Positions 1 to 64,000 of a stretch of DNA of 64,000 nt are shown here, piece after piece; positions within the stretch are counted from its first letter, which is position 1, and every line of letters begins with the position of its first letter. This DNA is from Halorubrum sp. BOL3-1 (lineage in GTDB: Archaea; Halobacteriota; Halobacteria; Halobacteriales; Haloferacaceae), in assembly GCF_004114375.1 (NCBI RefSeq), contig NZ_CP034692.1, positions 372,001 through 436,000 of the forward strand, in the 5' to 3' direction. Below the pieces are notes generated by a model that was not told where the DNA came from, did no database searches, and was given only the letters and a program-made list of their open reading frames with translations. The position numbers and the translations under genes were made by a program.

Positions 1-36
1 GAATCGCGCGCGGTCGACGTGACCGCGCTGGGCTGA
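1..36 (+). CDS. C-terminal end of an upstream gene (partial)
   Basis: From base 1 a frame reads ESRAVDVTALG and then a TGA at 34-36. It fits the tail of a gene running into the window and converging on the minus-strand GH15 gene that ends 20 bases later. Eleven residues are too few to name a product, so this is an inference from frame and position. Confidence 0.35.
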   Translation, partial: ESRAVDVTALG

Positions 37-55
37 GCCGCGAGAGGAGAGCCGC

Positions 56-3000
56 CTACAGCCGGAGCCGCTCGACCGCGGTCCCGGCGGCTTCGAAGTC
101 GTCACCCGTCGCGGCCGCCACGACGACGGTGTCCGCGTCGGTCGCGGCGTCGAGGTCGACCGCGAACTCGCCGTCGGCGTCCGGAGTCGCGAGCGTCGAG
201 GTCTCCCGCGTGTGGACCGCCACGCGTTCGGCGTCCGTCTCGCCGGCGACGACGACCGCGTCCTCGACGAACTCGGCGGTCGCGGTCAGGTCGGGGCCCG
301 CCGGGCGGTCGCGCTCGACGTAGCGGTCGCGGACGACGGTCGGCGTCTCGACCGGCTCGCCCCCGTCGACACCGTGTGCCAGCCGAACGAAGCCGGCCAT
401 CGACCACGCGAGCGGGGTGGCCCCACCGGTCCCCTCGCCGAACTCCCAGCCGTACTTCGTCGGGTGTTCGCGGTCCCACACCTGCTCGGGTAACATTCGC
501 CCGGAGTTGCCGAACCCGGCCATCGTCTCCAAGAGCGTCTCCGGTTCGAGCGCCTCGTCGTCGGTCCCGCCGAAGGCGTCCGGGCTGTCGGCGCGGGCGC
601 GGAGCTCGTACTCGCCGCGCTCGCCGGTGAAGATCGGCCAGAGCCGCCCGCGGCCGTCGCCGGTCCCGGCCCAGGGCGCGCCGGGGTCACCGACCGCGAT
701 CTCCCCGTACGCGTCGCCGACGTACCGGTACCAGGCCGCGCCGTGAGGCGTGTCCACCCGGATCGAGTCGTCGACCACGGAGACGGAGTTGCGTATCACC
801 TCGTCGTCGGCGGGCTTGATCCCCAGCCGGACGAGTTCGAGGAACCCGCCGTCGACGATCTCCCGCTCGTCGTAGGTCGGGCCGTCGTTGGCGATCGTGC
901 GCGGGCGGCCCGAGTCGGGATCGCCGTCCGCGGTGACCCGGAGGTAGTACGGCGTCTCCCTGTGGCGGTCGGTGCCGGTCGACGTCGCGCACCACTCCTC
1001 GACGCGCGCGGTCCAGTCGTCCGCGAGCGCCAGCCGCGCGAGCGCGTCGGCGCGGAGCGAGTCCCTGTCGACCGCGTCGCCGTCGCGGTCGGCCTCCGCG
1101 AGCGCGAGTGCCGCGCCGGAGACCAGCCCGGCGATCTCCGCGGCGATACTCGACGGCGAGTAGCCGGCCTCCTCCTCCCAGCGTTCCTGGGCGGTCTCGG
1201 GACCGTTCCGGGCGATGTAATCGAGCGAGCGACTGACCTGGTCGTAGGTGTAGCCCGCCTCGTCCAACGTCACGCCGCGCTCGTACAGCTGCCAGGCCAT
1301 CACCGAGGGGAACCCGATGTTGTCCATCTGCTCGCCGCCCCACCGGGTCCGCCCGTCGATGTAGGTGTTCTGCGGGAGGAACCCGTCGTCGTCCTGCTGG
1401 GTGTTGTACAGGTACGCTAAGGCGTCGGCGCCCCGTTCGAGCTCGTCCATCTCGACGAGCGCCGTGAACACCTGGTAGAGGTCCCGAGACCAGACGAAGT
1501 TGTAGCCGTAGCCCCGGTCCTCCGCGGCGTACTCGGTCTCGCCCCACGGCACGGAGGGGCTGGCGATCCCCGCGCCGTCGTGGGCCTTGTCCTCGACGGC
1601 CGCCAACGTCATCAGCGCGAACCGGTACTGCGCGGCGAGGTCGGGGTCGTCCGCGACCGAGTCGGGCAGCTCGCGGCCCGCGAGCCACGCGCGCCACGTC
1701 TCGGCGTACGCCGCTGCGGCGTCGTCGAAGCCCCGCGCGAGCGCACCCTCGGCCTCTCCGAGGGCGGCCGCGGTGTCCGACGCCTCCGCGAACCCGAGCG
1801 CGACCGTGTCCGAGACCGCCTCGCCGCTGCCGACGAGACCGGAGAGGACGACGTTACCGACCGCCTCGTCCGACTCGGCGCCGCGCTCGCCGTCACCGAA
1901 CAGCGCGTCTGCCGCCTCGCCGCCGGCCGCGAGCGCGCTCGCCCAGTCGAAGCCGTCGCCGCTCGCCAACGCGAGCGCGTTATCGAACGGCTCGCCGTCG
2001 TCGTCGACGAGCTTGCCCGCGTCGCGGTCGGGGTCGTCCTTCCGCGCGAGCAGGTGCGCACCGCCGTCGCCCGCGACGCGCTCGGCGCGGTCGTCGGTCC
2101 CGACGTTGGCGATGGTGGCGTCGACGAGCGCGTACACGTCGTACTCGCGGCTCCCCTCGAAGCGGACGTCGGCGAGGATCGCGGTCCCGTCGGTGTCGAC
2201 CGCGTACTCGACCCTGATCGTCCAGCCGTGGCCGTGGCCGTCGCCGGTCTCGCGGACCGTCTGGACGTACGCGAGCGCGTCGTCGGCCGCCGGCTCGGTC
2301 GTCCGCTCGACCGTCTCGGTCGTCGCGACGTGGTCGGTCTCGTCGAAGGTGCGGACGGCGTACCCGGAGTCGGGGTCCGCGACGAGGAAGTCGAACGTCC
2401 GGACGTTCATCACGTCGATGCGGGGGAACCGCGCCTCGGTGAGCGCCCCTTCGGTGAGCGTGAACCACACCGGGACCGGCTCGTCGGTCTCGTAGTCGGC
2501 GGGCGTGCCGACGCCGAACTTCCGGCCGGTCGTCCAGTGGGGCGCGGCCTCGGGACCGGTCTCGCGGTCGTGCGGGACCGGGAGTTCGCCGTGGCTCGCG
2601 AGCGTCACCGTCGCGTCGATCCGGAGCGCGTGCGACCACGCGACGGGGGTCGCGCTGTCGAGGTCGCCGTCGTCGAACGCCTGCTCCGCGAACAGCCCCG
2701 CCTCGTTGACGAAGGGGCCGTCCGGCTCGCAGAGCGCGTACAGCTCGCGGGCGTCGGCGAACAGCGGGCCGGCGGCGCCGCCCCGACTCTCGACCACGCC
2801 CGCGAGCGTCGCCGCCGCGGTCGCCCCCCACAGGGTCGCGATCGACCACACCTTCGCGGCGCCCTGCTCGGCCGTGCGCCAGTCATCGCCGGCGAACCTG
2901 ACGAGCCCCTCGACGGCGGCGGTCTCGCGTCGGAGTGCGTCGATCGACCGTCTGACGTGCGTGTTGACGCGGTCGAGGAAGCGGTCGAACTCGCTCGCCG

Positions 3001-4792
3001 CGACGGGTTCGGCCGAGCCGGACCCGGCGCCGTCGGTGGCCGCAGTGTCGCCCGACGCGTCGTCGTCGGTCGCGTCACCGTCGGTCGGGTCGCCGTCGCC
3101 GCCCGCGGACTCCTCGTCGAGCAGCGCGGCGTACTCGGCGGCCGCGGTCGCGAGCGCGAAGGTGCTGGCGTCGGCGCGGGCGTCCCGACTCCCGTCGCTG
3201 GCGCGCTGGAGGAACCGTTCCGTCTCGGGGTTCCAGCGGGCGTCGAGACCTGACAGCGCCGCGTCCGCGGCGTCCGCGGCCTCGGCCCGGAGAGACTCGT
3301 CGACCGGGGCGCGCGCGACCGCGGCGAACGCCCGCAGGTACTCGGCGCCGGTGTGGGTGAACCGCCCCAAGGCGTTCTCCCAGCAGTTCTGACAGCGGCG
3401 GGGGAGCCCGTCGTCCTCGGTCGTTTCGAGGAGGAACTCGACGGCGTCGGCTATCGTCTCGTCGATCCGGTCGCGCCACTCGGACGGGAGGTCCGCCTCG
3501 CGGCGGAGCGTCGCGAGGAAGGCGACGACCGTGGCCGGCTGGTCGAGCTGGTCGTTCGGGCCGGGGGTCCCGTTCGCGCCCTCGATCCGGGCGTTCGCCC
3601 AGCCGGGCGCGACTTTCCCCGAGTCGGCCCACACCCGGTGGGGCCACGAGCCGTCGCCGTCCTGGGTCCGGCAGAAGAAGCTCGCGGCCGCGAGCAGCTC
3701 CTCGTCGGCGTCGAGGTCCAGCTCCTCGCTCGCGTCGAGCAGCGCGGTCGACACCGTCGCCTCGTCGCGGAACCACGTGTAGCCGTACCCGCCGGAGGTC
3801 GAGTAGAACGGGTCGAACTCGGGCGCGGCGATCCGGGCGCCGGACTCGGCCGTGAGCAGGTCGAGCGCGCGGAGGTCGCTCGCGATCACCGATCGGCGCG
3901 GGGCGTCCTCGGGGACGTCCGGTCCCCGGCCGTCCGCGGCCTCGCGGAGGCCGGCGGCGTCGGGGTAGGCGGTGGCGATGTTCGAGACCGCCTCGATGCG
4001 ACGCTGACGGTCTATCCCGTCGGTGAGCGCGTCCTTCGCGTCGTCGCCGGTGTCGCGCGCCGCCCGGCGGTCGACGACGGCGCGACCCGCGAGCGTGACG
4101 CGCTCGGTCCGTCCGTCGCGCTCGAACGGCGCTCTGACGACGACATCGGGGGTGAGCCGCGAGTCCTCGCGGCGGTCGATCTCGCCGCGGTGCGGGAAGC
4201 CGTCGTCGGCCTCGCCGAGCAGTTCCGGGATCGTCCGCAGCCGCTGACCGTGGGCGTTCGAGAGACCGGTGGAGGCGGTGAGGAAGTCGTGTTCCGTGCG
4301 GTGGTACACCTCGACGACGCCGCCGTCGTCGGGACCGGCCCCCTCGTGGAGCATGTTTCCGACGCGGCCCTCGACCATGTCGGGCGAGAAGGCGTATGCG
4401 GCGACGAGTTCGGCGTCTGCCGGGGGCGAGCCGCGGAGTTCGACGTGGGTGAGGTGCGTGTCGCTCACGACGAGGTCGAACTGGTGGATCGTGTAGCGGC
4501 CGGCGTCGTACTCGGTCTCGACCAAGGGCGTGTCGCCGTCGTAGTGCTGGCGGGTCGTCTCTAGGTCGTCGAACCAGCGGACGCCGCGCCCGGCGGTGAT
4601 CCCCATTCGGAGGCGGTCGGCGCCGCCGACCTCGGAGAGAGAGTACGAACAGTCGTGGACGGTCCCGTCCGGCCCGACGTGGACGAGTCGGCCGTCGTCG
4701 CCGGTGAACGCGCCGGCGGTCATCGAGTGTTCCGCCGGGTAGCGGTCCCCACGCCGACGTTCGTGCTCCGTGAGGGCGGTACGCAGTCGCAT
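56..4792 (-). CDS. Two-module GH15 glucoamylase (glucan 1,4-alpha-glucosidase)
   Basis: Predicted 1,578-residue enzyme releasing glucose from alpha-glucan ends. Two GH15-type units are fused. Unit 1 (about 1-740) has SGGYGYTWFRDEATV near 325-340, NCWENALGRFTHTGAEYL with a likely general acid E472, and AEQ with a likely base E642. Unit 2 (about 745-1578) begins with a glucodextranase-like beta domain (TTGRKFGVGTP) and then a barrel with YNFVWSRDLYQVF, RWEEEAGYSP (acid among E1206-E1208) and MLPEQVWD (base E1436). The ATG at 4792 is chosen because a TATA-like CTTTTA lies about 28 nt upstream; the frame stays open further upstream but that is antisense to the next gene. Most GH15 enzymes have one unit, so this is double length. 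Large cga-type proteins are known in haloarchaea. No signal peptide is seen, so it probably acts in the cytoplasm on stored or imported glucan. Confidence 0.88.
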   Translation of the reverse strand: MRLRTALTEHERRRGDRYPAEHSMTAGAFTGDDGRLVHVGPDGTVHDCSYSLSEVGGADRLRMGITAGRGVRWFDDLETTRQHYDGDTPLVETEYDAGRYTIHQFDLVVSDTHLTHVELRGSPPADAELVAAYAFSPDMVEGRVGNMLHEGAGPDDGGVVEVYHRTEHDFLTASTGLSNAHGQRLRTIPELLGEADDGFPHRGEIDRREDSRLTPDVVVRAPFERDGRTERVTLAGRAVVDRRAARDTGDDAKDALTDGIDRQRRIEAVSNIATAYPDAAGLREAADGRGPDVPEDAPRRSVIASDLRALDLLTAESGARIAAPEFDPFYSTSGGYGYTWFRDEATVSTALLDASEELDLDADEELLAAASFFCRTQDGDGSWPHRVWADSGKVAPGWANARIEGANGTPGPNDQLDQPATVVAFLATLRREADLPSEWRDRIDETIADAVEFLLETTEDDGLPRRCQNCWENALGRFTHTGAEYLRAFAAVARAPVDESLRAEAADAADAALSGLDARWNPETERFLQRASDGSRDARADASTFALATAAAEYAALLDEESAGGDGDPTDGDATDDDASGDTAATDGAGSGSAEPVAASEFDRFLDRVNTHVRRSIDALRRETAAVEGLVRFAGDDWRTAEQGAAKVWSIATLWGATAAATLAGVVESRGGAAGPLFADARELYALCEPDGPFVNEAGLFAEQAFDDGDLDSATPVAWSHALRIDATVTLASHGELPVPHDRETGPEAAPHWTTGRKFGVGTPADYETDEPVPVWFTLTEGALTEARFPRIDVMNVRTFDFLVADPDSGYAVRTFDETDHVATTETVERTTEPAADDALAYVQTVRETGDGHGHGWTIRVEYAVDTDGTAILADVRFEGSREYDVYALVDATIANVGTDDRAERVAGDGGAHLLARKDDPDRDAGKLVDDDGEPFDNALALASGDGFDWASALAAGGEAADALFGDGERGAESDEAVGNVVLSGLVGSGEAVSDTVALGFAEASDTAAALGEAEGALARGFDDAAAAYAETWRAWLAGRELPDSVADDPDLAAQYRFALMTLAAVEDKAHDGAGIASPSVPWGETEYAAEDRGYGYNFVWSRDLYQVFTALVEMDELERGADALAYLYNTQQDDDGFLPQNTYIDGRTRWGGEQMDNIGFPSVMAWQLYERGVTLDEAGYTYDQVSRSLDYIARNGPETAQERWEEEAGYSPSSIAAEIAGLVSGAALALAEADRDGDAVDRDSLRADALARLALADDWTARVEEWCATSTGTDRHRETPYYLRVTADGDPDSGRPRTIANDGPTYDEREIVDGGFLELVRLGIKPADDEVIRNSVSVVDDSIRVDTPHGAAWYRYVGDAYGEIAVGDPGAPWAGTGDGRGRLWPIFTGERGEYELRARADSPDAFGGTDDEALEPETLLETMAGFGNSGRMLPEQVWDREHPTKYGWEFGEGTGGATPLAWSMAGFVRLAHGVDGGEPVETPTVVRDRYVERDRPAGPDLTATAEFVEDAVVVAGETDAERVAVHTRETSTLATPDADGEFAVDLDAATDADTVVVAAATGDDFEAAGTAVERLRL

Positions 4793-4957
4793 ACGCGTCC
4801 TGCGCCTGCCGGAGTAAAAGCCTTGACGACCGCGGCCGAAGCGGATTCGGGGCGCGGAGAGACCGGCCGGGACGGGGAGGTCCGGCCGGGACGCGGCGGC
4901 GCCGTCGACACCGAAACAAGAGCAACACCGAAGGCCCCGGGCGTCGATTGTCATCAC
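4793..4957. promoter_or_regulatory. Divergent promoter region between GH15 and GH13 genes
   Basis: The 165-base gap separates two divergent glucan-degrading genes. Read on the minus strand, GGCTTTTACTCC (4814-4825) is a good haloarchaeal TATA element about 28 nt before the GH15 ATG, which predicts a leaderless transcript. No equally clear TATA is seen for the plus-strand gene. A shared regulator is plausible, but no operator repeat could be recognised. Confidence 0.5.
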
Positions 4958-7057
4958 ATGTACCACCCCGGACCCCCGCGCTTCCTCACGACCGGCGAAC
5001 GGACGGAGTTGGCGCCGAGAGACCCGAACCCGGACGCCGCGTACGCGTGGCGCGTCGCCGACGCGCCCCTGGACAGCGAGGCGACCGTCGGCAACGCGCC
5101 CGTGACCGAGTTCACCCCGGACGTCCCGGGGCGCTACCTGATCGGACTCGACGCCCCGGACGGCGACCACCTCCTCACGGTCCGGGCGTTCGCCGCGAGC
5201 TACGAGGGCGTCGATGTCGCCGGCGGGAGCGGCACCGAGATACGCGACCGCGACGCGGACGGCGCGCCGGTCGACTACGCCGCCCAGGAACGGCACGAGG
5301 GGGTGGGCAGACCGCGCGTTCGGGTGGACGCGAGCGTCGCGTTCGACGGCGGCGATTCGGCGGGAGAGCGCGCGGGCGAGGCGGTGTTCACCGCGGTCCC
5401 GACGCCGAACCCGGACTCCGCGCTCGACGCCGCGGACCTCTCGGTGACGTTCGTCGTCGACGACCGCGACGTCGGGAGCGCGGTCGCGGCGGGACGCACG
5501 AACCCCCGGGACGCGCTCGACGTGAGCGAGGACGGCCGCGAGCTCCGCGTGCCCCTTGACGCGGTGCCGGACCGCCTCCGGGTCCACGCCGTCGCGGTGG
5601 CGAGGGACCCGGGCGCGGACCCGCGTGTCGGCGTCGCCGACGCGGCCGCGGTCGAACGCGCCGACGAGGGGAAATCGGCGGTCGACGACGCGGGCGGAGA
5701 GGCGATTTTGACGCCGGAGACGCCCGAGTTCGAGACCCGGCGGCTCAACGATCCCCCCGAGTGGACCCGGGACGCCTCGGTCTACGAGGTGTTCGTCCGG
5801 ACCTTCGCGGACGCCGACGAGGGGGCGGCGTTCGACGCCATCGCGGAGCGGATCCCGCGGATCGCGGACCTCGGCGTCGACACGCTGTGGCTCACGCCGG
5901 TCCTCGGCCACGACGGGAAGCCGCACGGCTACAACATCGTCGACTTCTTCGACACCGCCGACGACCTCGGTGACCGCGAGGAGTTCGAGGCGCTCGTCGA
6001 GACCGCCCACGACCACGGGTTGCGCGTCCTCTTCGACTTCGTCGCCAACCACACCGCACGCGACCACGAGTGGTTCGAGGACGCCTATCGGAATCCCGAC
6101 TCGCCGTACCGCGACCGCTACGAGTGGCAGGCGTCGGGCGAGCCGGACACCTACTTCGACTGGGAACTGATCGCGAACCTGAACCACGCGAACCTCGACG
6201 TGCGGCGGTTCCTGCTGGACGTGATAGACGAGTGGGCGCCGCTCGTCGACGGGTTCCGGTGCGACATGGCGTGGGCGGTGCCGGACTCGTTCTGGCGCGA
6301 GCTGCGCGACCGGGTGAAGGACCTCGACCGGGAGTTCCTCCTGATGGACGAGACGATCCCGTACATCCCCGGGTTTCACGAGGGGATGTTCGACGTCCAC
6401 TTCGACGCGACGCTGTACTTCCAGCTCCGGCAGGTGGGCCGGGGGGCGGAGCCGGCGAGCACCGTCCTCGACGCGGTCGACCAGCGCGCGGAGATCGGGT
6501 TCCCCGACCACGCGGAGTTCCTCCAGTACATCGAGAACCACGACGAGACGCGCTACCGCGTCGAGTGCGGCGACGCCGCCGCGGCGGCCGCGGGCGCGGC
6601 GATCATGACCCTGCCGGGCGTCCCGATGGTGTACGCCGGCCAGGAGATCGGCCAGCGCGGCCGCCGGGACGCGATCGCGTGGGAGAACGCGCGCGAGGAG
6701 GTCCGCGACCGCTACGAGCGGCTGCTCGCGACCCGGCGGGACCACCCGGCGCTCGGCCCGGACGGCGACCTCTCCCGCGTCGACTACCACGTCGCCAGCG
6801 GCGACCTCTCCGAACGACCCGTCGTCGCCACCGGCGATGTCCACCCCGAAGACGTCGTCGCGTTCCGCCGGAACGGCGAGGACGAGAACCTCCTCGTCGT
6901 CCTCAACTTCGCGCCCGACGACGCCAGCGTCGCGGCCGACGTCGCCCACGGCGACCGCGACCTGGTCACCGGCGAGCGGCGCGTCGTCGAGGACGCCGAC
7001 GGGACCGAGCGGCTCCGCGTCGACGACGTGACCGTGGTGCCGGTCGCGGAGCGATGA
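4958..7057 (+). CDS. GH13 alpha-amylase family glycosidase
   Basis: A 699-residue enzyme expected to hydrolyse alpha-1,4-glucosidic bonds of maltodextrin or glycogen fragments. The N-terminal ~270 residues are a beta-rich, acidic region. The TIM barrel starts at about 270 with DASVYEVFVRTFADADEGA. GH13 signatures are all present: FDFVANHTARDH (region I), DGFRCDMAW with nucleophile D436, MDETIP with acid E465, and YIENHDETRY with H528/D529. The ATG at 4958 is the first in frame that gives this N-terminus; an earlier in-frame ATG would overlap the divergent GH15 promoter. The stop overlaps the next gene's start by ATGA, so the two are cotranscribed. The exact specificity (amylase, neopullulanase or cyclomaltodextrinase) cannot be fixed by eye. 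Confidence 0.9.
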   Translation: MYHPGPPRFLTTGERTELAPRDPNPDAAYAWRVADAPLDSEATVGNAPVTEFTPDVPGRYLIGLDAPDGDHLLTVRAFAASYEGVDVAGGSGTEIRDRDADGAPVDYAAQERHEGVGRPRVRVDASVAFDGGDSAGERAGEAVFTAVPTPNPDSALDAADLSVTFVVDDRDVGSAVAAGRTNPRDALDVSEDGRELRVPLDAVPDRLRVHAVAVARDPGADPRVGVADAAAVERADEGKSAVDDAGGEAILTPETPEFETRRLNDPPEWTRDASVYEVFVRTFADADEGAAFDAIAERIPRIADLGVDTLWLTPVLGHDGKPHGYNIVDFFDTADDLGDREEFEALVETAHDHGLRVLFDFVANHTARDHEWFEDAYRNPDSPYRDRYEWQASGEPDTYFDWELIANLNHANLDVRRFLLDVIDEWAPLVDGFRCDMAWAVPDSFWRELRDRVKDLDREFLLMDETIPYIPGFHEGMFDVHFDATLYFQLRQVGRGAEPASTVLDAVDQRAEIGFPDHAEFLQYIENHDETRYRVECGDAAAAAAGAAIMTLPGVPMVYAGQEIGQRGRRDAIAWENAREEVRDRYERLLATRRDHPALGPDGDLSRVDYHVASGDLSERPVVATGDVHPEDVVAFRRNGEDENLLVVLNFAPDDASVAADVAHGDRDLVTGERRVVEDADGTERLRVDDVTVVPVAER

Positions 7058-9681
7058 GCGACGGAAACGGCGGGGGCGGTCCCGCACGCCTCTCGGACGC
7101 GACCGCGACGCTCGTCGAGGAGTGTCGGCGCGACAGAGAGGCGGCAGAGGACCGGTTCGCGGCCGCGCGGTCGATCGCGCGCCGGCTCGGCGCACACCCG
7201 ATCCGCCCCGACGGGGCCGACCCCGAGACCGACCCGCCGGAGGGCGTCGAGTTCGGCTTCTGGACGCCCGACCTCGTCGAGGCGAGCGTCCCGGCCGAAG
7301 ACGTCCGGCTGGAGCTTTTCACTCCGGTCGCGGAGCGAGACGGGCACGCGAGCGGCGACGATCGGGGCGGCTCCCCGATCGACCCCGGCCGCGACGACCT
7401 GCGCGACGCGGCGTTTCGGATCGACCGGCTCCCGGTCGAGCGCGACGGCGAGTTCCACTGGGTCGCCGTCGAGGACGTCCCGGTCGGGACGGCGAACCGG
7501 CTCGGCGCGCTCTATCAGCTCGTCGCTCCGGACCCCGACGGCGAGGGCTACCGGACCGTCCGCGACCCGCTGGCGTACTCGGTCCCCTTCGGGGCGTTCG
7601 CGCCCGCCGAGGTCTACGACTGGCCGCGGCTCGACGCGACCCGGCCCGACCGCGACCACTTCGCCGCGCTCGGTACCGACGACGAGCCGCTGTCGACGAC
7701 CGACGACGAGGGGCTCCCTCGCGTCGACCCCGCGACGAGCATACTGGAGATCCACCCCGGCACGTCGACCGAGGAGGGGTCGCTCGGCGCGCTCGCGCGA
7801 CGGTTCCGGCGGATAGGCGGGAAGATCGCGGCCGGCGAGCCGCTCGACCCCCACGAACGCAACTACGCCGGCTACGACGCGGTCCAGCTGATGCCCGTCG
7901 AGCCGCTCACGCAGGCGTACGGCCGGCAGTGGTACTGGCGGCCGGGCGGGGTCGAGAGCGCCGACGAGGGGGACGGGACCGACGGCGACGACGCCCTCGA
8001 CCGCGGCGCCGACGCGGCGGTCGCGACGGTCGGCGTGAAGCGCCCGGAGCAGACGAACTGGGGGTACGATATTGTCGTGAGCGGGTTCTCGGCCGCGAAC
8101 CCCGCGATACTGGAGACGGGGCGCCCCGACGAGCTTGTCGAGTTCGTCTCGGCCTGCCACGCGATGCCGGACCCGGTCCGGGTCGTCTTCGACGTCGCGT
8201 TGGGGCACGCCGACGAGGCCGCCGCGGAGCTGCTCCCCGACCCCTTCTTCGAGGGACCGGGAATGTACGGCCTCCACCTCGACTACCGCCAGCCCGTCGT
8301 GCGGGCGGTCATCCTCGAACTCCAGCGCCGGAAGGCGAACTTCGGCGCGGACGGGGTCCGGATCGACGGGGCGCAGGACTTCACCTACCACGACCCCGAG
8401 TCGGGTGAGCGAGTCCACGACGACGCGTTCCTCGCCGAGATGGACCGGGTGACCCACGAGGTGGCCGGGACCGAGTACCGACCGTGGATGATCTACGAGG
8501 ACGGGCGACCGTGGCCGCGCGAGGACTGGGAACTGGCGTCGACCTATCGGACGCTGATCGACGAGCACTCCCACGCGTTCCAGTGGTCGCCGGTGACGTT
8601 CGCGCACAACAAGCCCGCGCTTCTCACCTTCTGGGCGACGAAGTGGTGGCGGATGCGCGAGGTCGGAGAGTTCGGGAGCCGGTGGATCACCGGCGTCGCC
8701 AACCACGACACGCTGCGGCGCGGGTCGCAGGTCGAGGTGACGGACGACTGGGGCGGCGAGCCGATCAACCCGTACCTCGCGGACACTCCCCGAGAGACGA
8801 TCCGCGAGGCGTACGACAGCCCGGCCGCGCTCGTCTGGTTCCACGTCGCGATGCCGGGCGTCCCGATGGACTTCCTCCACGCCAACTACCGGGCGCCGTG
8901 GGGGTTCGTCCGCGACACCGACCCGACTTGGAACGTGAAGGTCGTCGCCGAGGAGGCGGCGTGGATAGACTGGCACCTCCCGGAGGGACCGCTCGCGGAC
9001 GCCGACGGCTCCGGCGACGCCTTCCCCCGACTACGTGCGCTCGGATTCGCGACCAAGTCCGAGCTGAAGGCGTTCGCGACGACGCTCGCGTCGCTCGTGG
9101 AGGCGACCGACTACGACGTCGACCTGATCGCCGAGCTGCTGTCCGTGGCGGGGACGGCGTACGACCCGGACGGACGCGGAGACGCCCTCGGCCCCGACGA
9201 CCTCCAGCGCTTCTCGTTCGCGTGGAGCGCGGACGTGGCCGACTACCTCGTCCTCGACCGGTGGACAGACACGCAGGGCGAGACGCGAACCGCGTTCGAC
9301 CGCGCGGTCCGGGAGTTCCGGCGGGAACGACCCTGGCTCCGCGCCGACGTCGACCCCGACCGCGGCGAGGCGTTCGGGTACCGTCACCCGACCGAGGGGA
9401 CCGTGCTGTACGAGGCGTGCCGGCGCGCGCCGGACGGCGACGAGACGCTTCTCGTCGCCTGTAACGTCGAGGGGACGCCCGTCGAGGCGTCGCCCGGGGG
9501 CGTGTCGGTCGACCTCGACGGCGCGGCGGGCGCGCCCGCCGAGGACGAACGGACGGGGGGTGACTGGACCGTCGCGCTCGCCGCCCCGGAGGTCGCCGCC
9601 GAGGGGGGCGACGACGCGGCGGCCGACGAGTCGGTCACGCTCGCGACCGCCGACGCGATCGCGTGGCGGCGAACAGAGTAG
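7054..9681 (+). CDS. GH13-clan hydrolase, glucosylglycerol hydrolase-like (GghA)
   Basis: An 875-residue protein whose barrel carries a GH13 triad: FGADGVRIDGAQDF (nucleophile D438), WMIYEDGRPWP (acid E482) and VANHDTLRRGS (H551/D552). Signatures NYAGYDAVQLMPVEPL and FWATKWWRMREVGEFG, and the overall length, match the glucosylglycerol hydrolase family known from cyanobacteria (Slr1670) as I recall it. If that is right, the substrate would be glucosylglycerol or a related glucoside such as sucrose or glucosylglycerate. Its start overlaps the upstream GH13 stop (ATGA) and malQ follows after 49 bases, which ties it to glucan turnover. An acidic insertion of about 20 residues near 305-330 is halophile-specific. 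The family call is moderate; the glycoside hydrolase call is firm. Confidence 0.72.
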   Translation: MSDGNGGGGPARLSDATATLVEECRRDREAAEDRFAAARSIARRLGAHPIRPDGADPETDPPEGVEFGFWTPDLVEASVPAEDVRLELFTPVAERDGHASGDDRGGSPIDPGRDDLRDAAFRIDRLPVERDGEFHWVAVEDVPVGTANRLGALYQLVAPDPDGEGYRTVRDPLAYSVPFGAFAPAEVYDWPRLDATRPDRDHFAALGTDDEPLSTTDDEGLPRVDPATSILEIHPGTSTEEGSLGALARRFRRIGGKIAAGEPLDPHERNYAGYDAVQLMPVEPLTQAYGRQWYWRPGGVESADEGDGTDGDDALDRGADAAVATVGVKRPEQTNWGYDIVVSGFSAANPAILETGRPDELVEFVSACHAMPDPVRVVFDVALGHADEAAAELLPDPFFEGPGMYGLHLDYRQPVVRAVILELQRRKANFGADGVRIDGAQDFTYHDPESGERVHDDAFLAEMDRVTHEVAGTEYRPWMIYEDGRPWPREDWELASTYRTLIDEHSHAFQWSPVTFAHNKPALLTFWATKWWRMREVGEFGSRWITGVANHDTLRRGSQVEVTDDWGGEPINPYLADTPRETIREAYDSPAALVWFHVAMPGVPMDFLHANYRAPWGFVRDTDPTWNVKVVAEEAAWIDWHLPEGPLADADGSGDAFPRLRALGFATKSELKAFATTLASLVEATDYDVDLIAELLSVAGTAYDPDGRGDALGPDDLQRFSFAWSADVADYLVLDRWTDTQGETRTAFDRAVREFRRERPWLRADVDPDRGEAFGYRHPTEGTVLYEACRRAPDGDETLLVACNVEGTPVEASPGGVSVDLDGAAGAPAEDERTGGDWTVALAAPEVAAEGGDDAAADESVTLATADAIAWRRTE

Positions 9682-9730
9682 GGCGGTCCCGGACGCAACG
9701 CTTGAGTCGGTGGGGGTCGCAGGGGAGCGT

Positions 9731-11221
9731 ATGCGATTCGACCGCTCCGACGGCGTCTTCTGTCACGTCACCTCGCTGCCGGGGGCGTACGGGATCGGTG
9801 ACCTCGGCGGGGGCGCGCGCGAGTTCCTCTCGTTCCTAGGCGACGCCGACGTCGACCACTGGCAGATCTGTCCGATCGGGCCGACGCTGTCGGTCGCCGG
9901 AGAGTCGCCGTACCAGTCGCCGTCGGCGTTCGCCGGCAACCCCCTCCTGGTCGACCTCGACGGCCTCGTCGACGACGGCTGGCTCGACGAGGGGGACCTG
10001 CGACCGGTGCCCGAGTTCCCGGTCGACCGCGTCGACTACGACGCGGTCCGCGAGTACAAGCTCCCGCTGTTGCGGACCGCCTTCGACCGGTTCGAGGAGC
10101 GAGCGACCGAGGAGGACCGCGCCGCGCTCGACGCGTTCGTCGACGACGAGCCGTGGCTCGCGGACTACGCGCTGTTCCGGGCGGTCTCGGACGCGCGGCC
10201 GGAGGACGTCTGGACCGAGTGGCCCGCGCCGCTGCGGACCCGCGATCCCGAGGCGCTCTCGGGGGCGCGCGAGGACCACGCCCGAGAGGTCCGGTTCCGC
10301 GAGTTCGTCCAGTGGACGTTCGACCGCCAGTGGCGCGACCTGCGTGCGGTCGCCACCGAAGAGGGGGTGTCGATCGTCGGCGACGTGCCGATCTACGTCG
10401 CGCTCGACTCCGCCGACGTGTGGGCGAACCCGGAGGCGTTCCAGTTGGACGAAGGGAACCGGCCGACCGTCGTCGCGGGCGTTCCGCCGAACCCGGGAGA
10501 CGACGGCCAGCGCTGGGGGAACCCGGTGTACGACTGGGAACGGCTCTCCGAGTCCGGGTACGACTGGTGGCTCGACCGGTTCCGCCGGCTGTTCGAGCTC
10601 GCGGACGTGGCGCGGCTCGACCACTTTCTCGGGTTCGTGACGTACTGGGCGATCCCCGAAGACAGTGACGACCCGGCGGACGGCGAGTGGCGCGAGGGAC
10701 CGGGCCGCGACCTCTTCGAGACGGTCGAGCGGGAGCTGGGCGAGGCCCCCTTCATCGCGGAGGACCTCGGCTTCGAGGAGCCGGCGATGGACGAGCTGAT
10801 GGCCGAGTTCGGGTTTCCCGGAATGCGCGTCCCGCAGTACGCCGACTGGTGCGCGGAGGGTAACGAGTACCAGCCGATGCACTACTCCGAGGGGGTCGTC
10901 GGCTACACCTCGACGCACGACACGGACACGTGGGCCGGCTACTTCGACGACCTCCCGGCCGAACAGCGCGACTGCTTCCGGTACAACGTCGGCGCCGGTC
11001 CCGACGAGCCGGTCGAGTGGGCGATCGTCGACGAGGTGTGGGCCTCGGACGCGATCCTCGCCGTGACGACGCTCCAGGACCTGCTCGGGCTGGGCAGCGA
11101 GGCGCGGTTCAACGAGCCGGGCACGCTGGCGGGCAACTGGGAGTGGCGCGTCACGCGGGAGGCGCTCGACGACGCGATCGCGGACCGGCTGTGGGAGCTG
11201 GCGGGCGACCACGTGCGGTAA
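9731..11221 (+). CDS. malQ: 4-alpha-glucanotransferase (amylomaltase, GH77)
   Basis: A 496-residue enzyme that transfers maltooligosaccharide segments between glucan chains in the cytoplasm. GH77 hallmarks are clear: SPYQSPSAFAGNPLL near the N-terminus, GDVPIYVALDSADVWANP, the 250s-loop region GVPPNPGDDGQRWGNPVYDW, nucleophile D297 in ARLDHFLGF, acid E344 in FIAEDLGF, and D397 in STHDTDTW. The length matches bacterial amylomaltases. The ATG at 9731 follows a 49-base gap from the upstream hydrolase. It completes a block (glucoamylase, amylase, glucosidase, glucanotransferase) able to convert glycogen-like polymers to glucose. Confidence 0.97.
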   Translation: MRFDRSDGVFCHVTSLPGAYGIGDLGGGAREFLSFLGDADVDHWQICPIGPTLSVAGESPYQSPSAFAGNPLLVDLDGLVDDGWLDEGDLRPVPEFPVDRVDYDAVREYKLPLLRTAFDRFEERATEEDRAALDAFVDDEPWLADYALFRAVSDARPEDVWTEWPAPLRTRDPEALSGAREDHAREVRFREFVQWTFDRQWRDLRAVATEEGVSIVGDVPIYVALDSADVWANPEAFQLDEGNRPTVVAGVPPNPGDDGQRWGNPVYDWERLSESGYDWWLDRFRRLFELADVARLDHFLGFVTYWAIPEDSDDPADGEWREGPGRDLFETVERELGEAPFIAEDLGFEEPAMDELMAEFGFPGMRVPQYADWCAEGNEYQPMHYSEGVVGYTSTHDTDTWAGYFDDLPAEQRDCFRYNVGAGPDEPVEWAIVDEVWASDAILAVTTLQDLLGLGSEARFNEPGTLAGNWEWRVTREALDDAIADRLWELAGDHVR

Positions 11222-11225
11222 GCCC

Positions 11226-12254
11226 GTGGTCGGACTCCTCTCCGACGCGCCGGTCGTTCACCTCGCCGTGATCGCCGCCGCGACCGGTTTCATTTGGCTC
11301 GGAAGCGGGTGGTTAGAGGAGGCCGCGGAGACGCTCTCCGGGTACTACGGGCTTCCCGCGGTAGTTCAGGGATCGGTCGTCGTCGCGGTGGGATCGAGCT
11401 TCCCGGAGCTGGTGAGCGTACTCGTCACCGCCCTCACGGGCGTCTTCGAAATGGGCGTGGGCGCGCTCGTCGGCTCGGCCATCTTCAACGTCCTCGTGAT
11501 CCCCGCGGTCGCGGGTATCGGGGGCGAGGGGGAACTGGAAGCGAACCGGACGATCGTGTACAAGGAGGCCCAGTTCTACATGCTCGCGGTCTCGGCGCTG
11601 GTCGTGACGTTCGCGCTCGCGGTCATCTACTACCCGGTCTCGTCGGACCCGATCGTCGGGACGATGCCCCGTTCGCTCGCCGTCATCCCGCTCGCGCTGT
11701 ACGGTCTCTACCTCTTCATCCAGTATCAGGACGTCGACGACGCGGAGGTGGCTCGGGTCCGGGACGGGGTCGACATCGGTCGGGAGTGGGCGAAGCTGGC
11801 GGCCGGGCTCGGGCTCATCGTCGTCACCGTCGAGCGGCTCGTCGCGTCGGTCGAGTCGCTCGGCGTCGCGTTCGGGATCCCGGAGTTCCTCGCCGGCGTC
11901 ACGATCGTCGCGGCCGCGACGAGCCTCCCGGACGCGCTCGTGAGCGTTCGGACCGCGCGCGAGAACCGCGGCGCGACGAGCCTCGGGAACGTCCTCGGGT
12001 CGAACACCTTCGACCTGCTCGTCGCGATCCCGCTCGGCGTCCTGATCGTCGGCGAGGTCGCTGTCAACTTCTCGACGGCGGTGCCGATGCTCGGCGTCTT
12101 GACCGTCGCGACGGTCCTGCTGTTCGTGACGCTGCGGACGGACCTCGCGCTGGAGCGGCGCGAGTCGTACGCGCTGCTCGCGGCCTACGGCCTGTTCGTC
12201 GCGTGGGTCGTCGCCGAGACGGTCGGAGCGACGCAGGCGCTCAAGGGGGTGTGA
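11226..12254 (+). CDS. Calcium/cation antiporter (CaCA family, YrbG-like)
   Basis: A 342-residue integral membrane protein with about ten hydrophobic helices and the two inverted alpha repeats of Na+/Ca2+ exchangers: VAVGSSFPELVSV with GSAIFNVLVIPA in the first half, and AAATSLPDALVSV with GNVLGSNTFDLLVAIP in the second. The acidic residue of each repeat (E in FPELVS, D in LPDALVS) binds the cation. It would export Ca2+ or another cation using a Na+ or H+ gradient. The start is a GTG four bases after the malQ stop, so it is translated as part of that transcript, although no functional link to glucan metabolism is evident. Confidence 0.9.
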   Translation: MVGLLSDAPVVHLAVIAAATGFIWLGSGWLEEAAETLSGYYGLPAVVQGSVVVAVGSSFPELVSVLVTALTGVFEMGVGALVGSAIFNVLVIPAVAGIGGEGELEANRTIVYKEAQFYMLAVSALVVTFALAVIYYPVSSDPIVGTMPRSLAVIPLALYGLYLFIQYQDVDDAEVARVRDGVDIGREWAKLAAGLGLIVVTVERLVASVESLGVAFGIPEFLAGVTIVAAATSLPDALVSVRTARENRGATSLGNVLGSNTFDLLVAIPLGVLIVGEVAVNFSTAVPMLGVLTVATVLLFVTLRTDLALERRESYALLAAYGLFVAWVVAETVGATQALKGV

Positions 12255-12276
12255 GCGGCCGACGGGCCGGAACTCT

Positions 12277-12489
12277 TCAGTAGGAGCTCCGCCCGATGAT
12301 GAGGTACAGCAGGATACCGAGGATCGGTGCGAAGAACACGACGAGCGCCCAGAGGACGGGCGGGTGTTCGCTGCGGTCCTGCGCGTCGGAGTACGTCCAT
12401 ACGATCATCAATAGGTGAGCCACGAGGAACGCGAGGCTGATCAGGAGCGCGATTCCCGCGGCCGCGCCTTGGAGGAGTAGCGGGGACAT
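12277..12489 (-). CDS. Small two-helix membrane protein (PLDc_N-like)
   Basis: A 70-residue protein with two transmembrane helices joined by a charged segment WTYSDAQDRSEHPPVLW. The pattern (first helix, W-Y/DA motif, then WALVVFFAPILGILLYLIIGR) resembles the phospholipase D nuclease N-terminal domain that occurs as a stand-alone protein in many archaea and Gram-positives. No catalytic domain follows. The function is unknown. It converges on the antiporter gene and diverges from the next small membrane gene. Confidence 0.72.
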   Translation of the reverse strand: MSPLLLQGAAAGIALLISLAFLVAHLLMIVWTYSDAQDRSEHPPVLWALVVFFAPILGILLYLIIGRSSY

Positions 12490-12584
12490 GTCGGTCGACA
12501 GCAGAACGGCCGCGGACAGATGTCTTCGGGATCGCTCGCGGCGCTCGACAAAACCGATATTCGCGTGTAGTGTAAACGTTCCAC

Positions 12585-12917
12585 ATGAACAACGCGGTGC
12601 GCGCGGTCGGCGCCGGGATCGAGTGTCTCGGGGGTCTCACCCTGCTCGCGCTGTCGCGGGTCGTCGACAGCGAGGCACGAGCCGGTCCGTTCGCGGTCGG
12701 ATTCGCGACCGGTTACTGCTACCGTCACGCGCGGACGGTCGCCGGTTGTCGGCGGTTTCGGGGCGGTCCGGGACGGAGCCTCGGCGTGGCGCTGGCGTGG
12801 GCGGCGCTCGGCGTCGCGGTCGGTCGCTCCGTCGACGAGCCGGCGGCGACTCGCTCGTTCGGGGCCGGACTCGGGCTGGGATCGGCCGCCTACTGGCTCG
12901 CGCGGCGCGGAGAGTGA
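12585..12917 (+). CDS. Small hypothetical membrane protein
   Basis: A 110-residue protein, rich in Gly, Ala and Arg, with three to four weakly hydrophobic segments (GGLTLLALSRVV, GVALAWAALGVAVG, FGAGLGLGSAAYWLA). No known family is recognised. It is divergent from the two-helix membrane gene with 95 bases between them; a weak AT-richer element lies about 30 nt upstream of the ATG. Codon use is like its neighbours, which supports it being real. Confidence 0.6.
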   Translation: MNNAVRAVGAGIECLGGLTLLALSRVVDSEARAGPFAVGFATGYCYRHARTVAGCRRFRGGPGRSLGVALAWAALGVAVGRSVDEPAATRSFGAGLGLGSAAYWLARRGE

Positions 12918-13017
12918 CCGGGCCGACACGAGGGCGACCGAGCCGACACGGAAGCCGCCGCCCCGACGCGCCCGCCGCAGACCGAACCGTTTTGATCCCG
13001 CGGTGCCCGGCTTAGGT

Positions 13018-14328
13018 ATGAACCTCCCAATCGACGCGGACCGGCTCCGCGCGGACATCGAGGCGAACGCGGCGTTCGGTCGGGTCGAGACGGACGACCC
13101 GGAGGCGAACGCGCGAACGAACCGGACCGGCACCGAGGCGAATCGACGGGCGAGAGAGCGGCTGGTCGACCGCCTCCGCGAGGCCGACCTCGACGTCGCG
13201 GTCGACGCGGTCGGGAACGTCCTCGGGACGTGGACCCCGGAGAGCGCCGACCCGGACGCGGCGCCGGTCGTCTCGGGGAGCCATCTCGACAGCGTCCCCG
13301 AGGGCGGGATCTTCGACGGCCCCCTCGGAGTGTACGCCGCGCTGGAGGCGGTGCGCGCGATGCGCGGCGACGGGTTCGAACCCGACCGGCCGGTCGGCGT
13401 CGTCAGCTTCACCGAGGAGGAGGGCGGTACCTTCGGGAACGGACTGCTCGGCTCGACGGTCGCGACGGGCGAGCTGGCGCTCGACGAAGCGCTCGCGCTG
13501 ACGAACGACGACGGGGAGACGCTCGACGAGGCGCTCGACCGGATCGGCTACCGCGGGGGCGACGGGGTTGACGCCGCTACGCCGACCGACGCGGACGGCG
13601 CGGCGACGACGCTCGATCCCGCGTCGTGGGACGCCTTCTACGAGCTCCACGTCGAGCAGGACACGAAGCTGGAGGACGCGGGCGCGACCGCCGGCGTCGT
13701 GACGACGATCACCGGGATCACCCACTGCGCGGCGACGATAGACGGAGAGGCGAACCACGCGGGCGCGACCGCGATGGGCGACCGCACCGACGCGCTCGCG
13801 GCCGCGAGCGAGTTCGTCTTGAACGTCGAGGCGGCCGCGAACGAGGTCGTCGAGACCGCGTCGCCGTCGGCAGTCGGCACCGTCGGGTCACTATCGGTCG
13901 AGCCGAACGCGACGAACGTCGTGCCCGGCCGGGTCGAGGCGGGCGTCGACGTCCGGGACGTCGAGACCGAGTCGATGGAGGCGATCGTCGATGCCGCGCG
14001 TGACTCCCTCGCTCGGCTGGAGCGCGAGCGCGGCGTCGAGACCGCGTTCGAGCGACCGTTCGACGTGGCGCCGACGCCGATGAGCGACCGCCTCCGCGAG
14101 GCCGCCCACGAGGCGGCGGACGCCGCCGGCCGCGAGGCGGTCGACCTCCACTCGGGCGCGGCTCACGACGCGATGCGAGTCGCGGGCGTCACCGACTCGT
14201 CGCTGCTTTTCGCCCCCTCGCGCGACGGGATCTCGCACAGCCCCCGCGAGTGGACCGACTGGGACGACTGCGCCGCGGCGACCGAGGTGCTCGCCGGGGC
14301 GCTCGCGCGCGTTGCGGTCGACGAGTGA
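13018..14328 (+). CDS. Zn-dependent M20 amidohydrolase (N-carbamoyl-L-amino-acid hydrolase / allantoate amidohydrolase type)
   Basis: A 436-residue metallohydrolase cleaving a carbamoyl or ureido amide. Metal-site motifs are in order: GSHLDSVPEGGIFDGPLG (metal His and bridging Asp), SFTEEEGGTFGNG (Glu pair), YELHVEQDTKLE (HVEQ typical of the AmaB/AllC/beta-ureidopropionase group), and HSGAAHDAM near the C-terminus. The central lid domain includes GEANHAGATAMGDRTDA. The ATG at 13018 aligns with family N-termini; a slightly earlier in-frame ATG exists but follows the candidate promoter too closely. Which of hydantoin, allantoate or pyrimidine catabolism it serves cannot be told, because no pathway partner is adjacent. 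Confidence 0.9.
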   Translation: MNLPIDADRLRADIEANAAFGRVETDDPEANARTNRTGTEANRRARERLVDRLREADLDVAVDAVGNVLGTWTPESADPDAAPVVSGSHLDSVPEGGIFDGPLGVYAALEAVRAMRGDGFEPDRPVGVVSFTEEEGGTFGNGLLGSTVATGELALDEALALTNDDGETLDEALDRIGYRGGDGVDAATPTDADGAATTLDPASWDAFYELHVEQDTKLEDAGATAGVVTTITGITHCAATIDGEANHAGATAMGDRTDALAAASEFVLNVEAAANEVVETASPSAVGTVGSLSVEPNATNVVPGRVEAGVDVRDVETESMEAIVDAARDSLARLERERGVETAFERPFDVAPTPMSDRLREAAHEAADAAGREAVDLHSGAAHDAMRVAGVTDSSLLFAPSRDGISHSPREWTDWDDCAAATEVLAGALARVAVDE

Positions 14329-14365
14329 CGGGGCGCGACCGGGTCCGGCAGCGGATTGCCTGGCG

Positions 14366-15049
14366 GTGTTAAGCTAAGCATGATTCCACCAGACGGCGTC
14401 GGCTCGCAACCACGTTTCCGCGGTCGGCGGATCGACGTTGCTGAAACAGTTCGAGAACGAAGGAGTACGCCGTTGTACCTCTCGAAAGACACGTTCAATC
14501 TGGTTTCGATATCCACGGATTTCGACGCGGTACTCAAGGCCTTTTCTCCGGAGCGCACCGGCGAGGTCGGCGGGCATCGTCGACGAGAAACACGGCGTCG
14601 GGGACGTCGTGTTTCTCAAGTACCTCCGTGAGAAGTTCTCGGTCGGTCGGGGTCGTATACGTCGGAAACAGCCGCGTATGGAGGATTCCGTTCATTTCTG
14701 GATCGACGGCAGCGTACAGCTGGTATTCTCCGTCGTTGGTGCGGATCGACTTTTGATCAATCGCAACGCGATCCGGGCTCTCACCGACAGCTGGCTGTAA
14801 ATCAGCCTTTTGAACCCAGTTATGAACCGCTGTTCGGCTCCGCCCGACACTCAGATCCTCAAGGAGAATATCTGTATTCGAAAGTGATGATGCTGCGAGG
14901 TGGTATCGAATAGGATTTTCAATGACCTCGCGAGGTGCCCGCTCTCGCTCCACAGACCCCAAGACAATCCACTCGATAGAATCGTTGAGGCGGTTGTATT
15001 CGGACATAGGGCATTCGAACTACCGACAGCCTATTCTTTAATTTAACAC
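14366..15049 (-). mobile_element. Degenerate IS6-type insertion sequence
   Basis: A 684-bp segment bounded by the inverted heptamer GTGTTAA (14366-14372) and TTAACAC (15043-15049), with partial similarity continuing inwards, encloses a frameshifted transposase. Size and terminal repeats fit short haloarchaeal IS6-family elements of about 0.7 kb. The 8 bases flanking each end are not the same, so no target duplication is visible. GC content is lower than in the neighbouring genes, as expected for an acquired element. Confidence 0.68.
14374..15007 (-). pseudogene. IS6-family transposase, frameshifted
   Basis: The first frame (from ATG at 15007) reads MSEYNRLNDSIEWIVLGSVE, then VHNWVQKADLQPAVGESPDRVAID, QLYAAVDPEMNGILHT and DAVFLVDDA, which are hallmarks of the haloarchaeal IS6-type DDE transposase. 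It is cut off by a shift near 14575-14585. The reading then continues in another frame as GALRRKGLEYRVEIRGYRNQIERVF and VQRRTPSFSNCFSNVDP to a stop at 14374. One extra base (or two missing) inside GATGCCCGCCGAC accounts for it. The catalytic DDE set is thereby split, so the gene is presumed inactive unless frameshifting rescues it. Confidence 0.85.
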
Positions 15050-15122
15050 GACGGCCAGTTCGTTTAATATGACGGCCGGTCCGCCACCCACGTTTTTAAC
15101 GCGGCCCGCTGTAGGCGGATAC

Positions 15123-15302
15123 ATGGTCGACGCGTTCGTCAGATTAGTTTGTCCGGAGTGCGGCAAAGAGTGGGAGGACAATCCGGCCGAGCTTCAGGAG
15201 CTTCGGTCCAACTTCAGCTGTTCGGCGTGCCACGCGACGCGACGACTGACCGAGTTCATGCGGACGGAACGCGACCTCGAGGCCGTCAAGCAGTTTCAGT
15301 AA
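15123..15302 (+). CDS. Small zinc-ribbon protein
   Basis: A 59-residue protein with two Cys pairs, CPECGKEW and CSACHATRR, spaced as a zinc ribbon. Small CxxC proteins of this kind are common in haloarchaea and often regulatory; the specific function is unknown. A TATA-like GTTTTTAAC lies about 28 nt before the ATG at 15123, supporting this start rather than an upstream in-frame ATG inside the promoter. It stands just outside the right edge of the IS6 remnant. Confidence 0.8.
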   Translation: MVDAFVRLVCPECGKEWEDNPAELQELRSNFSCSACHATRRLTEFMRTERDLEAVKQFQ

Positions 15303-15583
15303 CCGGCTGAGAGGCGTCACGTCCCGAACCGTTCGGTACGGTAGTGTGGGTCCGGCGGCGTCGGCCTCGCGCCCGTCGGTCCCGTGCGTGCGGTTGAGTC
15401 CGCCGGGGTGCCCGTCACCCGCAATCGCCTCGGTTCGCCGGAGCCACAGATATCCGCAAAACGATCCTGAACGATTAATCGAGAACCCTCTTCTCCGCCC
15501 CGCTACTCGCGAAATACGGCCATACCATGGTAACACGACTCAAGATAATAATATATACCTCCAGTAGCAAAGGATTGGTACTC
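15303..15583. promoter_or_regulatory. Intergenic stretch with promoter of the UPF0058 gene
   Basis: No coding region is convincing here; a short open frame at 15346-15567 has no family features. The last 40 bases contain ATAATATATACC (15547-15558), an unusually AT-rich TATA box whose centre is about 30 nt from the next ATG. The remainder (15303-15530) is ordinary GC-rich spacer. Confidence 0.6.
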
Positions 15584-15817
15584 ATGAAGAAGCAGGAACT
15601 CATCCATCTTCACGGTCTCCTCGCAGAGGTACGAAAACAGTGCGAGTTCTGGGACGACGACGTCGACCTCGAGGCGTACGAAGAACTGGGCGTCAAACCG
15701 ACATCGATTCACAAGTCGAAGACCGACCACAAGGCAGCCGTTTTCAAGCTGACTGAGGGAATCACCGAGCCGATGGAGTCGTCCGAATCGGAGCCGCTGG
15801 CCCCGACCGCCGACTGA
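15584..15817 (+). CDS. UPF0058 family protein
   Basis: A 77-residue acidic protein (MKKQELIHLHGLLAEVRKQC) matching the short archaeal UPF0058 family, whose function is unknown. The ATG at 15584 is chosen because it follows the strong TATA box by about 30 nt, and because the family starts with MKKQELIHLH; an in-frame ATG at 15527 precedes the TATA box and is excluded. It is monocistronic by context. Confidence 0.85.
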   Translation: MKKQELIHLHGLLAEVRKQCEFWDDDVDLEAYEELGVKPTSIHKSKTDHKAAVFKLTEGITEPMESSESEPLAPTAD

Positions 15818-15932
15818 CACTTACTGCGCCGCTCCTCGCGACCGTTCTGACCGCCGACACAGCGCAGCGACCGCCTTCCGATTGTCGGGAGTTCTGTCGG
15901 CCGGCACGAACCGAGGCGACGCCGACCGGCGC

Positions 15933-16352
15933 TCAGTCGCCGGCGTTTCCCGCGTCGTCGCCCGATGCCGACTCTCCCCGATCGGTCTCGGTTTCGTTGG
16001 CGCGGTCGCTCTCCTCGGGATCGATCTCGGTGACCGACAGCACCTTCAGGGGGATGTTCCGGAGGCGCTTTCCGATCTCCTTGCGCGCGACGCGGCTAGC
16101 GTGTTCGTCGCGATCGACGTTGAACACGTCCATCTGAAGCTCCAAGGCGACGAGCGCCTCGTCGGCCGCGACGAACGCCGGGTCGAGCTGCTCTCCACCG
16201 GGCGACGTCCGCGTTCCAGCGTCTATCTCGACGTAGTTGAGATCCGGGTTGAGCATCTCGCCGGTCTTCGAGATGGCGATCCGGACCGCCTCGTCGACGG
16301 TCGCCACGTCGTACACCGGAACCGCCGCCTCGACGACGACTCGACAGTCCAT
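15933..16352 (-). CDS. DUF555 / UPF0212 family protein
   Basis: A 139-residue protein beginning MDCRVVVEAAVPVYDVATVDEAV, typical of the archaeal DUF555 family, followed by LNYVEIDAG and VALELQMDVFNVDRDEHASRVARKEIG. The C-terminal 30 residues are a Glu/Asp/Ser-rich halophilic tail. The ATG at 16352 fits the family start; the frame extends 11 codons upstream without support. The role is unknown. It lies 63 bases downstream of ogg on the same strand and may share its transcript. Confidence 0.82.
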   Translation of the reverse strand: MDCRVVVEAAVPVYDVATVDEAVRIAISKTGEMLNPDLNYVEIDAGTRTSPGGEQLDPAFVAADEALVALELQMDVFNVDRDEHASRVARKEIGKRLRNIPLKVLSVTEIDPEESDRANETETDRGESASGDDAGNAGD

Positions 16353-16415
16353 CACACGCGGCAGTATCACGCGAACGAGTATCAAACTTCGGCCGCGGCC
16401 GACTCGCGGAGGCCT

Positions 16416-17342
16416 TCACTCGCCGCCGGCGCGGAGGTAGTAGAACACGTACGTCTGCGCGTAGCCGGCGAACCCGCCGCCGAACCGCTCGCGGATCGCC
16501 CGGGACGTCGCCGCGTAGCTCCCGCGGTCGCAGTCGGGGTAGTACTCCTCGACGGTGGTGCGGATCCAGGTGTCCAACGGTACCGCTCCGAGGAACCCGA
16601 GCGAGAACAGCAACACGCAGTCTGCGACCTTGTCGCCAACGCCGACGAACCGCGTGAGCGACTCGCGGGCGTCCTCGTACGGTAAGTCGAGCGCCTCTCG
16701 CGGGTCGGCTTCCCCGCTCGCGACCATCTCGGCGGTGCGCTGGACGTACGGCGCGCGGTAGCCTAAAGAGAGGTCGCGGAGTTCGTCTTCCGTTCGCGCG
16801 GCCAACTGCTCGGGCGTCGGGAACGCACTGTACGTCTCGTCACCGAGCGCGACCGCGTCGCCGTACGTCTCCCGAAGCCGCCGCTGCATCCCGTGGACGC
16901 GGGCGACGCGCATCTGTGCCGAGCAGATAAATGATATCAGGCAGGGAAACGCCGGATCGCGGGTCAGCCGCATCCCCTCGTAGGCGTCGTACGCGCGCTC
17001 CAAGAGGGGGAGATCCGACGTGGCGTCGTAGATTGCGTCGAGGTCGTCGTCGAGCCGGAGCAGGTATGTCAACAGCGGCTCGGCGTCGGCCGACGCCTCC
17101 CAACGAAGCGTTCCGTCGTGGACGCCGCCCTCCTGGCGAACCCGGACCGCGACGCGCTCGTCCGTCAGCCCGGGAATCGGGTCGACAACGGTCTCGTACC
17201 ACGCGTCGCCCCCGTGGGCGTGAAGTTCGTCGTACATCTCGCCGTCCGCGCGGTTCCAGAGGTAGCTCTGCCCGCTCTCGAGGGTCGCCTGAAGATCGAA
17301 CGATCCGGCCAAGTCGTCGACGTCGATCGCCCCGCGTTCCAT
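16416..17342 (-). CDS. ogg: 8-oxoguanine DNA glycosylase / AP lyase
   Basis: A 308-residue base-excision repair enzyme that removes 8-oxoguanine opposite cytosine. The N-terminal domain (FDLQATLESGQSYLW) carries the OGG1 QSxxW signature. The HhH-GPD segment reads LTRFVGVGDKVADCVLLFSLG with the catalytic Lys K238, and AVPLDTWIRTTVEEYYP with catalytic Asp D257. The length is that of the OGG1 type rather than the shorter AGOG or Ogg2 types. It is divergent from the SRPBCC gene, with 92 bases between the starts. Confidence 0.93.
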   Translation of the reverse strand: MERGAIDVDDLAGSFDLQATLESGQSYLWNRADGEMYDELHAHGGDAWYETVVDPIPGLTDERVAVRVRQEGGVHDGTLRWEASADAEPLLTYLLRLDDDLDAIYDATSDLPLLERAYDAYEGMRLTRDPAFPCLISFICSAQMRVARVHGMQRRLRETYGDAVALGDETYSAFPTPEQLAARTEDELRDLSLGYRAPYVQRTAEMVASGEADPREALDLPYEDARESLTRFVGVGDKVADCVLLFSLGFLGAVPLDTWIRTTVEEYYPDCDRGSYAATSRAIRERFGGGFAGYAQTYVFYYLRAGGE

Positions 17343-17434
17343 CGTCTTCAGCTAGGGCGCGCGCGGACAAGCAGGTTTCGGTCCCGGACCGCCGCCGAAG
17401 ACGGCTTTTTGTTCGCACGACCTGTACCACGAGT

Positions 17435-17935
17435 ATGCCGACGTACAGGCGGACGACTCGGGTGCCGGCCCCGATCGAAGACGTGTGGGTGTTTCACTCC
17501 ACGGTTGACGGACTGCGAGAACTCACCCCCGACTGGATGCGCCTCCGCATCGGCGAGGTCGAGGGACCGAACGGTTCACCCGATCCCGAGGTCCTCGTCG
17601 CCGGGTCGACGATCGAAATGTCGCTCAGACCGTTCGGGGTCGGACCGCGACAGCGGTGGACTTCGCGGATCGTCGAGCGCGATCCCGAAGGGACCACGTC
17701 GCCCGATCGCTCTGCCCGGTTCGTCGACGAGATGGAAGGCGGTCCGTTCCGACGCTGGGAGCACACGCACGCGTTCTACGCCGACGGCGACGAGACTCTA
17801 CTCGTCGACACGGTCGCCTATCGGCTGCCGCTCGGACCGCTCGGTGACGTCGCCGGGCCGCCGGCGAAGATCGGGTTCGAAGGGATGTTCCGCGACCGAC
17901 ACCGGCGGACGATCGAACGGTTCTCAGAGAACTGA
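17435..17935 (+). CDS. SRPBCC (START-like) domain protein
   Basis: A 166-residue single-domain protein: MPTYRRTTRVPAPIEDVWVFHST opens as a cyclase/dehydrase-type helix-grip fold, followed by VAGSTIEMSLRPFGVGPRQRW and a long C-terminal helix (FEGMFRDRHRRTIERF). Such proteins bind hydrophobic ligands; the ligand here is unknown. A TATA-like GCTTTTTG lies about 28 nt upstream of the ATG at 17435. Confidence 0.85.
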   Translation: MPTYRRTTRVPAPIEDVWVFHSTVDGLRELTPDWMRLRIGEVEGPNGSPDPEVLVAGSTIEMSLRPFGVGPRQRWTSRIVERDPEGTTSPDRSARFVDEMEGGPFRRWEHTHAFYADGDETLLVDTVAYRLPLGPLGDVAGPPAKIGFEGMFRDRHRRTIERFSEN

Positions 17936-17972
17936 ACGCCCTGCGTCGGCCGGAACCGCGGAACGAAACGCC

Positions 17973-19499
17973 CTACGGCGGCGCGGCCCGCGTCGCGTCC
18001 GCACCGAACGTGAGTTCGAAGACGGCCCCGTCGTCGTTTCGCGCCTCGATGTCCCACTCGTGTGCCTCGACGATTCGGTCGACGATCGCCAGGCCGATCC
18101 CGGAGCTGTCGGCCGACGAGACGCCAGAGTCGAAGACCGTGTCGACCATTTCGGCCGGGATCCCCGGACCGTCGTCCGCGACGTACATTCCCCTGCCGCC
18201 GCCGTCCGTGGCGAGCGGACCGAGCTCTATCGTGACGTCCCGACCGCCGTGGTCGATCGCGTTCCGGAAGAGGTTTTCAAGCGCCTGACGGAGGCGGCTC
18301 GGATCGGCCTCCACGCGGCCGACCTCGTCCGCGATCGTGAGGGTCGCGTCGGGCGCGCGAACCGACTGCCAAGCGTCCTCCGCGACGGTCTCGACCGGAA
18401 CCGGTTCCGTGTCACCGATCGCCTCGCCCCGGCGTGCGAGCATGAGGAGGTCGTCGATCAGCGTCTCCATGCGGTCGACTGCGCCGCTCATGGCCTCGTA
18501 GCGCGCCGGCGAGAGTTCTTCCTCCGAGAGAGAGAGGTACCCCGAAAGCACGTTGAGCGGGTTCCTGAGGTCGTGTGAGACGACGGCGCTGAACTGTTCG
18601 AGCTGTTCTGCCTGGCGTCGGAGCGCCGCTCGACGATCGTTTCGTGCGACCGTGTGCGCGACCAAGTCGCCGAGCGTGCGGTACAGGTCGACTTCGTCGT
18701 CCGTCCAGACGCGGCGGTCGTCGGATTCGAACGCGACGACCCCGCTCAGCTCCCAGTCGACGACGAGCGGCACGTGAACCGTCGCCGGCGAAGTGGACGA
18801 GCGCGCAACGTTACCGAACGTCGACAGTCGGTCCGGCTCGGGAAAGTCGTCAAACGTCTTCGACGCCGGCTCGAAGCCGTCGGGACACCAACTGTACGCG
18901 GGCACGAACGGTCCGTCGTCCTCTCGATAACAGACGATCCGATCGAGTTCCGCGTGTTCGCCGACGTTCTCCATCGTCCACTCGATCTTCGTCTCGACCT
19001 CGTCGGTGCGCGTGCTCATCAGCGTCGTCCCGGCATCGAGCAACACACCTGTGAGGCGAGCGACGTCGTCGTCACCGAGTCGAACTCGGTCGTGGTCCAC
19101 TCGGCTCGCGAGGCACTCGACGAGCTGGGAGTCTCCGGCACTCCCGGAGTTCGAGTCTCGGCCACCGGCGTCGACCACGTCGTCCACGTCGGCCGACAAC
19201 AGGGTGCGGATCGTCTCCGTCGTCGCGTCCTCGACGAACGCGATCACTGGTACGGTCGACGGGAGGGCCGCCAGACGGTCTCGCACTGCGTCGTCGGTCG
19301 CGGCCGCAGCGGTGATAACCACACCGCACGTCGCGTTCAGCAGCTCCTCGACGTCGCGACTCGCGTCGAAATTGGCGGGGGCGACCGCCCGAAACGTCGG
19401 TCCGTTCGGTCCCTCCCAGACGGTATCGACCGCACGAGACACGCGTTCGCTGGCGTTCGCGTCGTCACCTACGAACGCGACGGCTGTTCGCCGGTCCAT
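17973..19499 (-). CDS. GAF-domain sensor histidine kinase
   Basis: A 508-residue soluble kinase. Residues 1-125 form a receiver-like alpha/beta domain without an obvious phosphorylatable Asp context. Residues 150-290 are a GAF domain (WTDDEVDLYRTLGDLVAHTV at its end). The H box is AVVSHDLRNPLNVLSGYL with H309, the N box FRNAIDHGG, G1 ADDGPGIP and G2 SSGIGLAIV. No transmembrane segment is present, so it senses a cytoplasmic signal. No cognate response regulator lies nearby, as is usual for haloarchaeal orphan kinases. Confidence 0.92.
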   Translation of the reverse strand: MDRRTAVAFVGDDANASERVSRAVDTVWEGPNGPTFRAVAPANFDASRDVEELLNATCGVVITAAAATDDAVRDRLAALPSTVPVIAFVEDATTETIRTLLSADVDDVVDAGGRDSNSGSAGDSQLVECLASRVDHDRVRLGDDDVARLTGVLLDAGTTLMSTRTDEVETKIEWTMENVGEHAELDRIVCYREDDGPFVPAYSWCPDGFEPASKTFDDFPEPDRLSTFGNVARSSTSPATVHVPLVVDWELSGVVAFESDDRRVWTDDEVDLYRTLGDLVAHTVARNDRRAALRRQAEQLEQFSAVVSHDLRNPLNVLSGYLSLSEEELSPARYEAMSGAVDRMETLIDDLLMLARRGEAIGDTEPVPVETVAEDAWQSVRAPDATLTIADEVGRVEADPSRLRQALENLFRNAIDHGGRDVTIELGPLATDGGGRGMYVADDGPGIPAEMVDTVFDSGVSSADSSGIGLAIVDRIVEAHEWDIEARNDDGAVFELTFGADATRAAPP

Positions 19500-19559
19500 A
19501 CCCGCTCAAATCGGTCTACGGGCTTCAACGTTTACCCCAAAATATCGACGCTGAAAACG

Positions 19560-20447
19560 CTATTCCCGGTCGGAAGCCGCCGTGACGTAGATGCCCAGCA
19601 GGACGACACAACCGCCGGCTACCGTGGTCGACATCGGCGTCTCAGACAGCAACACGAACGCGAGCAGCGTCGCGCCGACCGGTTCACCGAGCAAGGAGAC
19701 GGAGACGACGCTCGACTCGAGGTGCGCGAGCGCCCAGTTGAGAACGGTGTGACCGAGCAGCCCCGGACCCGCGGCCATGCCGACGAACAGGAGCCACTCT
19801 CGGGAGGGATATCCGGTAAGCGGATGTCCGGCCGCGAGGACGAACGCGAGCAGAACGATCACGCAGACGCCGTACACGACCGTAACGTAGGGGATCAGCG
19901 AGATGCGCTGGCGCAGCGACCGCCCGGCCAGTACGTATCCCGCTGCGGCGACCGCGCCGGACAGCGCCAGTGCGTTCCCGTACAGCGGACGGGGACCGAT
20001 CGCCACGACGCCGAGTGAGTCGCCGAGCGACATCGACGCCATCCCGGCGACGGCGACGGCGATTCCCGCGGCCATGCGACGCGTGACGCGTTCACGCAAC
20101 AGCAGCCACGCGCCGAGCACGACGAACACCGGTTGGGCCTGAACGAGCGTCACGCTCGCGGCGACGCTCGTCCACCGGAGACTCTCGAACCACGCCGCGA
20201 AGTGGACGGCGAGCGCGACCCCGGACAGCACCGTGAACGCGAGGTCCCGAGGCCGAATCCGTGCGAACTCCGCGCGATATCGCCACGCGGCGACGGAAGC
20301 CAGCGGGAGCGTCGTAAACAGTACGCGGTAGAACGCGGCGACCGAACTCGGCGCGTCGCTCAGCCGCACGAGAATCGCTCCCGCACTCACGGCAACGACC
20401 GCGACCGCCAGTCCCGCGCTCGGTGACACCACCGGCTTCGAGTTCAT
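19560..20447 (-). CDS. EamA/DMT family transporter
   Basis: A 295-residue membrane protein with ten hydrophobic helices arranged as two EamA repeats: SAGAILVRLSDAPSSVAAFYR starts the first, and the second runs through VVSVSLLGEPVGATLLAFVLL. It probably exports a small metabolite such as an amino acid. The ATG at 20447 gives the canonical N-terminus (MNSKPVVSPSAGLAVAVVAV). The frame upstream is open for 239 codons but is antisense to another gene and lacks hydrophobic pattern. It ends 60 bases before the histidine kinase start on the same strand. Confidence 0.9.
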   Translation of the reverse strand: MNSKPVVSPSAGLAVAVVAVSAGAILVRLSDAPSSVAAFYRVLFTTLPLASVAAWRYRAEFARIRPRDLAFTVLSGVALAVHFAAWFESLRWTSVAASVTLVQAQPVFVVLGAWLLLRERVTRRMAAGIAVAVAGMASMSLGDSLGVVAIGPRPLYGNALALSGAVAAAGYVLAGRSLRQRISLIPYVTVVYGVCVIVLLAFVLAAGHPLTGYPSREWLLFVGMAAGPGLLGHTVLNWALAHLESSVVSVSLLGEPVGATLLAFVLLSETPMSTTVAGGCVVLLGIYVTAASDRE

Positions 20448-20579
20448 CGGGTCCAGCGGTCGTTCGGGCGGTGGGCGCTTACCGGTTTCGAGAGACGGTC
20501 GATTCGATCGAAACGCGTGTTTCCGTCGTCCGACGGACGCAACGACGGAGATTTCACCCCTCAGTTCAAACCGCGGACC

Positions 20580-20864
20580 ATGTGTGCTGACACGTTCGGG
20601 GTCGGGATCCGCGTCGCCGAGTCGGAACTCCGTGTCGTCGTTGGGGTCCCTTCCGACATCGACCCCGGGTGGACCGACCCCGAGGCGTTTCAGTCGCTCG
20701 TGGCGGAGACAGTGTGGGAGCGGCTCGACCGACGCTCGACTCTGGAGACCGTCGCCACACGATACGAGACGGGCGAGACGGCCTCTCTCGGGAGCGTGAC
20801 GATCGAACCAGACGGCACGGTGGCAGAGACCGACCTCAAACGCCTCGAACCGATAGACGACTGA
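20580..20864 (+). CDS. Small hypothetical protein
   Basis: A 94-residue acidic protein (MCADTFGVGIRVAESELRVV to RLEPIDD). No family is recognised. It has a plausible beta-alpha pattern and acidic composition like true haloarchaeal proteins. It is divergent from the EamA gene (132 bases between starts) and convergent with the following minus-strand gene. Confidence 0.55.
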   Translation: MCADTFGVGIRVAESELRVVVGVPSDIDPGWTDPEAFQSLVAETVWERLDRRSTLETVATRYETGETASLGSVTIEPDGTVAETDLKRLEPIDD

Positions 20865-20908
20865 ACTACTCTCCGCGGCGGTGAATCGACTCCGGCGCGG
20901 TCCGCCGC

Positions 20909-21745
20909 TCAGTCGTCGGACGCGCCCGCCTCGATCGCGGCACCGATGGCCCACCCCCGGTCCGGACGATACGCGGTGAGATCGTACCGCGTCGGTCCGA
21001 CGGTCTCGCTCCACGTGTCCAGCGCGCCGAGCCTCACCAACCCCGACAGCGCCGCTCCGAGCGTTCGCGGCGTCGTCTCGGGATCCGAAAGCGCGGCGTG
21101 GACCTGTTTCGACTGCGGATAGTTTCGGTCGCACGCCTCGATCCCTTGCTTGGCCTCCGCCCAATGTCGACGGACGTACCCGAACGTCGTCGGATCCTCA
21201 CGGGAGAGCCGTTCGACCGCCGCCACCGTATCCGCGTCGGCACTAGCGACGGAATCGACTCGAGACACCAATTTCACCGGACCCCCGAGAGAGCATCCGA
21301 GCGCGATCCGGTTTGCTCGCTTCCCGAATCGTTCCAAGAGCCGGTCCGTGAACGCGACCGCAGAGTCGTGTCCGTCGCGTGCGGCGACGGGGTCAAGATC
21401 GTCGATTACCAGGTCGACCGTCCCCGAGGGGGCCCCGTCGAGATGGGACGCCACAGCGTCAAGTACCCGTTCGTTCCCGGCCGCACGCCCGAGGACAGTG
21501 TACGCGAGCCCGCCGTTCGCCACGACCTGCGTCGACGTGGCGGTCTCGCTCCGGGCGATGTCGCTCGCGTCCACTACCGCCTCCCGACTCGGTGTGCCCG
21601 CGGCCGTCCGCTGCCAACCGGTCCGCCAAGCTTCGACGTCGGTCCCGAACAACACCGACACGACCCGCTCCGAGGCGAGCCCATCGCGAACCGGCGGGCG
21701 ATCCCCACAAGCCAGTCGCACCGTGGCGTCGTCCGGTCCGTCCAT
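20909..21745 (-). CDS. Haloarchaeal hypothetical protein, RecA-like N-terminus and winged-helix C-terminus
   Basis: A 278-residue protein. The first ~170 residues (VVSVLFGTDVEAWRTGW, LVIDDLDPVAARDG, IALGCSLGGPV) look like the degenerate KaiC/RecA-like fold seen in haloarchaeal DUF7504-type proteins, but no intact Walker A is visible. Residues ~185-265 (HWAEAKQGIEACDRNYPQSKQVHAAL, LGAALSGLVRLGAL) fit a winged helix. The family name is tentative. The start lies 46 bases from a perfect 14-bp palindrome that could be its operator. Confidence 0.6.
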   Translation of the reverse strand: MDGPDDATVRLACGDRPPVRDGLASERVVSVLFGTDVEAWRTGWQRTAAGTPSREAVVDASDIARSETATSTQVVANGGLAYTVLGRAAGNERVLDAVASHLDGAPSGTVDLVIDDLDPVAARDGHDSAVAFTDRLLERFGKRANRIALGCSLGGPVKLVSRVDSVASADADTVAAVERLSREDPTTFGYVRRHWAEAKQGIEACDRNYPQSKQVHAALSDPETTPRTLGAALSGLVRLGALDTWSETVGPTRYDLTAYRPDRGWAIGAAIEAGASDD

Positions 21746-21791
21746 GATACGTTAGCTTCACCCACAAAAGTAATAAACTTACGCATCATGC

Positions 21792-21805
21792 TATCAGTAC
21801 TGATA
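21792..21805. promoter_or_regulatory. Perfect 14-bp palindrome, possible operator
   Basis: TATCAGTACTGATA is a perfect palindrome in the AT-rich region upstream of the minus-strand gene that starts at 21745. The AT-rich stretch between them (ACAAAAGTAATAAACTT) holds a likely TATA element. A dimeric regulator site at this position is an inference. Confidence 0.45.
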
Positions 21806-21997
21806 TGACTATCGACCTGGTGACGATCCCGCTAGTTCGGGCCGGTGACCGAGTGCGCTGTCGCTAGCCGATACCGCCGTCAGAAGCCGACAACACCGTC
21901 ATACACCTGCTCAGACGACCGCAGATGCGAATGTAGCCGGTGACGGTTGCTACTGGTCGAAGGACCCGTGTCGCGAGCGCAGTGGCTCTCGACACAT
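21806..21997. other. Non-coding tail between palindrome and rRNA terminator
   Basis: About 190 bases with no gene. No tRNA-Cys, which some haloarchaea carry after 5S rRNA, could be found on either strand. Nothing else is recognised. Confidence 0.5.
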
Positions 21998-22029
21998 GAA
22001 AACAGCCCACGGACGCGTTGTCCGTGGGC
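21998..22029 (-). terminator. rRNA operon terminator hairpin
   Basis: Read leftward, GCCCACGGA, a 7-base loop and TCCGTGGGC form a perfect 9-bp stem, followed by TGTTTTC. It lies 38 bases beyond the 3' end of 5S rRNA. A stem plus T-rich tract at the end of the operon fits a transcription terminator or a 3' stabilising structure. Confidence 0.65.
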
Positions 22030-22066
22030 CGAAATTGAGCGGGGCTGATCGCTCCTGTATGAATGG

Positions 22067-22188
22067 GTAGGCGGCGACTCGTGGTTCCCAGAGGATCGCT
22101 CACTCCAGTACTTCACGATACGCTGGTGGGCTTAACTTCCGTGTTCGGAATGGGTACGGGTGTGTCTCCACCGCTTTGGCCGCCTTCA
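22067..22188 (-). rRNA. rrf: 5S ribosomal RNA
   Basis: Read leftward the 122-nt sequence starts TGAAGGCGGCCAAAGCGG, contains CCCGTACCCATTCCGAACAC and AAGTTAAGCCCACCAGCG, and closes with GCCGCCTACC, pairing with the start. These are the conserved helices I and loop elements of archaeal 5S rRNA. It is the last gene of the rRNA operon. The ends are set by the terminal helix and may be off by one to three bases. Confidence 0.93.
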
Positions 22189-22270
22189 TGCCGACTCTCG
22201 GAGTTGAACCGAGACTCTCTCGCTCTCAACTCGAGAAGAGAGAGACACCTGTGTCGGTCGTGGTCCGGTA

Positions 22271-22324
22271 CCAACCGTGTTTACGTGCGATCCAGTTACC
22301 GCCTGAACTCATGCGAGTCGTGGC
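22271..22324 (-). repeat. 23S rRNA processing stem, 3' arm
   Basis: This stretch is the near-perfect reverse complement of 25336-25390: GGATCGCACGT(A)AACACGG and CGCATGAGTTCAG recur in inverted form on both sides of 23S rRNA. Together they form the long pre-23S stem in which archaeal splicing endonuclease cuts at a bulge-helix-bulge. The arms show directly; the processing role comes from known haloarchaeal operons. Confidence 0.75.
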
Positions 22325-22338
22325 GCGTCAGCGCCAAT

Positions 22339-25248
<2,910 letters not shown>

Positions 25249-25335
25249 AGTGTGTCAGCCAACTCTCCGAAGAGAGTGCTGACGGTGTCAGAAATACTCG
25301 TCAGAGTATTCCGACTGTATATGGTTCACTGACGT

Positions 25336-25390
25336 TCCACGAACTCGGATGAGTTCAGTGGACGTCTGGATCGCACGTATACACGGTTGT
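25336..25390 (-). repeat. 23S rRNA processing stem, 5' arm
   Basis: Partner of 22271-22324. Between this arm and the 23S 5' end lie two further small hairpins (for example ACTCTCCGAAGAGAGT at about 25261-25276). It separates 23S from the spacer tRNA-Ala. Confidence 0.72.
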
Positions 25391-25524
25391 CATTGAATCG
25401 CCCGGGTGTGTGCGGGCGTTCGTCGAACCCTTCCCATCCGCGGTTTCCCGGGGTGGTGCATCGGTCGTCGTGTTTGAACCGAGTCGCGTCTCCCACTTAA
25501 GGGACGGATTTGGTTCGAACAGGA

Positions 25525-25593
25525 TGGACTCACTGGATTCGAACCAGGGCATCCTCCTTGCAAGGAGGCACTCTACCGCTGAGCTATGAGCCC
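25525..25593 (-). tRNA. Spacer tRNA-Ala (UGC), non-canonical arms
   Basis: Read leftward: GGGCTCATAGCTCAGCGGTA, then an anticodon arm CCTCC-TTGCAA-GGAGG, then CTGG-TTCGAAT-CCAG and TGAGTCC-A. Acceptor and D arms are normal for tRNA-Ala, and the 16S-23S spacer is the standard haloarchaeal place for tRNA-Ala(UGC). However, the total is 69 nt. The perfect five-pair anticodon stem encloses only six bases instead of seven, and the T stem has four G/C-type pairs instead of five. Either this tRNA is structurally deviant or three homopolymer bases (T, G, C) were lost in the assembly. The identity is firm, the functionality uncertain. Confidence 0.8.
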
Positions 25594-25627
25594 CCTTCCC
25601 TCGCGGGAAGGTATGTCTCGTGTGTGT

Positions 25628-25689
25628 GCCGTGGTCGTTCTGCGGTGTCCAAGCCGGTGGGGGGTGGACGACACAGTCCAATGCGATGA
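25628..25689 (-). repeat. 16S rRNA processing stem, 3' arm
   Basis: Matches, in reverse complement, 27296-27361 (shared blocks GCCGTGGTCGTTC, TCCAAGCCG, TGGAC, CACAG and CCAATGC). The two arms bracket 16S rRNA and can form the pre-16S stem containing the endonuclease bulge-helix-bulge site. The tRNA-Ala follows after about 35 bases. Confidence 0.78.
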
Positions 25690-25752
25690 GTAGTGACCGT
25701 TCTAGTGGAACGGTCGTAAGGTGAGCCTCCCGTGTGGGAGGTCTCGGGTCGG

Positions 25753-27215
<1,463 letters not shown>

Positions 27216-27221
27216 GAATAA

Positions 27222-27249
27222 CCTTCAGGCCTGATTCCCGGCCTGAAGG
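27222..27249 (-). repeat. 10-bp inverted repeat in the 16S leader
   Basis: CCTTCAGGCC and GGCCTGAAGG are separated by 8 bases and lie 6 bases upstream of the 16S 5' end. A second inverted pair (GTGTCAATC / GATTGACAC, about 27262-27293) follows. Both lie inside the large processing stem and probably fold in the pre-rRNA leader. Confidence 0.6.
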
Positions 27250-27295
27250 GGGTGTTGGCGGGTGTCAATCTCGTTGGAGACGAGGATTGACACAC

Positions 27296-27361
27296 CATTG
27301 CATTGGTCTGTGTGGTGTCCGGGTCCAACCAGCGGCTTGGATGGCACCGAACGACCACGGC
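27296..27361 (-). repeat. 16S rRNA processing stem, 5' arm
   Basis: Partner of 25628-25689; see there. It sits about 80 bases upstream of the 16S 5' end, as expected for a haloarchaeal pre-16S leader. Confidence 0.78.
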
Positions 27362-27498
27362 TCACATCAGATCGCCGCTTACGCCGGAGCGCAGGGAGCG
27401 CGATCCTCATTGGATGAGTCGGACAAGCCGACTCTGCGAAACCGGGCCGAATTGAACGGCCCGAGTCCGCGGTGCGTTCTTCGCGTATTGACCGAACG

Positions 27499-27616
27499 GG
27501 CTTATACACTTAAGCACGTCGGAACGCTTTGACCGACCGCGCATGCGGTCGGTCGGTGCCCCTTCGTCGGGGGCGCCTCGCATCTATTCCAATGCCGGGG
27601 TTGTATTTAACCCCGT
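27499..27616 (-). promoter_or_regulatory. rRNA operon promoter region
   Basis: Two TATA-like elements read leftward toward 16S: GGTTAAATACAACC (27601-27614) and GCTTAAGTGTATAAGC (27500-27515). Tandem rRNA promoters are normal in haloarchaea. Between them lies a perfect inverted repeat with 10-bp arms GACCGACCGC / GCGGTCGGTC around GCAT (27531-27554). The promoter calls rest on sequence similarity and position; transcription starts are not known. Confidence 0.55.
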
Positions 27617-27837
27617 CGAACTATCTGCGCCACGTCATGCGATTTCATGGAACGATTTGTAGGCGACGGGTCCGGCAAGGCAAGTTGAGACCGGGAGCGA
27701 GCAGCAGCCGTCGATTGGTTCGAGAATGATTCGAGACCGGTAGATACATACAAAAAATATCACATGTGCCGGAGCGGTATTTCCCGCCCATACAGACGCA
27801 CGAGATCAAGAGAGATGCTCTGGAGACGGTAGGTCGT
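27617..27837. other. Non-coding region between rRNA promoter and tbp promoter
   Basis: About 220 bases, with a lower GC segment (27735-27770: ATACATACAAAAAATATCAC). No gene with coding character is seen. The AT-rich part could hold additional upstream rRNA promoter elements or control both divergent units. Confidence 0.45.
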
Positions 27838-27879
27838 TTATACCACGGGCGTTTATAAGGGAGGGGGCCACATATAAAA
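27838..27879 (+). promoter_or_regulatory. tbp promoter with three TATA-like motifs
   Basis: TTTATA (27838-27843), TTTATAA (27852-27858) and ATATAAAA (27872-27879) stand upstream of the tbp ATG at 27887. The middle one, centred about 32 nt upstream, has the right spacing for a leaderless transcript. The last is only 8 nt from the ATG, a position where TBP binding would block transcription. Autoregulation is an inference. Confidence 0.6.
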
Positions 27880-27886
27880 GCGAACG

Positions 27887-28447
27887 ATGACGAACCCTGC
27901 AGACTCGATCGAGATTCAGAACGTTGTCGCATCGACGGGTATCGGTCAGGAACTCGATTTGGAGGCCCTTGCCGAAGACCTCCCGGGCGCGGATTTTAAC
28001 CCCGACAACTTCCCCGGGCTCGTGTACCGCACCCAAGAGCCGAAGGCCGCGGCGCTCATTTTCCGCTCGGGCAAGATCGTCTGTACCGGGGCAAAGAGTA
28101 TCGATGACGTTCACGAAGCGCTCGGGATAATCTTCGAGAAGCTTCGCGGCCTTCAGATCCCCGTCGAAGAGGATCCGGATATCACTGTTCAGAACATCGT
28201 GTCGAGCGCAGATCTCGGACACAACCTCAACCTCAACGCTCTCGCGATCGGTCTCGGTCTCGAAGATGTGGAGTACGAGCCGGAGCAGTTCCCCGGACTC
28301 GTTTATCGGATGGATGAACCCGAAGTAGTCATCCTCCTCTTCGGAAGCGGGAAGATCGTTATCACGGGTGGTAAACGTACCGACGACGCCGAGGAGGCGG
28401 TCGAAGAGATCGTCGAACGCATCGAAGGACTCGGCCTGCTCGGCTGA
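27887..28447 (+). CDS. tbp: TATA-box binding protein
   Basis: A 186-residue general transcription factor that binds TATA elements and recruits TFB and RNA polymerase. The two pseudo-symmetric TBP repeats are evident: IQNVVASTGIGQELDLEALA ... FPGLVYRTQEPKAAALIFRSGKIVCTGAK and VQNIVSSADLGHNLNLNALA ... FPGLVYRMDEPEVVILLFGSGKIVITGGK. Length and the acidic C-terminus are standard for haloarchaeal TBPs. It is divergent from the rRNA operon and convergent with orc1/cdc6, which ends 96 bases downstream. Confidence 0.98.
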   Translation: MTNPADSIEIQNVVASTGIGQELDLEALAEDLPGADFNPDNFPGLVYRTQEPKAAALIFRSGKIVCTGAKSIDDVHEALGIIFEKLRGLQIPVEEDPDITVQNIVSSADLGHNLNLNALAIGLGLEDVEYEPEQFPGLVYRMDEPEVVILLFGSGKIVITGGKRTDDAEEAVEEIVERIEGLGLLG

Positions 28448-28542
28448 CGCGGTCTCGCACCGATCGGTCTATCCGAGCCTCTTTCGATGAAGGGCTGGCG
28501 GCGCGCCAAGCAGTCAACGTCGAATGACCGCGTACGACCCGG

Positions 28543-29748
28543 TTACGTTTCCGTGTCGTCCTCGGTAAGGACCTCTTTCACGACGCCCGGATCTTCGAGA
28601 AGTTGGTGTTTCGTGTAGCTACCCTCAGCGCTACCGCCGCTGTGTTTCGACTGTTCGATGATGTCGAGAAACGCGTGTTCTTTCAGGAGGTCGCGAACGC
28701 GTCGCAGCGAGAGGCTGTCAGACCCTTCCTGTCGACAGATGTTCTCGTATATCTCGTACACTCGACTCGTCCGGAACCCGTCCTGTCGGCCGTTTGAGAG
28801 CGACAACAGCGCGAGCGCCTGAAGGACGTATCGCGAGTGAGGGGTAGATCCGCGGATAAGTTCGCGGAATCGATCGGTCTCCGCTCGCTCGCGTGCCTGT
28901 GTGACGAACTCCTCGCGGACCGTGGGTTCGCTGTTCGCCTGCGCGATCTCGCCGGCGTACCGGAGGATATCGATTGCCTTCCGGGCGTCACCGTGTTCGC
29001 GTGCGGCGAGCGCGGCGGCACGGGGAATTGTCGACGGCTCGAGAACGTCGTCGTGGAACGCGTCCGCACGTGCCTGCATGATCTCCCTGAGTTGGTTCGC
29101 GTCGTACGGCGGGAAGACGAACTCGCGTTCGCAGAGGCTCGATTTGACGCGTTCGTCCATCCGATCTTTGTACTGAATCTTGTTGCTGATCCCGACGACG
29201 CCGAGCTTACAGTCGGTGATCTTTCCGGCCTCACCGGCGCGAGACAGCTGCATCAGGATGGCGTCGTCGTCGAGCTTGTCGATCTCGTCGAGGAGGATCA
29301 GGACGACATCGTATCGTTGGTCGAGGATCCGCCAGAGGCGTTTGTAGTACGTTGAAGTCGAGAGTCCTTTATCAGGGACGTTGATACCGGTCTCTTCGGG
29401 ATCGTTGACGCTCTCAGCGATCGTCTGGACCGCCTGTGTCTCCGTGGTGTCTTGCGCGCAGTCGACGTAAGCGAACGTCGCCGTGACGCCTTCCTCGCTG
29501 GCGGTCGAAACGAGCCGCTTCGAGACGTACTTCGCACACAAGGACTTCCCGGTACCTGTCTTTCCGTAAATGAGCACGTTACTCGGACTCTGTCCGAAAA
29601 TAGCCGGATTGACCGCCGTTGCCAAGTCGGCTATCTCGTCGTCTCGACCGACGATACGTCCCTCACCCGGTAGGTGGCTGATCTCGAGGAGTTCCTTGTT
29701 CGCGAAGATGGGATCCTCTCTGGTAAAGAGGTCGTCCGCTGCGTCCAT
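28543..29748 (-). CDS. orc1: Orc1/Cdc6 replication initiator
   Basis: A 401-residue AAA+ initiator recognising the adjacent ORB elements. Walker A is IYGKTGTGKSLCAKYV, Walker B VLILLDEIDKLDDD, with sensor 1 LGVVGISNKIQYKDRMD, sensor 2 DARKAIDILRYAGEIA, and a C-terminal winged helix (about 310-395). The start MDAADDLFTREDPIFANKELLEI fits the family. A longer in-frame form would begin with GTG at 29793, but those 15 codons overlap an ORB (encoding FHRKPG), so the ATG at 29748 is preferred. The gene is transcribed away from the origin. Confidence 0.96.
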   Translation of the reverse strand: MDAADDLFTREDPIFANKELLEISHLPGEGRIVGRDDEIADLATAVNPAIFGQSPSNVLIYGKTGTGKSLCAKYVSKRLVSTASEEGVTATFAYVDCAQDTTETQAVQTIAESVNDPEETGINVPDKGLSTSTYYKRLWRILDQRYDVVLILLDEIDKLDDDAILMQLSRAGEAGKITDCKLGVVGISNKIQYKDRMDERVKSSLCEREFVFPPYDANQLREIMQARADAFHDDVLEPSTIPRAAALAAREHGDARKAIDILRYAGEIAQANSEPTVREEFVTQARERAETDRFRELIRGSTPHSRYVLQALALLSLSNGRQDGFRTSRVYEIYENICRQEGSDSLSLRRVRDLLKEHAFLDIIEQSKHSGGSAEGSYTKHQLLEDPGVVKEVLTEDDTET

Positions 29749-29755
29749 GAGGGAG

Positions 29756-29775
29756 ACACCGGGTTTCCGGTGAAA
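29756..29775 (-). repeat. ORB1
   Basis: ACACCGGGTTTCCGGTGAAA, immediately upstream of the preferred orc1 start, so Orc1 binding here could also repress its own gene. Confidence 0.88.
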
Positions 29776-29837
29776 TGCGTTCTGTTTTGTCACTGCCCGC
29801 GAGGCACGGTCAAGGCGTTACCTGCTGGTCGAGACAC

Positions 29838-29857
29838 ACACCGTGTTTCCGGTGAAA
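29838..29857 (-). repeat. ORB2
   Basis: ACACCGTGTTTCCGGTGAAA; same orientation as ORB1, 82 bases away, on the left side of the first AT-rich segment. Confidence 0.9.
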
Positions 29858-30138
29858 AGAGGCGGAGAGCACTGGGTAGGAAAGACGGAGTGGGCGGGCG
29901 GGGAACTGACTGATGGAACCAAATATGGACAGTAAACCAGAGAATGAGTAGAATAGCGGTCTAAAAGCGTTAGGACAGCGACCCATGGATAAGCAGACTT
30001 GATAAATGTAACAACGTTTGAATCGATGGATCCGATTTTCGTGGATGAAGCTCGGGTCCTCATGAACGGGGAGAAGATAGTAAAGATAACACATAAAGAA
30101 TGTAAAAATAATACGACGAAAGGCTTCTAACTGCCTTG

Positions 30139-30158
30139 TTTCACCGGAAACGAGGTGT
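30139..30158 (+). repeat. ORB3
   Basis: TTTCACCGGAAACGAGGTGT, inverted relative to ORB2, on the right side of the AT-rich segment. An identical copy occurs at 60769. Confidence 0.9.
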
Positions 30159-30195
30159 TCGATAAGCTGGGGTTCTCCAACCCGCCAAAGGGGAG

Positions 30196-30213
30196 ACCGC
30201 GTTTCCGATGAAA
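30196..30213 (-). repeat. ORB4 (degenerate)
   Basis: ACCGCGTTTCCGATGAAA carries two changes from the ORB core but keeps its length and orientation (same as ORB1 and ORB2). Confidence 0.65.
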
Positions 30214-30358
30214 TGCTCACTATCGCTTAGCGTGCTATCGCTCTTCCTGCTTGGCGAACTGTACTCTGTAATGACTAATAAAATCTGTTGTTTTGTATCG
30301 AACATAACAAGCGGATCAACGCCGAGACGACACTCTCCCTTACCCCACTACACTCCAC

Positions 30359-30378
30359 TTTCACCGGAAACACGGTGT
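30359..30378 (+). repeat. ORB5
   Basis: TTTCACCGGAAACACGGTGT, inverted relative to ORB4, closing the second AT-rich segment; it lies 40 bases from the end of the HTH gene. Confidence 0.9.
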
Positions 30379-30417
30379 GTCTCTCCGAGCAGAAACCGAT
30401 CTCAACCGTTTCGCGGG

Positions 30418-31230
30418 TTACCGTTCGAGGGAGTCTCGAACCTCGTATCGCACGCCGTCCTCGCGAAGTCGTGTCGTGTGTCGGGAGAGTTCGTCGGTCG
30501 ACACGAGTAACAACACGTCCAGACCGCGAAGAGCTGCCTGCGAGACCCCCGTTGTCGAACCGAATCGGACATCCGGCCGAACTCCGGTCCGAGTCGCGAG
30601 CGCGTACGCCTCTGTCCCGCCGACCGCGACCAAGTCCGCCCCCGCAGCGCGGTCCAGAACGATGTCGGAAGACGGCGGATTCCCCTCCGTTACCGCCGGA
30701 ACGGGGACGACCGTCACAACACCCGGGTCGTACTCCACCACGCCATCGAAGTCGGTGACACCGACCGCCTCTCCCGCCTCGCCGCCGGTGACGACGACGG
30801 CGGTCGCCGATCCGCCATCGGGAACGGCGTGTAACACGCCGTCGCGCATCGCGAGGCCGACCTCGTCCCCCTCATCGACGGTGTCTGTCGCCACCGCGGC
30901 GTCGATGTCGACGCTTCCCAGAACGTCGTCCGACACCCGAGAGACGAACTCCGAGAGAGCGTCAGTCCGCGTGATAATCCAGTCGACTCCTTCCTTGGTC
31001 ACCTCGTATCGACCGCGACCGCGTTTCTTGACGAACCCTCCGTCGACCAAGTCTCTGACGTAGTCGCTCACGGCTTGTGATGTCACGCCGATCACGTCCG
31101 CAATCTCCTCTTGGCTCACCGCCGGCTGTCGTGCCGCAATTTCGACGAGAACCCGGTATCGAGTCGCGTCGCGCCGGTTGTCGAGCACTCGCGGTGCGGT
31201 CGCCTCTCCCGGATCCTCGGTCGGTCCCAT
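30418..31230 (-). CDS. Origin-linked winged-helix regulator
   Basis: A 270-residue protein. Residues 20-85 form a MarR/TrmB-like winged helix (AVSQEEIADVIGVTSQAVSDYVRDLVDGGFVKKRGRGRYEV). The remaining ~180 residues are a beta-rich haloarchaeal domain (VGLAMRDGVLHAVPDG, ADLVAVGGTEAYALA) that could bind a ligand. Genes of this type often sit beside orc1 at haloarchaeal oriC1, and origin-associated proteins have been described there, so a role in origin control is plausible but unproven. Confidence 0.82.
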   Translation of the reverse strand: MGPTEDPGEATAPRVLDNRRDATRYRVLVEIAARQPAVSQEEIADVIGVTSQAVSDYVRDLVDGGFVKKRGRGRYEVTKEGVDWIITRTDALSEFVSRVSDDVLGSVDIDAAVATDTVDEGDEVGLAMRDGVLHAVPDGGSATAVVVTGGEAGEAVGVTDFDGVVEYDPGVVTVVPVPAVTEGNPPSSDIVLDRAAGADLVAVGGTEAYALATRTGVRPDVRFGSTTGVSQAALRGLDVLLLVSTDELSRHTTRLREDGVRYEVRDSLER

Positions 31231-31356
31231 ATCAACGCTGTCGTAGTCGGAAACAAGTAAACTTGGTGTGCCGGCCGTCGCGAGACGGGACGCGAAACAC
31301 CGAATCCCGTCAGATCGAGAGTGAAAACGGGGAGATTCGGACGAAATCGACCGCAG
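31231..31356. other. Spacer
   Basis: About 125 bases between the HTH gene start and the malic enzyme stop. On the minus strand CAAGTTTACTTG (31257-31268) is a palindromic AT-richer site with a likely promoter for the HTH gene. Nothing else is seen. Confidence 0.4.
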
Positions 31357-33609
<2,253 letters not shown>

Positions 33610-33749
33610 GTCTCTTTCCATTCATGAACGGAGTAAAAAGCTATCCGATGGTGTCGAATATGTAATTCGACGTTCGACGACCTCTCGTCCGCGCAAAACC
33701 CGCCGCCGTGCCCCTCCAGTCAGGTCGCTCTGCGACCGGCCTCTACTCG

Positions 33750-34844
33750 TCAACCGGTCGACTCTCGCCCGTGGGCTGGCAGTTCTCGCTCGTCACTCTC
33801 GGCAAGCGTCGACGCCAGGGGCGCTAACTCCGGATCGATGCCGGCCAGCGTCGAGACCTCGTACGCGGTCAGATACGTCCGCGCCACCAACCGAACGGGG
33901 AGCGCGAGAACCGCGGCGGCGGCGACCGCACAGACCAGAACCGTCGGGAGGACGACCGCTCCCGCGGTCGTCCCGATCAACGCTCCGAGCCCGCCGAGCG
34001 GAACCGCGGCGAACACGAGCGCGACGAGGGCGATCGCGGCGACGATGCCGCCCGCGACGGTGACCGCGACGACTTGGAGAGTCCCGACTCCCGTCGCGAC
34101 GACCGCGTGGACCGCGAGGTAGGCGACGACGTCGGCCCCCGATCCGCGGAGCGACCTCCAGACGCTTTGCCACCCGGCGATCACGCCCACGTCGCGGGCC
34201 ACCATCGCCGGCGCGACGAACTCGAACGTGAGCCGACCTCCGAGGGCGCCGGTCGCGCCGATCGCGACGCCGAACCCGCCGAGCGCCGCGGTCGCGGCCG
34301 GCGGCAGGCCGGAGAGACCCCCGACCGGAACGCCGAGAACGCGCGCCGCGTGGGGCTCGAGAGCGACGACGAACGCGACGACGGGAACCGCGGTCACGAC
34401 CCCGAGCGCCGTCGCGAAGGCGAAAAGCGCGAGCGCCTGCCGGAATCGGTCGCGGAGCGGTCGCCGGAGCGCGACGTCGTTCGTCGCGAGCGCGTCGTAG
34501 AAGACGAGCCGAAACGCGACCGACCACGGGGCGAGAACGACCCCGACGAACACCGTTCCGACGGCGACCGCGACGAGCGGCGCGGCGTCGAGACCGACGA
34601 CGGGCTCGGTACCCGGACCGACGACGCGCTCGACTCGGATCGGTGAAATCTCGGTCCACAGGCCGACTCCGGCGGCCGAAACGCCGATATTCGACGCGCC
34701 GACCCGCGACGCACCGGCGGTTCCGCCGGCCATCACGAACACGAGGAACGCGAGCTTTACCCACCGCACCGCCCCGAACGGGAAGAGAAACCCCCGTGTC
34801 GCGTCGACGGCGCGGTCGAGCGCGTCGACGGCGTGCCAGCTCAT
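33750..34844 (-). CDS. Multi-pass membrane protein (DUF7544-like)
   Basis: A 364-residue protein with six to seven hydrophobic helices rich in Val, Ala and Gly. [23 protein letters not shown] followed by [14 protein letters not shown] is typical of a widespread haloarchaeal membrane family (DUF7544). No enzymatic motif is visible. The ATG at 34844 is preferred; upstream codons run into the 20-bp repeat block and are unlikely to be translated. Confidence 0.78.
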
Positions 34845-34900
34845 ACCGACCGTTCGCCGGAGAGCGTCAAATAGGCTGGCACCCGCGCCGCCGACGAACC

Positions 34901-35094
34901 GGCGTCCGCCCCGCGAGCGCGGCGCCCGTCCTGTGAGCGCGGTGCCCGTCATGCGAGCGCGGTGCCCGTCCTGCGAGCGCGGTGCCCGTCCTGCGAGCGC
35001 GGTGCCCGTCCTGCGAGCGCGGTGCCCGTCCTGCGAGCGCGGTGCCCGTCCTGCGAGCGTGGTACCCGTCCCGTGAGCGACGTGCCCGACCCGC
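34901..35094. repeat. 20-bp tandem repeat block (about 8-9 units)
   Basis: The unit GGTGCCCGTCCTGCGAGCGC repeats head to tail from 34921. Units at 34961, 34981, 35001 and 35021 are identical, 34941 and 35041 differ by one base, and the outer units (34921, 35061, 35081) are more degenerate. There are no unique spacers, so it is not a CRISPR. It fills the gap between the DUF7544 gene and the zinc-ribbon gene. The unit length is not a multiple of three and codon pattern is absent, so it is probably non-coding. Confidence 0.92.
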
Positions 35095-35128
35095 AGTCAT
35101 TTAATCCGACCGCGACGAACCAGGTCAC

Positions 35129-36025
35129 ATGAAGGTCCGCGGCGAACGCGAGTGCCAGTCTTGCGGCACGCGGTGGTCGTACTACGAGACGGGGTCCGTC
35201 GCGTGTCCGAGCTGCGGCGACCTGCGCAGCGTCGGCGTCGACGACCGCACCGCGCACACCGACGTGGCCGTCGCGCTCGACCTCTCCGCGCACCGCGAAC
35301 TGTTCGGAGACGCCCCTGAAACGCTTCCTCGGTCGGGGGTCGACGAACTCCAGTCGGACCTCCGAGAGTACTGTCGGAAGCGCGGGTTCATCGACGGCGG
35401 GCGACTCTCTCCCCTCGACGACACCTACCTCGCGGCCCGCGAACTGCTGGAGGCCGTCGACTGCTTCCAGCGGGTCCGGGACCCGACCGACGCCGACCGC
35501 GAGTACCTCCTCGGGCTGCTCGCCGGCGCCGACGACGGCGCTCGACCGTCGACGGACGAGGTCCCGGCCGCGCTCCGGGAAGCGAGGGGGATGGCGGCCG
35601 TACGCGCGGTCGAGGCGTACCGCAGCGACGCCCTCGATTTCCTCGACGAACTCGACGCCAGCACCGAGCCGCGCGGTGCCGACGAAGGCGGCGGCAGCGA
35701 CGGAGACGGTCCGACGGTCACCGCCGAAGGGGACCGGATCGAAGCCAGAATCGGCCCGGCCCGTGACGCCTTCGAGCGTCTCCGCGACCGCGTCACACGC
35801 GTCGACGCGCTCGGGGGCGACGTGTCGCCCGCGGCCGTGGACTCCTTCGTCGAGGCCGCCGACGCGATCGGGGAGTACGTGCGGACCGGCGACGAGTCGG
35901 TGCTGGCGACCGCCGACGATCTGATAGACGACGCGACCGTCGACGATCCGATAGACGACCGTCTGATAGACGAAGACCCGGTCGACGATTCGACCGACGA
36001 CGACCTCGATCCGACGGATCCGTGA
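35129..36025 (+). CDS. Zinc-ribbon haloarchaeal protein (DUF7117-like)
   Basis: A 298-residue protein opening with a rubredoxin/TFIIB-like zinc ribbon, CQSCGTRWSYYETGSVACPSC, followed by a helical domain (ELQSDLREYCRKRGFI, YLAARELLEAVDCFQRV) and a low-complexity acidic tail with DDP/IDD repeats. Function unknown. TTTAAT at about 35100 gives a TATA box about 27 nt before the ATG. Confidence 0.75.
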   Translation: MKVRGERECQSCGTRWSYYETGSVACPSCGDLRSVGVDDRTAHTDVAVALDLSAHRELFGDAPETLPRSGVDELQSDLREYCRKRGFIDGGRLSPLDDTYLAARELLEAVDCFQRVRDPTDADREYLLGLLAGADDGARPSTDEVPAALREARGMAAVRAVEAYRSDALDFLDELDASTEPRGADEGGGSDGDGPTVTAEGDRIEARIGPARDAFERLRDRVTRVDALGGDVSPAAVDSFVEAADAIGEYVRTGDESVLATADDLIDDATVDDPIDDRLIDEDPVDDSTDDDLDPTDP

Positions 36026-36064
36026 GGAGTGACGACCGTCCCGCGCCGTCCGCCCCCGAACGAG

Positions 36065-36790
36065 CTACTCCGCGTCCGGCGCGACCACCGTGTTCGAGAG
36101 GGTCCCGACCCCTTCGTAGGTGATCTCGACGCGATCGCCGGGCTCGACGAGACCGGGGTTCGCCGGGCTGCCGAAGGCGATACAGTCGCCCGGTTCGAAC
36201 GTGAACCGCCCCGAGAGGTACGAGACGATCTCGCGCGGCCCGAACAGCATCAGATCGGTGGTGGCGTCCTGACGCGTCTCGCCGTCGACAGTGGTCTCGA
36301 CGTCGAGACCCGTCGGGTCCACGTCGGTCTCGATCCACGGTCCGAGCGGCGCCGACCCGTCGAACGCCTTGCGCGCGGTCCGGCCCTGCTGATCGAGCGC
36401 GTCGACGTCGTTCATCACCGTGTACCCGCGCACGATGTCCGGCACCTCGGCGGGCGAGATGTCACGGCAGCGCTCGTCGATCACGGCGACTAACTCACCG
36501 GCGTAAGTCAGTTCGGTGGTCCACTCGGGATAGCGGATCGCCTCGCCGTGCGCGAGCAGACTCGCTGGAGGTTTGATGAAGAAGTCCGGCTCCTCGGGCC
36601 GTTCGTAGTCCATCTGGTCGAGCGTCTCGGCGTAGTTGCGGCCGACGCAGTACAGCGCACTAGGATCACACGGGGGGAGCAGCCGCCCGTCGCGGCCGAC
36701 CTCGTAGCGGCCGTCGTCGGTGACGATCGCACCGTCGACGTAGCGGCCGGCCACGGGACCGTCCGGCGTGAGCAGTCGAGCGAGTCGCAT
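36065..36790 (-). CDS. Fumarylacetoacetate hydrolase family protein
   Basis: A 241-residue FAH-fold enzyme, predicted to hydrolyse or decarboxylate a beta-diketo acid such as acylpyruvate or oxaloacetate. Signatures are YCVGRNYAETLDQ, PDFFIKPPASLLAHGEAIRYP, ELTYAGELVAVI, VRGYTVMNDVDALDQQ, and GDCIAFGSPANPGLVEPGDRVEI. Part of the usual metal-binding pattern is altered (ELTYAGELVAVI instead of E-x-E-L-A-V-V-I), so substrate and activity are uncertain. It ends a run of minus-strand genes but lies 85 bases from the next. Confidence 0.85.
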   Translation of the reverse strand: MRLARLLTPDGPVAGRYVDGAIVTDDGRYEVGRDGRLLPPCDPSALYCVGRNYAETLDQMDYERPEEPDFFIKPPASLLAHGEAIRYPEWTTELTYAGELVAVIDERCRDISPAEVPDIVRGYTVMNDVDALDQQGRTARKAFDGSAPLGPWIETDVDPTGLDVETTVDGETRQDATTDLMLFGPREIVSYLSGRFTFEPGDCIAFGSPANPGLVEPGDRVEITYEGVGTLSNTVVAPDAE

Positions 36791-36875
36791 GTGGACACCA
36801 GTGTGCTACGCCCTGAAAAGGGTCGGTGACCGCAGCGCCCGCCTCCGTCTGGGACCGACGCCGACGGGACCGAGA

Positions 36876-37352
36876 TCAGTCGCGGTCGGTATCGTCGCCG
36901 TCCGAGTCGACCCCGATCACGACGCCGGACCGGATCTCCAGCGCGGTGTCGAACTCCTCCCGCCGACCGCATCCGGAACCGATCCGCTCCACCGCCGCCT
37001 CGTGGGCGCGGGCCACGGCGTCGCGCTCGCGCTCTGAGAGCCCGATCCGGTCCCCGACCGTCTCCCAGTGGTCGGGTTCGACGAGGAACGTCTCGCGGTC
37101 CGGCTCGGCCGCGATCCGCTCGTAGCGCCGGCGGTACGCCTCGACTCTGGGTCCGAGGTCGGCCTGGACTCGCGCGAGTAGTGTCGGGACGCGCGCGGCC
37201 GGCACGCTCGCGAGCGCGGCCGTCTTCACTAGGGCGGTCCCCTCGATCGGGTACGAGCCGCGGTCCCGGTCCGACTCGGTGGTCTCATCGGTCTCGTCAT
37301 CCGCCTCGCTCTCGCCGCCCGCGGGACCACCGGTCGCGTCGTCGTCGGACAT
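36876..37352 (-). CDS. Conserved haloarchaeal hypothetical protein
   Basis: A 158-residue protein with a 35-residue acidic, disordered N-terminus and a helical core (ARVPTLLARVQADLGPRVEAYRR, FLVEPDHWETVGDRIGLSERERDAVARAHEAAVERI). No family recognised. Its ATG overlaps the stop of the upstream gene (ATGA), making it the third gene of a tightly overlapped set headed by a SAMP/MoaD-like gene. Confidence 0.72.
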   Translation of the reverse strand: MSDDDATGGPAGGESEADDETDETTESDRDRGSYPIEGTALVKTAALASVPAARVPTLLARVQADLGPRVEAYRRRYERIAAEPDRETFLVEPDHWETVGDRIGLSERERDAVARAHEAAVERIGSGCGRREEFDTALEIRSGVVIGVDSDGDDTDRD

Positions 37353-37708
37353 CACCCGCCGGCGCGCATGGCCTTCTGCCGGTACTTCGGGAGGAGGTCC
37401 GCGAGCGCGTCTGGACCGCCCGCGAACTCGGCGGTCACCTCCGTGATCTCGATCGCGGCCGCGGCGGTCACCTTCTCGGCGCTGAGGGTCACGCGCCACC
37501 CGTCGCCGTCCACGCGGGTCGCCTCCGCGGGGTCGTCGGTCCCTACCAGTTCGCCGCCCAAGTTCCGGAGGTAGTGGGCCGCGAGCCGACGGGAGATACC
37601 GCGGTACGCGACCGTCTCGCGTTCCCAGCCCGCTTCGGCCGGGGGGAGGCCGGACGCGTTCGCGTCGCCGTCGGTCCCCTCGTCCGACGCCGACTCGCCG
37701 TCGCTCAT
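37352..37708 (-). CDS. Conserved haloarchaeal hypothetical protein
   Basis: A 118-residue protein: an acidic N-terminus of about 25 residues, then ETVAYRGISRRLAAHYLRNLGGEL and a beta-rich part ending LADLLPKYRQKAMRAGG. No family recognised. It overlaps the SAMP-like gene upstream and the 158-residue gene downstream by ATGA junctions, so the three proteins are probably made together. The gene ends with the dipeptide GG, a feature shared with ubiquitin-like modifiers, which may be coincidence. Confidence 0.72.
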   Translation of the reverse strand: MSDGESASDEGTDGDANASGLPPAEAGWERETVAYRGISRRLAAHYLRNLGGELVGTDDPAEATRVDGDGWRVTLSAEKVTAAAAIEITEVTAEFAGGPDALADLLPKYRQKAMRAGG

Positions 37709-37986
37709 GCGCCCCCCGCGACCGGCGGGAAGACGGAAAGGCGATCGCCGTCCGCCATCGACGTGTCGAGTTCGTCGAGGTGGAGGACCTCGCGACCGTT
37801 CTTCAGGACGTTGATCTGCGGTGCGAGGTCGCCGTCGACGATCAGGCGGCCCGCCATCCCCTCGTACTCCGACTCCAAGTCGCGAAGCACGTCGCCGACG
37901 GTGGAGCCATCAGCGAACTCCGCGCTGACGGTCTTCCCGCCGGCGGCCTCGCGAAACGTCGCGAAGAACCGCAGTTCCAGTTCCAT
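37705..37986 (-). CDS. Ubiquitin-like SAMP1/MoaD-family protein
   Basis: A 93-residue beta-grasp protein: LRFFATFREAAGGKTVSAEF, STVGDVLRDLESEY, INVLKNGREVLHLDELDTSMADGDRLSVFPPV. These match haloarchaeal SAMP1 and MoaD, which act as protein modifiers or sulfur carriers after activation of a C-terminal Gly-Gly by the E1 UbaA. Here the chain ends VAGGA: an Ala follows the di-glycine because the stop codon is shared with the next ATG. The ATG at 37986 is preceded by CCGCTTAAAAACG..., a TATA element. It leads a set of overlapping minus-strand genes. Confidence 0.9.
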   Translation of the reverse strand: MELELRFFATFREAAGGKTVSAEFADGSTVGDVLRDLESEYEGMAGRLIVDGDLAPQINVLKNGREVLHLDELDTSMADGDRLSVFPPVAGGA

Positions 37987-38036
37987 GGGCGTAGTTCGTG
38001 TCGCGGCGGCTTAAAAACGACCGGCTGCGGAAGCGA

Positions 38037-38420
38037 TCACAGGTCGGAGAGCCGGATCCCGTCTTCGACCAGCCGGAAGTTGCGCTCGCGGTCGAGGTCG
38101 TCCGCGAGCCACTCGTGGTCGTACAGCTGGCCGATGAGTTCGAGGTAGAGATTCCGCCACGCGATCGCGTAGATGGGCGACTGTCCCCACGCGCGCAGTT
38201 CCGGGACGAACTCGTGGTACGTGCTCGCCTGCCCCTCCATGCGTTCGACCGCGTCGGCGACGACCTCTGCCGCCTCGTCCGGGTCCGCCTCGTCGACGGC
38301 GTCGTTCAGCCGGGACTGTATCCCCGCGATGGCGCGTCGCATGTCGCGTTCGGCGGTCCCCTCCTCTTCCGGGAGCGACTCCACGACCCCCCTCGGCACG
38401 CCGAGTTCGATCTCTGGCAT
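38037..38420 (-). CDS. Conserved hypothetical protein
   Basis: A 127-residue, mainly helical acidic protein (MPEIELGVPRGVVESLPEEE; AERDMRRAIAGIQSRLNDAV; SPIYAIAWRNLYLELIGQLYDHEWLAD). Family not recognised. The ATG at 38420 follows the TATA-like TTTTTTGAG by about 26 nt. It lies 50 bases upstream of the SAMP-like gene on the same strand. Confidence 0.72.
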   Translation of the reverse strand: MPEIELGVPRGVVESLPEEEGTAERDMRRAIAGIQSRLNDAVDEADPDEAAEVVADAVERMEGQASTYHEFVPELRAWGQSPIYAIAWRNLYLELIGQLYDHEWLADDLDRERNFRLVEDGIRLSDL

Positions 38421-38486
38421 GCGATCAGTTCGGACGAGCGCGCTCAAAAAACCCGTTCACCCGAATCCGACCCTTCCGCGATCGAC

Positions 38487-39485
38487 TCACGGCGTCGGCG
38501 CGGCCTTCTGGAGCGCCGTCTCGGCGACGTTTCCGCCGTAGTCGGCCGACCGGAGGACGGAGTCGACGACGAGGCCGAGCAACTGCGCGCGCGCGGAATC
38601 GAGGTCGCGCAGGAGCTCGTCGATGGCCCGCACGCGGTCGTCGATCTCCCTGACGGCGTTCCGTGCCTCGTTCGCGCGGCGCGTGGCCGCCTCGGTGTCG
38701 TCCTCAAACAGCGCGTCCATCGCCGTGTCGATCACGTCGACCGCGTCTCCGTGGAGGTCCCTCACGGCCTCGACGACCTCCGCAGGCAGGGGATCGTCGA
38801 TGTTCAGTGTCAGGTGCGCGATCTTCGTCGCGTGGTCACCGATCCGTTCGAGCTGACGGGCGCTGGAGTGGTAGTCGAAACACTCCTCGCGCGGGAGACC
38901 GAGCTCCTCGGCGGCCTTCGGCGTTCGCAGCGTGGCGCGGAAGATCCGCGAGACGACGAGCCACAGCCGGTCGAGGTCGTCGTCGCGGCCGATCACGTCG
39001 CGCGCGAGGTCGTGGTCCCCTTCGGTGAGCGCGGTGATTGCGTCCTCCAGCATCGACAGCGATATCAGCCGCATCCGAGTGACCGCGTTGTGGATCGAAA
39101 GCTCCGAGGAGTCGAGCAAGTCCTGGACGACGACGCGGTCGCGCGTCTCCTCTAACACCTCCAGGCCGACGAGACTCTGGACGGCGTCGCGGATCGTCGA
39201 GCGCTGCTCGGTGGTGATCTCCGCGGCCTCCAGTTCGATGACGTCGAACCCGCTGACGTACATCGTCGTCACCGCCCGTCGGAGCGCCTGCCCGATCAGG
39301 TCCGAGACGTCGAGCGTCCCTCGCGTCCGCTCCACCTCCGAGCGCGGCGTGAGGAACAGCGAGTCGCCGTCCGGGTAGAACTCTATCTCGGTCCCGGCCT
39401 CGACGTCGTTGTCGGTCGCCCACGTCTTCGGAATCGAGACCGTGTACGTCGAACCGCCGGTGACCTGTACTTTCCGCGTTTCCAT
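38487..39485 (-). CDS. phoU: Phosphate uptake regulator PhoU with AbrB-type domain
   Basis: A 332-residue regulator. Residues 1-45 form an AbrB/SpoVT-like swapped-hairpin domain (ETRKVQVTGGSTYTVSIPKTWA, GTEIEFYPDGDSLFLTP). The rest is two PhoU three-helix units (LSMLEDAITALTEGDHDLARDVIGRDDDLDRLW, RQLERIGDHATKIAHLTLN). The family controls phosphate transport and the phosphate response in archaea; no Pst genes are adjacent here. The start METRK is the standard one for the family. Confidence 0.92.
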   Translation of the reverse strand: METRKVQVTGGSTYTVSIPKTWATDNDVEAGTEIEFYPDGDSLFLTPRSEVERTRGTLDVSDLIGQALRRAVTTMYVSGFDVIELEAAEITTEQRSTIRDAVQSLVGLEVLEETRDRVVVQDLLDSSELSIHNAVTRMRLISLSMLEDAITALTEGDHDLARDVIGRDDDLDRLWLVVSRIFRATLRTPKAAEELGLPREECFDYHSSARQLERIGDHATKIAHLTLNIDDPLPAEVVEAVRDLHGDAVDVIDTAMDALFEDDTEAATRRANEARNAVREIDDRVRAIDELLRDLDSARAQLLGLVVDSVLRSADYGGNVAETALQKAAPTP

Positions 39486-39643
39486 GCTCTCCTCTTTGCG
39501 TGTCGGGTATGTTAATCTTCTCCAATATATATATCCGATTGAAAAGTACTGTAAACCCACTTAACGAACCGAATAAATTTTTTACGGTTTTGTCTCGGCA
39601 GCGATACGTATCCCTCTCCACTATACCAAAATAATATATACTT
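39486..39643 (-). promoter_or_regulatory. AT-rich promoter region of phoU
   Basis: Read leftward, GGATATATATATTGGAG (39517-39533) is a strong TATA element about 35-40 nt before the phoU ATG. The rest of the 158-base gap is also AT-rich (AATAAATTTTTTACGG and ACCAAAATAATATATACTTC), far below the local GC average. A second TATA-like site at about 39630 faces the end of the dehydrogenase gene. Confidence 0.6.
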
Positions 39644-40594
39644 CTATATACCTGTACGGTTACGCAGTTCCTCGCCGGCGTCCAGCCGCGCGACGTTGTC
39701 AGCGAGAATCTCCGCGACCCGCTCGTAGTACTCGGGGGTGTGGCCGGCGTTGTGCGGCGTGATCGTCGCGTTCGACAGCCCCCAAAGCGGGTGGTCCTCC
39801 GGCAGCGGCTCGGGGTCGGTGACGTCCAGTGCCGCGCCGCGGATCCGGTCGTTCCGGAGTTCGGTCACGAGCGCGTCGGTGTCGACGACCGGGCCGCGAG
39901 CGATGTTGACCAGGACTGCGTCGGGCCGCATGGTTCGAAGCGCGTCGGCGTCGACGAGTCCCCGCGTCGTCTCGGTGAGCGGACAGGCGAGGACGACGTA
40001 CTCCGCGTCGGTGACCGCCTCGTGGAACTCGTCGAACCCGTACACCTCGTCGGTCGGACCGCCCTTCTCCGGGGAGTAGCGGGCGCCGACCGTCTCGACC
40101 TCGAACGACTCCAGCCGGTCGACGACCGCCCGCCCGATAGCGCCGAGGCCGACCACCGCGACCGTCGAGCCGTACACCTCCGTCGTCTCGTAGGTGTGCC
40201 ACTCGCGGCGGGACTGCTGGCGGTACGCCCGATGGAACTGCCGCGCGTGCGCGATCATCGACCCGACGACGTGTTCGGCGATGTTCGGCCCGTGGACGCT
40301 CGACGCGTTCGTGACGGCGACCCCGTGATCGGCGAGCAGGTCTCGGGGGAGGTGCCCGGTTCCCGCGAACACGCAGGCGAACAGTTCCAGCTCCTCGGCG
40401 GCGTCGAGCAGCTCCTCGTCGATGTTGAGACCGACGGCGACCCGCACGCTCCGGATCAGCTCGCGCTCCTCCGCGGGCGTCCGCGCTCGCGCAACCTCGG
40501 CGTCGGGGAGTCGCTCGCGGATCGCGGCCGCCAGTTCGTCGGGTCCGAGTCCGTGGATCGTCTGTCGTAACACGAGTACGTCCGGGTCGCTCAT
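39644..40594 (-). CDS. D-2-hydroxyacid dehydrogenase
   Basis: A 316-residue NAD(P)-dependent dehydrogenase that interconverts 2-keto acids and D-2-hydroxy acids. Motifs are VVGLGAIGRAVVDRLESF (Rossmann), VLVNIARGPVVDTDALV with catalytic Arg, DVTDPEPLPEDHPLW with Glu, and ITPHNAGHTP with His. MSDPDVL at 40594 is preferred: the strong TATA element TTTTATAATGG lies about 28 nt upstream and overlaps the alternative ATG at 40618. Substrate unknown. Confidence 0.93.
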   Translation of the reverse strand: MSDPDVLVLRQTIHGLGPDELAAAIRERLPDAEVARARTPAEERELIRSVRVAVGLNIDEELLDAAEELELFACVFAGTGHLPRDLLADHGVAVTNASSVHGPNIAEHVVGSMIAHARQFHRAYRQQSRREWHTYETTEVYGSTVAVVGLGAIGRAVVDRLESFEVETVGARYSPEKGGPTDEVYGFDEFHEAVTDAEYVVLACPLTETTRGLVDADALRTMRPDAVLVNIARGPVVDTDALVTELRNDRIRGAALDVTDPEPLPEDHPLWGLSNATITPHNAGHTPEYYERVAEILADNVARLDAGEELRNRTGI

Positions 40595-40697
40595 GGCCGA
40601 GAGACTCGCCGCGTCCATTATAAAATATCGTGGGGCGAGGCGAGCATCCCACGGGAACGGAAGCGGCCCGCGAGCGCGAGGAGAGGACCCGTACCCC

Positions 40698-41891
40698 CTA
40701 CGACAGCGCCGCGTCGAACGCTGCCCGGAGGTCGGCCTTCATGTCGTCGACGTGTTCGATCCCCACCGAGACCCGAATGAGACCGTCGGTGAGTCCGGCG
40801 GCGAGTCGCTCCTCGCGCGGGATGGCGGCGTGGGTCATCGCGGCCGGCTGCTCGATGAGGCTCTCGACGCCGCCGAGCGACTCCGCGAGCGTGAACACCT
40901 CCGTCTCGCTGACGACCGTCGAGGCCTCCTCTAAGCTGCCGTCGAGTTCGAACGAGAGCATCCCGCCGAAGTCGTCCATCTGCTCGGCCGCCAGCTCGTG
41001 GTCCGGGTGGCTCTCTAAGCCGGGGTAGTAGACCCGCTCGACCGCGTCGTGTCCCTCCAGCCACTCAGCGAGTTCGGTCGCGTTCTCGCAGTGGCGGTCC
41101 ATCCGGACGGGGAGCGTCTTTGTCCCGCGGAGGACTAGGAAGGCGTCGAACGGGCCGGGCGTCGCACCGACGGAGTTCTGATAGAAGCCGAGCCGCTCGT
41201 CCAGCTCGTCGTCGTCGACGATCAGCGCGCCGCCGATGGTGTCGGAGTGGCCGCCGAGGTACTTTGTCAGCGACTGGGAGACGATGTCCGCGCCGTGTTC
41301 GAGCGGCCGCTGGAGGTGGGGAGTCGCGAACGTGTTGTCGACGGCACAGAGCGCGTCGCCTTCGTGGGCGACCTCGGCCAGCGCGCCGATGTCGTTGACG
41401 TTCATCAGGGGATTCGTCGGCGTCTCGACCCACACCAGCCCCGTCTCCTCGCGCATCGCCGCCCGGACCGCGTCGTGGTCGCGCGTGTCGACGAACGTGG
41501 TCTCGACGTCGTACTCGTCGTACACCTGCGTTAAGATCCGGTGGGTCCCGCCGTACACGTCGTCGCCGGCGACGACGTGGTCGCCCGCGGACAGCAGGTT
41601 GAGGACGGTGTTGATCGCGCCCATCCCGGAAGAGAAACAGCGCGCGTGGCTGCCCGACTCCAGGGCGGCGAGGTTCGCCTCCAAGTCGCTCCGCGTCGGA
41701 TTCCCCGTGCGGCTGTACTCGTAGCCGCGGTGGTCACCGGGCGCGTCCTGCTCGTACGTCGAGTTCGCGTGGATCGGAGTCATCAGCGCCCCCGTCTCCG
41801 GATCCGGCTCCTGTCCGGCGTGAATCGCACGGGTCTCGAAGCGGCGGTCGTCGGCGGGTTCGCCGTCGCCGGCGTCAGATTGGTCGCTCAT
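40698..41891 (-). CDS. Cystathionine gamma-synthase/lyase-type PLP enzyme
   Basis: A 397-residue Cys/Met-metabolism enzyme (trans-sulfuration). Key motifs are [68 protein letters not shown], and [11 protein letters not shown] with the PLP lysine K210. The C-terminal domain has [26 protein letters not shown] and [11 protein letters not shown]. Gamma-synthase, gamma-lyase and homocysteine synthase cannot be separated by eye. The tRNA-Glu lies upstream on the same strand. Confidence 0.92.
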
Positions 41892-41977
41892 ACGTATCCC
41901 TCGTCCCCGGGGCTGGTGATTCTTCCCCTTGGGGTCGTCTACGGAAGGAGACGCGTCGCTCGCAGTGTGAGAGTGGA

Positions 41978-42086
41978 TGCTCGGTCAGGGATTTGAACCC
42001 TGGTCGTCGGCTGACTTCCGAACCGGCGCCGAGGCGCCGCGTCCGCCGAAAGGCCAACATGATTGGCCGGACTACACCAACCGAGC
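41978..42086 (-). tRNA. tRNA-Glu (UUC) with intron
   Basis: Read leftward: GCTCGGTTGGTGTAGTCCGG, anticodon 5' half TTGGC-CTTTCG, an insertion, then A-GCCGA, ACCAGGGTTCAAATCCCT and GACCGAGCA. With the insertion removed a canonical 75-nt tRNA-Glu remains (anticodon loop C-TTTC-G-A, stem TTGGC/GCCGA, T arm CAGGG/CCCTG). The 34-base insertion lies at 37/38, the standard archaeal intron site. No other tRNA-Glu is in the window. Confidence 0.93.
42013..42046 (-). other. Intron in tRNA-Glu(UUC)
   Basis: The insertion reads GCGGACGCGGCGCC through CGGTTCGGAAGTC. A bulge-helix-bulge can be drawn: CTTTC pairs with GGAAG, GGAC pairs with GTTC, with 3-base bulges GGC and TCA on opposite strands. Cuts in those bulges give the mature tRNA. 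The inner part GGCGCC-T-CGGCGCC is self-complementary. The fold is direct from sequence; cleavage by the splicing endonuclease is inferred. Confidence 0.85.
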
Positions 42087-42203
42087 GTAAACGACGATTA
42101 CGCCGGGGACGATTTAACTCTTCTCAACTCCCCGTAGCGTGGGAGGGGAGCACACGCGGAGCGATCCGCGACGAAGCGGCGACGTACGTCGGATATCGCG
42201 TCG

Positions 42204-42770
42204 CTACTCGTCGACGTGAACCTTCTCGATCTCGACGGCCTCGCGGGGGTCGTCGTTGCGGCCGGTCGGCACGCCGCCGATCTCCTCGACGACGTCCATC
42301 CCGTCGATCACCTGCCCGAAGACGGCGTGTTTGCCGTCGAGGTGCGGCGTGGCGTCGAGCGTGATGAAGAACTGCGAGCCGTTCGTGTTCGGGCCGGAGT
42401 TCGCCATCGAGAGCACTCCGGGACCGTCGTGGGTGAGGTCGTCGTGGAACTCGTCGTCGAACTGGTAGCCCGGACCCCCGCGGCCGTTCTCCATCGGGTC
42501 GCCGCCCTGAAGCATGAAGTCGTCGATGACGCGGTGGAAGACGATGCCCTCGTACAGCGAGTCGCCGCGGACCTCGCCGGTTTTCGGGTCCTCCCACGTG
42601 TTCGTCTCCGGCGCCGGCTCCGCGTCGGCGGCGGGGTCGTGGCGGGCCAAGCCGAGGAAGTTCTCGACCGTCTTCGGCGCGCGGTCGGCAAACAGCTCGA
42701 CGGCGATTTCGCCGTGGTTGGTCTGGAGCGTCACCTGCGGGTTGTCGGGGTCAGAAACCTCTCGTGCCAT
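42204..42770 (-). CDS. Cyclophilin-type peptidyl-prolyl isomerase
   Basis: A 188-residue cytoplasmic foldase that isomerises X-Pro bonds. Cyclophilin motifs are [38 protein letters not shown] (active-site Arg and Phe), [20 protein letters not shown], and [18 protein letters not shown]. An acidic insertion [20 protein letters not shown] is a variant seen in haloarchaeal members. [15 protein letters not shown] at 42770 is the natural start; the longer open frame upstream is antisense to the XapX gene promoter. Confidence 0.94.
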
Positions 42771-42888
42771 GTCCCCGAGGAGGGACGCGCGTCGGAAAAC
42801 CCTACCCATCCGCGCGCTACAGACCCGCGCGGACGCTTCGCCGGCCGCGAACACCGCGCTTATAACCGAACGCCGCCGACCCGTCGAC

Positions 42889-43089
42889 ATGAGTTCGACC
42901 CCCGTCCTGACCGTCGCCGCGCTCCTCGTCGGGGCGTCGGTCGGCGCGCTGTTCGCGTTCCTCCGCGTCCCGATTCCGGCGCCCCCGGAGCTGCCGGGCG
43001 TGATGGCGATCGTCGGGATATACCTCGGGTTCAAGCTCGTCGGCTACGCCGACGTCGGCTTCGACCTGCTCGACGCGCTCGGGCTGTAG
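42889..43089 (+). CDS. XapX / DUF1427 small membrane protein
   Basis: A 66-residue protein with two hydrophobic helices: [42 protein letters not shown] matches the XapX pattern (Pro-rich PxPAPP turn between helices). Function unknown. GCTTATAACC at 42857-42866 gives a TATA element about 27 nt from the ATG. It is divergent from the cyclophilin gene. Confidence 0.85.
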
Positions 43090-43199
43090 CGCTCCCCGCT
43101 TTGACTCGGAGTCTCGCTCCCCGACCCGGTGTCCCGCTCCTCGCTCCGACCGCTCTCCCGGCCGGTATCGTTTTCCACGGGGCGCGAGCAGTATCACGT

Positions 43200-43685
43200 A
43201 TGTACGACGAGATCCTCCTGCCCGTCGCGCCCGGCGGGGAAGCGAACGACGCGATTCCGCATGCGATCGGCCTCGCCCGGCGGTCCGACGCGACGGTCCG
43301 CGTCGTCTCGGCCGCTGACACCCCGGTCGACACGCTCGCGGGACCGCAGCTCGGGGCGTTCTCCGACCGGCTCGCGGACGCGGCCGAAGAGCGCGTGGAG
43401 GCGGTGACCGCCGAACTGGAGGCCGCCGGCGTGAAAGCGGTCGGGAACGTCGTCCGCGGCGAGCCGCTGGAGGTGATCGAGAACGCGATCGACGACGGCG
43501 TCGACATCGTCGTCATGCCGAGCCACACCCGCCGCGGGATCCGCCGACTCCTCCTCGGTAGCGTGACGGAGAAGGTAATTCGCGTCGCGTCCGTGCCCGT
43601 CGTGACGGTGCCGATGGCCGACTCAGAGGAGGCGGCGGACGACGAGGGCGTTGACGACGCGGGCGACGCGTCCGGACTCCGGTGA
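43200..43685 (+). CDS. UspA-type universal stress protein
   Basis: A 161-residue Usp-fold protein: MYDEILLPVAPGGEANDAIP, DIVVMPSHTRRGIRRLLLGSVTEKVIRVASVPVVTVP. The ATP-binding pattern G-x2-G-x9-G-S/T is altered (SHTRRGIRRLLLGSV), so nucleotide binding is possible but not certain. The tail is acidic. The stop overlaps the GTG start of truA, an unusual pairing that makes truA expression depend on it. Confidence 0.9.
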   Translation: MYDEILLPVAPGGEANDAIPHAIGLARRSDATVRVVSAADTPVDTLAGPQLGAFSDRLADAAEERVEAVTAELEAAGVKAVGNVVRGEPLEVIENAIDDGVDIVVMPSHTRRGIRRLLLGSVTEKVIRVASVPVVTVPMADSEEAADDEGVDDAGDASGLR

Positions 43686-44602
43686 CGAGCGAACCGACCG
43701 CGCGGGAGACGGTCACCCGCGCCTTCCGCGTCGCGTACGACGGTCGGGAATACGCCGGATTTCAGCGCCAGCCGCACGCGCACACGGTCGCGGACGCGCT
43801 CCTCGACGCGCTCGCTCAACATGGGATCGTCGACCGCGGGGACGGACCGACCCACGCCACGCCACCCGGTTACGCCGCCGCCGGACGGACCGACGCGGGG
43901 GTCTCGGCGGTGGCCCAGACGGTCGCGTTCGAGGCGCCGACGTGGCTCACGCCGCGCGCGTTCAACGGTCACCTGCCTGGGTCGGTCCGCGTGTGGGCCG
44001 CCGCCGACGTCGAGGACGGCTTCCACGCGACCCACGACGCGGTCCGGCGGACGTACCGGTACTACCTCTACGCGCCCGATACCGCCGACAGAGGCTCCTC
44101 CGGTACCGCGCACAGAGACCCCGAACACGCGGTCGACGACGAGCGATTCCGCGACGCGCTCGCGCGGTTCGACGGCGACCACGACTTCCACAACCTGACG
44201 TCGGACGAGACGGGGACGGTCCGCGACCTCGACGCGCGGGCGACCCGGGAGGGAGACGCGCTCGTCGTCGTCGAACTCGCGGCGGACGGCTTCCCGCGGT
44301 CGCTCGTGCGGCGGGTCGTCGCCGCGGTCCGAGCCGTCGGCCGGGGAACTGCGGACCTCGCGTGGATCGATCGGTTGCTCGCGCCCGAGCCGGTTCCGGG
44401 GGAACGCGGCGTCGGGCCGGCGCCCCCGGAACCGCTCGTCCTGTGGGACGTGGCCTACCCCGACGCGGAGTTCGGGGTCGACCCCGAGGCCGCGGAGAGC
44501 GCTCGCGTCGCCTTCGGGGAGCGCCACCGGGACGCCCGCCACGCCGCGGCCGCCACCCGAGCGGTCCGCGACAGGCTGTTCTCGGCTATTGCGGAGGAGT
44601 GA
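43682..44602 (+). CDS. truA: tRNA pseudouridine synthase A
   Basis: A 306-residue enzyme converting uridine 38-40 of the tRNA anticodon arm to pseudouridine. The catalytic motif AAGRTDAGVSAVAQ has D71; FRVAYDGREYAGFQRQ and HDFHNLTSDETG are further family marks. The start is GTG at 43682, overlapping the UspA stop (GTGA). The C-terminal ~50 residues are extended compared with bacterial TruA, as usual in haloarchaea. Confidence 0.94.
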   Translation: MTSEPTARETVTRAFRVAYDGREYAGFQRQPHAHTVADALLDALAQHGIVDRGDGPTHATPPGYAAAGRTDAGVSAVAQTVAFEAPTWLTPRAFNGHLPGSVRVWAAADVEDGFHATHDAVRRTYRYYLYAPDTADRGSSGTAHRDPEHAVDDERFRDALARFDGDHDFHNLTSDETGTVRDLDARATREGDALVVVELAADGFPRSLVRRVVAAVRAVGRGTADLAWIDRLLAPEPVPGERGVGPAPPEPLVLWDVAYPDAEFGVDPEAAESARVAFGERHRDARHAAAATRAVRDRLFSAIAEE

Positions 44603-44632
44603 GGAGACCGCGACGGAGGACCGGGGAAGACC

Positions 44633-45166
44633 TCACGCCGCCGATCCGCCCGCCGGCGTCTCCATCCCGTCGACGCGGACCAGCAGGGAGTTCCCGTCGA
44701 CGTTCGTCGCGTCGACGACGCCCGAGAGCCGCAGTCCGGTCGCCGGGGTCGGGCCGACCGTCACGTGGTCTCCCGCGTCGAACGGACCGACCGGGCCCCG
44801 GATCACGAGTTCGGCGCGGCACAGCTCCGGGTTCGCGACGCTCGACAGGTCTATCTCGGCAACGGTAACGTCCTCGACGGGGGTACCCTCGCGCTCGACC
44901 GGGGTCGTCGCGGCGTCATCCAGCCGCTCGATGCCGAGCGTGTCGTACGCCCTGTCGGTTGGGACGTAGCCGCCGTCGGGCCCGGCGACGCCCTCGACGA
45001 GGCCGAGCGTTCGCAGGCTTCCCATCCGGTTCCGAACCGTTCCCGCGTTGCGGTCGATGGCGTCAGCTATCTCGCGGCCCTGTACCGGCGCGTCCCGCCC
45101 CTCCGCGAGGTTGACGAGCGCGGTGAGCACGCGTTCCTGACTCGAACTCAACTGAATGTTCGACAT
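44633..45166 (-). CDS. HTH transcriptional regulator (Rrf2/TrmB-like)
   Basis: A 177-residue protein. Residues 5-75 form a winged helix (SSSQERVLTALVNLAEGRDAPVQGREIADAIDRNAGTVRNRMGSL). Residues ~95-170 form a beta-rich domain (VAEIDLSSVANPELCRAEL, HVTVGPTPATGLRLSGVV) of unknown ligand. It faces a 418-base AT-rich gap that carries repeats, possibly its own operators. Convergent with truA. Confidence 0.8.
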   Translation of the reverse strand: MSNIQLSSSQERVLTALVNLAEGRDAPVQGREIADAIDRNAGTVRNRMGSLRTLGLVEGVAGPDGGYVPTDRAYDTLGIERLDDAATTPVEREGTPVEDVTVAEIDLSSVANPELCRAELVIRGPVGPFDAGDHVTVGPTPATGLRLSGVVDATNVDGNSLLVRVDGMETPAGGSAA

Positions 45167-45584
45167 ACAACAACCGAGAGGTATCTATCTGATAAATGTT
45201 TGCGTATAACGACATTATATGGTTGATATACAGTTTAAATAGGTATATTTTGTTGTTAACAGCAGATTAGTAGCGATATTAGTTTGGAACACGGGATCGA
45301 ACTCTCCCCGATCAGTATTATCTGATAAATAGCAGTTCTACACTCAATTTCAACAGATTAAGACGTCTGTATCGAATTAAGTCTGTTATTACGCACGCAC
45401 AGTATCGATTCTTTATACGATCTACACAGCAAGTATTTACGGACACGACCGGAAGCGGCGGGCGACAGATGACGATCCAACACAGCGGTCGGAACCGCCC
45501 GCAGGCGCGAATCGATCCTCAGCGACGGGCCGCCGCGATCCCGTCCGGACGGCGGGTACGTCGGTCGGCTCGGGACCGAGAGCG
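45167..45584. promoter_or_regulatory. AT-rich intergenic region with 12-bp direct repeats
   Basis: This 418-base gap separates the HTH gene from nadE. It is strikingly AT-rich up to about 45430. TATCTGATAAAT occurs twice exactly (45186-45197 and 45320-45331). Other TATA-like elements (GTTTAAATAGG, TTAACAGC, TTTATACG) are present. No open frame has coding character. It likely contains the promoters of both divergent genes and regulator sites. Confidence 0.65.
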
Positions 45585-46565
45585 ATGACCGACCGCGAAT
45601 CGGCGTTCGGTCACGACGACGCCGAACCCGCGGTGCGGTCGGCGGGAAACGGAGACGACACGCGAGACGGCGACCGCGCCGCCGACGAGACGCCGCCGCT
45701 CCCTCGCTCGCTACTTCCGGACCGGGACCCCGCGATCGAGCGCGGTCGGATCCGGTCGTTCCTCGCCGATCGGGTGAGCGCCGCTGGCGCCGACGGCGTC
45801 GTGGTGAACATGAGCGGCGGACTCGACTCGACGGTGACGGCCGCGATCGCCGTCGAGGCGCTCGGCGCCGACCGCGTGTACGGGCTGATACTCCCGTGTA
45901 ACAAGGTCGGGGCGCCGCACGCCCGCGACGCCGAGGCGATCGCGGAGGCGCTCGACATCGAACACGACACCGTCCACCTCCAGCCGCTTTTCGCCCAGTT
46001 CGGCGCGGTCGTCCCCGATCGGTTCGACCTCCACGACGAACCGGTTCAGTCCGGGAACGCGGTCGCGCGGCTCCGGATGGCCGTCGCGTACCTCGCCGCC
46101 AACGCGACGGACCGCCTGGTCTGTGGCACCGTCAACCGCAGCGAGGTCCTCTTGGGGTACCTGACGAAGTACGGCGACGGCGCGGCCGACCTGTTCCCGC
46201 TGGGACACCTCTACAAGACGGCCGTCCGAGCGCTCGCGGTCGAGCTTGACGTGCCGGAGTTCGTCGTCGAGAAGCCCCCCACGGCCGGGTTCCTCCCCGG
46301 ACAGCGCGACGCGGACGACCTCGGTGCCCCCTACGGGGTGATCGACCCCGTCCTCCACCTCGGCGTCGACCGCGGACTCGACCCGGAAGCGGTCGTCAAG
46401 CGAACCGCGGCGGCGGTCGCCGACGCCACCCTGACCGGCGGCGCGAGCGGCGACGGCGAGTTCGCGGCCGTCGACCGCGAACTCGTCGCGGACCTGCTAG
46501 GCCGCCACCGCGCGACGGCCCACAAGCGGCTCCCGCCGCCGACGCCCGACGCGGACCTGGAGTGA
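45585..46565 (+). CDS. nadE: NAD+ synthetase, ammonia-dependent
   Basis: A 326-residue enzyme that amidates nicotinic acid adenine dinucleotide to NAD+. The ATP pyrophosphatase P-loop SGGLDS is at 77-82; GLILPCN, VCGTVNRSEVLLGYLTKYGDGAADLFPLG and KTAVRALA are conserved NadE segments. The N-terminal ~45 residues are a halophile-specific acidic extension, so a later start is possible. No glutaminase domain is present, so it uses free ammonia. Confidence 0.93.
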   Translation: MTDRESAFGHDDAEPAVRSAGNGDDTRDGDRAADETPPLPRSLLPDRDPAIERGRIRSFLADRVSAAGADGVVVNMSGGLDSTVTAAIAVEALGADRVYGLILPCNKVGAPHARDAEAIAEALDIEHDTVHLQPLFAQFGAVVPDRFDLHDEPVQSGNAVARLRMAVAYLAANATDRLVCGTVNRSEVLLGYLTKYGDGAADLFPLGHLYKTAVRALAVELDVPEFVVEKPPTAGFLPGQRDADDLGAPYGVIDPVLHLGVDRGLDPEAVVKRTAAAVADATLTGGASGDGEFAAVDRELVADLLGRHRATAHKRLPPPTPDADLE

Positions 46566-46590
46566 CGGTGACTCCCCGCCCGGTCGCCGC

Positions 46591-48066
46591 TCAGTCCCAG
46601 TCGGCCGGCCAGAGGTCGGCGGCGCGCATCCCCGTCTCGAAGTCCGCCTCGCGGAACGCGGCCGCGAGCTCGCCTCGGTCGAGCCGCGGCAGGTCGCGCT
46701 CGGGCGCCGCGAACTCGGTGACGAGCAGCGCGGTCAGCATCGCGTGTTCGCGGACGTTCCGGTCGTCGACCTTGTCGCGGGTGTCGGCGTGTGTGTGGCC
46801 CCACCCTCGACCGCGGTCGCCCGAGTCGCTGTGGAGTTGGAGCGCCGGCACGCCGCGGCGCACGAACGGCCACTGGTCGGAGAACGGGTGCGGCTGCGCG
46901 TCGACCTCGATCGGCTGGCGCGTCGCCGCCGACACCGCCTCCGCGACCGACGCGGTCGCCGTCGAGGCGTGCGCGAGCGCGACGAGGTCGCGGAACCGCC
47001 CGGCGCCGTCGACGTTGACCACGCCCTTCACCCGGTCGAGATCGACGCCCTCCGCGAGGCGTTCCGCGCCGAGCAGTCCGACCTCCTCGGCGCCGACCGC
47101 GACGACGTCGACCCCGACCTGGAGGTCGGCGCCCGCCAGAATATCGGCCGCGGTCGCGACCGTCGCGATCCCGCAGCCGTTGTCGAGCGCGCCCTCCGCG
47201 ATGTCGTGGGCGTCGTAGTGGGCTAAGAGGAGGACGCGCTCGTCGGTATCCGGCCCGGCGCGCCCGAGCACATTCCGGCTCTCTCCCGGTGTCGTCGACG
47301 CCTCGACGGAGAGTTCGGCCCGCACGACGGGCCCCGACTCGGTTGTTCGCCCGTCACTCGTGCCGCCGACCGCGTCGGCCCCGCCTCCTCTTTTTCGCCC
47401 GCTCCCGACCGCGTACTCGCGGAGCCACGCGCCGGTCTCCTTCGAGACGCCGACGGCGACCGCCTCGGCCTCCTCACCGAACGTGAGCGACCCGGTGGGC
47501 GGGAGCTGCCCGTCGAGGTGGTTGACGAACACGAAGCCGACCGCGCCCGCGTCGACCGCGTAGCCGAACTTCTCCATGCGGTGGAAGAACCGGCCGCCCG
47601 AGGGGGTCGTCGTCGAGGCGACCGCGATCCGGCCGTCCACGTCGCGGTCGTCGATCTCTTCAGGGGTGCCGTAGCCGACGTCGACGAGTTCGCCGGCCGC
47701 GTCCCCGCCCGGCGAGTACGGGAGCGCGAGCGCCTCGAACGAGCGCGTCGCCGGCTCCCCGTCCCGGCCCGAGACGGTCACGTCGAGCGACGCCGCCCCG
47801 CGCTCCCAGGTCGGGAGACCGAACGGCTCCGTCCGCACGTCCGCGAGTCCCGCGCGCTCGAAGGCGTCCGCGACGAGTCCGGCGGCCCGTCGCTCCCCCT
47901 CGCTGCCGGCCATACGGCTCCCGATCGCGGTGAGGTCGGTGAGGAAAGTCCACGGTTCGTCGTCGGTCCACGTCGCGCCGAGCGCGGGGGCGAGCGCGGT
48001 CGCCCGCTCGCGCACACGCTCGACTGCGGCCCACGAACTCGGCTCGGTTTCGTCGGCGTCGGTCAT
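46591..48066 (-). CDS. M28 family peptidase with PA domain
   Basis: A 491-residue zinc aminopeptidase. A PA-type insert spans ~110-250. The M28 core has LLLAHYDAHDIAEGALDNGCGIA (metal His/Asp), VDVVAVGAEEVGLLGAERLAE (Glu pair), VVNVDGAGRF (metal Asp) and GWGHTHADTRDKVDDRNVREHA (metal His). No signal peptide or Tat motif is visible, so it probably acts in the cytoplasm. Convergent with nadE by 25 bases. Confidence 0.91.
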   Translation of the reverse strand: MTDADETEPSSWAAVERVRERATALAPALGATWTDDEPWTFLTDLTAIGSRMAGSEGERRAAGLVADAFERAGLADVRTEPFGLPTWERGAASLDVTVSGRDGEPATRSFEALALPYSPGGDAAGELVDVGYGTPEEIDDRDVDGRIAVASTTTPSGGRFFHRMEKFGYAVDAGAVGFVFVNHLDGQLPPTGSLTFGEEAEAVAVGVSKETGAWLREYAVGSGRKRGGGADAVGGTSDGRTTESGPVVRAELSVEASTTPGESRNVLGRAGPDTDERVLLLAHYDAHDIAEGALDNGCGIATVATAADILAGADLQVGVDVVAVGAEEVGLLGAERLAEGVDLDRVKGVVNVDGAGRFRDLVALAHASTATASVAEAVSAATRQPIEVDAQPHPFSDQWPFVRRGVPALQLHSDSGDRGRGWGHTHADTRDKVDDRNVREHAMLTALLVTEFAAPERDLPRLDRGELAAAFREADFETGMRAADLWPADWD

Positions 48067-48183
48067 GGGTCAGGCACCGTCGGCGGCGGGTTAAGACTGT
48101 GGCTCGCGGAAATCGGCGCTTGGAACCGGTCCCGTCGGCGGAAACGCTACGTTCAAGTGGGACGGTCGGGTACCTCGAATTGA

Positions 48184-48254
48184 GCACCGTTGGTCCAGTG
48201 GTAGGACATTAGCTTCCCAAGCTAATAGCCCGGGTTCAATTCCCGGACGGTGCA
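48184..48254 (+). tRNA. tRNA-Gly (CCC)
   Basis: A 71-nt cloverleaf: GCACCGT/ACGGTGC acceptor, GTCC/GGAC D stem, TTAGC-TTCCCAA-GCTAA anticodon arm with anticodon CCC, CCGGG-TTCAATT-CCCGG T arm, discriminator A, no encoded CCA. It is preceded by CAAGTGGGACGGTCGG... without a clear TATA. Confidence 0.96.
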
Positions 48255-48298
48255 TACCTGCGGCTCGCGGGTTGCTCGCCGCAGGTATGCACCGTCCG
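48244..48298. repeat. Perfect 21-bp inverted repeat overlapping tRNA-Gly 3' end
   Basis: The left arm (48244-48264) comprises the last 11 bases of tRNA-Gly plus TACCTGCGGC. The right arm (48278-48298) is its exact reverse complement. The loop is 13 bases. Such a stem could terminate or delay processing of the tRNA transcript, or mark an old inversion/integration at the tRNA end. Confidence 0.9.
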
Positions 48299-48490
48299 TT
48301 GTCCCGTTCGCTCCGTCGCCGGCGGCTTCTCCGCCGGCCATCAGGGAGACCTCCGGTCTCTCCCTACTCGCGGTCGCCACGGGCAGCCGCTCGCAGGCGC
48401 GCCGTCGTGTCCGTGTCGGTCAGCGTCGCCCCGATCCGAGGACGAGCCCCCAACGACACGCCTTTTCAGGGCCGACCCTCTCTTTGCGGT
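48299..48490. other. Spacer before rqcH
   Basis: About 190 GC-rich bases without a convincing gene. CGCCTTTTCAGGG at about 48458-48470 provides a weak TATA-like element 28 nt before the rqcH ATG. Confidence 0.45.
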
Positions 48491-50740
48491 ATGGACCAGA
48501 AGCGGGAGCTGTCGAGCGTCGACCTCGCGGCCCTCGTCACCGAGCTCAATCGGTACGAGGGCGCGAAGGTCGACAAGGCGTACCTCTACGACGACGACCT
48601 GCTCCGGCTGAAGCTCCGCGACTTCGACCGCGGCCGCGTCGAACTGATGATCGAGGTGGGCGATGTCAAGCGCGCGCACGCCGCCGACCCCGACAACGTC
48701 GCGGACGCGCCGGGCCGCCCGCCGAACTTCGCGAAGATGCTCCGCAACCGCATGTCCGGGGCCGACTTCGCGGGCGTCGAACAGTACGAGTTCGACCGCA
48801 TCCTCACCTTCGAGTTCGAGCGCGAGGACCAGAACACGACGATCGTCGCCGAGCTGTTCGGCCAGGGGAACGTCGCCGCCCTCGACGAGACCGGCGAGGT
48901 CGTCGGCTCGCTGTCGACGGTCCGGCTCAAGTCTCGCACCGTCGCGCCCGGCGCGCAGTACGAGTACCCCGCCTCGCGGCTGAACCCCCTCGACGTGAGC
49001 CGCGGCGGCTTCGACCGGCACATGCGCGAGTCGGACAGCGACGTGGTGCGAACCCTCGCCACCCAGCTCAACCTCGGCGGACTCTACGCCGAGGAGGTGT
49101 GTACCCGCGCCGACGTCGAGAAGGAGACGCCGATCGAGGAAGTGACCGACGACCAGCTCCGAGCGCTCCACGACGCGCTCTCCCGGATCGACGAGCGGGT
49201 CCGGTCGGGGAACATCGACCCTCGGGTGTACGAGGAATCGGTCGACGGTGACGGGAACGCTGACGGGGACGGTGACGGCGACGAGGACGGAAACGGCGAC
49301 GCAGACGCCGAACCCCGCGTCGTCGACGTCACGCCCTTCCCGCTCGCGGAACACGAGGACCTCCCGAGCGTCGGGTTCGACTCCTTCAACACCGCGGTCG
49401 ACGAGTACTTTCACCGGCTCGAACGGGAGGGGACCGCCGACGACGAGTCGCCCGCGGACGCGAGCCCCTCCCGCCCGGAGTTCGAGGAGGAGATCGCCAA
49501 ACAGGAGCGGATCATCGAACAGCAGCAGGGGGCGATCGAGGGGTTCGAAGAGCAGGCGCAGGCGGAACGCGAGCGCGCGGAGCTGCTGTACGCGAACTAC
49601 GACCTCGTCGACGATGTGCTCTCGACGGTGCGCGAGGCCCGCGAGGACGAGGTGCCGTGGGCGGAGATCCAAAAGACCCTTTCGGCCGGCGCTGAGCGCG
49701 GCATTCCGGCCGCGGAGGCGGTCGTCGACGTCGACGGCGAGGACGGAACGGTAACGGTCGAACTCGCCCGCGAGACCGGCGACGAGACCGGCGGCGGGAA
49801 CGGCGGGGACGAGACCGTCCGGATCGAACTCGACGCGAGCGAGGGCGTGGAGGTCAACGCCGACCGCCTCTATCAGGAGGCGAAGCGCGTCGAGGAAAAG
49901 AAGACGGGGGCGATAGCGGCGATCGAGTCGACCCGCGAGGAGCTGGCGGCGGTCGAGGAACGGAAGGCCGAGTGGGAGGCGACGGACGCGGCCGACGGGG
50001 GGAGCGCTGGAGACGGAGACGAGGGCGGCGAGGACGACGAGGAGCACGAGGCCGACTGGCTCTCGCGGTCGTCGATCCCGATCCGGAGCCCCGACGACTG
50101 GTACGACCGCTTCCGGTGGTTCCACACCTCGACGGGCTACCTCGTCATCGGCGGGCGCAACGCCGACCAGAACGAGGAGCTGGTGAAAAAGTACATGAGC
50201 AAACACGACCGGTTCTTCCACACGCAGGCGCACGGGGGGCCGGTGACGATCCTGAAGGCGTCCGGTCCCTCGGAGTCGGCCGAGCCGGTCGACTTCTCCG
50301 AGGAGACGCTACGGGAGGCCGCGCAGTTCGCGGTCTCCTACTCGTCCGTCTGGAAGGACGGCCGCGGCGCGGGCGACGCCTACATGGTCGAACCTGACCA
50401 AGTGTCGAAAACGCCCGAGAGCGGCGAGTACGTCGAGAAGGGGAGCTTCGTGATCCGCGGCGACCGCACGTACCTCGAGGACGCCCCCTGCCGGATCGCC
50501 GTCGGCGTCCAGTGCGAGCCGATCACGCGCGCGATCGGCGGCCCGCCGTCGGCTATTGTCGACCGCGCGGCCGCGCACGTCACCTTCGAACCGGGGATGT
50601 ACGCGCAAAACGACGCCGCGATGATGGCCTACCGGAACCTGAAAGAGCGGTTCACCGACCAGTCGTTCGTTCGGAAGGTGGCGAGCGCGGACCGGCTTCA
50701 GGAGTTCCTCCCGTCGGGTGGGTCGGACATCGCGGACTGA
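48491..50740 (+). CDS. rqcH: Ribosome-associated quality control protein RqcH (NFACT family)
   Basis: A 749-residue protein of the Rqc2/NEMF/RqcH family, which binds obstructed large ribosomal subunits and can direct C-terminal tailing of stalled nascent chains. NFACT-N (MDQKRELSSVDLAALVTELNRYEGAKVDKAYLYDD), HhH (~175-245), coiled coil (~335-530) and NFACT-R (DWYDRFRWFHTSTGYLVIGGRNADQNE, HTQAHGGPVTILK) are in order. An Asp/Gly-rich insert lies at about 253-277. The ATG at 48491 fits the family start. Confidence 0.92.
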   Translation: MDQKRELSSVDLAALVTELNRYEGAKVDKAYLYDDDLLRLKLRDFDRGRVELMIEVGDVKRAHAADPDNVADAPGRPPNFAKMLRNRMSGADFAGVEQYEFDRILTFEFEREDQNTTIVAELFGQGNVAALDETGEVVGSLSTVRLKSRTVAPGAQYEYPASRLNPLDVSRGGFDRHMRESDSDVVRTLATQLNLGGLYAEEVCTRADVEKETPIEEVTDDQLRALHDALSRIDERVRSGNIDPRVYEESVDGDGNADGDGDGDEDGNGDADAEPRVVDVTPFPLAEHEDLPSVGFDSFNTAVDEYFHRLEREGTADDESPADASPSRPEFEEEIAKQERIIEQQQGAIEGFEEQAQAERERAELLYANYDLVDDVLSTVREAREDEVPWAEIQKTLSAGAERGIPAAEAVVDVDGEDGTVTVELARETGDETGGGNGGDETVRIELDASEGVEVNADRLYQEAKRVEEKKTGAIAAIESTREELAAVEERKAEWEATDAADGGSAGDGDEGGEDDEEHEADWLSRSSIPIRSPDDWYDRFRWFHTSTGYLVIGGRNADQNEELVKKYMSKHDRFFHTQAHGGPVTILKASGPSESAEPVDFSEETLREAAQFAVSYSSVWKDGRGAGDAYMVEPDQVSKTPESGEYVEKGSFVIRGDRTYLEDAPCRIAVGVQCEPITRAIGGPPSAIVDRAAAHVTFEPGMYAQNDAAMMAYRNLKERFTDQSFVRKVASADRLQEFLPSGGSDIAD

Positions 50741-50809
50741 ACGGTCCGAACCGCGGTCGGCCCGCTCCCCGAGCGCGACCCTTTCAAGCCTCCGCGACCG
50801 AGAGCGCCC

Positions 50810-51202
50810 ATGAGCTTCGAGGCGCTGCCGGACGGCTGGCGGGTGTGGAACGAGGAGCCGAGCGGCCGGGCTATCCTCGTCTACCGCCCCGACACCTTCG
50901 GCGGCGGCGACCTTCCCGACGCGTGTCTGCCGACGGTCTACCTGACGAACGGGTCCCGGAACGCCCGTCCCGGATCCGGCCAGTACGCGACCGAGGAGTG
51001 GCACGTCGTCCTGTTCTTGGAACCGGAGGTCGAGGCCGTCTCGGAGACGCACGAGAGCCGCGAGGCGGGCGCGGCGGCCGCGGTCGACGTCGCGGAGCGG
51101 TTCGTCGCCGGCGACGTTGATTATCGGGCGGCCTACCAGGTGCCGCGCGAGGAGTACTTCGAACGACTCGACGAGTACGTCGGTGACGGCGAGCCCCCGT
51201 GA
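50810..51202 (+). CDS. Conserved haloarchaeal protein (DUF5820-like)
   Basis: A 130-residue acidic protein: SFEALPDGWRVWNEEPSGRAILVYRPD, WHVVLFLEPEVEAV, then a helical C-terminus. It matches a short haloarchaeal family (DUF5820 by recollection) with no known function. It lies 69 bases downstream of rqcH; CCCTTTCAAGCC is a TATA-like element about 27 nt upstream of its ATG. Confidence 0.78.
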   Translation: MSFEALPDGWRVWNEEPSGRAILVYRPDTFGGGDLPDACLPTVYLTNGSRNARPGSGQYATEEWHVVLFLEPEVEAVSETHESREAGAAAAVDVAERFVAGDVDYRAAYQVPREEYFERLDEYVGDGEPP

Positions 51203-51307
51203 TCCGTACCCGATCGATCCATATTCCTGTATAGGAGCACGGTCAAAATAGGTCGATACGCCACGAACACGAGGGTTTTTATCCGATCCGGCCCTCCCGA
51301 TAGGTAC

Positions 51308-52807
51308 ATGAATGCCGGTGGGGACAACGGCGGCGACGAACCGCGAGAGAAGTGCGGCGTCGTCGGCGTCTCGCTCGCGGACCGGGAGGCCGCGCGACCG
51401 CTGTACTACGCGCTGTACGCGCTCCAACACCGCGGCCAGGAGTCGGCCGGGATCGTCACGCACGACGGGTTCCAACAGCACAGCCACGTCGAGCGCGGCC
51501 TCGTGGGCGACGCGTTCGAAAAGGGGGACCTCGAATCGCTGTCGGGCGGCGCCGGTATCGGCCACGTCCGCTATCCGACCGCGGGAAGCCTCGACAAGAG
51601 CTGCGCGCAGCCGTTCTCGGTCTCGTTCAAGTCCGGCTCGCTCGGTCTCTCGCACAACGGGAACCTCGTCAACGCCGACGAGGTCCGCGAGGAGCTGGCG
51701 GCGGCTGGCCACGCGTTCACCTCCGACGGCGACACCGAGGTGATCGCCCACGACCTCGCGCGCAACCTCCTCGAAGAGGACCTCGTCCGCGCGGTCAAAC
51801 ACACGATGAACCGCATCCACGGCTCCTACTCTCTGGCGATCACCCACGACGACACGGTGCTGGGCGTCCGCGACCCGCTCGGGAACCGACCGCTGTGTCT
51901 CGGGAAGCTCGACGACGGCTACGTGCTCGCCAGCGAGTCCGCCGCCATCGACACGCTCGACGGGGAGCTGATCCGCGACGTGCGCCCCGGCGAACTCGTC
52001 GTGTTGGGGCCTGGAGGCGCCGGCTACGACACGTATCAGCTCGTCGAGCGCGACGCGACCGGCCACTGTTTCTTCGAACACGTCTACTTCGCCCGCCCCG
52101 ACTCCGTCATCGACGAGAACCTCGTGTACGAGGTGCGGCGGTCGCTGGGCCGGAAGCTCTGGGAGGAGTCCGGTGTCGAGTCCGACGTGGTGATGCCCGT
52201 TCCCGACTCGGGGCGGGCGTTCGCGTCCGGCTACGCCGACGCGGCGTCGGAGACGACCCCCGACGGCGACCCGCGCGACCCCGACGACGGCGGCGTCGAG
52301 TTCGCGGAGGGACTGATGAAGAACCGGTACGTCGGGCGGACGTTCATCATGCCGACCCAAGACGAGCGCGAGCGCGCCGTCCGGCTGAAGCTCAATCCCA
52401 TCCGGTCGACTGTCGAGGGGAAATCGATCACCATCATCGACGACTCCATCGTCCGGGGGACGACCTCGACGCAGCTGATCCAGCTGGTCCGCGAGGCGGG
52501 CGCGGAGGAGGTCCACCTCCGGATCGGCGCGCCGCAGATCCTCGCCCCCTGCTACTTCGGCATCGACATGGCGACCCGAGAGGAACTGATCGGCGCCGAC
52601 AAGACGACAGAGGAGATCCGTGAGGCGGTCGGCGCCGATTCGCTGTCGTACCTGTCGATCGACGCGGTCGCGGACGCGCTCAGCGAGAGCCGTGCCGACC
52701 TGTGCCTCGGCTGCGTCACGGGCGAGTACCCGTTCGACGTCGAGGGCGAGGCGACCGACCGCGACGTCGAGGCGCCGACACCGAACGCGACGCCGGCGGA
52801 CGACTGA
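51308..52807 (+). CDS. purF: Amidophosphoribosyltransferase
   Basis: A 499-residue enzyme of the first step of purine synthesis, transferring ammonia from glutamine to PRPP. The N-terminal nucleophile C16 lies in REKCGVVGVSL after a 15-residue propeptide that must be removed. Glutaminase residues follow in YALQHRGQESAGI and HNGNLVN. The PRTase domain has SITIIDDSIVRGTTS (PRPP binding). CLGCVTGEYP suggests an Fe-S-type cluster cysteine set with C in FFEHVYFARPDS context. GTTTTTATCC gives a TATA about 30 nt upstream. Confidence 0.96.
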   Translation: MNAGGDNGGDEPREKCGVVGVSLADREAARPLYYALYALQHRGQESAGIVTHDGFQQHSHVERGLVGDAFEKGDLESLSGGAGIGHVRYPTAGSLDKSCAQPFSVSFKSGSLGLSHNGNLVNADEVREELAAAGHAFTSDGDTEVIAHDLARNLLEEDLVRAVKHTMNRIHGSYSLAITHDDTVLGVRDPLGNRPLCLGKLDDGYVLASESAAIDTLDGELIRDVRPGELVVLGPGGAGYDTYQLVERDATGHCFFEHVYFARPDSVIDENLVYEVRRSLGRKLWEESGVESDVVMPVPDSGRAFASGYADAASETTPDGDPRDPDDGGVEFAEGLMKNRYVGRTFIMPTQDERERAVRLKLNPIRSTVEGKSITIIDDSIVRGTTSTQLIQLVREAGAEEVHLRIGAPQILAPCYFGIDMATREELIGADKTTEEIREAVGADSLSYLSIDAVADALSESRADLCLGCVTGEYPFDVEGEATDRDVEAPTPNATPADD

Positions 52808-52919
52808 CCGATCGCTCGAATGCCGACGCCGACCGCCCGACCCCGAACGTATTTCCCCACCATCCGGCCGCTCGGGACGTATCGGGGGCTTAAATATGCT
52901 CACGGTCAGACGTGCGGGT

Positions 52920-53996
52920 ATGACACGGAACGCCGACGCTGCCGCTGCGGGAGATGACGCCGCGTCGATGAGCCGTCGCGGGTTCTTCCGCGCCGGAGCC
53001 GCCGGGGCGGCGGTCGCCGCGGGAGTCGCCGCCGGAAGCGGGACCGCGGTCGCACAGTACGACGGCTGGCTGGACGGCGTCGACAACTACGACGGCACCC
53101 ACGACTACACCGGCCAAGACGAGGTCACGGTCGAGGTCGGCGCGGTCGACGGCCTCAAGTTCGGCCCGGCCGCGATTTTGGTCGATCCGGGCGCGACCGT
53201 GGTCTGGGAGTGGACCGGGCAGGGCGGCAATCACAACGTCGTCGCTACCGACGAGACGTTCGGCAGCGGGGATCCGGTCGCGGAGGAGGGAACCACCTTC
53301 GAGTACACCTTCGACGACGCCGGGGAGGGCGACGTATTCAATTACCTCTGTGAGCCGCACCAGGCAGTCGGGATGAAGGGGTCGGTTGCGATCGGCTCCG
53401 TCGACGACGACCTCGTCGACCCGCAGGCGGAGGGCGGAGACGGCGGTGACGGGGGATCCGGTGAGGCCAGCGGCCCGGCCGGCTACGGCGACTGGTTCGA
53501 GAACGTCGGCAACTACGAGGGGACGCGCGACCTCCGCGGGGAGAGCGAGGTCACCGTCTCGGTCGGCGCGGGCGAGACCGGGCTGCTGTTCGACCCGCCC
53601 GCGGTCTTGGTCGACCCGGGGACGACGGTCGTCTGGGAGTGGACCGGACAGGGAGGTGCCCACAACGTCGCCGAGGAGGACGACGTCTTCTCCAGCGGCG
53701 AGACGGTCGCGGAGGCGGGAACGACGTTCGAGTACACCTTCGAGGACGCCGGCGAGGGCGACGTGTTCCGCTACGTCTGCGAACCGCATCAGGCGACCGG
53801 GATGAAAGGCGCCGTCGCGGTCGGCGCCGTCGACGACGACCTCATTGGCGGGGACGGCGACTCGGGCGGGTCCGGCGGCGGTGGCGGTCTCTCGGCGAGC
53901 GATATCGGAACGCTCGCGCTCAGCTTCGGCTTCGCCGGCGCACTGCTCGTCCCGCTGTTCTACGCGGCCCATCAGAAAGCCGATCGGAACGCGTAG
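52920..53996 (+). CDS. Tandem two-domain halocyanin (blue copper protein)
   Basis: A 358-residue exported electron carrier. It has a Tat signal (SRRGFFRAGAAGAAVAAGV), two plastocyanin-like domains (about 50-160 and 190-300) and one C-terminal transmembrane helix (IGTLALSFGFAGALLVPLFY) that anchors it outside the membrane. Each domain keeps all type-1 copper ligands: GGNHNVV / LCEPHQAVGM and GGAHNVA / VCEPHQATGM. The two domains are very similar, indicating internal duplication. The ATG at 52920 is chosen because TTAAATA lies about 27 nt upstream and overlaps the earlier ATG. Confidence 0.93.
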   Translation: MTRNADAAAAGDDAASMSRRGFFRAGAAGAAVAAGVAAGSGTAVAQYDGWLDGVDNYDGTHDYTGQDEVTVEVGAVDGLKFGPAAILVDPGATVVWEWTGQGGNHNVVATDETFGSGDPVAEEGTTFEYTFDDAGEGDVFNYLCEPHQAVGMKGSVAIGSVDDDLVDPQAEGGDGGDGGSGEASGPAGYGDWFENVGNYEGTRDLRGESEVTVSVGAGETGLLFDPPAVLVDPGTTVVWEWTGQGGAHNVAEEDDVFSSGETVAEAGTTFEYTFEDAGEGDVFRYVCEPHQATGMKGAVAVGAVDDDLIGGDGDSGGSGGGGGLSASDIGTLALSFGFAGALLVPLFYAAHQKADRNA

Positions 53997-54025
53997 TCGA
54001 CCCCGCCGCTTCGTCGCGTTCTCGT

Positions 54026-54586
54026 TCAATAGAGCTGATACAGCAGCAGGTACACGCCGATCCCCATCGTAAAGGAGATCAGCCAGAGGACGGCGCCGAC
54101 GAACCCGACCTGCGAGTGCCGCGTGTGATAGAGGTCCTCGAACGGCCGGGTCGCCGCGAGCAGGAGCGCGTGGAGGACGAACGGGATACAGACGATCGCG
54201 AGCAGGATGTGGACCGCGAGAAACGGGAGGTAGAGATACGTGTAGACGAGTTCCGGGCCGGGAAACTCCGTGGTGCCGACGTGGATCAGCCGGTAGAGGT
54301 ACGCGCCGAGAAAGGCGGTGAACAGGGCGAACGAGGTCGCCATGAAGTTCCGGTGACGCGTCACGTTCCCGCGGGCGATCGCCCGCCAGCCGAGCAGGAT
54401 CGTCGCGATGGCCGTCACGGAGACGGCGGCGTTGAAGTGTGGAATCGCGGCGAGGACGGCGTCGCTCGCGCGAGGCAGCGTCGAACTCGGAATGACGCCG
54501 CCGACCGCGCCGAATACGAGCGCGAGTGCGACGGCGGAGGCGGCGGCGGTCAGAACGGAGACGTTCTCGCGGGCCCAGTCGGACAT
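54026..54586 (-). CDS. DUF420 membrane protein
   Basis: A 186-residue protein with five helices and conserved His residues (AIPHFNAAVSVTA, RHRNFMATSFALFTAFLGAYLYRLIHVG, HTRHSQVGFVGAVLWLI). DUF420 proteins often occur with haem-copper oxidase genes and may help assemble them. Its position convergent with a halocyanin gene fits respiratory electron transfer. MSDWAREN at 54586 is preferred over an ATG nine codons earlier. Confidence 0.87.
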   Translation of the reverse strand: MSDWARENVSVLTAAASAVALALVFGAVGGVIPSSTLPRASDAVLAAIPHFNAAVSVTAIATILLGWRAIARGNVTRHRNFMATSFALFTAFLGAYLYRLIHVGTTEFPGPELVYTYLYLPFLAVHILLAIVCIPFVLHALLLAATRPFEDLYHTRHSQVGFVGAVLWLISFTMGIGVYLLLYQLY

Positions 54587-54724
54587 GTCCGTATCGTGGG
54601 ACGCGACCCCCAAACGCGTGCCGGTCGCGGGCGGGCGTCACCTGCGACACTCCGGCACGGTACTCCCGAATGGAAGGGCTTTTAATCGGGGGAAGGGTAC
54701 GTGGAGTTGCGAAAAAGACCGCGA

Positions 54725-54809
54725 GCGTGGGTAGCCAAGCTAGGCCAACGGCGCAGCGTTGAGGGCGCTGTCCTGTAGAGGTCCGAGAGTTCAAATCTCT
54801 TCCCACGCA
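54725..54809 (+). tRNA. tRNA-Leu (GAG)
   Basis: An 85-nt class II tRNA: GCGTGGG/CCCACGC acceptor, D arm GCCAAGCTAGGCCAACGGC, anticodon arm CAGCG-TTGAGGG-CGCTG (GAG), long variable arm TCCTGTAGAGGTCC, T arm GAGAG-TTCAAAT-CTCTT, discriminator A. TTTTAATCG about 40 nt upstream is a TATA-like promoter. Confidence 0.96.
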
Positions 54810-55377
54810 TCGCTCGGGGTACACCCCCACCGATGTACGGTGTTGTCTCTACGACAGCACCCACGCACAATTCCTTCCGAACGCTACGCGACGAGTGGAT
54901 ACTCCGTGTCAGACGGCGAGACGGTGAACACGTTCAAATCCCCAGCCGCTCGGCAATACGCGATCGATTTCGTCACCGTCGACCCCGTGACTGAGACCGC
55001 CGAAGCCCCGGCCGCGAGGACTCGCGCGACTTGCTGTGCTCCTCGCTCAGTCGCTCGTTTCACTCGTTCCTTCGCTGCGGTGCTTGCGTCGTCGTACTTC
55101 GTCCTCGCGGCCGCCCCTTCGAGTCCCACCCGACCGCCCCGCACGGCACCTCACGCCTCCCCAGCCTCGTCAGTCGCCTTCCGCGTTGCTCCGGGCGACT
55201 GACTCCCTCGCGCGTGCGGTTTGCGGCCCTCCGGGCCACTCACCGGCACGCGCCACCGCCGCGATCATTTATATATCGCATCGCCGGCAGGCGGTCGCCA
55301 ACGCTTTTTTTGAACGGTCGACCAACGCTCGCGCGAACTGCCACCCTTTTAGTCGCGCGCCGCCGGAGTGAGGCGTA
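54810..55377. other. Gene-free region after tRNA-Leu
   Basis: About 570 bases with no convincing gene. Short open frames on both strands lack acidic composition and recognisable domains. 55030-55240 is a haloarchaeal-style low-complexity CGCTCG/TCGTTC-rich spacer. The last 40 bases carry CCCTTTTAGTCG, a TATA element 28 nt before gatE. Confidence 0.6.
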
Positions 55378-57261
55378 ATGAGTACGGACGCGACCCCCGA
55401 GTACGACCACGAGGCGCTGGGGCTCGTCGCCGGGCTGGAGATCCACCAGCAGCTCGACACGGCGACGAAGCTGTTCTGCGACTCCCCGACCGTCGAGCGC
55501 GACCCGGACGACGCCGACCGTTCGATCACCCGCCGGCTCCACCCGACGAAGAGCGAGCTGGGCGAACTCGACGACGCGGCGGTAGAGGAGAGCCGCGTCG
55601 ACCGCGAGTTCACCTACCTCGGGTACGACACCACCTGCCTGGTCGAGGAGGACGACGAGCCGCCGCGCCGCGTCGACGGCGAGGCGCTCTCCGTCGCGCT
55701 CCAGATCGCTGACCTGCTCGACCTCTCGGTCGTCGACCAGGCCCACGTCATGCGGAAGCTCGTCATCGACGGCTCGAACACTTCCGGGTTCCAGCGCTCG
55801 ATCCTGCTCGGGCAGGACGGCGAGGTCGAGACGGAGTCGGGAACGGTGTCGGTCGTCGACCTCATGCTCGAAGAGGAGTCCGCGAAGCGCGTCGAAGAGA
55901 CCGACGACGGCGTCGTCTACTCGCTCGATCGGCTGGGCGTCCCCCTCGTCGAGATCGGGACCGGACCGGACATCCGCAGCCCCGAGGGCGCCCGGCAGGC
56001 CGCGGAGCGCATCGGAATGCTGCTGCGCTCGACGGGCGCGGTCAAGCGCGGTCTCGGGACGATCCGCCAGGACGTGAACGTCTCCATCGCCGACGGCGCC
56101 CGCGTCGAGGTGAAGGGCGTTCAAGACCTCCAGGGGATCGAGGACATCGTCCGCGGCGAGGTCGGGCGACAGGCCGAGCTGCTCGCGATTCGTGAGGAGC
56201 TGCGCGAGCGCGACGCGAGCGTGGGCGAGGTCGCGGACGCGACCGACGTCTTCACCGACACCGACTCGGGCGTGATCCGCGGCGCGCTCGACTCCGGCGG
56301 GAAGGTGACTGCGGTCCCGCTCTACGGCTTCGACGGCCTCGTCGGCCGGGAGATCCAGCCGGACCGCCGGCTCGGCACGGAGCTCTCCGACCACGCGAAG
56401 CGCCACGGCGCGGGCGGTATCTTTCACACCGACGAGCTGCCGGCGTACGGCGTCACCGAGGCGGAGGTCGGTGCCCTCCGCGACGCGGTCGACGCGGGCG
56501 AGGGAGACGCGGTCGCTATCGTCGCGGCCGACCCCGAGACCGCCGACCTCGCGATCGGGGCCGCCGCCGAGCGCGCCGAGACCGCCATGGAGGGCGTTCC
56601 CGAGGAGACGCGCGGCGCGAACGACGACGGTACCACCCGCTACCTCCGGCCCCTGCCGGGCGCGGCGCGGATGTACCCCGAGACGGACGTGCCGCCGGTG
56701 GAGCCGGACCCCTCCGACGTGGAGACCCCGGAGCTGCTCGACGAGAAGACGGAGCGCTACGCCGAGGCGTTCGGTCTCGACGCCGGTCTCGCGGAGCAGG
56801 TCGCGTTCGGCCAGCGGTTCCCGCTGTTCGAGCGGGCGGTCGAACGCGGCGTCGACCCGACGTTCGCGGCGTCGACGTTGGAGTCGACGACGACGGAGAT
56901 CCGGCGCGACGGCGCGCCCGTCGAGAACCTCACCGACGACCACTTCCTCGACCTGTTCGACCTCGTCGAGGACGGCGACCTCGCGAAGGAGGGCGTCCCG
57001 GAGGTGTTGGCGACGCTCGCGGACGACCCGTCGCTGTCGGCCACCGAGGCCGTCGAGGCGGCCGGGCTCTCGGGCGTGAGCGACGACGAGGTACGCGAGG
57101 CGGTCGTGGAGGTCGTCGAGCGCAACGCCGACCAGATCGAAGCGGAAGGAATGGGCGCCTTCTCCGGGCTGATGGGCGAAGCGATGGGAGCGCTCCGCGG
57201 GAAGGCGGACGGCGAGGTCGTCTCAGACGTGTTACGCGAGGAGATCGGCAAGCGGTCGTAG
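55378..57261 (+). CDS. gatE: Glutamyl-tRNA(Gln) amidotransferase subunit E
   Basis: A 627-residue archaeal-specific subunit that, with GatD, converts Glu-tRNA(Gln) to Gln-tRNA(Gln). GatB/E core segments are LVAGLEIHQQLDTATKLFC, SNTSGFQRSILLG, GVPLVEIGTGPDIRSPEGAR, RGLGTIRQDVNVSI, VEVKGVQDLQ, and TRYLRPLPGAARMYPETDVPP. An AspRS-like insert (~275-400) and a GatB_Yqey tail (EAEGMGAFSGLMGEAMGALRGKADG) follow. gatD is not in the window. Confidence 0.97.
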   Translation: MSTDATPEYDHEALGLVAGLEIHQQLDTATKLFCDSPTVERDPDDADRSITRRLHPTKSELGELDDAAVEESRVDREFTYLGYDTTCLVEEDDEPPRRVDGEALSVALQIADLLDLSVVDQAHVMRKLVIDGSNTSGFQRSILLGQDGEVETESGTVSVVDLMLEEESAKRVEETDDGVVYSLDRLGVPLVEIGTGPDIRSPEGARQAAERIGMLLRSTGAVKRGLGTIRQDVNVSIADGARVEVKGVQDLQGIEDIVRGEVGRQAELLAIREELRERDASVGEVADATDVFTDTDSGVIRGALDSGGKVTAVPLYGFDGLVGREIQPDRRLGTELSDHAKRHGAGGIFHTDELPAYGVTEAEVGALRDAVDAGEGDAVAIVAADPETADLAIGAAAERAETAMEGVPEETRGANDDGTTRYLRPLPGAARMYPETDVPPVEPDPSDVETPELLDEKTERYAEAFGLDAGLAEQVAFGQRFPLFERAVERGVDPTFAASTLESTTTEIRRDGAPVENLTDDHFLDLFDLVEDGDLAKEGVPEVLATLADDPSLSATEAVEAAGLSGVSDDEVREAVVEVVERNADQIEAEGMGAFSGLMGEAMGALRGKADGEVVSDVLREEIGKRS

Positions 57262-57333
57262 CGCGCCCCGCGTCGGTCAGGCCCGCTCTTTAGGTGGCGG
57301 GAGTACTTAACCTGATTCAAGAGGCAACACCGG

Positions 57334-57855
57334 ATGGCAGATTCGCCTGTGCCCGACTCCTCGGACGACTCGCCCGCGCCCGACGCTCCAGACGAACCGC
57401 CCTCCGCCCGGAGGTCCGGCGAGCGCGTCTTCGACGTGACCAACCGATTCATCCGCGGTGTGGAGCTGGCCGCGGCGGCGCTCTTCGCGCTCCTGTTCGG
57501 GGTCGGCGTCGTCGACCTCGCGATCCAGATCGTTGAGTCGGTTTCCACGGGTGCGATCACCGACCCGAACACCGTCATCGGGTTCATCGAGACCGGACTG
57601 CTCCTCCTGATCATCGTCGAGGTGTACGAGACCGTCGTCGCCTACATCGAGCAGAGCAACACCCGGCGGATCGTCAGGCTGGTGATCTACACCGGCGTCA
57701 TCGCGATGGTCCGGAAGGTGATCATCTACCGGACGTCCGAGTACGCCGCCGCCGAGGACGCGCTGTTCGCCGCGGTGTCGTACACAATCATTATCCTCGG
57801 ACTGGTGGCGCTGCTATACGTCGAGCGCTCGGTCGGGTACCCGCTACAAGAGTGA
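57334..57855 (+). CDS. PsiE-like membrane protein
   Basis: A 173-residue protein with a 35-residue acidic N-terminus and four helices (AAAALFALLFGVGVVDLAI, GFIETGLLLLIIVEVYETVVAYI, IVRLVIYTGVIAMVRKVIIY, YTIIILGLVALLYVERSVG). The pattern fits the phosphate-starvation-inducible PsiE family; function unclear. ACTTAAC at 57303-57309 is the TATA element about 28 nt upstream. Confidence 0.83.
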   Translation: MADSPVPDSSDDSPAPDAPDEPPSARRSGERVFDVTNRFIRGVELAAAALFALLFGVGVVDLAIQIVESVSTGAITDPNTVIGFIETGLLLLIIVEVYETVVAYIEQSNTRRIVRLVIYTGVIAMVRKVIIYRTSEYAAAEDALFAAVSYTIIILGLVALLYVERSVGYPLQE

Positions 57856-57999
57856 CCCCCGGACCGCTCCGGCGGCTCCGCGGTCTGCGCGTCGAACTCA
57901 TCGGTCGCCGGATTCGGCGGCCTGCGGGACGAACCGTTCTGCCCCGCGGAACACCTGATACACCCGGCATTCTTGTTCGTCGACACGGAACCAGGTCGC

Positions 58000-58473
58000 A
58001 TGAAAGAGCCGTTCGATCCGGGGTTCGACTTCGACCGCGGAACGGTCGCGGCGGTCACCGCGACGACGATCCTCCTGTGTGCGACCGCGCTGTTCGTGTT
58101 GGACCGCCCCGCGTGGATGCTCCCCGTCGCCATCGTCGCCGGGGGGATCGCGACGGCGCTCGACGGGTTCTACGACGCGAGCGCGAACAACGCCCTCCTC
58201 GGCGTGACGCTCGCGACGGTCCCGCTGTACTCGCTCGTGTTCGTTTACCGGATCGGCGGCGTCCCGACGCCCGGGACCGACCTCGACCTGTTGTTCGCGA
58301 CCGCGGTCTACTCCATGGGCGACATGCTCGGGTACGTTCCCATGATGGCGGTGTTCGCCTATCTCGGCGGGACCGCCGCGGATCGCGTTCGGCGGCGCTT
58401 CGACCCGCCGGTCGGCTACCGCGACCGCGGGGACGCTCGACGGATACCCGGTCTCGACGACGAGACGCGCTGA
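58000..58473 (+). CDS. Hypothetical four-helix membrane protein
   Basis: A 157-residue protein: a short soluble N-terminus (MKEPFDPGFDFDRGTVAAV), four hydrophobic helices, and a charged C-terminal tail (RVRRRFDPPVGYRDRG). No family recognised. The ATG at 58000 is preferred to an ATG nine codons earlier, because it lies nearer a TATA-like site and starts the membrane pattern. 144 bases separate it from the PsiE-like gene. Confidence 0.65.
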   Translation: MKEPFDPGFDFDRGTVAAVTATTILLCATALFVLDRPAWMLPVAIVAGGIATALDGFYDASANNALLGVTLATVPLYSLVFVYRIGGVPTPGTDLDLLFATAVYSMGDMLGYVPMMAVFAYLGGTAADRVRRRFDPPVGYRDRGDARRIPGLDDETR

Positions 58474-58494
58474 CCGACCCGTCGGCTGTCCGGT

Positions 58495-58977
58495 TCAGTC
58501 CGTCAGCTCCGCGATAAGCGTGTCGAGGTCGTACGTCGCCGGCGCGCGCGACTCGTCGCGTAGCGTGGCGATAGTGAACGTCGAGTTCGTGCGCTCGACC
58601 TCCGGGATCGCCTCGAAGTCGCTGACGAGGCGTTCGACGGTGTCGGACGAGGAGAGCCGCGCGAGGACGACGAAGTCCGTCTCGCCCATCGTGAAGAACG
58701 CCTCCGTGACGCCCTCGACGGCGAGCAGCTCCTCGGCGAACTCCTCGTAGGGCCCCTCGTAGCTCGCGAGCACCTCGACGATGACGGTGACGCCGAGTCC
58801 GAGCGCCTCGTGGTCGAAGTCGTACAGGTCGTTCTCGATGACGCCGTCCTCCCGTAAGTTGTTCAGCCGGTAGTGGATCGTCGACACGGGAATCTCGGTC
58901 TCCTCGTGGAGGCGCTCTGGGCTGCCGGTGCCGAGGTCGGCGATGGCCTTCAACAGCCGCACGTCGCGTTCGTCCAT
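58495..58977 (-). CDS. Lrp/AsnC family transcriptional regulator
   Basis: A 160-residue regulator with an N-terminal HTH (DERDVRLLKAIADLGTGSPERLHEETEIPVSTIHYRLNNL) and a C-terminal RAM-like ligand domain (GVTVIVEVLASYEGPYEEFAEELLAVEGVTEAFFTMGETDFVVLARL). Such proteins sense amino acids or small metabolites. It is divergent from an EamA exporter gene through an AT-rich 183-base gap, a classic regulator-exporter layout, so it probably controls that gene. Confidence 0.92.
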   Translation of the reverse strand: MDERDVRLLKAIADLGTGSPERLHEETEIPVSTIHYRLNNLREDGVIENDLYDFDHEALGLGVTVIVEVLASYEGPYEEFAEELLAVEGVTEAFFTMGETDFVVLARLSSSDTVERLVSDFEAIPEVERTNSTFTIATLRDESRAPATYDLDTLIAELTD

Positions 58978-59160
58978 ACCCGGGGATCGACCCCCGATCG
59001 GTTGTATATGTCGGCCGACTGGGTTGGAGTCGAGTCCAAGATGTATAGATATTCCGGACCCGAATTTGAATCAGAATCGTATGTCTAATTGATCATCTCA
59101 AATTTAGGAAGATCTAAGACTGTAGTTTAACTATCACTGCGTATTTCGAACGAATAACCA
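58978..59160. promoter_or_regulatory. Divergent promoter region lrp-like / eamA
   Basis: AT-rich, with GAATTTGAATCAGAATCG, CTAATTGATCATCTC (TGATCA palindrome at about 59090) and GTAGTTTAACTATC (59115-59128). The last provides a TATA element about 40 nt before the EamA ATG and contains the near-palindrome TAGTTTAACTA. Operators for the Lrp-type protein are likely here but cannot be assigned. Confidence 0.5.
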
Positions 59161-60096
59161 ATGAAGCTCGGAAAACTCCTCTCTACTCCGGAAGCGATCG
59201 TCGCGGCGTTCCTCCTCCTCGCGACGCTGTGGGGCACCTCTTTCGTCGCCATCGAGGCCGGTCTCGGCTACTTCCCGCCGCTGCTCTTCGCCGGCGTCAG
59301 GTTCATTATCGCCGGTGCGGTCGTGCTCGGCTACGCCGCGGTCACCGCGGACCGGTGGCTCCCGCGGGGTCGAGACGAGTGGTTGGGGGTCGTCATCGTG
59401 GGCACCTTCGTGATCGCGGCGTACCACGGGCTCCTCTACCTCGGTGAGATCCGGATATCCGGCGCTGTCGCCGCGGTCGTCGTGAGCCTCACGCCGGTGT
59501 TGACGGCCGTCTTCGCGGCCGCGCTCCTCCCGACCGAGCGGCTCGGTCCCGTCGAGATCGGCGGGTTCGCGCTCGGCGTCGTCGGCGTAACGGTGGTCGC
59601 CGATCCGACCGGGGCCGGACTCGATAGCGCGGCCGTCGTCGGCGTCGCGCTCGCGTTCGCGGCCACGGTCGCCTTCTCGCTGGGCGCGGTGCTGTTGCGT
59701 CCGCTCCGCACCGGCCTGCCGATCGCCGCGCTCCAGGGGTGGGCGATGGTCGTCGGCGCGGGCCAACTGCTCGTCGCCGCCGTCGCGCTCGGTGAGTCCC
59801 CCGCCGCGATCGTCTGGAACCAGACGTCGATCGCGTCGCTCGCGTACCTGACGCTACTGTCCGGCGTCGTGGCGTTCCTCCTGTACTTTGCGCTGCTCGA
59901 CGCCGTCGGCCCGTCGCAGCTCCACCTCGTCGGCTACGCGGAGCCGGTCGTCGCCGCGGTCGGCAGCTGGGCCATCTTGGGTCACCTCGTGGACGCCGAG
60001 GCGCTGATCGGGTTCGTCGCGATCCTCGCCGGCTTCCTCGCCTTGGAACGCCGGGAGATCGTCGACTACGTCGGTAGCGACCGACTGTCGGGATGA
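59161..60096 (+). CDS. EamA/DMT family transporter
   Basis: A 311-residue ten-helix membrane protein with two EamA repeats: LLLATLWGTSFVAIEAGLGYFPPLLFAGVRFIIAGAVVL opens the first, and LLSGVVAFLLYFALLDAVGPSQLHLVGYAEPVVAAV is in the second. Probably an exporter of an amino acid or similar solute, and probably controlled by the divergent Lrp-type gene. Confidence 0.92.
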   Translation: MKLGKLLSTPEAIVAAFLLLATLWGTSFVAIEAGLGYFPPLLFAGVRFIIAGAVVLGYAAVTADRWLPRGRDEWLGVVIVGTFVIAAYHGLLYLGEIRISGAVAAVVVSLTPVLTAVFAAALLPTERLGPVEIGGFALGVVGVTVVADPTGAGLDSAAVVGVALAFAATVAFSLGAVLLRPLRTGLPIAALQGWAMVVGAGQLLVAAVALGESPAAIVWNQTSIASLAYLTLLSGVVAFLLYFALLDAVGPSQLHLVGYAEPVVAAVGSWAILGHLVDAEALIGFVAILAGFLALERREIVDYVGSDRLSG

Positions 60097-60129
60097 AATC
60101 TGTCGGGAAGTCCCCTACCGTTCGCGGGG

Positions 60130-60687
60130 CTACTCTCCGATGTCCTGACTCAATCCTGCGCGGAGGTCGCGACCGAAGTAGTGCCCGAGCAGCGCGAGCG
60201 TCAAGCCGACGCCTCCGCCGACCGCGACGAGCGGGAGTCCCCACTGCGAGAGGTAGTCGATCCCGATCGGGAGGAACCCGACGCCGAGGACGCTCGTCAC
60301 CGAGCTCACCGCGCCCGCCGCGGCCCCGGCGGTCCCGGTCTCGGCGTACCGGCGCGTCGAGACGACGAGACCGAGCAGGAACGCGGCGACGAACACCCCG
60401 CCGGCAGTCCCGATCGTCCCGCCGATGATCGGGATCAGGCCGCCGACGAAGACGCCGACCGCGACCGTGACGAGCGCGAGCGCGAAGGCCTTCGCCGAGA
60501 ACCACCGGCCGGAGACGCCGATCCTGCCGGCGTCCCCGGCGCTCCCCGCGCTCGGTTCTGCGGTCGCTGCGCCGCCCGTCTCGGCGCGGGACTCCCCCTC
60601 GCCGTCCGCGAGGTCGTCGTCGAGGAGCTCGTCGACGTCGTCCATCGGGTCGCCCTCGGACGACTCGCGCTCCTTGGAGGGTTGCAT
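60130..60687 (-). CDS. Haloarchaeal membrane protein (DUF456-like)
   Basis: A 185-residue protein with an acidic N-terminus of ~60 residues (DDVDELLDDDLADGEGE) and four Gly/Val-rich helices (FALALVTVAVGVFVGGLIPIIGGTIGTAGGVFVAAFLLGLV). It resembles glycine-zipper membrane proteins such as DUF456, with low confidence. The ATG at 60687 is preferred; upstream codons run through the promoter GGACTTGGCTTTTGTG toward the ORB. Confidence 0.65.
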   Translation of the reverse strand: MQPSKERESSEGDPMDDVDELLDDDLADGEGESRAETGGAATAEPSAGSAGDAGRIGVSGRWFSAKAFALALVTVAVGVFVGGLIPIIGGTIGTAGGVFVAAFLLGLVVSTRRYAETGTAGAAAGAVSSVTSVLGVGFLPIGIDYLSQWGLPLVAVGGGVGLTLALLGHYFGRDLRAGLSQDIGE

Positions 60688-60768
60688 ACCAGAGGGTTCG
60701 GCCCCGCGGACTTGGCTTTTGTGCCGTCCGTCGCCACACGGCTGCGTGTGACGCGGTACCGTTCGCCG

Positions 60769-60788
60769 TTTCACCGGAAACGAGGTGT
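60769..60788 (+). repeat. Distal solitary ORB element
   Basis: TTTCACCGGAAACGAGGTGT is identical to ORB3 at 30139, with the preceding G also matching. It lies in the gap between a membrane protein gene and a ferredoxin gene, 30.6 kb from the origin, with no orc1 gene or AT-rich element nearby. Confidence 0.88.
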
Positions 60789-60810
60789 GCGGTCCGCGGC
60801 GTTTCGGTCG

Positions 60811-61209
60811 CTACCTCTCGCGTGAACCCCCGGTGTCCGACTCCGGGTCCGACCGCCGCCCGCCCCACACGCGCTTGTCGACGAGCGCGACCGTCATGGG
60901 GCGGTCAACCGCGATCCGACAGGAGAGCCGCGGGTAGCCGAACCGGTCGGCGAGGCGGTCGTGCCAGTGGTCGGCCGGCGGTCCCTCCCGGACGCGAACG
61001 CCGCAGGTGGCGCACAGCCCCCGACCGCCGCAGTTGAGTCGGCGCGTCGCGGGCGCGTACGGCGACAGCCCGGCGTCGAGCAGGACCCGTCGGAGGTTCC
61101 GTCCCGGTTCGACGTCGAGTTCGACCCGGTCGTCGCCGTCGACGACGACGACCGGGACCGTCTCGCCGTCTCCCTCACCGGTGGCGTCGCCCTCGGCGGT
61201 CTCGGTCAT
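60811..61209 (-). CDS. 2Fe-2S ferredoxin
   Basis: A 132-residue plant/adrenodoxin-type ferredoxin. Cluster ligands are C60, C66 and C69 in NCGGRGLCATCGV and C97 in RLSCRIAV. The N-terminal 15 residues are acidic. It likely carries electrons in the cytoplasm, with an unknown partner. MTETAEGD at 61209 is preferred over an ATG nine codons earlier. Divergent from birA. Confidence 0.9.
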   Translation of the reverse strand: MTETAEGDATGEGDGETVPVVVVDGDDRVELDVEPGRNLRRVLLDAGLSPYAPATRRLNCGGRGLCATCGVRVREGPPADHWHDRLADRFGYPRLSCRIAVDRPMTVALVDKRVWGGRRSDPESDTGGSRER

Positions 61210-61286
61210 CGCCGGCCCTTCGCGCGCCGGACACAAAGCGTCCGGGACCCGGAACGGCTTTCGGCGCGGGCGTCGGATCGAGCGGT

Positions 61287-62270
61287 ATGGACACGCGTCG
61301 CGCGCTGCTCGACGCCCTCGCGGCCGACGACGGTCCCGTCTCCGGTCCCGCGCTCGCGGAGTCGCTCGGCGTCTCGCGGGCGGCCGTCTGGAAGGCCGTC
61401 GAGGCGCTTCGCGAGGAGGGGTTCGCGGTCGGATCGACGCCGGAGGGGTACGTCGCCCCTGACGATCCGGGGTACTCCGAGCCGGGTATCGCGTTCGGAC
61501 TCGACGCCCACCACTCGGTGACGTATCACGAGCGGATCGCGTCGACTAACGAGCGCGCCCGCGAACTCGCGGCGGAGGGGGCGACCGACGTCGCCGTGGT
61601 CGCCGACGAGCAGACCGGGAGCCGGGGCCGCCTCGACCGCGAGTGGGTGGCGCCGAGCGGCGGCGTCTGGCTGTCGGTCCTGACGCGTCCCGACGTGCCG
61701 ACGGTGCGGGCGCCGCTCTTCACCCTCGCGGCCGCGGTGGCGACGACCGACGCCGCCCGGGAGACCGGCGTTGACGCCCGGATCAAGTGGCCGAACGACG
61801 TGCTCGTCGGCGGCGACGCGGACGACTCGGAGAGCGGCGACGCCGCCGGCCGCGGCGGCCGCAAACTCGCCGGGATCCTCACCGAAATGGAGGGCGAGGC
61901 CGACCGGATCGGGTGGCTCGTCGTCGGCGTCGGCGTCAACGCCAACATCGACCCCGAGGCGCTGCCCGAGGGCGCGACGTCGCTGTCGGCCGAGCGCGGC
62001 GGCCCGGTCGACCGGCGGCGTTTCGTCGCGACGCTGCTCGAACGCTTCGCGGACCTGACCGGCTCGCCCGAGGCGCTCGATCGGATCCTTCCGGCGTGGC
62101 GCGAGCGAGCGGACACGATCGGTCGGCGCGTCCGGATCGACACCGGGGACGGGTTCGTGGAGGGCACCGCGGTCGACGTCGCGGAGCCGGGCGCGCTCGT
62201 GGTCGACACCGGGGAGGGACGGCGGCGCGTCCACGCGGGCGACTGCGAACACCTCCGAGACGCGGAGTAA
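61287..62270 (+). CDS. birA: Biotin-protein ligase with HTH domain
   Basis: A 327-residue enzyme that attaches biotin to carboxylase carrier domains and probably represses biotin genes. HTH at ~5-50 (VSGPALAESLGVSRAAVWKAVEAL). The ligase core has SRGRLDREWVAPSGGVWLSVL (biotinyl-AMP loop), IKWPNDVLVGG, KLAGILTEMEGE, and GVGVNAN. The C-terminal SH3-like domain is RRVRIDTGDGFVEGTAVDV. An acidic insert (DADDSESGDAAGRGG) interrupts the core. Confidence 0.95.
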   Translation: MDTRRALLDALAADDGPVSGPALAESLGVSRAAVWKAVEALREEGFAVGSTPEGYVAPDDPGYSEPGIAFGLDAHHSVTYHERIASTNERARELAAEGATDVAVVADEQTGSRGRLDREWVAPSGGVWLSVLTRPDVPTVRAPLFTLAAAVATTDAARETGVDARIKWPNDVLVGGDADDSESGDAAGRGGRKLAGILTEMEGEADRIGWLVVGVGVNANIDPEALPEGATSLSAERGGPVDRRRFVATLLERFADLTGSPEALDRILPAWRERADTIGRRVRIDTGDGFVEGTAVDVAEPGALVVDTGEGRRRVHAGDCEHLRDAE

Positions 62271-62313
62271 GGGCTCTGAGACCTCGACACGCGGTGCGAC
62301 TCGGTTCGTCCCG

Positions 62314-62868
62314 CTATCCGGTTTCGGTGGCGTCGGAGGGGGCCCGATCCGGCTCGGCTGCGTCTGGGGTCGTAGCCGCCGGTTCGGTCTCGGTCGCCGG
62401 TTCGGCCTCGGTCGCTGACTCGCCGTCGTCGTCACCGATCCGGACCGTCAACACCGGAACCGACGAGCCGCGGACGACCTTCTCCGCGACGCTCCCGAGG
62501 AGGAGCCGGTCGATACCGCCCCGGCCGTGGGTCCCCATCACGACGAGATCGCAGTCCGCCTCCTCGGCGTCCGTGATGATCTCGCGGCTCGGAGACCCCT
62601 CGACGACGGCCGTCTCGACATCGACGTCGCGGTCGGCGGCCAGCTCTCGCACCGTCGCGAGCGCCGCCTCGCCGTCGTCGTACAGCAGGTCGCCGACGCC
62701 CTCCCACGTCGTCTCCATCGGCATCCCCGCGTACCGCGCGGTGTCGACCACGTAGATCGCGCGGACCGACGCCCCGTGGACCGCGGCGAGGTCGAGCGCG
62801 TGACACACCGCCAGCTCCCCCTCCGAGGAGCCGTCGGTCGGAACCAGAATCCGGTCGTATAGGGGCAT
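62314..62868 (-). CDS. UspA-type universal stress protein
   Basis: A 184-residue Usp-fold protein: MPLYDRILVPTDGSSEGELAV, DLVVMGTHGRGGIDRLLLGSVAEKVVRGSSVPVLTVR. The ATP-binding pattern GTHGRGG...GS is intact, unlike the other Usp in the window. The C-terminal ~35 residues are a repetitive EPATETEPA tail. MPLYDRIL at 62868 is the canonical start. Convergent with birA. Confidence 0.93.
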   Translation of the reverse strand: MPLYDRILVPTDGSSEGELAVCHALDLAAVHGASVRAIYVVDTARYAGMPMETTWEGVGDLLYDDGEAALATVRELAADRDVDVETAVVEGSPSREIITDAEEADCDLVVMGTHGRGGIDRLLLGSVAEKVVRGSSVPVLTVRIGDDDGESATEAEPATETEPAATTPDAAEPDRAPSDATETG

Positions 62869-63085
62869 GTTCACGCGTACCATGATACCGGCGACGGATA
62901 ACCCTTTGCGGTTCTTGCCGGTTTCTCGCCGTCGTCCGGGAACGGTCAGCAAACACGTCCAGTCCGACGGCGACGCCTGACCGGGCGCGGGGAGACCCGG
63001 TCCCGGCGCTCCGTCGTTCGTCACCAACACTCACGCCACGACGCGTCTCGCATCGCTTTTGCCGCCGCGTCGCGCACTACGGGTA

Positions 63086-64000
63086 ATGAGTTACCGGATC
63101 GGACTCGTCGGCAAACCCTCGGTGGGAAAGTCGACGTTCTTCAACGCCGCGACGATGAACGACGTGCCGGAGGGCGCGTACCCGTTCACCACCATCGACC
63201 CGACCGTCGGCGAGGCGTACGTCCGCGTCGACTGCGCCGCCCCCGAGTTCGACGAGACTTGTACGCCGAGCGTCGGCGTCTGCCGCGAGGGAACCCGGTT
63301 CGTTCCGGTGAAGCTCGTCGACGTCGCCGGTCTCGTCCCGGGCGCCCACGAGGGCCGCGGACTCGGCAACCAGTTCCTCACCGACCTCAACGAGACCGAC
63401 GTGCTGATCCACGTCGTCGACTTCTCCGGGAAGACCGACATCGAGGGCGAGGCGACCGAGGGCCACGACCCGCGCGAGGACATCGACTTCCTAGAGGAGG
63501 AGCTCGACGCGTGGTACCTCGACGTGTTAGAGAAGGGCCTCGAGAAGTTCGAGACGCGCTACCACGGCGCCGACGCCGCGATCGAAGCGGAGCTCGCGGA
63601 CCAGATGTCCGCGTTCGGCACGGATAAAGACCGGATGAAACGGACGATCCTCGCGCAGGGGCTCGAACTCGACCCCGAGACGTGGGACGAGACCGACAGG
63701 ATCGAGTTGGCACGCGAGATCCGCAAGCGGACGAAGCCGATGGTGATCGCCGCGAACAAGATGGACACGCCCGAGGCACAGACCAACTGGGAGGAGATAA
63801 CGACGGACCCCGACTACGACCACCTGTCTTTCGTCCCCGCCTCCGCCCACGCGGAGAAGGCGCTGAAGAACGCGGACGACGAGGGCGTCGTCGACTACAC
63901 GCCCGGCTCCGCTCACTTCGACGTCGTCGGCGACGTCTCCGGCGAGCAGGCGGCGGGTCTCGACCAGATAAGCGAGTTCGTCGACGAGTACGACGGGACC
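63086..64000 (+). CDS. ychF: Redox-regulated GTPase/ATPase of the YchF/Obg family (partial)
   Basis: The first 305 residues of an Obg-type P-loop protein truncated by the window end. G1 is GKPSVGKST (9-17), then PFTTIDPTVG, G3 VDVAGLVPGAHEGRGLGNQFL, and G4 VIAANKMD. The archaeal version is about 395 residues, so roughly 90 (including the TGS domain) are missing. GCTTTTGCC gives a TATA element 28 nt upstream of the ATG. Confidence 0.93.
   Translation, partial: MSYRIGLVGKPSVGKSTFFNAATMNDVPEGAYPFTTIDPTVGEAYVRVDCAAPEFDETCTPSVGVCREGTRFVPVKLVDVAGLVPGAHEGRGLGNQFLTDLNETDVLIHVVDFSGKTDIEGEATEGHDPREDIDFLEEELDAWYLDVLEKGLEKFETRYHGADAAIEAELADQMSAFGTDKDRMKRTILAQGLELDPETWDETDRIELAREIRKRTKPMVIAANKMDTPEAQTNWEEITTDPDYDHLSFVPASAHAEKALKNADDEGVVDYTPGSAHFDVVGDVSGEQAAGLDQISEFVDEYDGT

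Follow-up and report, generated by a model that had tools for sequence, protein, structure and literature searches.

A conserved intron of ordinary archaeal type, with a patchy history, in the tRNA-Glu(UUC) gene of Halorubrum

Introduction

The closest described counterparts of the intron reported here are those of the Haloferax volcanii tRNA-Gln(UUG), tRNA-Met and tRNA-Trp genes, which occupy the same site, 37/38, adopt the same hBHBh' form and are EndA substrates (PMC2584109 and PMC7714728, from the parts of these papers available to us). They interrupt other tRNAs, and the list in the available part of these papers holds no Glu intron. The initial annotation of the DNA studied here, which named tRNA-Trp, tRNA-Met and tRNA-Gln as the well-known hosts of haloarchaeal introns, agrees with the published H. 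volcanii set in the accessible text of PMC2584109. Introns have also been described in some Halorientalis tRNA clusters, where the available part of PMC6333295 does not name the tRNA. Interrupted tRNA-Glu is known from Nanoarchaeum equitans, whose tRNA-Glu(UUC) and tRNA-Glu(CUC) are split and are rebuilt by an endonuclease and ligation (PMC4090602, available portion).

The available portions of PMC6000648, PMC6333295 and PMC7714728 report no haloarchaeal tRNA-Glu intron. More generally, within a partial literature coverage that left outside many subscription papers, supplements and GtRNAdb, we found no published haloarchaeal tRNA-Glu intron, and we do not claim that it is unrecorded. Here we describe such an intron in Halorubrum sp. 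BOL3-1, in a stretch of 64,000 nucleotides referred to below as the window.

Results

The gene and its spliced product

The interrupted gene is on the minus strand of the window at 41978-42086. The initial annotation had proposed a 34-nt intron in a tRNA-Glu(UUC) gene here, and its coordinates were exact; comparison with intronless 75-nt genes places the intron between G37 and A38, the 37/38 site that had been claimed. A genome search with RF00005 gives a match that spans the intron (G000:C3:413978-414086, minus strand, equal to window 41978-42086; 44.4 bits, E 4.6e-8). Because the gene is reported neither by cmscan of the window at gathering cut-offs nor by ARAGORN in bacterial mode, routine annotation could miss it. 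Its parts are as follows.

41978..42086, minus strand: tRNA-Glu(UUC) gene, intron included, 109 nt (75 nt spliced); RF00005 match of 44.4 bits and conservation in the genus
42047..42086, minus strand: 5' exon, 40 nt, last base G37; comparison with intronless 75-nt genes
42013..42046, minus strand: intron, 34 nt, between 37 and 38; comparison with intronless genes and bulge-helix-bulge (BHB) test
41978..42012, minus strand: 3' exon, 35 nt, first base A38; 100% identity over query positions 41-75 in the spliced-tRNA search and comparison with intronless genes

With the intron removed, the tRNA is 75 nt long and identical at 75/75 positions to intronless tRNA-Glu(UUC) of other haloarchaeal genera; a full 75/75 match to the spliced tRNA was obtained at 23 of the 30 loci retrieved. 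A split or permuted tRNA gene is ruled out, since both exons are on one strand, in order and 34 nt apart.

The initial annotation had considered that a second, intronless tRNA-Glu(UUC) gene might carry the function, and none was found in the genome: all 52 places matched by RF00005 include no other UUC gene, the only other Glu gene among them being a CUC gene without an intron, and a search of the genome with the spliced tRNA gave no other strong match. Without splicing of this gene, therefore, there would be no recognisable UUC tRNA in the cell. For the splicing endonuclease EndA the genome has a single frame, 406 aa long, in which PF02778 matches two stretches and PF01974 also matches.

Other tRNA calls in this genome deserve mention in their own right. 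In the window, ARAGORN calls a tRNA-Ala at 6870-6956 that has no Rfam match, and an unnamed tRNA at 25525-25593, in a 16S-23S spacer, that an Rfam match supports. Elsewhere, an array of ten tRNA genes (L280, G000:C3:890500-896500; Gln, Asp, Pro, three Ser, two Leu, Tyr and Gly), a few of which score weakly as tRNAs (34.4 and 36.8 bits), is similar to the Halorubrum tRNA gene clusters described in the accessible part of PMC6333295.

A strict bulge-helix-bulge maintained by compensatory change

The BHB test used 67 copies of the gene, 52 from the genus and 15 from seven other genera, of which 47 were distinct. The bulge-helix-bulge proposed initially is borne out in its strict hBHBh' form in 47/47 distinct copies, its parts being the anticodon stem, a bulge C-G^N, a 4-bp CUUU/GAAG helix, a bulge N-N^A and an outer hairpin. 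In every distinct copy the 4-bp central helix can form, the anticodon stem has its full five pairs, and the outer helix is at least 4 bp long, a length that it reaches in 3.1% of shuffled intron bodies. In the window the elements are:

42049..42052, minus strand: C32-U35, 5' strand of the 4-bp central BHB helix (partner 42018-42015); BHB test, invariant in the genus
42015..42018, minus strand: GAAG near the intron 3' end, 3' strand of the central helix; 47/47 distinct copies and 69/69 matching genomes
42046..42048, minus strand: 5' bulge, C36 G37 ^ intron base 1, holding the 5' splice site; sequence and BHB test
42012..42014, minus strand: 3' bulge, U C ^ A38, holding the 3' splice site; sequence and BHB test
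42019..42045, minus strand: outer helix and GC-rich hairpin of the intron body; 27 double-change cells, 0/500 shuffles as high

The initial annotation had both intron ends pairing with the anticodon. This is correct for the 3' end, whose GAAG (42018-42015) pairs with C32, U33, U34 and U35 of the anticodon loop and hence with two of the three anticodon bases, but not for the 5' end, which pairs within the intron, in the outer helix. The self-complementary GC core that it had noted is present as a GC-rich core.

Covariation supports the structure. Among the 32 distinct sequences of the genus, 27 cells are changed on both sides of a pair, against a shuffled mean of 7.7 with 0/500 shuffles as high; all of these double changes fall in the outer helix, and 98.3% of the outer-hairpin cells are paired. 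The anticodon stem and the central helix are invariant in the genus and so are silent on covariation. Thus the intron bodies vary while compensatory change keeps their pairing. The minimum-energy fold given by RNAfold for the precursor alone is not a textbook BHB: the acceptor and T stems pair, while the D-loop pairs with the anticodon stem and the D-arm lacks its cloverleaf fold.

Universal in the sampled genus, patchy in the class

Comparison of tRNA-Glu genes across Halorubrum and its relatives, a check suggested by the initial annotation, finds the intron-bearing gene in 52/52 sampled genomes of the genus. The gene is identical at 109/109 positions in 9 other genomes and 88-99% identical in the other 42; one exon sequence is accompanied by 32 distinct introns, with lengths from 30 to 36 nt. 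The annotation had also allowed that this prevalence might already be catalogued for the genus. The prevalence itself is complete in the sample, and tRNAscan-type catalogues probably list a tRNA-Glu intron.

A scan of the class found an intron at this site in 69/391 genomes from 10 genera, a lower bound, as the pattern used exact exon motifs. These comprise 46/46 genomes of the genus plus 23 that belong to nine further genera (families f1, f2, f3 and f8), so that the intron is not confined to Halorubrum and the novelty implied by the initial annotation is weaker than claimed. All 69 matches have GAAG, whose first base was unconstrained in the pattern. When named genomes were scanned with a pattern that required GAAG, 68 stretches matched, 38 of them titled Halorubrum; the others include Halorientalis, Halarchaeum, Halolamina, Natronocalculus, Halalkalirubrum, Salinibaculum, Halorarius, Haloglomus, Halomicroarcula, Halospeciosus and several MAGs. 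In MAGs titled Thermoplasmatales bin45 (L149) and Methanocellales Yes46-07 (L186), which also match the pattern, the uninterrupted outer helix is only 2 bp long, and a record titled Halobellus captivus ZY8 (L187) has a Halorubrum-type intron, probably a naming difference.

Repeated change at one site

We mapped intron presence on a tree made by a quick method from three ORFs of the rpo locus in 59 genomes; one ORF was identified by PF00623 and the others by position and likeness, and one genome of the 60 (G035) was left out as it had no rpo match. At least eight changes are needed, all forced by starred branches, in a parsimony count that does not distinguish gain from loss. One rpo ORF of the Halorubrum genome under study (o0 at L208, G000:C3:2264500-2276500) is open for 424 codons against 609 trimmed alignment columns, a possible frameshift.

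Both states occur in the genus g7, where G131 and G221 are without the intron and G085, G115 and G262 have it. Homologous genes flank the tRNA on both sides in the four g7 pairs compared, and intron-bearing and intronless g7 genes align with identical exons and a clean gap at 37/38. Between G085 and G262 the introns differ at 2/33 bases, yet the tree groups G262 with the intronless G221, which suggests precise loss or transfer.

Beyond g7 the surroundings of the gene are less uniform. A gene that we take to be cystathionine gamma-synthase-like adjoins the tRNA in 41/52 loci of the genus, and one presumed to be PPIase-like in 21/52; neither was found in 80 further loci, which include some with the CUC gene. 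Linking loci by any shared neighbour chains 102 of them together. Twelve locus pairs were examined: the four from g7 have both sides in common, a pair in the genus has one side weakly in common, and the other seven, including G168 and G250 of g58, have nothing in common. One locus in the neighbour comparison (L067) had no UUC gene. A common locus for intron-bearing and intronless genes is therefore demonstrable only within g7.

Discussion

We conclude with high confidence that the only recognisable tRNA-Glu(UUC) gene of this Halorubrum is interrupted by a canonical archaeal BHB intron, which proteins would splice out, and that its exons would be joined to an ordinary tRNA. That the gene is instead a pseudogene or an assembly error could be argued from its being missed by both ARAGORN and the window cmscan, but it is the sole UUC gene found, is identical or homologous in 52/52 genomes and keeps a single exon sequence across the genus, which leaves that possibility a negligible probability. 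Because haloarchaeal tRNA-Trp introns are C/D guides (PMC2584109, available text), the Glu intron might likewise guide modification of its pre-tRNA; it has only 34 nt, in which no TGATGA or CTGA box was seen by eye, and no resemblance among intron bodies from different genera was apparent by eye, and we consider a guide role extremely unlikely. Origin by copying from tRNA-Gln(UUG), through recombination between similar genes, was also considered. The Gln anticodon loop is nearly the same (CUUUG, against CUUUC in Glu), the central helix has the same GAAG, and in G018 the Glu and Gln genes have much of GGCCAATCAT..GGCCTTT in common. The Gln sample was drawn from 80 genomes searched, with 22 matches, from which G084, G012 and G014 were dropped as intronless genes with a chance downstream match, leaving 19, and 18 of these 19 introns have GAAG. 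But Glu and Gln intron bodies from the same genome resemble each other no more than shuffled pairs do (12 genomes, p = 0.79), and in G012 and G014, both of the genus, the Glu intron is present and the Gln gene is intronless. Lacking this within-genome likeness, copying is not supported and seems to us very unlikely. The recurrence of GAAG in the Gln introns also weakens any argument for shared ancestry from its invariance among the Glu introns and, with copying unsupported, makes the motif look like a substrate constraint. Within the genus the tRNA-Gln(UUG) introns are themselves patchy, being present in G015, G018 (L312, C37:29487-29573) and G046 and absent from G012 and G014.

A further suggestion bears on why the intron is kept, namely that it breaks an integrase attachment site: the repeat of entering elements would cross 37/38, and the intron would ruin the match. 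Four intronless genomes have, besides the intact gene and at a distance of 1.8 to 10.8 kb from it, an extra copy of its 3' part. In three of them the intact gene is followed by a tyrosine integrase (PF00589), and the repeats, which match exactly over 68, 49 and 49 nt, extend across 37/38. The repeat in the fourth genome matches exactly over 35 nt, as far as A38, and continues beyond it after one mismatch. Extra 3'-end copies of the CUC gene, which is intronless in the present genome, occur in 4 of the 51 genus genomes with a match (52 searched). Integrases beside tRNA-Glu have been published for Hfx. volcanii, Hgm. borinquense and Nab. magadii (PMC3119063, available portion), a partial tRNA-Glu is described at a likely prophage (in the part of PMC3623002 available), and the general idea of intron-protected tRNA genes comes from Randau and Soll, as cited in the accessible text of PMC3293823. 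The counts, however, are not significant. An exact 3' 26-mer found at least one copy in 136/391 genomes, made up of 49 with the intron (46 of the genus and 3 of g71) and 87 not matching the intron pattern; a second exact 3' copy occurs in 0/49 of the former against 4/87 of the latter (Fisher p = 0.30), and the genomes are not independent. Moreover, close to a contig end, G005, of the genus, carries a short, imperfect copy of part of the UUC 3' region that falls wholly within the 3' exon, and in Thaumarchaeota intron-bearing tRNA genes do serve as integration sites (PMC8371274, as far as available). With suggestive anatomy and counts that are not significant, attachment-site protection is an open lead, which at present we think rather unlikely. 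A broader version, in which tRNA-Glu(UUC) is a recurrent battleground where introns recur at the very base at which integrases of local mobile elements need an unbroken tRNA sequence, give resistance to integration, and are lost cleanly when the pressure ends, with the tRNA unchanged, is speculative and, in our judgement, distinctly unlikely.

Two sets of loci are recorded here for their own interest. In three intronless relatives (L267, L268 and L269), 8-11 kb separate the intact tRNA-Glu(UUC) from a partial copy, each with a tyrosine integrase after the intact gene. At L314 (C12:377813 of G028, a genome of the genus) there is an extra tRNA-Glu(CUC) 3' copy that begins within the anticodon loop; the contig also carries the other copy, about 88 kb away.

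Splicing in archaea cuts after the second base of each bulge. For the protein-spliced intron that we favour, the transcript can fold into an hBHBh' in which the CUUU/GAAG helix, flanked by two 3-nt bulges, lies between the anticodon stem and the outer hairpin, and the single EndA would cut inside both bulges at that place. Ligation would then join the exons into an ordinary tRNA with the same sequence as in intronless relatives, and the intron would presumably be released and circularised. With no visible cargo, the intron probably has no further function, its body being free to change as long as it can fold, and introns at 37/38 appear to have been gained or lost repeatedly in haloarchaeal history with the exons unaltered. 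The circRNA data in the available part of PMC12558985, for volcanii, S. solfataricus and S. acidocaldarius, give no support for a Glu intron circle; our guess is that a circle of 34 nt may be too small for those libraries.

The Halorubrum tRNA-Glu intron is real and conserved. With it, the usual short haloarchaeal list of Trp, Met and Gln gains a glutamate tRNA, one for which the interrupted gene is the only one. All sampled genomes of this culturable genus have the intron, its occurrence elsewhere is patchy, and genera such as g7, with intron-bearing and intronless genes at one locus and identical exons, provide natural pairs both for following the turnover of archaeal tRNA introns and for asking whether introns protect tRNA genes from integration.

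In kind, the intron belongs to an ordinary, known archaeal type. The H. volcanii Gln intron, at 31 nt, is close to it in size (PMC2584109 and PMC7714728, in the parts available), and the Gln introns of relatives share its CUUU/GAAG helix (18/19). The split tRNA-Glu genes of N. equitans are separate half genes joined by trans-splicing (PMC4090602, as available), whereas Halorubrum has one gene with a cis intron. Crenarchaeal tRNA introns, such as the 71 in 46 genes of Pyrobaculum calidifontis, are likewise BHB-spliced, and 37/38, the site used in Halorubrum tRNA-Glu, is the commonest archaeal intron site; but crenarchaeal genes are interrupted at several sites, with up to three introns per gene (PMC8450103, accessible part), while the Halorubrum tRNA-Glu gene has one, at the canonical position.

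Follow-up and report, generated by a model that had tools for sequence, protein, structure and literature searches.

The window, that is, the whole 64 kb stretch of DNA that was analysed (G000:C3:372001-436000), holds an oriC1-type origin and, about 30 kb from it, a solitary ORB designated S1. The features are given below by position and strand; the origin ORBs were located by pattern search.

28543..29793, minus strand: Orc1/Cdc6 initiator gene of the oriC1-type origin (PF22703, PF09079), the presumed binder of S1
29756..29775, minus strand: origin ORB
29838..29857, minus strand: origin ORB
30074..30133, no strand: AT-rich stretch of the origin (72% AT over 60 bp), likely the unwinding element
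30139..30158, plus strand: origin ORB identical to S1
30194..30213, minus strand: weak origin ORB with 3 mismatches to the S1 sequence
30359..30378, plus strand: origin ORB
60130..60687, minus strand: predicted membrane protein with no Pfam match; S1 is upstream of this gene in Halorubrum
60746..60768, plus strand: left flank of S1, about GTGTGACGCGGTACCGTTCGCCG, at a fixed spacing from the ORB and conserved in Halorubrum
60769..60788, plus strand: solitary ORB, site S1, TTTCACCGGAAACGAGGTGT, an exact origin-ORB match conserved at the orthologous place
60811..61236, minus strand: 2Fe-2S ferredoxin-like gene (Fer2, PF00111); S1 is just past its stop codon

The sequence GTTTCACCGGAAACGAGGTGT was found at 60768-60788 and at 30138-30158, on the plus strand both times. 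The 20-mer of S1 (60769-60788) and the origin ORB at 30139-30158 agree in 20/20 bases, or in 21 when the preceding G is counted. When the 64 kb window was searched with this 20-mer at up to 3 mismatches, six matches were obtained, five within the origin cluster at 29756-30378 and the sixth at S1, and the chance expectation from shuffles was 0.00. This verifies the preliminary description, in which S1 was an exact ORB copy over 21 bases and the match was far beyond chance in 64 kb. The 3.67 Mb genome as a whole, examined only through pattern queries and individual stretches, gave nine matches at the same threshold, comprising the five in the origin, S1, C3:751788, C3:1766365, and C3:3332254; the reversed-pattern control gave 0 in the same genome. 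The match at C3:1766365 (3 mismatches) falls within a topoisomerase-like reading frame and was set aside. No match to the S1 locus was found in the plasmid collection searched. The window's genome contains about 12 Orc1/Cdc6-like places, and the oriC1-type ORB pattern is confined to the origin in the window and to the lone sites.

S1 lies in the gap between the stop of the ferredoxin-like gene and the start of the membrane-protein gene at 60687. No orc1/cdc6 gene adjoins it. No AT-rich element was found at S1; the richest nearby 60 bp reach 38% AT, a value near the median of the window (32%), compared with 72% at the origin. Nor does S1 have a second, inverted ORB with which to enclose such an element. 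The site is intergenic, without orc1 and without an AT-rich element, as had been described. The same features weigh on the proposal, also made earlier, that S1 is a relic origin, or on a related one, that it is a cryptic start used if oriC1 fails. Dormant origins are known from haloarchaea, as in Haloferax mediterranei (PMC4595724). A single ORB with no inverted partner, no orc1, and at most 38% AT does not resemble such an origin, and a relic would be expected to decay, yet the S1 ORB is nearly invariant and apparently under strong selection. We regard a dormant or relic origin as very doubtful.

The conservation of S1 was measured at orthologous loci. A search with the membrane protein gave 42 loci that were compared for an ORB beside the gene; 23 of them (L010-L032) were assigned to Halorubrum or a close relative, and 19 to other genera. 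All 23 Halorubrum-group loci have a same-strand ORB, at 0-3 mismatches, 92-312 bp upstream of the membrane-protein gene start; none of the 19 loci from other genera has one, the best candidates there having 7-9 mismatches. In an alignment of 29 S1 sites, the ORB carries a mean of 1.85 bits per base. Its variation is nearly confined to bases 14-15, the same bases that vary among the origin ORBs, and the base preceding S1 at the orthologous sites is usually G. Since these free bases vary across orthologous sites and the preceding G is usual, the 21-base identity between S1 and the origin is best read as a shared consensus and not as a recent duplication. The flanks differ: the left 20 bases hold 1.15 bits per base, and the right flank is unconserved at 0.31. 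The preliminary description had named a lack of Orc1 binding together with a lack of conservation in related genomes as its refutation; on the side of conservation, with the ORB kept in 23/23 loci and in all 30 Halorubrum genomes followed in detail, the alignments strongly favour a function for S1.

S1 belongs to a set. Nearly all of the 42 Halorubrum genomes scanned carry lone ORBs besides the origin cluster, and when 80 lone-ORB places from 29 genomes were typed by their neighbouring genes, all but two were S1, S2, or S3. The exceptions were L107, which is within a reading frame and not a lone intergenic site, and L136, which is the origin itself (orc1 start). S2 is located just past the 3' end of an FAH-family gene, mostly before hflX, which is unrecognisable in many genomes. 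S3 occupies the gap where the 3' ends of ndk and a PQQ-like gene converge. With the window's genome counted, and with sites at 2 mismatches admitted for complete genomes, S1 was found in 30/30, S2 in 26/30, and S3 in 28/30 genomes. Where the chromosome is complete, the distance to the origin is about 31-67 kb for S1, 53-363 kb for S2, and 146-468 kb for S3; the exceptions are one genome with S1 at 622 kb and another with S2 at about 1.08 Mb, a circular contig being assumed. In the complete Halorubrum chromosomes compared, S2 and S1 are on one side of the origin and S3 is on the other. The genome-wide search for solitary copies, which had been proposed at the outset, thus places S1 in a genus-wide set, with three sites in most Halorubrum genomes. 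Separately, two Halorubrum genomes share an ORB-like sequence, TTTCACCGGACTCGAGGTGT, on a second contig that may be a plasmid (G013:C2:14530 and G038:C2:100091).

Lone ORBs were also sought in a family sample of 60 genomes from 25 genera, and ORB matches were obtained in 17 of the 25. Eight genera (g2, g3, g4, g9, g11, g13, g14, and g23) gave no oriC1-type ORB match at one mismatch in whole genomes, and their ORB sequence has probably diverged. None of the lone sites fetched from other genera used the S1 or S2 places. One site in genus g24 (L223, G082:C3:226139) is a lone ORB past ndk like S3, on the opposite strand, which suggests an independent gain or an inversion relative to S3. The commonest class outside Halorubrum is S4, with 19 genomes in 9 genera, located downstream of bcp, a gene of the AhpC/TSA family, and usually facing the 3' end of cdc48. 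Neither an ORB nor a remnant of one was found at bcp in the four Halorubrum loci checked, the best candidate having 6 mismatches. The window's genome has its bcp (G000:C3:3320847-3321308), without an ORB, at 11 kb from S3, and the corresponding distance in other Halorubrum genomes is 31-380 kb. Classes S5-S9 recur within genera. S5 lies before, and upstream of, a co-directional TrkA_N/DHH protein gene; S6 follows an aminotransferase gene and S7 an amino-acid-kinase-family gene, both between convergent gene ends; S8 follows dnaJ; and S9 is between the convergent ends of gyrA and an arginase-family gene. Because the other genera use non-orthologous places, chiefly S4, and the Halorubrum bcp loci are without an ORB, these comparisons show a small set that persists although its individual sites turn over from genus to genus. 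The oriC1-type motif also occurs in other families, with occasional lone copies, in a sample of the class.

Conserved companions accompany some of these ORBs. At S4 loci (L226, L229, L175, L177, and others), CAACTAGTTG followed by AGTTTa is conserved about 5-30 bp to the left of the ORB, and at the S7 loci L183, L187, and L189, GTGCTAGCAC is conserved to the right. Both are CTAG-centred palindromes, which may bind a partner protein.

Several matches were set aside because they fall in genes. S10 (L215/L217/L218) matches the ORB perfectly or nearly so and occurs in three genus g10 genomes, some 200 kb from the origin; it probably reflects coding constraint, since both flanks are equally conserved and the ORB is in the coding frame. 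L163/L196 and L193/L198 are also within reading frames. Such intragenic, coding-conserved matches (S10 and L193/L198) show how chance or coding constraint could produce an ORB; S1-S3 are intergenic, have a chance expectation of zero, and are conserved only at the site itself, so for them this explanation is already refuted, and we give it practically no weight.

The placement of the classes was then compared with the origin. The median distance from the origin was 0.04-0.23 of the half-chromosome in five classes, with P about 0.0006 if placement were uniform; only contigs over 2.7 Mb were used, and S5, S6, and S9 were excluded because their short contigs would bias towards nearness. Among the nine intergenic classes, five (S3, S4, S6, S7, and S9) lie in convergent gaps, four in co-directional gaps, and none in divergent gaps. 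The convergent expectation is about 11-13% from window gaps of 40 bp or more, giving P of 0.001-0.003, or 0.05 with a 25% prior. Both tests treat the classes as independent and rest on small numbers, and the gene calls come from a GC3 heuristic backed by BLAST and Pfam, not from annotation. No fixed spacing from the origin was found, the distances of the lone sites being loose. A fixed orientation away from the origin holds for S1, S2, and S3 alike in the window's genome, G019, G022, and G033, and was rejected as a rule since it is broken elsewhere, including in other genera; strand relative to the origin varies for S2 and S3 between Halorubrum genomes and also between genera. Because strand relative to replication is not fixed, the data argue against a polar fork barrier or a KOPS-like element.

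The gap types bear directly on the earlier suggestion that S1 regulates its flanking genes. Orc1 bound at S1 might repress or activate the membrane-protein gene, and elsewhere lone ORBs might act in promoter control or as a 3'-end roadblock. S1 is upstream of this gene in every Halorubrum locus, its conserved flank faces the gene, S5 is upstream of a co-directional gene, and Sulfolobus Orc1-2 is a DNA-damage transcription regulator (PMC9738581). A promoter operator would be expected at a fixed promoter position with a conserved target, but the distance from S1 to the start codon spans a threefold range, and S3, S4, S6, S7, and S9 occupy promoter-free gaps in which two genes converge. Moreover, the absence of a recognisable hflX beside S2 in many genomes and the lack of a function common to the neighbours do not fit this reading. 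Local gene control is disfavoured as a general explanation, and we consider it unlikely.

The same convergent, mostly promoter-free gaps would suit sites that serve as landmarks of the origin domain. Here Orc1 at a few lone ORBs would organise or segregate the origin region, with Orc1 itself or a flank-bound partner as the anchor, comparable to the part played near bacterial origins by a handful of single parS sites. The sites are few, single, exact, and mostly origin-proximal, they follow no strand or spacing rule, the origin separates S2 and S1 from S3 in those complete Halorubrum chromosomes that were compared, and the class-specific flanks are conserved, including the CTAG-centred palindrome at S4 and S7. 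On the other hand, the distances from the origin are loose, and a role of Orc1 in haloarchaeal segregation or looping was not found in the literature searched. This role is an improbable one for the set, in our judgement.

The reading that we tentatively favour, at a little under an even chance, is that S1 is a selected extra-origin Orc1 site and that the set tunes the supply of Orc1, datA-like in effect. We infer the binding of Orc1, the titration effect, and its timing. Each ORB takes one Orc monomer (PMC7776575), bound with polarity (PMC7776575; PMC12141716), so a lone ORB could hold Orc1. Each lone site would bind Orc1 without firing, since an origin requires an inverted ORB pair and an unwinding element, and a single ORB with no inverted partner and no AT-rich element should not support helicase loading or opening. 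Together, the set would lower or buffer the Orc1 available to oriC1. Origin-proximal sites would be duplicated soon after initiation and would then damp re-initiation in the way that datA-type loci act on DnaA. Titration, likewise among the earlier proposals, fits these features and may claim a haloarchaeal precedent, the 11 ORBs of Haloarcula hispanica oriC2D, which restrain oriC2, likely by titrating Cdc6E (PMC3936714). The strand variation between genomes is tolerable under titration.

Several points count against Orc1 titration. Three single sites against 4-5 origin ORBs give a modest capacity, and the effect may be small; haloarchaea are also polyploid, which counts against a sizeable effect. 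Titration alone would not need the exact intergenic place of each class, though vertical descent would give it. The class-specific conserved flanks hint at more than a bare Orc1 site. The positions of S1 at 622 kb in one genome and of S2 at about 1.08 Mb in another count against this reading as well.

Earlier haloarchaeal surveys considered only gaps adjoining orc/cdc6 genes (PMC3528665), and lone ORBs would therefore have been missed by design. No report of conserved solitary ORBs was found in the literature searched, with subscription papers and preprints outside its scope, and novelty is thus not proven. In broader terms, we think it probable that haloarchaeal chromosomes keep a few conserved single ORBs on the flanks of the main origin, occupied by Orc1 without firing. 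From dispersed cis sites they would control the initiator or organise the origin domain; individual sites would turn over between genera, whereas the set itself and its closeness to the origin would last. If true, this would be a dispersed cis system of a kind undescribed before in archaea, in which the prevention of over-initiation is poorly understood. The three sites are 20-bp, non-coding, and outside any origin, and can be mutated singly in a tractable haloarchaeon. Mutation of S1-S3 would be a direct test of dispersed-site initiator control in archaea and of chromosome roles of Orc1 beyond origin firing.

The lone ORBs were compared with known systems. Like datA and other bacterial DnaA-box clusters, they would be initiator-binding sites away from the origin; the initiator differs, and the bacterial loci are clusters with helper proteins, whereas each lone site holds one 20-bp box and no cluster of the datA or oriC2D type. 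Similarly, bacterial chromosomes carry few, single, exact, origin-proximal parS sites, which are bound by ParB, while the lone sites have the archaeal ORB sequence instead. The oriC1-type haloarchaeal origin (PMC3528665) has the same 20-bp ORB as S1; unlike this origin, S1 has no orc gene, inverted ORB partner, or AT-rich element. The oriC2D of Haloarcula hispanica, downstream of cdc6E (PMC3936714), is an 11-ORB cluster directly beside its cdc6, whereas the lone ORBs sit in unrelated intergenic gaps at distances of tens to hundreds of kb. The two are alike in placing ORBs outside the minimal origin, where titration of Orc1/Cdc6 is proposed to restrain initiation.
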